A stretch of 34,910 nucleotides of DNA, taken from contig PNOB01000006.1 in assembly GCA_013824585.1 (NCBI GenBank), positions 1-34,910 on the forward strand. Direction: 5' to 3'. The stretch comes from Desulfobacterium sp. (lineage in GTDB: Bacteria > Desulfobacterota > Desulfobacteria > Desulfobacterales > SURF-7). Shown here one piece after another: positions 1 to 34,910 of this stretch (position 1 is the first letter of the stretch; every line of letters begins with the position of its first letter). A model generated the notes under the pieces. That model searched no databases and was not told where the DNA came from. It saw only the letters and a program-made list of their open reading frames with translations. A program made the translations under genes and the position numbers.

Positions 1-1
1 G

Positions 2-343
2 GCCGGGGGTGTGCTGGTTCCATTGACCGATAAGCTTCTGGTTATTGATGCTGTGAAAAGTCTGGGATTGAAGGTTATTCTGGCTGCAAGAGGTTCATTG
101 GGAACTATTAACCATACACTCCTGTCCATCGAGGCCATCCAAAAAAGGGGACTTGAGGTGGCGGGTGTTGTGTTTTTGGATCCAGGGGAAATTCAGACTT
201 CAAGAGAACTTCTTGAGGAAAATATGGAAGCTGTTAAACAGTTTTCCGGTATAACCGTTGCAGGTGTGATCGGGCATATCCGGGATTTTTCAGATCCAGG
301 CAGAGATTACATGTCCGTACTGGATACCATGTTTCATTTTTAG
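2..343 (+). CDS. bioD: Dethiobiotin synthase, C-terminal part (5' truncated by window edge)
   Basis: Frame open from the window start; GGVLVPLTDK...LVILAARGSLGTINHTLLSIEAIQKRGL is typical of BioD; next to bioA. Confidence 0.85.
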   Translation, partial: AGGVLVPLTDKLLVIDAVKSLGLKVILAARGSLGTINHTLLSIEAIQKRGLEVAGVVFLDPGEIQTSRELLEENMEAVKQFSGITVAGVIGHIRDFSDPGRDYMSVLDTMFHF

Positions 344-411
344 TAAACGTCAACCGTATTGGGTAAACGCATTTGGAATTTTATTCATTCCCCCCTTGGG
401 GACAAAGGGGA

Positions 412-631
412 ATAAGCGCTAACTTAAATTGATTATTAGTCATTAACAATTGATTATTGATTATTGTTTTACCATTTACATGTGGGAGCGGCATCTTGCC
501 GCGATATTTATGCTTTGATCAAAATTATCTTTCGCGACTGGAAGGCCACTCCTACATGAAATCCGAAAATTATAAAATAATCAATAATCAATAATCAATT
601 GTTAATGGTTAATTGTTAAGTTAGCGCTTAT
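412..631. repeat. MITE-like palindromic element, copy 1 (220 bp)
   Basis: Ends ATAAGCGCTAACTTAA / TTAAGTTAGCGCTTAT, ~70 bp imperfect terminal inverted repeats rich in TTGATTA, central inverted pair of GTGGGAGCGGCATCTTGCCGCGA-type hairpins; same structure at 2022-2205 (inverted) and 18851-19053. Confidence 0.85.
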
Positions 632-688
632 GCTTCAACCTCTCAAGGGGGGAATATTGGAAAGGAAAGCCCCAAAAGCGTTTATCCT

Positions 689-725
689 GGTAAACCGTAA
701 ACCATAAACCGTGAACCGTCAACTG
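689..725. repeat. Degenerate 7-bp tandem repeat (TAAACCG-like)
   Basis: ggtaaaccgtaaaccataaaccgtgaaccgtcaact: about five heptamers just upstream of bioA. Confidence 0.65.
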
Positions 726-736
726 GGAGAACAAAG

Positions 737-2032
737 ATGGATAATTCCAATATCAATGATTTATTAGCATTTGACAGAGAACATATCTGGCATCCTTACA
801 CATCTATGACCAACCCTCTTCCGGTTTATCCCATTGCATCGGCAAGAGGTGTCCGGCTGATAATGGAAAATGGAAAAGAGTTGATTGATGGAATGTCCTC
901 CTGGTGGGCGGCGATTCATGGATACAATCATCCGGTTCTGAACGCAGCCCTAAAGAAGCAGATGGAAGACATGTCTCATGTCATGTTCGGCGGAATAACC
1001 CACAGACCGGCAATCGACCTTGCCAAGCTTCTCATAGAGCTGACTCCGCCAGGTTTGCAGAAGGTTTTTTTATGTGATTCCGGTTCTATATCTGTGGAAG
1101 TAGCTATCAAAATGGCAATTCAGTACTGGTTTTCCACAGGGCTTCCTCAAAAAAACAAACTGTTGACGATCCGATCCGGATATCATGGAGATACATTCAT
1201 GGCCATGTCCGTATGTGATCCAATCAGTGGAATGCATGGGATGTTCAAGGGCGTGCTGAGCGAACATTTTTTTGCAGATGCTCCAGAATCCAGGTTTGGT
1301 GAACCATGGGATGAATCGGATATCCAGAGTTTTGAGAGACTCATGCTTGCCCACCATGAAACAACAGCCGCCGTCATCCTGGAGCCAATTGTCCAGGGAG
1401 CCGGAGGAATGCGGTTTTATTCTCCGGAGTATCTGAAAAAAGTAAGAGCGCTCTGCGATGAATACAACATCCTGCTGATACTGGATGAGATCGCGACCGG
1501 ATTCGGACGAACCGGAAAACTGTTCGCCTGTGAGCATGCAGGCATTGAACCGGATATCATGTGTCTTGGCAAGGCATTAACCGGAGGGTATATGACGCTT
1601 GCCGCAACATTGACTACGGAAAAAGTCAGTGAAGGGATTTCATCCTGGGGAGGAGGGCAGTTTATGCATGGTCCGACTTTTATGGGCAATCCGCTTGCCT
1701 GTTCGGTAGCATCTGCCAGCATCCGGCTGCTGTTATCATCTCCCTGGAAAAAAAAGATAAAGGAAATCGAGATTCAGCTTGCAGAAGGGCTGGCTTCCTG
1801 CCGGAAAATCAAGGGCGTGGCGGATGTTCGTGTTCTGGGCGCCATTGGGGTCGTGGAAATGGAAAATCCGGTCAACATGGCTGGAATCCAGAAGAGATTT
1901 GTGGAACAGGGAGTATGGATACGTCCTTTCGGGAAACTGATTTATCTCATGCCTCCCTACATCATCACGGAAAATGAGCTGGGACAACTTATTGCAGCGA
2001 TCCATACGGTTCTTTTGTCCCATAAGCGCTAA
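737..2032 (+). CDS. bioA: Adenosylmethionine-8-amino-7-oxononanoate aminotransferase
   Basis: 431 aa; [24 protein letters not shown] lysine region [25 protein letters not shown]; adjacent to bioD. Confidence 0.95.
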
Positions 2033-2205
2033 CTTAACAATTAACCATTAATTGTTGATTATTGATTATTTAATAATTTTCGGGTTTCATGTGGGAGCGA
2101 CTTCCAGTCGCGAAATAAAATTTTGTTCAAAGCATAAATATCGCGGCAAGATGCCGCTCCCACATGCAAATGGTAAAACAATAATCAATTTAAGCTATCG
2201 CTTAT
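2022..2205. repeat. MITE-like palindromic element, copy 2 (inverted relative to copy 1)
   Basis: ATAAGCGCTAACTTAACAATTAACCATTAATTGTTGATTATTGATT...; internal GTGGGAGCGACTTCCAGTCGCGA and TCGCGGCAAGATGCCGCTCCCACATG; ends CGCTTAT. Confidence 0.85.
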
Positions 2206-2299
2206 GGGGTAAACCCCATCGCAAAAGCAGGAGAAAAATGGTATGGATGTACCTGGAGCATTCAGATAAAATATATTTTTTAATCAAAGAGGGTCGAAC

Positions 2300-2698
2300 A
2301 TGAAAAAAATCTGGCTTGTCATAATGTTGTTCAGTGCCATGGCCTGTATGGGAATGCAGGGGAATTCAGCTTCCCGGTATCCTGTGCAGAAAATTTCTGT
2401 TACCGTCAATGTTCCGGATTCAGGGTGGCGGGTTCGGATATTGGAAGTGCATCGTGTCAACGAGGAGCTCTGGGTGGTTTCAGAGTTGTATCGTCTGGAA
2501 GGAAAATCTTCCCAGGTGGTCTCGAGCATAGAAGATCTGGTGGAGATCCCGGCTCCAACACTTCCGGTTGTCCATTTCATTATTGGGAAAACATGGGGCT
2601 GGTCTGCTAAGACAGATTCAAACCACTACATCCGCTCACGGAAAGAGATAGCTGATAAACTCAGTAAGGGAGAGTGCATTTACCCAAAAAGGGATTGA
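2300..2698 (+). CDS. Hypothetical exported protein; same frame continues past TGA to 2923
   Basis: MKKIWLVIMLFSAMACMGMQG signal peptide or lipobox-like N-terminus; the frame continues 74 more codons after TGA at 2696-2698. Confidence 0.55.
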   Translation: MKKIWLVIMLFSAMACMGMQGNSASRYPVQKISVTVNVPDSGWRVRILEVHRVNEELWVVSELYRLEGKSSQVVSSIEDLVEIPAPTLPVVHFIIGKTWGWSAKTDSNHYIRSRKEIADKLSKGECIYPKRD

Positions 2699-2919
2699 AA
2701 TGGAAACTTTTCAGATTCATCCATCCATTTCGTAATCAAGGAAAATTTTTATCCGCCACCCGAGATCAGGGCCATGGAGATGGATGTGATCCCGCCAGGG
2801 ACTCATGTGAATGTTTATAAATCTTATGATATCATGATGAAAATAAAAGAAATGGCAGATATTCTGTTACCGCTTCATGAACCGGAGTTTGCCAGTGTGG
2901 ATACGATTGCAGGCCCCCC

Positions 2920-2974
2920 ATAAGCGCTAACGTAAATTGATTATTAGTCATTAACAATTGATTATTGATTATTG
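2920..2974. repeat. Half copy of the MITE-like element (copy 3, left arm only)
   Basis: ATAAGCGCTAACGTAAATTGATTATTAGTCATTAACAATTGATTATTGATTATTG matches the left arm of copy 1, then diverges. Confidence 0.8.
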
Positions 2975-3024
2975 AGCCAATTTTAAAAGTACATATATCG
3001 TGTCAACATGAAAGCAAGTCGGAA

Positions 3025-3477
3025 TTATTTTTTGACCATACTGGAGATTGCCTCAAGGGCCAGGATGTAGCCGATCACTCCCAGACCCGCAATCTGTCCT
3101 GTGACAATATCTGAAAGCATTGATTTGTGCCGGAATGATTCCCGTTTATAGATATTGGACAGGTGAACTTCAATGATCGGAATATTCAGCAGCAGAACCG
3201 CATCGCGGATTGCAACACTTGTGTGGGTAAAGGCTGCCGGGTTAATAATCAGCCCGCTCACTTTTTCCATAGCGTTTTGAAGCTTTTCCACAATCGCTCC
3301 CTCGTGATTGGATTGAAAAGTTTCAACTTCAAGGTTCAGGTCCGATCCTTTTGATGAGATTTCATTGTTGATATTTTCCAGGGTGTTATTGCCATAAACT
3401 TCAGGTTCTCTTTTACCAAGCATGTTCAGGTTCGGCCCATGGATAACCAGTATTTTGTGGCGGTTGCTTTTCCCCAT
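3025..3477 (-). CDS. aroQ: Type II 3-dehydroquinate dehydratase
   Basis: HGPNLNMLGKREPEVYG, FQSNHEGAIVEKLQ, NPAAFTHTSVAIRDAV, EVHLSNIYKRESFRHKS motifs. Confidence 0.95.
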   Translation of the reverse strand: MGKSNRHKILVIHGPNLNMLGKREPEVYGNNTLENINNEISSKGSDLNLEVETFQSNHEGAIVEKLQNAMEKVSGLIINPAAFTHTSVAIRDAVLLLNIPIIEVHLSNIYKRESFRHKSMLSDIVTGQIAGLGVIGYILALEAISSMVKK

Positions 3478-3498
3478 TTTGAACTCCTTTTTTATTGG

Positions 3499-4203
3499 TT
3501 AGGGGCGCTGACAGAAGCTTTCTTCCGTTCTTCTTTTCTTATAAGCGATGTCGATTTTTTTATGGAAGTCCTGGATTGTTTCCTGATAGTTTTTGCTTCC
3601 AAAGATCGCAGAACCAGCCACAAAAGAGTCTGTTCCAGCTCTGGCAATTTCAGCGATGGTACTTGAATTGACACCGCCATCAATCTGGATCAGGGTCTTT
3701 AGACCTTTTGTTTCGATCATTTTCTTCAGGGTTGCAATCTTTTCCAACGCGTTTTGAATAAATTTCTGACCTCCGAAACCCGGATTAACACTCATGATCA
3801 GAATAAAATCCAGATCCGGCAGTATCCATTCAACGGTCGACAGAGGTGTTGCAGGATTGAGGGCAACACCTGCCTTGACGTTGCTTTCTTTAATCAGGTT
3901 GATGGTCCGGTTCAAATGGGTGCAGGCTTCAACATGAACCGATATCAGGTCTGCGCCGGCTCGAATGAACTCCGGGATCATGAGATCCGGTTTTTCAATC
4001 ATCAGATGCACATCCAGGGGGAGTGATGTTGCTTTCTTACTGGCTTCCACAATAATGGGGCCATAGGTTATGTTGGGTACAAAATGACCATCCATCACAT
4101 CAATATGGATCCAGTCCGCTCCTGCTTTTTCAACAGCAGATAACTCCTCTCCCAGTTTCCTGAAATCGGCTGACAAGATGGATGGGGCTATTATTTTGTT
4201 CAT
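3499..4203 (-). CDS. rpe: Ribulose-phosphate 3-epimerase
   Basis: IAPSILSADF, WIHIDVMDGHFVPNITYGP, DVHLMIEKP, MSVNPGFGGQKFI, IQIDGGVN. Confidence 0.96.
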   Translation of the reverse strand: MNKIIAPSILSADFRKLGEELSAVEKAGADWIHIDVMDGHFVPNITYGPIIVEASKKATSLPLDVHLMIEKPDLMIPEFIRAGADLISVHVEACTHLNRTINLIKESNVKAGVALNPATPLSTVEWILPDLDFILIMSVNPGFGGQKFIQNALEKIATLKKMIETKGLKTLIQIDGGVNSSTIAEIARAGTDSFVAGSAIFGSKNYQETIQDFHKKIDIAYKKRRTEESFCQRP

Positions 4204-4262
4204 TGCTGGCGGTTCCTTTTACAATATTGTAATGACTTTTTCAGTTGTCCAGGTTCCATTTT

Positions 4263-5234
4263 TTACCAGGTATCAAATACCTCTGTTTTTATCAACTCAT
4301 TATCCTGATACAGGAAGAGGGTGGCATCCAGATTTCTGGGGATCAGGGCCCATATTTCCTCACCAGGCTTTGCATATTGATCAAACAGGTCTACCGTTAC
4401 GCCAAAACAGTTTACATCAATCTGAATATGTTTTCGCATCAAGCCGATTTCAAGCTTGAATTGGAAAAGATGAACACCCCCGGTTTCATTGATCAAATTA
4501 TGGCTTTTTGATCCTGGTTCGCGATTCATGACAAGATTCACGATGCTGTTTTCAACCACCTGATAACCCGGCAACGGATTTTGAGAAACAATCTGGTTTT
4601 TGGGTTTGCTGATATCAAAGGTTGACTGGATATCTCCTAAAGTTAAATTCAGGGACTCGAGAACCCGGATGGTTTCATCCAGCGTTGTGCCGGTTAAATC
4701 CGGCATCATATATAGTACCGGCTGGATACCATTGCTTAAAAGGAGATCCATGCAAGTTTCTCTTGTAACAATTTTACCCGGTAAGGGGGCCTGTGCCATG
4801 ACCATATCTTTTATAAATGTTTTGCTGTAAGCAACAGAGATTTTTCCCTGGCAGAGTCCATTCTCTTCAGCGATGATCCTGGCCTGTTGGATGGAGAGGC
4901 CCTCCAGGTTTGGCATTACAATGGTTTGTGGGCCTTTTGAAATAGCGATTCTAACATCACGGTCTTTTTTAATTTCCGATCCAGGTTCAGGATCCTGAAA
5001 AATGATATGGTTTTTTGGGATTATTTCATTGTATTCAGATCCGCTGACTTTGGTGTTTAAACCAAGATCCGTTAAAATTTCAAGAGAATACACAAGGTCT
5101 TTTCCTGTCAGATCCGGGACGATCACCGTGTCTCCACTTTTGATAATATAGGTGAGCGCCATATACGCACTGATTCCTGCTGATAAGAAAAAAAGCAGTG
5201 CGAACAAGGCTATTTTTACAATTTTGGCAATCAC
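4263..5234 (-). CDS. Membrane-anchored PASTA-domain protein without a kinase domain
   Basis: One N-terminal TM helix followed by three PASTA-like repeats (VPDLTGKDLVYSLEIL, MPNLEGLSIQQARIIAEE, MPDLTGTTLDETIRVLE). Confidence 0.85.
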   Translation of the reverse strand: MIAKIVKIALFALLFFLSAGISAYMALTYIIKSGDTVIVPDLTGKDLVYSLEILTDLGLNTKVSGSEYNEIIPKNHIIFQDPEPGSEIKKDRDVRIAISKGPQTIVMPNLEGLSIQQARIIAEENGLCQGKISVAYSKTFIKDMVMAQAPLPGKIVTRETCMDLLLSNGIQPVLYMMPDLTGTTLDETIRVLESLNLTLGDIQSTFDISKPKNQIVSQNPLPGYQVVENSIVNLVMNREPGSKSHNLINETGGVHLFQFKLEIGLMRKHIQIDVNCFGVTVDLFDQYAKPGEEIWALIPRNLDATLFLYQDNELIKTEVFDTW

Positions 5235-6592
5235 TGTTTACCTGACTTTCGAAAACAGACCGAAAAAAAACCATCCATGGAATCGCGATGAGGATAAGTT
5301 GTCAACCGGCGGTCATGATAGATTATCGGAGTCATTGCGCAGGGTAACTCTTTATGCCGGTCTTCCAGTTGAAAATCCAGGTGATGGTTCAGGAAGCTTT
5401 CAACAACCTGATCGGTTTCTTCCGTTTCAGTGCTGCATACAGCAAATGTCAATCTTCCTCCTGGTTTCAAAAGATCCACAAGGTTTGACAGAAACAGGAT
5501 CTGCCTTTTCTGATAACTGTCAAGATCCTTTTTGGATTCCTCCCATTTTATATCCGGATTCCTGCGGATCACACCCAGACCAGAGCAGGGTGCATCCAGC
5601 AGAACATGATCAAATTGCCCGGAAAGGTGGTTTTTCGGGTGATGGAGTAAATCAAACGGACAGGTCTCAACAATATGGACACCCAGACGGTTCATTTCAT
5701 TTTTCAATTTTTGAAGTTTTTGGGTGTTGTTGTCAAGGGCAATGAGTTGACCCTGGTTGTTCATCATCTGTGCAAGGTGAGCTGTTTTTCCACCCAGACC
5801 AGCGCAGGCATCCAGAACTTTCTGCCCGGGTTTTGGGGCCATCAGCATAGACACAATCTGTGCTGCTTCATCCTGTACCTGAAACCATCCGTTCTGAAAC
5901 GCTTCAAGTTGTGATATCGGGGTTTTGGGGGCTGTAAGCCGCAGCCCGAATGGAGAATACGGTGTTGGCTCAATGGTTTTGACTTCGGTTACAAGGGCTT
6001 TTTCAAGTTTTTCCCGTGTAATTTTCAGCGTATTGGTTCTTATGGTGATTGGAGGAATCTTATTGGCAGCCTCGCACATGGCTGCTGTTTCTTCTCTTGT
6101 ATATCGAGCCAGCCATTTTTCAATCAGCCATAAAGGGAAAGAGCAGGATATGGAGAGATATTTTGCAAAATCCGCTTCCATAGATGGAAATGGAATATCG
6201 GATCGATGTCTTGCAACATTCCGGAGCAATCCGTTGATGAACTTGGTAACCCATGGCGGGTTGCTGAGCTTTCCCAGTTCAACAGAGGTGTTTACGGCTG
6301 CGGAGTCGGGTATCCTGTCCATGTATAAGATCTGGAAAATGCCGATTCGTAAAATGTTTAAAACAGCAGGGTCCATTTTTCGGAGAGGGGTTTTGCTGTA
6401 ATGGCCAATAATCCAGTCCAGCTTGTTCCGCCATCTTGTAACACCAAAAACCAGCGAATGGGTCAGGGAACGGTCTTTTTTTGAAATTTCTTCTTTTTTT
6501 TCAAGAAGGTTTTCCAGGGCATGATCCAGCGTTCCTTTTTTCTGATCCAGGGTGTTTAAAATCTGTAATGCGGTTTGACGGGCATCTGGCAT
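5231..6592 (-). CDS. rsmB: 16S rRNA (cytosine-967-C5)-methyltransferase
   Basis: N-terminal NusB-like region; VLDACAGLGGKTAHLAQ, LLDAPCSGLGVIRRNPDIKW, FAVCSTETEETDQVV. Confidence 0.93.
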   Translation of the reverse strand: MPDARQTALQILNTLDQKKGTLDHALENLLEKKEEISKKDRSLTHSLVFGVTRWRNKLDWIIGHYSKTPLRKMDPAVLNILRIGIFQILYMDRIPDSAAVNTSVELGKLSNPPWVTKFINGLLRNVARHRSDIPFPSMEADFAKYLSISCSFPLWLIEKWLARYTREETAAMCEAANKIPPITIRTNTLKITREKLEKALVTEVKTIEPTPYSPFGLRLTAPKTPISQLEAFQNGWFQVQDEAAQIVSMLMAPKPGQKVLDACAGLGGKTAHLAQMMNNQGQLIALDNNTQKLQKLKNEMNRLGVHIVETCPFDLLHHPKNHLSGQFDHVLLDAPCSGLGVIRRNPDIKWEESKKDLDSYQKRQILFLSNLVDLLKPGGRLTFAVCSTETEETDQVVESFLNHHLDFQLEDRHKELPCAMTPIIYHDRRLTTYPHRDSMDGFFSVCFRKSGKQ

Positions 6593-6613
6593 TTGGATTC
6601 CTCGGCAGGGCGG

Positions 6614-7555
6614 CTATGTGAAAACCATTCCCGGTGATATTCTGGTTCCCCGTAAAAAATCCCGGATATGAAGACGTTTTCCAGATGAACCCTGGATTTC
6701 CAGAATGGAAAGCGCTCCTTTTCCTGTGGAAACACGAAGTTCGTCCTGAAACCCCTGGATAATGGTTCCCGGCAGGACAGGGTCTGTCATGGAAGCGGTT
6801 TTTGCCTTGAACAGTTTCAGGCATTTTTCACCCCAGAAAGTAAAAGCACCGGGCCATGGTGTCATGCCCCGTATAAAGGCCTCGATCCTTTCCGCATCAA
6901 GAGTCCAGTCGATCCGGCCATCCTCTTTTTTTAACAATGGCGCAACAATCGCCTGGCTGTGGTCCTGTGGTATGGGATGCAGGTTGTTTGTCTCCATCTG
7001 TTCCAGAGCGGTTACAAGCAGATTCGCTCCTTTTTCGGCAAGCCGGTCATACAGGGTTGCGGATGTGTCATCCGGAAAAATTTTTTCTTTTTCGGCAAGC
7101 AGGATATCACCCGAATCCATGCCAGTATCCAGAACCATGATGGTTACACCGGTCTCTTTATCCCCATTGATCACTGCCCACTGGATAGGGGCTGGCCCCC
7201 GATATCTGGGTAACAATGACGGGTGAATATTGATTGGATATCTTTTCGGCAGCGTGAGCAGATTTTCCGGTATGAATTGACCAAACGCGACAACGACCAG
7301 ATAATCCGGTTCATATGAAACAATCGTCTGATGGAAATGATCTGAGCGGATCGAATCCGGTTGGAGTACTTCATACCCCAGTTGCAGAGATGCAGTTTTT
7401 ACAGGGGAGGGCAATAATTTCTGGCCTCTTCCTTTGGGTCGATCCGGTTGCGTCACAACCAGAGAGATTGTGAATCGGCTCTTGTGAAGGCTGTGGAGAG
7501 CAGGTACAGCAAATTCGGGTGTTCCGAAGAAAATAATTTCAGGTGATTTATTCAT
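6614..7555 (-). CDS. fmt: Methionyl-tRNA formyltransferase
   Basis: FFGTPEFAVPALHSL, TQPDRPKGRGQ, NIHPSLLPRYRGPAPIQWAVINGDKETGVTIM. Confidence 0.96.
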   Translation of the reverse strand: MNKSPEIIFFGTPEFAVPALHSLHKSRFTISLVVTQPDRPKGRGQKLLPSPVKTASLQLGYEVLQPDSIRSDHFHQTIVSYEPDYLVVVAFGQFIPENLLTLPKRYPINIHPSLLPRYRGPAPIQWAVINGDKETGVTIMVLDTGMDSGDILLAEKEKIFPDDTSATLYDRLAEKGANLLVTALEQMETNNLHPIPQDHSQAIVAPLLKKEDGRIDWTLDAERIEAFIRGMTPWPGAFTFWGEKCLKLFKAKTASMTDPVLPGTIIQGFQDELRVSTGKGALSILEIQGSSGKRLHIRDFLRGTRISPGMVFT

Positions 7556-8060
7556 TTTCCCTGAGTTGTTTTTTAACCTTTCTTTTGTATATCCCTCTTT
7601 TCAGCGAACTGATCCGGTCAATAAAAAGAATTCCGTTCAGGTGGTCTATTTCGTGCTGGAGTATTACGGCCAGCAACCCCTGAGCGTCTATCCTGACAGG
7701 ATTGCCCTGGATGTCCAGGCCGGTAACCACTGCAAACTCAGCTCGTTTTACATCCGATCTGAATTCCGGCACACTCAGGCACCCTTCGTTTTCAGATAAC
7801 AATTCCCCCTCTGTTGAAACAATTTCAGGGTTGATAAGAACCTGGTAAGGCCTGTTTTCTTTATCAGCTTCCGGATCAAAAACAATGATGCTTCTGTCTT
7901 CACCCACCTGGATAGCAGCCAGCCCGACACCAGGGGCTTCATACATGGTGTCAGCCATATCCTCAATCAGTTTTTTGATATCATCATTGATATCCTCCAC
8001 CGGCTTGGTTTTCTTTTTCAGGAATGGGTCTGGATAGGTAATGATTTTCAGTACTGTCAT
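7548..8060 (-). CDS. def: Peptide deformylase
   Basis: GVGLAAIQVG, EGCLSVPEF, LQHEIDHLNGILFIDRIS. Confidence 0.96.
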   Translation of the reverse strand: MTVLKIITYPDPFLKKKTKPVEDINDDIKKLIEDMADTMYEAPGVGLAAIQVGEDRSIIVFDPEADKENRPYQVLINPEIVSTEGELLSENEGCLSVPEFRSDVKRAEFAVVTGLDIQGNPVRIDAQGLLAVILQHEIDHLNGILFIDRISSLKRGIYKRKVKKQLRENE

Positions 8061-8070
8061 GTGATTCTCT

Positions 8071-9135
8071 CTATGAATTGTATTTTATTTGTCTGATATT
8101 GACACCATAAACAATTGCGGAAATAAACCCGGCAATGATGACGGGAAACATTTGAATTGCGTGACTGACAAGCGCAAATCCGGAAGCCTCTTTGGATCCA
8201 ATTGCAAAAAGGGATAAAGCAAATACCGCTCCGGCTTCCCATAACCCCCAGAATCCGGGAACCGATGGAAGCGCGATGAAGAAGCAGATGATAATCAGAA
8301 CCGCGGTAGCTTCAAAAAAAGACACGTTGACTCCCGGACAACCCAGGGTGATTATATAATAAGAAACCGCCTGCATCAACCAGATGGTCAGTGAAAAAAA
8401 CACGCACAGGGATAAATTTTTTAAATTCTTTACCAGGCCAAAACCTGCTGCAATATTTTCAATGATGCTTACCAGGGGTAAACAGAAATATCGGCCAATG
8501 GCTTCTTGCACTTTTGACCCTGCAAATGAAAAAATACCCGGTATTTTCATGATCATCCATCTTGCCAGTTTCCGGATACGGTCAATGGATATCAGGGCAA
8601 TGCCGGCAATCAGAATCAGGCTGAGTTTCACCATACCGCTTGCAATGGTCATGAGCATGCTGCGGTTTAACGTATAAGATCCGAAGGTCATCTTGATATC
8701 CGGGTCAATGTCAATGAAAGACAGGACAACAGCAAAAAGAAGAACCAGAAAAAGAAGATCAAACAGCCGTTCGGTGGCAACGGTTGCCAGCCCTGTGATA
8801 AATGGGATTTTCTCTTTTTGCTGGAGGATCGCAGGCCGGGCCAGTTCACCAATTCTGGCCGGTAATACGCAGTTCAGCATAAATCCGATCATCATCGGAT
8901 GATAGGCTCTCCAGAAGCTTACCGTTGATGCGGTTCGGAGGATTACCTGCCATCTGAGGGCTCTCATATAAAAGCTGAGCACGACAAACAAAAGAGAAAT
9001 CAACATCCAAAAGTAATCAATGGATTGGAAATACTGAATCAGTTCGGAAAACGGGACATTTTTAAATGCAAAATATAAGGCAATTACAGAAATAACGATC
9101 CCTGCAAGCAGGGAAAAGATCATTTTTTTTTTCAA
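8071..9135 (-). CDS. Flippase-like / lysylphosphatidylglycerol synthase TM-region family membrane protein
   Basis: Polytopic membrane protein; MIGFMLNCVLPARIGELARP, ATVATERLFDLL, FIALPSVPGFWGLWEAGAVFAL are typical of this family. Confidence 0.8.
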   Translation of the reverse strand: MKKKMIFSLLAGIVISVIALYFAFKNVPFSELIQYFQSIDYFWMLISLLFVVLSFYMRALRWQVILRTASTVSFWRAYHPMMIGFMLNCVLPARIGELARPAILQQKEKIPFITGLATVATERLFDLLFLVLLFAVVLSFIDIDPDIKMTFGSYTLNRSMLMTIASGMVKLSLILIAGIALISIDRIRKLARWMIMKIPGIFSFAGSKVQEAIGRYFCLPLVSIIENIAAGFGLVKNLKNLSLCVFFSLTIWLMQAVSYYIITLGCPGVNVSFFEATAVLIIICFFIALPSVPGFWGLWEAGAVFALSLFAIGSKEASGFALVSHAIQMFPVIIAGFISAIVYGVNIRQIKYNS

Positions 9136-9208
9136 CGTAAACCCTCTGGCATGTCAGCCGAGTCATAGAGAACAAGCGTAAGCAGATCCAAAGATAAACG
9201 AAAAACAC

Positions 9209-10141
9209 TCATGCCAGAATCTTTCTGGCTTTTTCAATATCTTTCCGGATCTGATTGGAAAGTTCTGAAATGCTTTCAAATTTTTTTTCACTGCGCAGAC
9301 GATCAATAAAGTTGACACGAATCCTCTGCCCGTAAATGTTTTCATTAAAGTCAAGTATATGAACCTCAACGGTGAAAATATGGTCATCAAAGGTCGGGCT
9401 GTATCCGATATTGGCCACCCCGATATGGTTGCCGGTCAAACATTCCACTGTGACTGCATATACGCCTGTTTTGGGGCAGAGCTCATCGTGAAGGCGAATA
9501 TTGGCTGTCGGGAAACCCAGCAGCTTTCCACCCCGGTTCCGGCCGCTGACAACCTTTCCCCGGATCTGGTAGTATCTGCCGAGCATGCTTTTTGCTTCAG
9601 CAACCCTGCCTTGTAAAACTATTTCACGAATTTTTGTTGAGCTGATCCTTTCATGTTCTCCTGCATCATTATACTCCCAGTCAACCACAATAATCTCAAA
9701 TCCGAATCCGGCAGATATGTTTTTTAAAAAATCGATATTGCCTTCCCGGTTTTTTCCAAAAGAGTAGTCATTACCAACAACAATGGCTTTCATTCCGATT
9801 TTTTTCAATAACAGATCCTCAACAAAGGATTGCGCTGTAATTAAGGAAAATTCTACTGTAAAGGGAATGCAGATTAAAATATCGATATCGGCCCGGGACA
9901 GGAGTTCGATTTTCTGGTCATAACGGGTAATATGGGGGGGATAGCCTTCTTTTTTCAATACCCTCATCGGGTGTGGCTCAAAGGTAATTGCTACGGCAGT
10001 TCCCTTTACTTTTTCGGCTTGCAGCCGAACCTGTTTGAACAGAGCCAGATGGCCTTTATGCACCCCATCGAAATTACCGATCGTGATCACGGCATTTTTG
10101 TAAGGCTCTGTAATATCGTCTATATTGTTAATGATTTTCAT
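9209..10141 (-). CDS. ribF: Bifunctional riboflavin kinase / FAD synthetase
   Basis: VITIGNFDGVHKGHLALF, ISSTKIREIVLQGRVAEAKSMLGR, GFPTANIRL, GVYAV. Confidence 0.95.
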   Translation of the reverse strand: MKIINNIDDITEPYKNAVITIGNFDGVHKGHLALFKQVRLQAEKVKGTAVAITFEPHPMRVLKKEGYPPHITRYDQKIELLSRADIDILICIPFTVEFSLITAQSFVEDLLLKKIGMKAIVVGNDYSFGKNREGNIDFLKNISAGFGFEIIVVDWEYNDAGEHERISSTKIREIVLQGRVAEAKSMLGRYYQIRGKVVSGRNRGGKLLGFPTANIRLHDELCPKTGVYAVTVECLTGNHIGVANIGYSPTFDDHIFTVEVHILDFNENIYGQRIRVNFIDRLRSEKKFESISELSNQIRKDIEKARKILA

Positions 10142-10243
10142 ATTTCATCCAGTTTATAACATAAGACTTGACAGCCTTACCAAATCAATATACATAATTT
10201 ACCTTTCTTTTGAAAGCAAACAGTTTTTCAATAATTGTTTTGT

Positions 10244-10330
10244 GCCGAAGTGGCGGAATTGGTAGACGCGCTAGGTTCAGGGTCTAGTGGGAGCCTTCTC
10301 GTGGGAGTTCGAGTCTCCCCTTCGGCACCA
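10244..10330 (+). tRNA. tRNA-Leu (CAG), CCA encoded
   Basis: Acceptor GCCGAAG/CTTCGGC + ACCA; anticodon arm CTAGG-TTCAGGG-TCTAG; long variable arm; T-loop GTTCGAGTC. Confidence 0.95.
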
Positions 10331-10340
10331 TAGAAATATA

Positions 10341-10382
10341 AAGGGTTTGGCAAAATTCAAAATTGCCGAACCCTTTTTTTAT
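10341..10382 (+). terminator. Rho-independent terminator after tRNA-Leu
   Basis: 12-bp stem AAGGGTTTGGCA / TGCCGAACCCTT followed by a T run. Confidence 0.85.
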
Positions 10383-10630
10383 TGGCATTTATGATTTTCG
10401 ATCTTTGTAGATTGTTTATTTTGAGGTTTTTGTTTATTTGGTCTGGGATGGTTTTTATGATGATTGTATCTATAAACATACTTTTGCGGTTTTATCCGGA
10501 TGAAAGCGTTTGACAATAGGTTTCTGCCTAAATATACATCAAAGATATTTTATGTTATGGAAGCTCCAGCTTCCCTGCTTTTTCCTTTGTCCCGGCTATT
10601 AACCCAATCGCCCATCAGGAGAATAGAAAA

Positions 10631-11746
10631 ATGGCTGAGATGGAAGATTCTTTGGATAAATTGACCATACGGGGATTCAAGTCCATTCGAGCATTAGAGG
10701 ACTTTGAACTTAAGGATCTCAATGTTTTTATTGGTGGCAATGGCGCCGGTAAGAGTAACCTTATCGATTTCTTTCGATTGCTGAGGCAAATCATTGACGG
10801 CAACCTTAATGAATACATAAAGTCAAGAGGCGGCATCAGCGACTTCCTTTTTAATGGCCGCAAGGTGACGTCGCAAATGGAATTCAAAACAATCTTCGGT
10901 ACCCGGGGATATCGTTTCAAGATTATACCGGGACCGTCAGAAAATTGTCTGCTTAATGATGAAGCCCGCTTCTACAAGCATGGATCTACAGGTTGGTGGG
11001 TGCTAGGCAACAGCCCGGATGGAAAATCGTTACTTGGCAAAGAAGCAAAGAGCAAATCAAGGGATAGCAAATTCAGTATGCCTGTATTTTCGGCAATTTC
11101 ATCATGGCAAATTTATCATTTTCACGACACCAGCGCCACTGCATCAATGCGGCATTATGAAATCGTTCAGGACAATAAGGTGTTGCGCTTTGATGCCTCA
11201 AATATCGCACCGTATCTTTTGCATCTCAGAGATGATTATCCGGATGCTTACCGTGAGATTCTTGATTCGGTGCGTTTGGTAATGCCATTTTTTAATGATT
11301 TTCTCCTGGATGTTACAGAATTTGGTGAAAAACAGATGGTCAATCTTTCATGGCAGCAGAAGGGATCGGATTACCCAATGCAACCTTATCACTTTTCAGA
11401 TGGCTCCATCCGTTTTATTTGCCTTGCAACTGCATTGCTTCAACCAAAGCCTCCGTCAACAATCATCATTGATGAACCGGAACTTGGATTGCATCCATCA
11501 GCCATTTCCATACTCGCGGAACTAATCCAGAACACTTCCAAACGGACCCAGTTGATTGTGGCTACGCAGTCTCCTGCGCTCATTGATCATTTCAGTGTGG
11601 AGGATGTTATTGTTGTCAATCGCAAAGATGGCGCATCCACCTTTGAACGATTGCAGGAAAAAGATTTTAATGCCTGGCTGGAAACCTATTCCGTCGGGGA
11701 ACTCTGGAGTAAGAACGTGATTTCCGGAGGGCCGGTCTATGAGTGA
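10631..11746 (+). CDS. ABC-type AAA ATPase (AAA_21-like), putative defence-system ATPase
   Basis: Walker A GGNGAGKSNLI; signature-like HFSDGSIRFICLATALL; Walker B STIIIDEPELGLHP; IVATQSPALIDHF. Confidence 0.85.
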   Translation: MAEMEDSLDKLTIRGFKSIRALEDFELKDLNVFIGGNGAGKSNLIDFFRLLRQIIDGNLNEYIKSRGGISDFLFNGRKVTSQMEFKTIFGTRGYRFKIIPGPSENCLLNDEARFYKHGSTGWWVLGNSPDGKSLLGKEAKSKSRDSKFSMPVFSAISSWQIYHFHDTSATASMRHYEIVQDNKVLRFDASNIAPYLLHLRDDYPDAYREILDSVRLVMPFFNDFLLDVTEFGEKQMVNLSWQQKGSDYPMQPYHFSDGSIRFICLATALLQPKPPSTIIIDEPELGLHPSAISILAELIQNTSKRTQLIVATQSPALIDHFSVEDVIVVNRKDGASTFERLQEKDFNAWLETYSVGELWSKNVISGGPVYE

Positions 11747-12425
11747 TTATGCTGAAATTGTTGCGCTTGTAGAGGGACAAACGGAGAGAATATTTATTGC
11801 AGATATGTTGGTGCCTTATCTATCCACAAGAGGCGTTTATATGACACCGATTATTATTTCCAAACCAGGACAGAAGGGTGGAGACATAAGATTCGCCAGG
11901 GTAAAGAACGATATTGAACTTCATTTGAAACAGCGGCGGGATACCTATCTGACGCTTTTTATAGATTTCTATGGCATCAAAAGTGATTGGCCAGGGCTTG
12001 AAGAGGCGAAACAACAAACAACCCCTTCCAGAAAGGCTTTAAAAATTAACAGTGCAACCAAGATTCGGGTAGAGGAGTTATTCGAGGGTTATCATGTGGA
12101 CATTCGTTTTATACCTTATATCTCTATGCACGAGTTTGAGGCATTACTTTTCAGCGAACCTCAAAAACTTGCTGAATTGCTTCATGTCTCCCAGGCAAAA
12201 ATTGAAAAAATCCTTACGGATTGCGGTGGGCCGGAAAATATTGATGACTCACCAATGAAAGCGCCATCCAAGAGGTTGGAAAAGCTTTCAGCAGGATACA
12301 AGAAAACATCGACCGGTATTGCGATTGCAAGATCGATTGGGTTGATTAAAATTCGTGAGAGCTGCCCTATCTTCAATGACTGGTTAACGGCTGTAGAAAA
12401 TCTGACAGGAGCTTTCAATGGCTAA
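11739..12425 (+). CDS. DUF4276-like (putative TOPRIM-fold) protein, translationally coupled to the ATPase
   Basis: VEGQTERIFIADML and TLFIDFYGIKSDWPG resemble TOPRIM acidic motifs; HEFEALLFSEP typical of DUF4276; overlaps the ATPase gene end by 8 bp. Confidence 0.75.
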   Translation: MSDYAEIVALVEGQTERIFIADMLVPYLSTRGVYMTPIIISKPGQKGGDIRFARVKNDIELHLKQRRDTYLTLFIDFYGIKSDWPGLEEAKQQTTPSRKALKINSATKIRVEELFEGYHVDIRFIPYISMHEFEALLFSEPQKLAELLHVSQAKIEKILTDCGGPENIDDSPMKAPSKRLEKLSAGYKKTSTGIAIARSIGLIKIRESCPIFNDWLTAVENLTGAFNG

Positions 12426-12605
12426 ACAAAGGTCTTGAGGGCCAAAGCCTGCTTGCAAAAGCCGGAAATCCCCACTTATCTTGTGGACGATCCGAATTCG
12501 ATCAATATTTTTATAAACTTGTGCCAACGCCAAACGAGGCATATACACAATTGTTATGGCCTGAGGATACCAGAAATAGATCAGCATTATATGCTTGTCC
12601 CGGCA

Positions 12606-14042
12606 TTATCCGTGAATCGGGTTTCCGGATGCCTTTAAAGCGGTTTCCATCATAATCTCCGAAAGAGTGGGGTGCGCATGAATCGTATCTGCAAGCTCTT
12701 TGACCGTGCAGTTTTTTTGAATTGAAAGAGTGGCTTCGGCAATAAGGTCTGTTGCATTGGGTCCGATGATATGGACACCTAGGATTTTACCGGTATCGGA
12801 ATCTGAAATGATCTTTGCCTGTCCGGAAATTTCGTTGATTACATGGGCTTTCCCGATGTGCCGGAACAGAACCGTGTGGGTTTGAATATTCCGGGAAAGA
12901 GTCGCGGCACTTTTTTCCGTATGGCCGACGCTCGCGATTTCCGGAATGGTATATACAGCATTGGGAAGAATATCATAACGCATTGTCCGATCATGTCCGG
13001 CAATATTATCCGCTGCCACCATCCCTTCAAAGGAAGCGGAATGAGCCAGCATGATCCTGGACGGCCCCAGAACATCCCCAATGGCATAAATGCAGGGTAT
13101 ATTGGTTTCCATTTTATCATTCACCCGGATCCAGCCATGCTCATCAGTCTTAACACCAGCATTTTCCAGGCCGATTCCATGGCTGTTGGGTATTCTTCCG
13201 ATACAAACCAGCATTGCATCTGTGGTTAATTTCTGCTCATCTGATTTTTCTGTCTGAGTCAGAAAGGGTGACGGGCCGATTGTTACATCAAGACGGTTTC
13301 CGGAGCTTCGGCACCCTGTGATGCTTTTTTCAAGATAAACCTGGATTTTCATTTTTTTCATTTCACGTAGCAGGATGGAGGAGCATTCTTCATCCATAAA
13401 AGGCAGCGGTATCAGACAAGAAGCAGCTTCGATCAGGGTGACCCTGGAACCTAATGCGGAAAAAATAAAAGCAAATTCGCATCCGATCACACCGCCTCCC
13501 AGGATGGTTATGGATTCGGGAATCTGTGTGATGTCGAATATATCATCGCTGGAATAGACCTGTTTCCCATCAAAGGGAACGGAAGCCAGATCTCTGGGCC
13601 TGGCACCTGTAGCAATGATGAGTGAGTCCCATTGGATTTTTTCTGTTTTACCCTCCTGAAGCAATACTTCCATGCACCCGATCGCGCTGATTTTTCCTGT
13701 CCCGTTGATATAGCGGATGCCCTGTTTTGCTAATAATACATGAATTCCTTTGGCCTGGTTCTGGATGACTTTCTGTTTCCGAAGCATCAGATTGTTGAGA
13801 TCAACGGTAATGTTTTCAGGTACAACGATTCCGAATTCTTCTGCTTTTTTCATTTTCAGGATCAACTCGGCTGTATTTTTCATGATTTTGGAAGGGATGC
13901 ATCCGCGGTTCAGGCATGTTCCTCCGATTTTATCTGCCTCGATCAGGGTAACTTTTTTCCCATGCTTTGCCGCCCGAATCGCTGCGACATATCCTCCGGG
14001 ACCTCCTCCGAGAACTGTAATATTGTCTTTTGTCATGATCAC
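12606..14042 (-). CDS. lpdA: Dihydrolipoyl dehydrogenase
   Basis: GGGPGGYVAAIRAAKHG, GGTCLNRGCIPSK, GGGVIGCEFAFIF, YAIGDVLG, HAHPTLSEI. Confidence 0.95.
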   Translation of the reverse strand: MIMTKDNITVLGGGPGGYVAAIRAAKHGKKVTLIEADKIGGTCLNRGCIPSKIMKNTAELILKMKKAEEFGIVVPENITVDLNNLMLRKQKVIQNQAKGIHVLLAKQGIRYINGTGKISAIGCMEVLLQEGKTEKIQWDSLIIATGARPRDLASVPFDGKQVYSSDDIFDITQIPESITILGGGVIGCEFAFIFSALGSRVTLIEAASCLIPLPFMDEECSSILLREMKKMKIQVYLEKSITGCRSSGNRLDVTIGPSPFLTQTEKSDEQKLTTDAMLVCIGRIPNSHGIGLENAGVKTDEHGWIRVNDKMETNIPCIYAIGDVLGPSRIMLAHSASFEGMVAADNIAGHDRTMRYDILPNAVYTIPEIASVGHTEKSAATLSRNIQTHTVLFRHIGKAHVINEISGQAKIISDSDTGKILGVHIIGPNATDLIAEATLSIQKNCTVKELADTIHAHPTLSEIMMETALKASGNPIHG

Positions 14043-14221
14043 CTCCGGAATGTTGCCTAAAAAGTCAACGATACTGATGCGATATGTTTATGGTTTATAA
14101 ATGATAGATTTTTTCTGATGATTTTGATATACTTTATCATAATTCAATCACAAATGAATTACAAAACTTTCTCTATTTGATGTCTTCATGATGGAATTCT
14201 TTTTCAGGCCAAAGGGTAGCG

Positions 14222-15496
14222 ATGAATCCTCTGATGAACCAGACACCTCTGCATCATTGGCATAAACAGAATAACGCGCATTTATCTGAATTTTCCGGAT
14301 ATGAGATGCCGTTATGGTATCCAGCCGGAACCAGAACCGAACACCTTTCTGTGATCACCCATGTTGGAATATTTGATACCAGCCATATGGCTTCAATATG
14401 GATAAACGGTCCGGATGCGTTTCATCTTCTGCAATATGCTTTTTCAAGAGATCTGAACCGATGGAACGGAAAACCCGATTCACAACTGCCGGAAGGGCGA
14501 TGCGCGTACGGCGTATTTTTAAATCCTTCCGGAGAGGTGATGGATGATGCAGTGGTATACCGGTTTCGCAATGACTGCTTCATGGCGGTTGTCAATGCAA
14601 GTATGGGGAAGACAATTACCCGGCATCTCACGGACTGCCGGGACAATATGAATGTTGAAATCAAGGACCTGACAGACCGGATCGGAAAGATGGATATTCA
14701 GGGCCCTCTGTCTGCAAAAGTTCTTGCAAAAGCCCTGACAGATCCGGAAAAAATATTGAAAAAAATGGCATATTTCAGCTTTAAAGGTTCCGGGCCTTTT
14801 TCTTCACATGGGGAAACAGTCAAACTGATCAATGGAATTCCGGTAATGGTATCCCGCACCGGGTATACTGGAGAGTTTGGTTTTGAACTGTTTGTCCGTT
14901 CCGAAGATCTCTTGCAGACCTGGGAGCTGATTTTTGAATCCGGTAGAAGTTTTGACATCCAGGCCTGCGGACTTGCGGCAAGAGATTCCCTGAGAACCGG
15001 GGCTGTTCTTCCTCTTTCCCACCAGGATATCGGGGCATGGCCTTATGTTCGTCATCCCTGGACTTTTTCCCTTCCTTTTAATTCCGAAAAAAACGGCTTT
15101 ACAAAGCATTTTATCGGAGGGAATGTCCTGCTTGTGGAAAAAGAAGCAGAATATACCTATCCCTTTGCCGGGTTTGATCCCCGGAAAATCATAGCCGGAA
15201 AAGCGAGTGTCTCTGATTCAGCCGGAAAAACAATCGGCAGCGTTCTGACATGCACCACGGATATGGCGATCGACAGGCAGGGAGATCGGATTTACAGTAT
15301 GGCTACTCCGGACAGGCCGGTTGACTTCCTTCCAAAAGGACTTTCCTGCGGTTTTGTCAAGGTTGAAGTACCCCTTGAAGCAGGAACGGTCGTGTATCTT
15401 GAAGATGGCCGGAGAAGGATAAAAGTCAGGATCGAGAACGATATCCGGCCGGACCGGACAGCCCGCTGTGCAATGGAAAAAATGTTATTGGCTTAA
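14222..15496 (+). CDS. gcvT: Aminomethyltransferase (glycine cleavage T protein)
   Basis: TPLHHWHKQNNAHLSEFSGYEMPLWY, GIFDTSHM, SRTGYTGEFGFELF, CGLAARDSLR; followed by gcvH. Confidence 0.9.
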   Translation: MNPLMNQTPLHHWHKQNNAHLSEFSGYEMPLWYPAGTRTEHLSVITHVGIFDTSHMASIWINGPDAFHLLQYAFSRDLNRWNGKPDSQLPEGRCAYGVFLNPSGEVMDDAVVYRFRNDCFMAVVNASMGKTITRHLTDCRDNMNVEIKDLTDRIGKMDIQGPLSAKVLAKALTDPEKILKKMAYFSFKGSGPFSSHGETVKLINGIPVMVSRTGYTGEFGFELFVRSEDLLQTWELIFESGRSFDIQACGLAARDSLRTGAVLPLSHQDIGAWPYVRHPWTFSLPFNSEKNGFTKHFIGGNVLLVEKEAEYTYPFAGFDPRKIIAGKASVSDSAGKTIGSVLTCTTDMAIDRQGDRIYSMATPDRPVDFLPKGLSCGFVKVEVPLEAGTVVYLEDGRRRIKVRIENDIRPDRTARCAMEKMLLA

Positions 15497-15522
15497 CTGT
15501 TGATAATACAACTCCCGGATTA

Positions 15523-15592
15523 CATATGGGAGTGATTTCATGTGTAGTGATTGTATGTGGAGTGATTATATGTGGGAGCGGCATCCTGCCGC
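15523..15592. repeat. Degenerate ~15-bp tandem repeat ending in a REP-like hairpin, gcvT-gcvH intergenic
   Basis: CATATGGGAGTGATTT / CATGTGTAGTGATTG / TATGTGGAGTGATTA / TATGTGGGAGCGGCATCCTGCCGC; perfect hairpin GCGGCA-TCC-TGCCGC. Confidence 0.75.
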
Positions 15593-15609
15593 GATAAGGA
15601 GAAGTTACA

Positions 15610-16014
15610 ATGAAAGAGATTTTAGAATTGAATCTGCCCCAAAACGTCCTGTACACAAAAGATCATGAATGGATGGATACAACCGGCAACACCATGAGAA
15701 TCGGCATCAATGATTATGCCCAGGATCAACTGGGAGAGATTGTCTATGTTGAGCTTCCGCAGATAGGGGCTTGTTTGAACAAAGGAGATGTATTTGGAAC
15801 CGTTGAGTCGGTCAAGGCGGTTTCCGAAGTATTTATGCCTGTCAGCGGAGAGGTGATCCAGGTCAACACGGATCTGGAGAATGCTCCTGAACTGGTCAGC
15901 AGCAGTCCTTATGAAAAGGGATGGATGATTGAAATCAAGGCATCCAACCCTGACGAAGTCAAAACAATGATGGACAGGGAAGCATATCTGAAATTTCTGG
16001 AAGGAATCAAGTGA
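15610..16014 (+). CDS. gcvH: Glycine cleavage system H protein
   Basis: YTKDHEWM, GEIVYVELPQIG, lipoyl-lysine region FGTVESVKAVSEVFMPVSGEV. Confidence 0.96.
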   Translation: MKEILELNLPQNVLYTKDHEWMDTTGNTMRIGINDYAQDQLGEIVYVELPQIGACLNKGDVFGTVESVKAVSEVFMPVSGEVIQVNTDLENAPELVSSSPYEKGWMIEIKASNPDEVKTMMDREAYLKFLEGIK

Positions 16015-17342
16015 TGCGGTATTTTTCCCATACACCGGAAGATATCCGGTCCATGCTTTCCGCCATCCATGCAGGCAGTATAGAAGATCTGTTTTCCTTG
16101 ATCCCTGCAAATTGCCGGATGAAGAAAAATCCGGATATCCCTCCTCCGATGAGTGAATGGAAGTTGATCCGGAAGATGGAGGAAATGGCCGGGGATATGC
16201 CTTCCTCAGCCTACCGGTCGTATCTGGGGGCCGGCCGGTATGAGCATCACATTCCGTCCATACTGCCCTATCTTCTTGGCCGGTCGGAATTCTCGACAGC
16301 GTATACTCCCTATCAGCCGGAGATCAGTCAGGGAACCTTGCAAGCAATTTATGAATACCAGACCCTGACTTCCCGTCTGCTCGGGATGGATGTGGCGAAT
16401 GCTTCCCTGTATGACGGCGCCTCGGCTTTATCAGAAGCACTTTTCATGGCTCTCCGCATCACAAAAGGAAAACAGATCGCCATGTCAAAACTGGTGCATC
16501 CATTTTTTCGGGAAGTAGTATCAACCTGTTTTGCCCCGACATCCTTTGAGATAATAGAGTTGCCTTTTCTGGATAACGGAACAACGGATATTTCAAAGCT
16601 CAAGGACATGGAAGACCTGGGCGCTGTTATTGTTCAATCGCCCAATTTTTTTGGATGCATTGAAGATCTTCGGAAGGTCTCTGAAACAATTGATCATCAG
16701 AAAACCTTGCTGATCGCCTGTTTTACGGAACCGATTGCTTTCGGCCTGATTCATCCTCCCGGGGATCAGGGCGCAGATATTGTCTGCGGGGAGGGGCAAA
16801 GCCTGGGAATACCGGTTTCTTTCGGGGGCCCGGGGCTTGGGATGCTAGCGTGCAAAGAGGCCTTTATCCGGAACATGCCCGGAAGGCTTGTCGGAAGAAC
16901 AACGGATCTGGACGGCAAACCCGCATTCGTTCTTACCCTTGCAACACGGGAACAGCATATCCGTAGAGAAAAGGCTACCTCCAATATCTGCACCAACAGC
17001 AGTCTCTGCGCTGTTACTGCCCTGATGTTCATGGCTTCAGTGGGTGGTTCCGGAATCAGAAAACTGGCACAGCTCAATCATGATAAATCCGAATATGTAA
17101 AAAACGGATTAAAAGCAAAAGGAGTCCGGATTCCTTTTTCCGCTCCGACATTCAATGAGTTTGTGGTTCAGTTTGAAAATGGATTTTCAAAAAAATATGA
17201 AAAACTTCTTCAGGAAAAGATCATTCCCGGATTACCGCTTTCCGAGTTTTACCCTGAACTGAAAGATCACTATCTTATTTGTGTAACGGAAACCAAAGGC
17301 AAAGCCGATCTGGATCATTTTATAGAAAAGGTGACATCATGA
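16011..17342 (+). CDS. gcvPA: Glycine dehydrogenase (decarboxylating) subunit 1
   Basis: YFSHTPEDIRSML, FSTAYTPYQPEISQGTLQAIYEYQT, LATREQHIRREKATSNICTN. Confidence 0.96.
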   Translation: MMRYFSHTPEDIRSMLSAIHAGSIEDLFSLIPANCRMKKNPDIPPPMSEWKLIRKMEEMAGDMPSSAYRSYLGAGRYEHHIPSILPYLLGRSEFSTAYTPYQPEISQGTLQAIYEYQTLTSRLLGMDVANASLYDGASALSEALFMALRITKGKQIAMSKLVHPFFREVVSTCFAPTSFEIIELPFLDNGTTDISKLKDMEDLGAVIVQSPNFFGCIEDLRKVSETIDHQKTLLIACFTEPIAFGLIHPPGDQGADIVCGEGQSLGIPVSFGGPGLGMLACKEAFIRNMPGRLVGRTTDLDGKPAFVLTLATREQHIRREKATSNICTNSSLCAVTALMFMASVGGSGIRKLAQLNHDKSEYVKNGLKAKGVRIPFSAPTFNEFVVQFENGFSKKYEKLLQEKIIPGLPLSEFYPELKDHYLICVTETKGKADLDHFIEKVTS

Positions 17343-18796
17343 CAGAGACTTCCGCAACCAGAGGTTTGATCTTCAATGAACCGCTCCTCTGGGAGATCGG
17401 CAAAAAAGGGCGTATTGGTTTTTCCATGCCGGAGCATGACGTTCCGGACGCACCTCTTGATAAAGAATTCATCCGAAAAGATTCCGAGCTGCCAGACTTG
17501 AGCGAAGTGAATGTGATCCGGCATTTTACACGGTTATCTCAGTGGAATTTCGGGATTGATGCCGGGATGTATCCGCTGGGATCATGCACCATGAAATACA
17601 ATCCAAAAGTCAACGAACGCGTGGCTTTGCTTCCGGGATTTGCCGAGGCCCATCCTCTGCTTCCGACCTCTCTTTCCCAGGGGATCTTACGGTTGATGTT
17701 TGAGCTGGAGCGTTGCCTGGCTGCGATTACTAGTATGGATGCAGTTACACTGCAACCCTCAGCCGGTGCACAGGGAGAGTTGTGCGGCATGCTGATTTTT
17801 CGGGCCTATCATCGGAAAAAGGGAAAACCCCGTTCGAAAATTATTGTGCCAAATACTGCCCACGGAACCAATCCATCCAGCGCAACCCTTTGCGGTTATA
17901 AACCAGTTGGAATATCCATTAATGAAAAAGGGATTCTGACACCAGATGCTGTGGCAGCATTGATGGATGAAGATACAGCCGGTATCATGGTGACCAATCC
18001 CAACACCCTTGGCTTTTTTGAAGAAAACATTCAGAAAATCTCGGAGATTGTTCATTCAAAAGGCGGTCTTGTCTATGGTGACGGCGCAAATATGAATGCT
18101 GTTATGGGCATTGTCGATATGGCAGCTTGTGGCATGGATATTCTGCATCTGAACCTTCACAAGACATTTTCAACCCCTCATGGGGGAGGAGGACCAGGAG
18201 CAGGTCCGGTTTGCACAAAAAAATATCTGGAGCCGTTTCTGCCTGTACCCCGTATCATTGAAGAGAAAGGAGTTTTTTCCCTTTCCAATGATTTTCCGGA
18301 TTCTATCGGAAAACTTCATGCTTTTTATGGAAACGTAGGTATCATGATCCGGGCTTTGGCCTATATCCTTTGCATGGGAGGGGAAAATTTAAAAAAGGCC
18401 AGCCAGTTGGCGGTTCTCAATGCCAACTATATCAAGGAGAAGCTGAAAAAAGTACTTCATCTTCCGTATGATCGAACCTGCATGCATGAATGTGTTTTTT
18501 CAGATAAGAATCAGAATCCAACAAAGATAACGACCCTGGATATGGCAAAGAGGTTGATCGATTTCGGCTTCCATCCGCCTACGATCTATTTTCCTCTGAT
18601 TGTAAAAGGCGCCATGATGATCGAGCCTACCGAGACAGAATCCAAGGAGGAAATCGATCGATTTATTGCAGCCATGGAACAGATTGTTGAAGAAGCAACA
18701 AACCAGCCTGATCTTCTTCGAAACGCACCTATGAAATGCAAGGTACGGAGACTGGATGAGGCGCAGGCTGCAAGGAAGCCGTGCTTGGCTGGTTAG
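17339..18796 (+). CDS. gcvPB: Glycine dehydrogenase (decarboxylating) subunit 2
   Basis: ATGA overlap with gcvPA; PLGSCTMKYNPKVNE, VPNTAHGTNPSSA, LNLHKTFSTPHGGGGPGAGPV. Confidence 0.96.
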   Translation: MTETSATRGLIFNEPLLWEIGKKGRIGFSMPEHDVPDAPLDKEFIRKDSELPDLSEVNVIRHFTRLSQWNFGIDAGMYPLGSCTMKYNPKVNERVALLPGFAEAHPLLPTSLSQGILRLMFELERCLAAITSMDAVTLQPSAGAQGELCGMLIFRAYHRKKGKPRSKIIVPNTAHGTNPSSATLCGYKPVGISINEKGILTPDAVAALMDEDTAGIMVTNPNTLGFFEENIQKISEIVHSKGGLVYGDGANMNAVMGIVDMAACGMDILHLNLHKTFSTPHGGGGPGAGPVCTKKYLEPFLPVPRIIEEKGVFSLSNDFPDSIGKLHAFYGNVGIMIRALAYILCMGGENLKKASQLAVLNANYIKEKLKKVLHLPYDRTCMHECVFSDKNQNPTKITTLDMAKRLIDFGFHPPTIYFPLIVKGAMMIEPTETESKEEIDRFIAAMEQIVEEATNQPDLLRNAPMKCKVRRLDEAQAARKPCLAG

Positions 18797-18850
18797 ACGG
18801 TTTGCCCGTTTTGGCCGGTTGACCGGGGTAATTTTACCATATGTAGGGGC

Positions 18851-19053
18851 ATAAGCGCTAACTTAAATTGATTATTAGTCATTAACAATTGATTATTGTT
18901 TTATCATTTGTATGTGGGGGCCTATAGTCGCGATATTCATGCTTTGATCAAAATTTTATTTTGCGGCTGGAAGACCATTTTCACATGAAACCCGAAAATT
19001 ATAAAATAATCAATAATCAACAATTAATGGTTAATTGTTAAGGTAGCGCTTAT
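18851..19053. repeat. MITE-like palindromic element, copy 4 (203 bp)
   Basis: ATAAGCGCTAACTTAAATTGATTATTAGTCATTAAC...GTTAATTGTTAAGGTAGCGCTTAT; central REP pair degenerate (TGTGGGGGCCTATAGTCGCGA / TTGCGGCTGGAAGACC). Confidence 0.85.
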
Positions 19054-19063
19054 GCACTTGTAG

Positions 19064-19085
19064 GGGCAGGCCCCTGTGCCTGCCC
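19064..19085. repeat. REP-like hairpin GGGCAGGC-CCCTGT-GCCTGCCC
   Basis: Perfect 8-bp stem within TGTAGGGGCAGGCCCCTGTGCCTGCCC; TGTAGGGGC also occurs at 18842-18850 on the other side of copy 4. Confidence 0.6.
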
Positions 19086-19138
19086 TTTGTATGACCAGAT
19101 ATGGTTCCAACATAAAAACAAACCGGAATTAGAAGCCA

Positions 19139-19831
19139 ATGACAGCAACCTTGAATCCCTGGTATTTTGTGACACTTCCGATTATGGATTATGAAAAGGT
19201 CAAGGATCTTCAGAATCAGGTGGTGTCTGGTAAGGTCGCCGGAACCCTTGGTGCAGAAGTAGTAATCTGGGTGGAGCATCATCCGGTAATCACGATTGGC
19301 CATCATGGCGGGAAAGAAAATCTGATGGTTTCTGAGGATTATCTTCAGGAGCAGAAGATTCCGGTGATTGCTGCGGAAAGAGGAGGAAATATTACCTACC
19401 ATGGCCCAGGTCAATTAATTGCTTATCCGGTAGTCAACCTTCAAAGGCAAGGACTCAGCGTAACAGAGTATGTCCGTCTTCTGGAGCAGGTCATGATCAT
19501 GACCTGCCATGAGTTTTCTGTACAGGCCAGCCGCAATCCGGTCAATCCAGGAATCTTTATTGGAAACAGAAAACTGGGTAGTGTAGGGATTGCGATTCGA
19601 CATGGCGTATCTTTCCATGGATTCGCGTTGAACATCGATATTGCTCTTGAACCATTTCAATGGATCCATCCGTGCGGGCTCCGGGATATAAAAATCACTT
19701 CCCTGCAAAAAGAAACCTCTTCTCCGCTGAACCTGAAAATGATTCAACGGTCTGCGCAACAGCATTTTTGTGCTCTGTTTGGAATTGAGCCTGTCCAGGT
19801 TGAATTATCGGAATTGGAAAAAATGCTGTAG
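19139..19831 (+). CDS. lipB: Octanoyl-[acyl-carrier-protein]-protein N-octanoyltransferase
   Basis: HHPVITIGHHGGKENL, ERGGNITYHGPGQLIAYPVVNL, KLGSVGIAIRHGVSFHGFALNID. Confidence 0.96.
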   Translation: MTATLNPWYFVTLPIMDYEKVKDLQNQVVSGKVAGTLGAEVVIWVEHHPVITIGHHGGKENLMVSEDYLQEQKIPVIAAERGGNITYHGPGQLIAYPVVNLQRQGLSVTEYVRLLEQVMIMTCHEFSVQASRNPVNPGIFIGNRKLGSVGIAIRHGVSFHGFALNIDIALEPFQWIHPCGLRDIKITSLQKETSSPLNLKMIQRSAQQHFCALFGIEPVQVELSELEKML

Positions 19832-19869
19832 CTTTCCTTGCTTTTTTTTGGTAGTTGGTGTTTGTCTTT

Positions 19870-21687
19870 ATGAAAACTAGTTCATCCAACATATACAGCA
19901 TCATCAAATCATTAGGCCTGGTGTTTGGCGATATCGGCACCAGTCCGATTTATACGCTGACAGTCATTTTTTTAATCACCCCCCATTCTCAGGAAAACAT
20001 TATCGGCGTTTTATCATTGATTATCTGGACGCTGATTCTGCTGGTCATGATTCAATATGCCTGGCTGGCCATGAGTTTGGGGCAGAATGGTGAAGGCGGA
20101 ACCATTGTTTTAAAGGAAATTCTCACACCGCTTCTGAAATCGGGAAGACAAATCACGTTCGTCACTTTTCTTTCATTTATTGGTATTTCTCTCCTGATCG
20201 GTGATGGGGTGATTACCCCGGCGATCAGTATATTGAGTGCTGTTGAGGGGATGCTGTTGATTCCCGGACTTGAGAAAATGTCTCAGAACTGGTTGATTCT
20301 GATTGCCGCCATTATTGCGGTTGTCTTGTTTTCGGTTCAAAAAAAGGGTTCCGACAAGGTATCGGCTTTATTTGGTCCGCTGATGGTGATCTGGTTCTTA
20401 TCGCTTACCCTGTCAGGTCTTGCGGCCATTGTATACACCCCTCTGGTATTCAAGGCTGTCAATCCTTATTATGGCATCCAATTTTTAATGAAACATGGCC
20501 TTGCAGGCTTCTTTGTATTGTCAGAGGTTACCTTATGCGCGACCGGCGGCGAAGCATTATATGCAGACATGGGTCACCTTGGCAGGGAACCCATTGTAAA
20601 AGCATGGTATTTTGTGTTTATCGCGCTTGTATTGAATTATCTGGGACAGGGCGCTTTTTTGATCCGCCATCCGGAGGCAAAAAATATCTTGTTTGCGATG
20701 GTTTTTTCTCAGGCTAAATTCTTATATGTTCCCTTTTTAATTCTAAGTATCCTTGCCACGGTGATTGCTTCACAAGCCTTGATCAGCGGATTATTTTCAA
20801 TTGTATACCAGGGAATCACCACTAGAATCATGCCCATGTTAAGAATAGAGTATACCTCGACAACGCTGCAATCCCAGATTTATATCGGATTTGTAAACTG
20901 GTTTTTGCTGATCGCGGTTTTATTCATCATGGTTGAATTCCGGGAATCAAGCCGTTTGGCAGCCGCCTATGGTCTGGCTGTTACAGGAACAATGACCATT
21001 ACCGGAATCATGATGACATGGATCTTCTGGCTGCGAAGGAAAAAACGGCTCACGTTCATATCTTCGATGATGCTGTTGGTCACCAGCATTTTTTTTCTTT
21101 CCAACAATTTTAAAATCCCTCACGGAGGCTACTGGTCCATCGTTATCGCATCCCTCCCGTTTGGAATTATTGTTCTGTATCGGGAAGGTCAAAAACAATT
21201 ATATCGCGCGCTCCGGCCTGTATCGCTGGATTTGTTCCTGGTTGGTTACCGGGATATTTATTCGAAATTGAATAAAATTCAAGGAAGCGCGCTGTTTTTT
21301 GCAAAAGATCCGAAAGTGATTCCCCCATACCTTGCCCATACAATGATCAGCAATAACATCATCTATGAAGACAATATTATTGTATCCATTGTCAAACTGG
21401 ATAAACCTTTCGGCATGGAAGGAGTTTTTAAACAAACAATCGATAAAGGACTTCGTGCTTTTGAAGTTCAGATGGGTTACATGGAGGTTGCTCCGGATGT
21501 TGGAAAAATATTGCGAAAATCCCAAATTAATGAAAAAGCGATTTTCTATGGTGTTGAAGATATTTATACAAACAATTTTTTCTGGCATATTTTTTCATTT
21601 ATCAAAAAATTAACACCAAATATTGTTCATTTCTATAAACTTCCACGCAATAAAATGCATGGCGTTGTAACTCATGTGATCATGTAA
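19870..21687 (+). CDS. kup: Kup-family potassium transporter (alternative start 19855)
   Basis: LGLVFGDIGTSPIYTL, GEGGTIVLKEIL, ISLLIGDGVITPAISILSAVEG, GGEALYADMGHLGREPI. Confidence 0.95.
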   Translation: MKTSSSNIYSIIKSLGLVFGDIGTSPIYTLTVIFLITPHSQENIIGVLSLIIWTLILLVMIQYAWLAMSLGQNGEGGTIVLKEILTPLLKSGRQITFVTFLSFIGISLLIGDGVITPAISILSAVEGMLLIPGLEKMSQNWLILIAAIIAVVLFSVQKKGSDKVSALFGPLMVIWFLSLTLSGLAAIVYTPLVFKAVNPYYGIQFLMKHGLAGFFVLSEVTLCATGGEALYADMGHLGREPIVKAWYFVFIALVLNYLGQGAFLIRHPEAKNILFAMVFSQAKFLYVPFLILSILATVIASQALISGLFSIVYQGITTRIMPMLRIEYTSTTLQSQIYIGFVNWFLLIAVLFIMVEFRESSRLAAAYGLAVTGTMTITGIMMTWIFWLRRKKRLTFISSMMLLVTSIFFLSNNFKIPHGGYWSIVIASLPFGIIVLYREGQKQLYRALRPVSLDLFLVGYRDIYSKLNKIQGSALFFAKDPKVIPPYLAHTMISNNIIYEDNIIVSIVKLDKPFGMEGVFKQTIDKGLRAFEVQMGYMEVAPDVGKILRKSQINEKAIFYGVEDIYTNNFFWHIFSFIKKLTPNIVHFYKLPRNKMHGVVTHVIM

Positions 21688-22604
21688 TGGTGAATGACAG
21701 CAGTCCACTCAGAAAACCCAAACCCCTCTGGCTTCGAAAGCGTCTTCCTGATCAGCCGGAATTTGAAGAGATCCGCACTCTCCTGAAACACTCCTGCCTG
21801 AATACAGTCTGTGAGTCAGCAAAATGCCCGAATATATGGGAATGCTTTTCAAAAAAAACAGCAACCTTTCTGATCATGGGCAACCGATGCACAAGAGATT
21901 GTCGTTTTTGTGCAATTGAACATGGGCCTGTTGAGCTGCCTGATCCAAAAGAACCGGCTCATGTAGCAGAAGCAGTACAGAAAATGGGTCTGGAACATGC
22001 AGTCATTACTTCTGTGACAAGGGATGATCTTGCGGATTTCGGCGTATCCTGTTTTGTGAAAACCATTCAGGAGATTCGGAAGCGTTCACAGGGGATTGCT
22101 GTGGAAGTGCTGATACCGGATTTCTGCGGTGATGAAAAAGCTATTGAATCCCTGGTCGCTGCTGAACCGGACGTGATCGGCCATAATATTGAAACGGTTC
22201 CGGGATTGTATCCAATTGTCAGGCCCCAGGCAAAGTACAGGGTTTCGCTTGCCTTGCTGCGACAAGTGAGTGCTTCCGGAAGAACCATTTTTGTAAAATC
22301 CGGCATGATGCTCGGTCTGGGAGAGACAAGAGATGAAATCCTTCGGACAATAGATGATCTGTTATGTTCCGGATGCCGGATTCTAACCCTCGGTCAATAT
22401 TTACAGCCCACCAGAAATCATATCCCGGTGAATCGGTTCATACCCCCTGAAGAGTTTCATTCATGGCAGGAAAAAGCCATGGCCATGGGGTTCCGGCAGG
22501 TTGTCAGCGGACCGTTTGTCCGCAGTTCCTACCATGCCGGAAACCTGTTTCGCACGATGAAGGCTTCTGAGAAGCCTGAAGTGCCTGTTCAAGGTCTTGG
22601 ATGA
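21687..22604 (+). CDS. lipA: Lipoyl synthase (radical SAM)
   Basis: CESAKCPNIWEC and radical SAM CTRDCRFCAIEHG; ITSVTRDDLADFG; overlaps the kup stop (TAATG). Confidence 0.96.
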   Translation: MVNDSSPLRKPKPLWLRKRLPDQPEFEEIRTLLKHSCLNTVCESAKCPNIWECFSKKTATFLIMGNRCTRDCRFCAIEHGPVELPDPKEPAHVAEAVQKMGLEHAVITSVTRDDLADFGVSCFVKTIQEIRKRSQGIAVEVLIPDFCGDEKAIESLVAAEPDVIGHNIETVPGLYPIVRPQAKYRVSLALLRQVSASGRTIFVKSGMMLGLGETRDEILRTIDDLLCSGCRILTLGQYLQPTRNHIPVNRFIPPEEFHSWQEKAMAMGFRQVVSGPFVRSSYHAGNLFRTMKASEKPEVPVQGLG

Positions 22605-22765
22605 TATCCATCTATATTCTGGCTTGCACCGGTTATAACGGATACGGCAAAACAGATCGCAGACATTCCCGAAGATGTGCAGATGGCATTTGAGAAACAG
22701 ACTTGACGCATCAGGCAGAATAACTTAGAGATAGTTCCAGGTTTATAAAATGAAAGGATTATCCA

Positions 22766-24010
22766 ATGTTTGAGTATCTGTTATCCAAAGAACAGCTTGC
22801 AATACGGGATGAAGCAAGGGAATTCGTGAAATCCATTCCTCGGCAGATGATTATTGATATGGATCAGGACAAGATTAAATTCCCCAAAGAGTTTCTTCAG
22901 GAAGCCGGAAGATTGAATCTGATGGGATGCCGTTATCCAAAAGAGTGGGGCGGAAGAGGACTGGATTGGGTAGCTACCACTGCGGTTATGGAAGAGATCG
23001 GCACGCTCGGTTATATTTTTGCCTGTGTTTTCGGTGTGGGAGCGGAACTGGTATGTGATGCAATCATCCTGCACGGCACAGATGCGCTTAAGGAAAAATA
23101 TGTCAAACCGCTGCTGAAAGGTGAAATATTCGCAGCCGAATGCCTGACCGAACCTAGGGGCGGGTCTGATTTTTTCGGTGCAACCACAAAAGCGGAAGAC
23201 AAGGGGGATTATTTTCTGCTGAACGGACAGAAGCGGTTCATCGTGGGAGCAGAAGGAGCGGACTACTTTCTGGTATACGCAAAAACAGATCCAAAAGCAG
23301 CGCCTCATCAATCATTAACCTGCTTTATCGTTGACCGGGGGCCAGGAGTAGTTGTCGAATATTTATACGGCCTCATGGGATGCAGGGGAGGAGGAGCAGG
23401 AAGGCTGGTCTTTAAGGATGTCAGGGTTCCAAAAGAGAATGTTGTAGGATCTGTCAACAATGCTTTTGCGGTGTTTAACACCATGATGATACCGGAGCGG
23501 CTGGGTACGGCAGGGATGACCATCGGCGCTGCCAGACCGGCTCTGGAGATTGCAACCGGTTATTCAACCCGAAGAAAGGCATTTGGAAAAACCATCAACC
23601 AGTTTCAGGGAGTGAGTTTCCAGATTGCAGAAGCCGCCATGCTGCTGGATGCCTGCCGTTCCATGATCTATACTACCTGCCGGGCGGTAGAGTCCAATAT
23701 CCATCCGGCACAGATCCGGAGGATGGTTTCAGAATCGAAAAAGTTTGTCACCGAGTCCTGTCAGAAAGTGGCTCACAACGCCATGCAGGTCATGGGCGGA
23801 ATCGGGTACACCAATGTGTATCCCATTGAGCGGATCGAACGGGATCTTCGTCTTGCCTCCATCTGGACCGGTTCCAATGAAGTGATGTCCCTGATTATTG
23901 CCCACGAGTGGTATGGCGAGTATGCAAAAAGCAAGCAGGCGGCAAGAACCCGCGATTGCGAAGGGGATGCACTGGAAGCTTATGCAGTGGATGAAAAAAT
24001 ATATGAATAA
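22766..24010 (+). CDS. Acyl-CoA dehydrogenase
   Basis: AAECLTEPRGGSDFFGATTKAE, RKAFGKTINQFQGVSFQIAEAAM, QVMGGIGYTNVYPIERIERDLRLASIWTGSNEVM. Confidence 0.92.
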   Translation: MFEYLLSKEQLAIRDEAREFVKSIPRQMIIDMDQDKIKFPKEFLQEAGRLNLMGCRYPKEWGGRGLDWVATTAVMEEIGTLGYIFACVFGVGAELVCDAIILHGTDALKEKYVKPLLKGEIFAAECLTEPRGGSDFFGATTKAEDKGDYFLLNGQKRFIVGAEGADYFLVYAKTDPKAAPHQSLTCFIVDRGPGVVVEYLYGLMGCRGGGAGRLVFKDVRVPKENVVGSVNNAFAVFNTMMIPERLGTAGMTIGAARPALEIATGYSTRRKAFGKTINQFQGVSFQIAEAAMLLDACRSMIYTTCRAVESNIHPAQIRRMVSESKKFVTESCQKVAHNAMQVMGGIGYTNVYPIERIERDLRLASIWTGSNEVMSLIIAHEWYGEYAKSKQAARTRDCEGDALEAYAVDEKIYE

Positions 24011-24087
24011 CCATCATTTCAGCAGCTAATCAAAAAAAGAGAGCATCACCACACTCCAGAACGGTAACGAAACAGGATGCCCATATC

Positions 24088-25125
24088 TCACTGAATCAAA
24101 TCCTTCTCCGATTTCGTCTGATTCCGGCCAGCTTTCTTAGCAGCATACAGCGCCCTGTCTGCTCGTTCGATGATTGAAGCAGTATCGTCTTGCGGATTGA
24201 TTTCCGCCACACCAAAACTGGCTGTGACCTTGATGGTTTCCAGATCGGTTTGGGGTTCCTTCAAGTGGCTGACGGCGATTCGGATACGAAGGTGCTCGGC
24301 GAGAACTCGGGCGTTATCACAGGTTGTTTCCGGCAGCAGGATCACGAATTCCTCTCCACCATATCGGGTTGGGATATCCCGACCCTTAACACCTTTTTTA
24401 AGCACCGTTCCAACGGTTTTCAATACCGTATCCCCCATCAGATGGCCGTATGTATCGTTGAATTTTTTGAAATGATCGATATCGAGAATGATGACGGAAA
24501 AGGGTTCGTTGGTCGATCTATATGTTTCCACGAGGTTTCGGATTTCCATGTCAAAGATCCGCCGGTTGAAAAGCCCTGTGAGGGTGTCGGTTGAAGCAAC
24601 GGTCTCGATTGCCTCCAGTTTTTTATTCAGGGTTTCTGTTTGATTTTGAGCCTTTTGAAATTCATCTTGCAGTTGACGGTTTTTGTCAGCCATTTTTTGG
24701 GTGTCAACAATGATCGAACCTACGATATCCTTAACTTTGGTTATATTTCCAGTAAGGGAGAGATCCTCGGAATAGCCGGAAAGTTTTTTTTCATACTCAT
24801 TGGAAGCGTTGCTGGCATTCAGTATGCCCTGCAGCATGTCCTGAAGAATGCGTTGGGTTTCCTGTTGAACTTTGGCCATAATCTCCTTATGGTCATGATC
24901 CAGATACTGTTTGTAGAGATCGATGATCGTCTCATGGGTGAATGGAATTTTTTTATCCACCATCTTCTGGATGGCATCCCACAGCACAGGATTTTTACCC
25001 TCAAAATATTCATACCAAACCAGGTAACTTTTCGGTGACAATGGGAAACCAAGTTTTTCGGCCTGTTGATAAATCTGGGTCGATATCCGATGGATGATTT
25101 GCATCTCCTGATTCATATTACTCAT
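24088..25125 (-). CDS. Diguanylate cyclase (GGDEF domain, GGEEF variant)
   Basis: DTLTGLFNRRIFD, DIDHFKKFNDTYGHLMGD, TRYGGEEFVILLPET; KGRD in the usual RxxD position, so no canonical I-site. Confidence 0.9.
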   Translation of the reverse strand: MSNMNQEMQIIHRISTQIYQQAEKLGFPLSPKSYLVWYEYFEGKNPVLWDAIQKMVDKKIPFTHETIIDLYKQYLDHDHKEIMAKVQQETQRILQDMLQGILNASNASNEYEKKLSGYSEDLSLTGNITKVKDIVGSIIVDTQKMADKNRQLQDEFQKAQNQTETLNKKLEAIETVASTDTLTGLFNRRIFDMEIRNLVETYRSTNEPFSVIILDIDHFKKFNDTYGHLMGDTVLKTVGTVLKKGVKGRDIPTRYGGEEFVILLPETTCDNARVLAEHLRIRIAVSHLKEPQTDLETIKVTASFGVAEINPQDDTASIIERADRALYAAKKAGRNQTKSEKDLIQ

Positions 25126-25495
25126 GTTGCACCTATTTTTTGGTTTGACAGCTCTGTCCTATGGAACGTTGACTCAATTCCTGACGATTCCCGGTTTTCG
25201 ATGATCCGTCGTTATCCTGATTTTTACCGGATGACGAATCGATTCAAGGAGAATGGTACGAATGCTATAATCCGGCGATATGTCCAATATGGTTCAATGG
25301 ATCGGTTTTTTTTGGTTAAGGCGACTTTGGGTATTAATGATAAGATTTTATTTTTTCCAGTTTTGATTATAATTGAAACCTGCTTGTGAGTCAAGAACTT
25401 AGTCAATGCATCATGTTGAACATAATGGAATCAGTTTCCGGTGTATATGCTTATGTTTTGTAGGTCGGGTTGAGGTATGAAACCCGATAATGGGT

Positions 25496-26494
25496 TTACT
25501 TTTGAATACGGGAGTAAACATCCGCATCGAGCGGCAATTGGTGTCCGGCTTTCAGATAGTGAAAGCCGCTTGCTGCGATCATTGCGGCATTGTCCCCGCA
25601 TAAATCAATGGGTGGAATGTGCAATGTCAGGTTTTGATCCACAGCCTGGGATCTGATTTTTTCTCTCAGCCCTTTGTTTGCTGCCACTCCTCCAACAATT
25701 GCGATATGGTTGCAGCCTGCTTCCTGAGCTGCTTTCATCAGTTTGAAACAGAGTACATCCGTCACCGCATCCTGAAATCCAGCCGCGATATCAGCGGCCT
25801 GCTCCTGGTATTCATCCTGATGATTTTGGATATACCGATTTACGGCGGTTTTCATTCCGCTGAAGCTGAAATCAAATCCATTTTTGTCCAGATAGGATCT
25901 GGGAAACTTGATTTTTTTGGGATCACCCCTGGCCGCAAGTTCATCAATAATGCTCCCGCCTGGATAGCCTAAATTCAGCATCTTGGCAACTTTATCAAAG
26001 GCTTCGCCGGCTGCGTCATCTCTTGTCCGGCCCATCACTCTGGCCTGTGTATGGGAGGTTACATGATAGATACTGGTATGTCCGCCGGAAACAAGGAGAG
26101 CAACAAAAGGGAACTGCGGCGGATTGTCGCAGATAAACACCGAGTTGATGTGTCCTTCCAGATGGTCGACACCCACAACAGGGATATCACGGGCCCATGC
26201 CCATGCTTTTGCAAAAGAGAAACCCACAAGCAGGCACCCGATCAGTCCGGGGCCTTGTGTAACAGCCACGCCGTCAATCTCTGACAATATTCTTCCGGAT
26301 GCCTGAATGGCCTCATTGACTACCGGAACAATGGATTCAATGTGTTTCCGGGAGGCAAGCTCGGGAACCACACCGCCATATCGATGATGGATATCGGTCT
26401 GTGAAGAGACAATGGAGGAAAGAACCTTTTCCCCGTTTTCCACAACAGCTGCTGCGGTTTCGTCACAGGATGACTCAATGCCGAGAACAATCAT
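25496..26494 (-). CDS. tsaD: tRNA N6-threonylcarbamoyladenosine transferase
   Basis: MIVLGIESSCDETAAAVV, GVAVTQGPGLIGCLLVG, VDHLEGHINSVF, VSGGHTSIY; start trimmed from the longer ORF to avoid overlap with purM. Confidence 0.95.
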   Translation of the reverse strand: MIVLGIESSCDETAAAVVENGEKVLSSIVSSQTDIHHRYGGVVPELASRKHIESIVPVVNEAIQASGRILSEIDGVAVTQGPGLIGCLLVGFSFAKAWAWARDIPVVGVDHLEGHINSVFICDNPPQFPFVALLVSGGHTSIYHVTSHTQARVMGRTRDDAAGEAFDKVAKMLNLGYPGGSIIDELAARGDPKKIKFPRSYLDKNGFDFSFSGMKTAVNRYIQNHQDEYQEQAADIAAGFQDAVTDVLCFKLMKAAQEAGCNHIAIVGGVAANKGLREKIRSQAVDQNLTLHIPPIDLCGDNAAMIAASGFHYLKAGHQLPLDADVYSRIQK

Positions 26495-26498
26495 TCTA

Positions 26499-27557
26499 TC
26501 AACAAGTTGTTTCTTTAGTCCATTTGATCTGAGTCTTGGATGTTTTTCGTTCGACAACCGTTCCGATGAGAAATGCTTTTTCATTCATCCCGGAAAGCCG
26601 CTCGAGTATTTCCTGTGAAGCCTCTTCCGGAACAACGGCAATCATTCCAATGCCATTGTTAAAGGTCCTCAGCATCTCCGGATCCGTTATTTTGCCGGCC
26701 TGCTGGAGAAAGGAAAAGATGGGAGGGATAGCCCAGGAATCTTTCTGGATTTCGACTTTACAGGACTGGGGAATGATTCGGATGATATTTTCGGATATCC
26801 CCCCGCCGGTAATGTGGGCCAACCCGTGAATGGGAAAATCTTTAATCAGACGTCGAACGGTTTCTGTATAAATCTTGGTTGGTTCCAGGAGTTCTTCACC
26901 AATGGTTCTCCCCAGTTCCGGGACCATGGAGTCAATTTTGAGTTTCAGCCTGTCAAAGCAGATTTTCCGGACAAGGGAATATCCATTGCTGTGCAGTCCG
27001 CTGGATCCGATGCCAATGAGTTTATTTCCCACACGGATTTCCGAACCATCAATGATTTTACTGTTATCCACAACACCCACGGCAAACCCGGCCAGATCAT
27101 ATTCGCTTTCATGATAGATGTCGGGCATTTCAGCGGTCTCACCACCGATGAGCGCACATCCAGCTTGACGGCAGCCCTCGGCAATACCCTTGATAATGTC
27201 GGCAGCGGTTTGGATATTCAATTTGCCAATGGCGAGATAATCAAGGAAAAATAATGGTTTTGCTCCCTGCACAATGATATCGTTGACACTCATTGCCACA
27301 AGATCAATACCGATTGTATCGTGTTTATTCATCATAAATGCGATTTTGAGTTTTGTGCCGACACCATCTGTGGAACTGACAAGAACCGGTCTTTGAAGAT
27401 TTTCAACATTCAGCGAATAAAGCCCCCCGAATCCCCCGATTTCTCCCATTACACCGGTTCTGGGGGTCTGGTTCGCGATCTCTTTGATTGTTTTTATAAA
27501 TGTATTTGCCTTGTCAATATCGACACCGGCATCAGCGTAAGTCATAGGGTCTGTCAT
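26499..27557 (-). CDS. purM: Phosphoribosylformylglycinamidine cyclo-ligase
   Basis: YADAGVDIDKAN, STDGVGTKLKIAF, IGGETAEMPDIY, GLAHITGGGISENI. Confidence 0.95.
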   Translation of the reverse strand: MTDPMTYADAGVDIDKANTFIKTIKEIANQTPRTGVMGEIGGFGGLYSLNVENLQRPVLVSSTDGVGTKLKIAFMMNKHDTIGIDLVAMSVNDIIVQGAKPLFFLDYLAIGKLNIQTAADIIKGIAEGCRQAGCALIGGETAEMPDIYHESEYDLAGFAVGVVDNSKIIDGSEIRVGNKLIGIGSSGLHSNGYSLVRKICFDRLKLKIDSMVPELGRTIGEELLEPTKIYTETVRRLIKDFPIHGLAHITGGGISENIIRIIPQSCKVEIQKDSWAIPPIFSFLQQAGKITDPEMLRTFNNGIGMIAVVPEEASQEILERLSGMNEKAFLIGTVVERKTSKTQIKWTKETTC

Positions 27558-27783
27558 TATTTTCTCCTGGATTAGACGATCAAAAAGACAGCGAAAAATT
27601 TAAACTGAAACCAATGAAAAGTCAAAACAAATTTTGACATCCGTACTGCCATCGTGTAATGTCTGGTTATTGAAAGGGAAATAAGCAGCTAGGCGGAAAC
27701 CGGGTGGGAAATACCCTGGGGTCTTTTGACATACCGGATGTTTCGTTGGTCAAAATCGTTACAAGACAATGACAGGTTGAAAG

Positions 27784-28953
27784 ATGACAAAATTTGCAAG
27801 ATTGGATCGTTTGCCGCCGTATGTTTTTGCTACGGTCAATCAGATTAAGATGGAAGCAAGGCGTGCCGGAGAGGATATCATTGACCTGGGGATGGGAAAT
27901 CCGGATCTGGGAACACCGGATCATATTGTGGAAAAGCTGATTGAATCGGCAAAGAAACCTCACAATCACCGGTATTCGGCATCCATGGGAATCACCAAAC
28001 TTCGGCATGCCATATCGCAATGGTATGGACGCCGATATAATGTGGACATCGATCCTGAAACCGAGGCCATTGCCACAATCGGCGTGAAAGAAGGATTGTC
28101 CCACTTGATTCTGGTGACCATCCGCCCCGGAGATGTGGTGTTCGTTCCCAATCCTACGTATCCCATCCATCCGTTTTCAGCTATTATAGCAGGCGGCGAT
28201 GTCCGGGGTATCCCTTTGAGCCCGGAATCCGATTTTTTTGAAAACCTGATCGCCGCAACCCGGCAGACCTGGCCAAGGCCCAAGGTTCTGATTTTAAACT
28301 ATCCGCATAATCCAACGACAGCGGTTGTGGATCTTGAATTTTTTCAAAAAATTGTCGATTATGCAAAAGAGCATGACATCATGGTCATCCATGATTTTGC
28401 CTATTCGGATCTGGTATTTGACGGGTATCAGGCACCCAGTTTTCTTCAGGCAAAAGGTGCAAAAGATGTGGGGGTGGAGTTTTTTTCATTATCCAAAAGT
28501 TATAACATGGCTGGATGGCGGGTTGGTTTTTGTGTGGGAAATCCGGAAATTGTCGCCGCACTCAGAAGGATCAAAAGCTATCTGGATTATGGGATTTTTC
28601 AACCCATCCAGATTGCCTCGATTATCGCACTGCAAGGCCCACAGGACTGTGTTGCAGAAATATGTGATACATACAGGGCAAGAAGAGATACATTGATATC
28701 CGGATTGAGCCGCGTTGGATGGGAAATTGAAAGTCCCAAAGGCACCATGTTTGTATGGGCAAAAATTCCGGAAAAATTCCGCAGCATGGGGTCTGTGGAG
28801 TTTTCCAAAATGCTGGTACGGGAAGCCAAGGTGGCGGTTTCTCCGGGCCTGGGGTTTGGAGAATACGGGGATGAGCATGTTCGTTTTGCCCTGATTGAGA
28901 ACAATATGAGGATCAATCAGGCTGTGAGGGGAATCAAAAAGGTTCTTGGATAG
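27784..28953 (+). CDS. PLP-dependent aminotransferase class I/II (AlaC/LL-DAP-type)
   Basis: [64 protein letters not shown]; precedes hom. Confidence 0.9.
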
Positions 28954-28982
28954 GTTGATATCGCTAAGGAGAATAACGGATC

Positions 28983-30296
28983 ATGAAAGAAGTGAAAATC
29001 GGATTGTTGGGTTGCGGAACCGTTGGAACCGGAGTCGCCAGGATTTTATTGAAAAGCTGCGACTTGCTCCAATCCCGGATCGGTACAAAGCTTATTCTAA
29101 AACATGTGGCAGATCTGGACATGAAAACCGATCGAGGCATCTGTTTTGATGACGGAGTGTTTATCTCCGATGCATTTCAGGTCGTTAATGATCCGGATAT
29201 TGATATTATCGTCGAGATGATCGGTGGAAGTACTATTGCCAGAAAGCTGATAATGAAAGCCATTGATAATGGAAAACATATTGTGACTGCCAACAAGGCA
29301 TTGCTCGCTTCACACGGCAATGAAATCTTCCAGGCAGCATCCCAAAAAGGAGTGGATATCGGGTTTGAGGCCAGTGTGGGCGGTTGCATGCCGATCATTA
29401 AAACCATCCGTGAATCTCTGGTGGGGAACCGGATTTCAGAAATAAGGGGGATACTGAACGGCACCTGTAACTATATCCTGTCCAGTATTACCGAGACCGG
29501 TGTTCCGTTTGCAGATGCATTGAAAAAAGCTCAGGAAAAAGGCTATGCAGAAGCAGATCCGACACTGGATATCGAAGGATTGGATACGGCTCATAAGCTG
29601 GCGCTTTTGTCTTCTCTGGCCTATGGGATGGAATTGAATCTGGATGATATCTACGTGGAGGGGATTTCCAGGATCGATTCCATGGATATTGAGTTTGCCA
29701 AACAGTCCGGATATACAATCAAACTGCTGGCCATCAGCAAGTTTTCAGGAGACTCTGTGGAAGCGCGGGTGCATCCCACCATGATTCCATGCGAGAAGCT
29801 GCTTTCCAATGTAAACGGTTCATTGAATGCCGTATCAGTTACCAGTGACGCGGCAGGAGAGATTCTGCTGCATGGGCATGGGGCAGGCATGATGCCTACG
29901 GCCAGCGCCGTGATTGGAGATATCGCAGATATCGCGCGTAACCTGATGCTGGGGATCAGCAACCGGATTCCGGCCTTGTCCTATCAGCCGCAGCATATCC
30001 GGAAAATCCCTGTAAAACCCATGGATGATATCAGGACCCATTATTATTTCCGGTTTTCAGCCCTGGACCAGCCGGGAGTACTTTCCAGGGTCGCCGGGCT
30101 GCTAGGGGATCATGGCATCAGCATTCAGACCGTTCACCAGAAGGGAAGGGATAAGAAGGGCGCTGTGCCCATTGTCATGCTGACGCATATTGCCAAAGAG
30201 GCGGATGTCCGGAAAGCATTTGACCAGATCAGCAGTCTGGATGTAATAGCCGATCAACCCGTGCTGATCCGGATTGAGTCAGATGACTTGGATTAG
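28983..30296 (+). CDS. hom: Homoserine dehydrogenase
   Basis: IGLLGCGTVGTGVARIL, IVTANKALLASHG, FEASVGGCMPIIKTIRESL, ILNGTCNYILSS, C-terminal ACT-like region. Confidence 0.96.
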   Translation: MKEVKIGLLGCGTVGTGVARILLKSCDLLQSRIGTKLILKHVADLDMKTDRGICFDDGVFISDAFQVVNDPDIDIIVEMIGGSTIARKLIMKAIDNGKHIVTANKALLASHGNEIFQAASQKGVDIGFEASVGGCMPIIKTIRESLVGNRISEIRGILNGTCNYILSSITETGVPFADALKKAQEKGYAEADPTLDIEGLDTAHKLALLSSLAYGMELNLDDIYVEGISRIDSMDIEFAKQSGYTIKLLAISKFSGDSVEARVHPTMIPCEKLLSNVNGSLNAVSVTSDAAGEILLHGHGAGMMPTASAVIGDIADIARNLMLGISNRIPALSYQPQHIRKIPVKPMDDIRTHYYFRFSALDQPGVLSRVAGLLGDHGISIQTVHQKGRDKKGAVPIVMLTHIAKEADVRKAFDQISSLDVIADQPVLIRIESDDLD

Positions 30297-30324
30297 ATGG
30301 GTAAAAAAAAAGAAAAGAGGTGTC

Positions 30325-30933
30325 ATGAATATTGTATGTTCTGATCTGGAAGGGGTCTTTGTACCGGAGATCTGGATCAATGTTGCAAAAAAAACAGGAA
30401 TTGAGGAACTGAAGCTGACCACACGGGATATTTCAGACTATGATGTTCTGATGAAAAGACGATTGAAAATTCTGGCAGCAAACAATCTGAAGATACAGGA
30501 TATCACGGCAGTAATTGCAACCATGGACCCGCTGGAGGGTGCGCTGGAATTTTTAAACTGGCTCCGATCCCAGACCCAGGTGATTATTGTATCCGATACC
30601 TTTTCACAGTTTGCCGGCCCGCTGATGGAAAAACTCGGGAGGCCGACCCTGTTCTGTCATTCCCTTACCATTAATGGAGATGGTACGATAACCGGATACA
30701 ACCTGCGGCAGCCCGAAGCCAAGAGACAAACCGTTCTTGCTCTGAAAAGCCTGAAGTACAGGGTGGTTGCTTTTGGCGATTCCTATAATGATATCGGAAT
30801 GCTGAAAGAGGCGGATGCGGCCATGCTTTTCCGGCCTCCGGAAAATGTCATTCAGGAATTCCCGGAATTTCCGGTAACAACGGATTATCATACTTTACAG
30901 AAATTGCTGCAAAAAGAGCTGGCAGTATCATAG
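30325..30933 (+). CDS. thrH: Bifunctional phosphoserine phosphatase / homoserine phosphotransferase
   Basis: MNIVCSDLEGVFVPEIWINVAKKTGI, TRDISDYDVLMKRRL, FGDSYNDIGMLKEADA; HAD family, directly after hom. Confidence 0.88.
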   Translation: MNIVCSDLEGVFVPEIWINVAKKTGIEELKLTTRDISDYDVLMKRRLKILAANNLKIQDITAVIATMDPLEGALEFLNWLRSQTQVIIVSDTFSQFAGPLMEKLGRPTLFCHSLTINGDGTITGYNLRQPEAKRQTVLALKSLKYRVVAFGDSYNDIGMLKEADAAMLFRPPENVIQEFPEFPVTTDYHTLQKLLQKELAVS

Positions 30934-30946
30934 TGATCACAAGGTT

Positions 30947-31267
30947 ATGCTGGAGATTACGGAAAACGAAAAGGGGCTGACCTTTAAAATATTTGTGCAG
31001 CCGCGTTCATCCAAAAATGAAATCAAGGGTCTGCATGGTGATGCCTTGAAAGTCCGTCTGACCGCACCGCCGGTAGACGGAGCTGCCAATGCTATGTGCA
31101 TAAAGTTTCTGGCCGGATGTTTTGATATTTCAAGATCAAATATAGAGGTGGTTTCAGGGGTTTCCTCAAGAACGAAGCTTGTTCGCATTCAGACTGAATC
31201 GAACAGAAACCGCAAAGAAGAGATCGGACGGATCAAAAAAAAGATTGAATTGTTTATAAAAAATTAG
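30947..31267 (+). CDS. DUF167 (YggU) family protein
   Basis: FKIFVQPRSSKNEIKGLHGDALKVRLTAPPVDGAANAMCIKFLA. Confidence 0.88.
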   Translation: MLEITENEKGLTFKIFVQPRSSKNEIKGLHGDALKVRLTAPPVDGAANAMCIKFLAGCFDISRSNIEVVSGVSSRTKLVRIQTESNRNRKEEIGRIKKKIELFIKN

Positions 31268-31315
31268 TATTTTCTTGACAAGGTTTTTTCAGTTCTATAT
31301 ATAAATCAACTCTGA

Positions 31316-31392
<77 letters not shown>

Positions 31393-31403
31393 TTAATAAA
31401 AAC

Positions 31404-31437
31404 AGGGACTTAGGATAGATTCTGAGTCCCTTTTTTA
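31404..31437 (+). terminator. Rho-independent terminator after tRNA-fMet
   Basis: AGGGACTTA / TGAGTCCCT stem followed by TTTTTT. Confidence 0.8.
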
Positions 31438-31994
31438 TTGGGTAGAAAAATAATACCCAACACTATACCCAACACTCAGTTTTAAAACAGACAAAAATCA
31501 GGTGAAATTTTATTTTTGGAAATGAGACTTTCGAAGGGTAAAAATTGGATTTTCCGGATTTAGGTACAGTTGATATTTCTTTTTCGAATCAATAGCCAGA
31601 TTATCCTAAAAATAGGTTTCGTTAATCTGGAAGAATCACAGGATCGGACGTCAAGTGATTTCGTGAGATCGGTTCTTCATATCGCATTTGTACAATTTAT
31701 TTATGAATGATGCATACTCCCAGATTCCAAAATATGATTACTGAATCAATAAAAAAATATTCATCGCGTCCTACCCTATACCTGCGATTATAAAGCAGTA
31801 TTTTTGATTATTTTTTCATCATCACATAATATCCATAGGGATGGTGATCCGGTTGCAACACAACGGTTTTTACTTTACAGACACCTTAAATTGCACCTAT
31901 AAATACTGTTGACACGCAAGGCGCTTTTCACATATCTTCATCTTCAAAAAACTCATTGCATAATGCTTGCAAGTGCATAAGTGAGCAGATTAGA

Positions 31995-32060
31995 AGATCC
32001 CGGTGCGGAAAAACCGCACCGGGATCTGTGAGGGGGCGGTCGGGTAACTGGCCGTTCTAC
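31995..32060 (+). ncRNA. Possible group II intron domain V/VI-like remnant
   Basis: 14-bp perfect hairpin AGATCCCGGTGCGG-AAAAA-CCGCACCGGGATCT followed by TGTGAGGGGGCGGTCGGGTAACTGGCCGTTCTAC; arrangement resembles intron 3' ends but lacks the DV bulge and canonical AGC triad. Confidence 0.35.
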
Positions 32061-32112
32061 CTTGATTCCAAGGGCTTGGAATTTATGATTAGAGGAAAGG
32101 GGCTAAAAAACG

Positions 32113-32619
32113 ATGGACAATGAAATTTGTCTAGCATGTGGTGGACCTCTTAAGGACGGTAAAGACTATATTGAAGGAAGGTGCAATGATTGTAGGGAAA
32201 AAGGTTTAAAGGCGAATAAAAAAATTATTAAACAACAAGAAAGAATGCGTAAGGGTATTAAGAAATCCAACTTGAAAGTTATTGGGATAAAACTAATTAT
32301 CGCATGCTTTTTGGTGCCGTTGATAATTCAAGTAAACCTTGATAAGCCAATACCATACTATTACCTAATTCCACTCGACGTCCTACGCCTTGGGATCTTA
32401 GTAGGTATTGGATGTCTCATAGTGCACTATCGAAGCTTAAAGGCTATTGGTATAACACTAATTATCTCGTTCGCATTGCTGAGACCGATAATTAAAGATA
32501 AACTTGATCAACCTGATCAACCAATGCCATACTATTACGATATTCCACTCGTCCTTGGGACTTGCGCAGGCTTTGGATGTCTGTTAGCACACTATCTAAG
32601 GCGGAAACAGTCAAAATAG
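32113..32619 (+). CDS. Hypothetical membrane protein with N-terminal Cys pairs and an internal tandem duplication
   Basis: CLACGG...CNDC N-terminus (zinc-ribbon-like); two ~55-aa repeats LKVIGIKLIIA...MPYYY...GCLIVHY and LKAIGITLIIS...MPYYY...GCLLAHY. Confidence 0.7.
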   Translation: MDNEICLACGGPLKDGKDYIEGRCNDCREKGLKANKKIIKQQERMRKGIKKSNLKVIGIKLIIACFLVPLIIQVNLDKPIPYYYLIPLDVLRLGILVGIGCLIVHYRSLKAIGITLIISFALLRPIIKDKLDQPDQPMPYYYDIPLVLGTCAGFGCLLAHYLRRKQSK

Positions 32620-32652
32620 GTCTTAGCTTTAAATTTGATCAAAAACTTTAGT

Positions 32653-32729
32653 GCATAACAGAATAGCAGCCGTGCCGATTCGCCCATTTCCGAGCCGCAG
32701 CGTCGAGATCCGGCAGGCCACAGTTGAGG
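32653..32729 (+). other. Degenerate attC-like site (candidate 1)
   Basis: GCATAAC ... GCCGTGCCG ... CGGCAGGC ... GTTGAGG; arms pair with one extra base on the left arm; directly downstream of the 32113-32619 ORF. Confidence 0.35.
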
Positions 32730-32957
32730 TAATCTTCGGTTAATGTCTTGATAGAGATCCAATTATGTGCAAAATACAAATACAAATCAAAAATGTTGGT
32801 CACGAAAAAAATTTTCGATGAATATTCTTCAAGCGGTGAGCCGCTCTGATATTTTTGAGCAAAATTACGTGGAAAAATTCGAAAGATCAGGAAAAATTAA
32901 AAGTCCTTTAATGGTTGGGTGGAAATGACCAAGATCCTATCTTTAAAAAAAATATAT

Positions 32958-33030
32958 ATCTAACCACGGCGCTGCACCGTACGCTGACCGGCGCTACGCT
33001 TGGTTGGCTCCGGTGAGCTTTTAGTTAGCC
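32958..33030 (+). other. attC-like site (candidate 2)
   Basis: R'' ATCTAAC, L'' GCTGCACCG, L' CCGGTGAGC, R' GTTAGCC; arms are inverted repeats with one extrahelical G on the left arm; next gene starts 18 bp downstream. Confidence 0.65.
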
Positions 33031-33047
33031 CGAGAAAGGAGAATGTC

Positions 33048-33605
33048 ATGAGTAGACTAAATTTCGATCCCCTTATAATCCCCAAAGTCACCGCACTTCT
33101 CGCTATGTGTGTTCTCATTGGCTGCGTTTCCACGGTGCCAAAGACGTCTCAGCAAGTCTCCGAGCCACCAACTTCTTCGGCCCAGTCCAGCATGTCTGCG
33201 GAACAACGCCAAGCAAAAATTAATGCCGATATTAGTTTCATTGTCAATGCTCTTGTGGTGTATAGAAAAGATCATGGGGCGTATCCAACAGACCAACAAG
33301 GACTGCAGATCCTATTAACCGCCAGTGCATCTGGGCCGCCATACGCAAATGCATTGCCCAAAACACCGTGGGGACGGGACTACCTTTACAAGACCACAGA
33401 CGTATTGCTGATATGCTCTGCACGATCCCAACCCATGGGTATTGGCTGGAAGTGGCGTGAGGGAAACCAGCAGTGGGAAAGGACAGACAACGGCTACATC
33501 GTCCAGGTCTTGACACCAGAGGGTACTTATAACTCCATGCCTAAGAATCAGTTTGGTGACCTGCCGCCCGATGTCTATATCGCCCCGGCTAGTGGAATCA
33601 AATAA
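33048..33605 (+). CDS. Lipoprotein with a GspG-like (type II secretion major pseudopilin) C-terminal domain
   Basis: Lipobox LIGC; ADISFIVNALVVYRKDHGAYPTDQQGLQILLT...LPKTPWGRDYLY matches GspG; RBS AAAGGAG. Confidence 0.75.
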   Translation: MSRLNFDPLIIPKVTALLAMCVLIGCVSTVPKTSQQVSEPPTSSAQSSMSAEQRQAKINADISFIVNALVVYRKDHGAYPTDQQGLQILLTASASGPPYANALPKTPWGRDYLYKTTDVLLICSARSQPMGIGWKWREGNQQWERTDNGYIVQVLTPEGTYNSMPKNQFGDLPPDVYIAPASGIK

Positions 33606-33613
33606 ACATGAGC

Positions 33614-33669
33614 GGCTAACGAGCCGTTCCACCAGATCGCTTACGCTCCTGGTGAACTTGGTGTTCGGG
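33614..33669 (+). other. attC-like site (candidate 3)
   Basis: GGCTAAC-GAGCC-GTTCCACCAG ... CTGGTGAAC-TTGGT-GTTCGGG; paired arms with one extrahelical C; sits between adjacent small genes. Confidence 0.55.
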
Positions 33670-33693
33670 GAACAAAAAAGAAAGGAGAAAGAC

Positions 33694-34296
33694 ATGCCAA
33701 CACGCCTAAGACAGATAGCTCTCGTCGGCTGTTTCAGCGTGATGATAATAACGTTCGGTTGTGGAAAAAGCGAAGAGTCGAAACCGGCAACTACAGGAGC
33801 TCAGCCGACTGCGACAGCTCAACCTGCCGTAAAGCCAAAGAAGCAATCGCCGGAGGCCATCGCAGCAAAGTTGGACAAAATGGGGGTGAAAGTGCAGGTC
33901 AAGTCAGAGGACGAGTTCCTCATAACAGAAGGTTTTCCCTACCAGAAGGACCTTAGCCTCGACTACGTCATCGAGATTGCCAAGATCGAGAAGGGCGTGT
34001 TCACGGCCTCTGAAAACAGCAACGTTCCTATAGAAATGATGGGTATGGTTTACGCTGTCGCAGGAGGTTCCTTCATACCCAAGTGCAACGCGAAGGAAGG
34101 TACGCGAACACTCGCAGATACGGTCGGGAACACGTGGATTTTTAAAGAATCAGGCATGGAGTTCAATGTCTACCTGCCTGCGGCGACGAGTCCAGTCCTC
34201 ATTGTCCGCTCAAGGACGGAGGGAGCGATAATCAACTTCACCAAGGAGGGAGTGCGGCTCAAAGGATTCATCCTGAAGCCGTTTGGAGAACCGTAA
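33694..34296 (+). CDS. Hypothetical lipoprotein
   Basis: MPTRLRQIALVGCFSVMIITFGCGKSEESKP lipobox, low-complexity linker, then a globular domain; RBS AAAGGAG. Confidence 0.7.
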   Translation: MPTRLRQIALVGCFSVMIITFGCGKSEESKPATTGAQPTATAQPAVKPKKQSPEAIAAKLDKMGVKVQVKSEDEFLITEGFPYQKDLSLDYVIEIAKIEKGVFTASENSNVPIEMMGMVYAVAGGSFIPKCNAKEGTRTLADTVGNTWIFKESGMEFNVYLPAATSPVLIVRSRTEGAIINFTKEGVRLKGFILKPFGEP

Positions 34297-34434
34297 ACCA
34301 CCACCGAGTACACAGAACGCAGAATGGAGACACCGAACGTTGGGCATCGATTCATGATAGACCCAAATATAGACGGTAGCCCCACTGTCTCTTCGAGATT
34401 GGTACGGAATCAACTGACTAAGGAGGAAAATGGG

Positions 34435-34910
34435 ATGAGTTGCTTGGATAAAAGCGTCAAATGCTTGGTTATGATGTTTGTAATATCTTGTATCTTCCTG
34501 TCAGCCTTTGCATACGCTGGCATTGACGACGAGTTGGCAGCAGTTACCAAAAAAGGTAACGCAATAGAAATCCGCCCCCTAATAGATAAAGGGGCCAACG
34601 TCAACGCACGAGATACTGATGACTCAACAATACTGATGGTAGCATCGGACTACGGTCATATAGAAGCCGTGAAGATATTGCTTGCGAAAGGCGCTGATGT
34701 TAATGCAAAGGCTAACAATGGATTTACAGCTCTAATGACTGCATCAAACAAAGGGCATTCAGAAGTCGTGAAAATACTGCTTGAAAGCGGGGCTGCCGTA
34801 AACGCCAAGACAAAAGAGGGATTTACGCCTTTAATGTATGCGTCATTGAAAGGACACGCGCAGGTTGCGGAATCATTACTTGCTAAGAGGGCGAGTCTTA
34901 ACGACAAAGA
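34435..34910 (+). CDS. Secreted ankyrin-repeat protein (3' end outside the window; absent from the ORF track)
   Basis: MSCLDKSVKCLVMMFVISCIFLSAFAYAG signal peptide; repeats of GADVNAKANNGFTALMTASNKGHSEVVKILLESGAAVNAKTKEGFTPLMYAS. Confidence 0.9.
   Translation, partial: MSCLDKSVKCLVMMFVISCIFLSAFAYAGIDDELAAVTKKGNAIEIRPLIDKGANVNARDTDDSTILMVASDYGHIEAVKILLAKGADVNAKANNGFTALMTASNKGHSEVVKILLESGAAVNAKTKEGFTPLMYASLKGHAQVAESLLAKRASLNDK

Follow-up and report, generated by a model that had tools for sequence, protein, structure and literature searches.

The right-hand end of the analysed DNA very probably holds the left part of a true array of integron cassettes with no linked integrase (CALIN), because two attC sites are present and there is no integrase on the 34.9 kb contig. 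CALIN is the term that Cury et al. (IntegronFinder) reportedly use for a cluster of attC sites lacking an integron-integrase. The array alone is an ordinary member of this known kind; the unusual part is the dispersed attI platforms found in the genus.

The window is the whole of contig C6 (34,910 nucleotides), from a genome of 4.16 Mb in 505 contigs that is 89.5% complete. The features discussed are as follows (R1 and R2 are the covariance models described below).

31316-31389, + strand: tRNA-Met (Rfam tRNA, 63 bits; ARAGORN finds tRNA-Met at the corresponding position of three congeners)
31570-34910, unstranded: species-specific insertion, left part only, as the contig ends within it (homology to the congeners stops at 31439-31570)
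32113-32619, + strand: 168-residue protein, probable first cassette gene (open reading frame; direct repeats D1-D3 with a spacing of 165-174 nt)
32653-32729, + strand: proposed degenerate attC site, unsupported (no R1 or R2 match at E ≤ 10)
32818-32928, + strand: 36-codon open frame in an otherwise non-coding stretch ahead of an attC site
32958-33030, + strand: attC site (R1, R2, geometry filter)
33025-33663, + strand: one complete gene cassette, G/TTAGCC to G/TTCGGG (the slash marks the crossover point), bounded by the two attC sites
33048-33605, + strand: 185-residue putative lipoprotein with a GspG (T2SSG) globular domain and no prepilin start (PF08334, E = 6.2e-12)
33614-33669, + strand: attC site (R1, R2, geometry filter)
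33694-34296, + strand: 200-residue putative lipoprotein (no Pfam or NCBIfam match)
34339-34345, + strand: GTTGGGC, proposed as a fourth R' box, unsupported as attC (no model match, no fold)
34435-34910, + strand: secreted ankyrin-repeat protein, cut by the contig end (PF00023, E = 2.1e-29)

The window is 80-88% identical to three congeners (G001, G002 and G003) up to about 180 bp past the tRNA-Met, which is the last conserved gene ahead of the species-specific region. Homology breaks at window position 31439 against G002, 31566 against G001 and 31570 against G003, where the G003 contig itself nearly ends. Beyond the breakpoint there are different genes in G001 and G002. The insertion is placed between the tRNA-Met and an outer-membrane-type gene, and its cargo lies entirely on the + strand: the 168-residue protein, the GspG-domain lipoprotein, the second lipoprotein and the start of the ankyrin-repeat gene. 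A shared gene order in close relatives, which the sequence-only reading had named as the mark of ordinary conserved chromosome, is not found after the tRNA-Met, as all three congeners diverge at 31439-31570. The tRNA-Met was considered as an attachment site for the island and rejected, since in two congeners the homology extends roughly 180 bp further than the tRNA.

Arrays linked to an integrase in relatives supplied the sites for two attC covariance models, with the window sequence excluded. The source arrays lie upstream of integron integrases; sites were gathered by a pairing scan and those with clear arms were kept. R1 is an alignment of 27 sites with long loops shortened, and R2 consists of the best 49 sites from a narrower R1 search of the relatives' arrays. 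On integrase-linked arrays R1 gave 63 sites at E ≤ 1, with 61 of the 63 on the strand predicted from the integrase. The R1 search of the window covered both strands with filters off and used a short calibration, so that its E-values are rough; the R2 search was a joint one over 85 kb. Both models match 32958-33030 (R1, 23.8 bits, E = 1.8e-4; R2, 19.5 bits, E = 0.029) and 33614-33669 (R1, 14.8 bits, E = 0.064; R2, 22.9 bits, E = 0.0042), and the next-best matches in the window are far weaker (none below E = 2.7 for R1; E = 8.3 for R2). At 33614-33669 the R1 match covers the core (33618-33665), and for both sites the R2 matches end exactly at the coordinates given by the sequence-only reading. 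That reading had proposed four sites and a check with a covariance model; the two matched by models from relatives stand and the other two, at 32653-32729 and 34339, fall.

The site at 32958-33030 consists of R'' ATCTAAC, L'' GCT[G]CACCG, L' CGGTGAGC and R' GTTAGCC, and that at 33614-33669 of L'' GTT[C]CACCAG, L' CTGGTGAAC and R' GTTCGGG, with poor R''/R' pairing in the latter. The left arm is canonical in both: three pairs, one extrahelical base and then at least five pairs. Among the training sites the extrahelical base follows AAC at a distance of nine or, in some, ten nucleotides; in the window it is ten after AAC at 32958-33030 and nine at 33614-33669. A geometry filter (eight Watson-Crick pairs around one extrahelical base, spacers of 5-6), which was designed after the sites had been seen and is thus a check and not an independent discovery, selects these two sites only in the whole window on either strand. 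A search of the window with Rfam gave no attC match, a DNA similarity search of the genome found no second copy of an attC site, and a loose pairing scan for sites was too noisy for use. The candidate at 32653-32729 was rejected, as neither model matches it and its fold is no better than those of shuffles (z = 0.06). GTTGGGC at 34339-34345 was likewise rejected: it has no left half, and none of 200 shuffles of 34289-34345 folds less well. A further possible degenerate site near 32050, with a left half like that of 33617, is unsupported by R1, R2 or folding.

The crossover point of integron recombination sits in R', and the limits of the complete cassette are placed at 33025 and 33663 because of this known position. 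This segment has the anatomy of an integron cassette, a single gene plus attC, and its mobilization by IntI is putative. The encoded 185-residue protein scores below the TIGR01710 cut-off; a sample of 242 other genomes of the order holds no relatives, and only distant GspG-like relatives were seen, those in plasmids and viral contigs being just GspG pseudopilins. No relatives of the 200-residue lipoprotein were seen in that sample of 242 genomes, in plasmids or in viral contigs. The 168-residue protein has a cysteine-rich N-terminus (CxxC..CxxC) followed by two diverged tandem hydrophobic modules of about 55 residues each, and no Pfam match. The cargo had been read as proteins of unknown role; this description still fits except for two proteins, with a type II secretion GspG domain and ankyrin repeats, respectively. 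The + strand genes do have their own ribosome-binding sites, as had been claimed, and two 18-nt leaders (33033-33050 and 33679-33696) are 89% identical.

The sequence-only reading had seen no intI in the window, and a tblastn search with the IntI of the congeners agrees, with nothing significant in 31389-32800; its overall interpretation as a CALIN holds for the entire contig, with the array cut by the contig end. Integron integrases (TIGR02249, E ≤ 1e-40) are present in 85 of 146 related genomes, including the three congeners. The TIGR02249 matches in this genome are XerD (C128), XerC (C211), a phage-type integrase (C388) and a small fragment (C77). The search for intI elsewhere in the genome, which had also been proposed, recovered no intact copy from this 89.5% complete assembly, in whose missing 10% or so one could lie; in place of an intI with the IntI-specific domain there are truncated IntI remnants only. 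On C365 an attI is followed by about 52 intI codons and then by unrelated sequence, with a cassette gene and an attC site in the canonical layout at the contig edge. C68 has attI and an intI with an internal deletion, with VapBC adjoining the attI, and C289 has attI and a decayed start of intI. The same genome has more attC arrays, each in one orientation, on C13, C132, C285 and C97; HigBA and GNAT genes are part of what they carry.

G001, G002 and G003 each have just one substantial, recoverable intI locus, which is shared and runs array, attI, intI, a cysteine-rich protein (in G001 and G003), desulfoferrodoxin and TolC, with HlyD- and AcrB-type pump genes in addition in G001; the gene names are what we take the translations to be. 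A search with this locus places the TolC gene of the present genome at the very end of C250. In G003 (L056:1-1451) a tyrosine recombinase and a putative IS91-type transposase gene stand next to attI, where the array should start.

The genus also has many dispersed attI copies. The attI/5'-intI region of G001 matches 17 places in G001, 20 in G002, two in G003 and four in this genome (G000), some of which are pieces of one copy. An attI profile placed about 33 dispersed copies in the examined loci of four genomes of the genus: in G001 and G002 (L151-L182) and on C365, C68, C289, C132 and C299 of G000. Most of these have their own first cassette gene, with intI truncated or missing. attC sites lie within 2.5 kb at 18 of the 33 copies, and all 32 attC sites found at this distance lie on the side and strand of the array. 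In many copies the junction reads ATGG/TT and continues into a variable R' box (GTTATGC, GTTGGGC, GTTAGGC, GTTCGGT), as would be expected if different cassettes had recombined at G/TT. Of 31 copies, 27 have a gene of at least 50 residues that starts no more than 120 nt from the boundary, in most cases no more than 40 nt; the 120-nt rule is satisfied by 56% of random positions, which makes this count a weaker support.

The sequence common to the attI copies extends for about 250-320 bp on the intI side, and on the cassette side only two short pairs match among all copies. In the orthologous pairs L152/L167, L163/L179, L120/L176 and L180/L183 the flank on the intI side is collinear (about 80-88% identity) and the cassette side has no similarity; L180 (GTTATGC) versus L183 (GTTGGGC) gives the cleanest junction. 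For L152/L167 a single alignment of 1955 bp spans the point at which intI is cut; the truncation is therefore older than the split, and the cassettes changed afterwards. The simplest account of these comparisons, and our best reading of them, is that an integrase encoded elsewhere would recombine cassettes at the dispersed attI sites. In the literature searched, which was limited in extent, we found no description of one integrase with many satellite attI sites. The attI/intI leader at L055, L120 and L122 has two or three copies of a repeat like TCAGGGAAAAAGTGCCCGA; these are possible integrase- or regulator-binding repeats.

The sequence of G001 just past the homology break is located on C299 in this genome, and the end of C299 carries an attI relic (E = 7e-7) with a DUF4240 gene that starts 18 nt away and reads away from attI. 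C6 and C299 therefore probably flank one insertion, and the attI relic would probably lie at the right border of the insertion that holds the window array. The window array reads rightwards and the cassette of the C299 relic leftwards, so the two are not one simple array; an attI-profile search gave no match in the window array region, its left edge included. The arrangement would mean two converging arrays, an inverted part of the island or a different route of arrival for the window cassettes, and the window array is only partially tied to a satellite attI.

We envisage that the two attC sites would have served as folded substrates for an integron integrase, which would have inserted at least one complete cassette, that of the GspG-domain lipoprotein (33025-33663), and probably its neighbours too. 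This integrase would have acted in trans, from elsewhere in the genome. The genus has one IntI locus per genome, beside desulfoferrodoxin and a TolC-type efflux operon, plus many scattered attI copies, with their own intI missing or truncated, at which cassettes come and go. The array was probably built up at such a satellite attI platform, or along with one, and would have been stranded as intI decayed; we give this satellite origin an even chance. Equally balanced, in our estimate, is the wider proposal that the integron in this genus is distributed, with one integrase and up to about 20 attI platforms per genome carrying short arrays that turn over, and that the window CALIN is the product of one such platform after loss of the integrase.

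Other explanations of the array were weighed against this one. It is hardly credible that the stem-loops are accidental or plain intergenic hairpins and that the genes are ordinary species-specific ones. The sites do fold just moderately better than shuffles as DNA (z = -1.5 for 32958-33030 and -2.7 for 33614-33669), and the short calibration leaves the E-values rough, but two exact attC geometries stand in series in one orientation and flank a single gene, and 500 dinucleotide shuffles of the island gave a mean of 0.004 sites passing the geometry filter and never two. Insertion by the genome's integrase at an off-target, non-attI chromosomal site is unlikely, although less so: it would agree with the missing attI at the left edge of the array, and it is among the origins that have been put forward for CALINs (PMC8618304). 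The attI relic at the opposite border of the island argues against it.

It is also improbable, to a degree between those two, that the array belongs to an ordinary complete chromosomal integron and appears integrase-less merely through broken assembly. A canonical integron has intI and attI at the 5' end of the array; here that end lies inside the window, beside conserved chromosome, and neither intI nor an attI next to the first cassette is present. The intI of the congeners is at another locus (desulfoferrodoxin, TolC), and the integrase remnants recovered here are truncated. On the other side, the contig ends inside the array, which could belong to a larger element, the arrays on C13 and C132 are also near contig ends while C285 carries arrays along most of its length, and a fragmented, 89.5% complete assembly may omit an intact intI. 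Draft assemblies are known to inflate CALIN counts (PMC9024848).

Like other CALINs, the window array has two or more attC sites in a row, genes that resemble cassette genes and no integrase on its contig. It differs in its setting, a genus with dispersed satellite attI copies, and in the attI relic at the far border of the insertion. To our knowledge, CALINs are not normally described with attI. With the sedentary chromosomal integron at the desulfoferrodoxin/TolC locus of G001-G003 it shares the attC style, cassette genes and first-cassette junctions; unlike that integron it has no adjacent integrase or attI, and the arrays are short and scattered. Pseudogenes of intI formed by intragenomic duplication have been reported (Nemergut et al., 2008; PMC2426708) and are similar in that truncated intI copies occur beside one complete gene. 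They differ from the present case, in which attI and a short 5' part of intI are conserved at up to about 20 places per genome and most attI copies carry their own cassette genes.

By itself the window array is one more CALIN, with secreted cargo, and its setting matters more. Three origins of CALINs have been proposed: off-target insertion, loss of intI and rearrangement. If the satellite origin is true, a satellite attI platform followed by integrase loss would be a route beyond these three. In genomes of this genus the origin of CALINs is a question open to direct tests. Should a single integrase supply many attI sites, the genus would break the rule of one attI per integrase, many cassettes and not just one would lie close to an attI, and arrays counted as integrase-less relics may be live satellites.

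Two kinds of repeat were seen in passing. Beside the window array, a 327 bp segment (31625-31951) is 74% identical to positions 13693-14016 of C77 in the same genome (L006:1911-2234); the C77 copy lies about 330 bp after the C-terminal fragment of a recombinase, which is truncated and present as this fragment only. Short interspersed repeats of about 55-65 bp occur at 406-633, 2019-2974 and 18845-19120 of the window, on many other contigs and in a congener.
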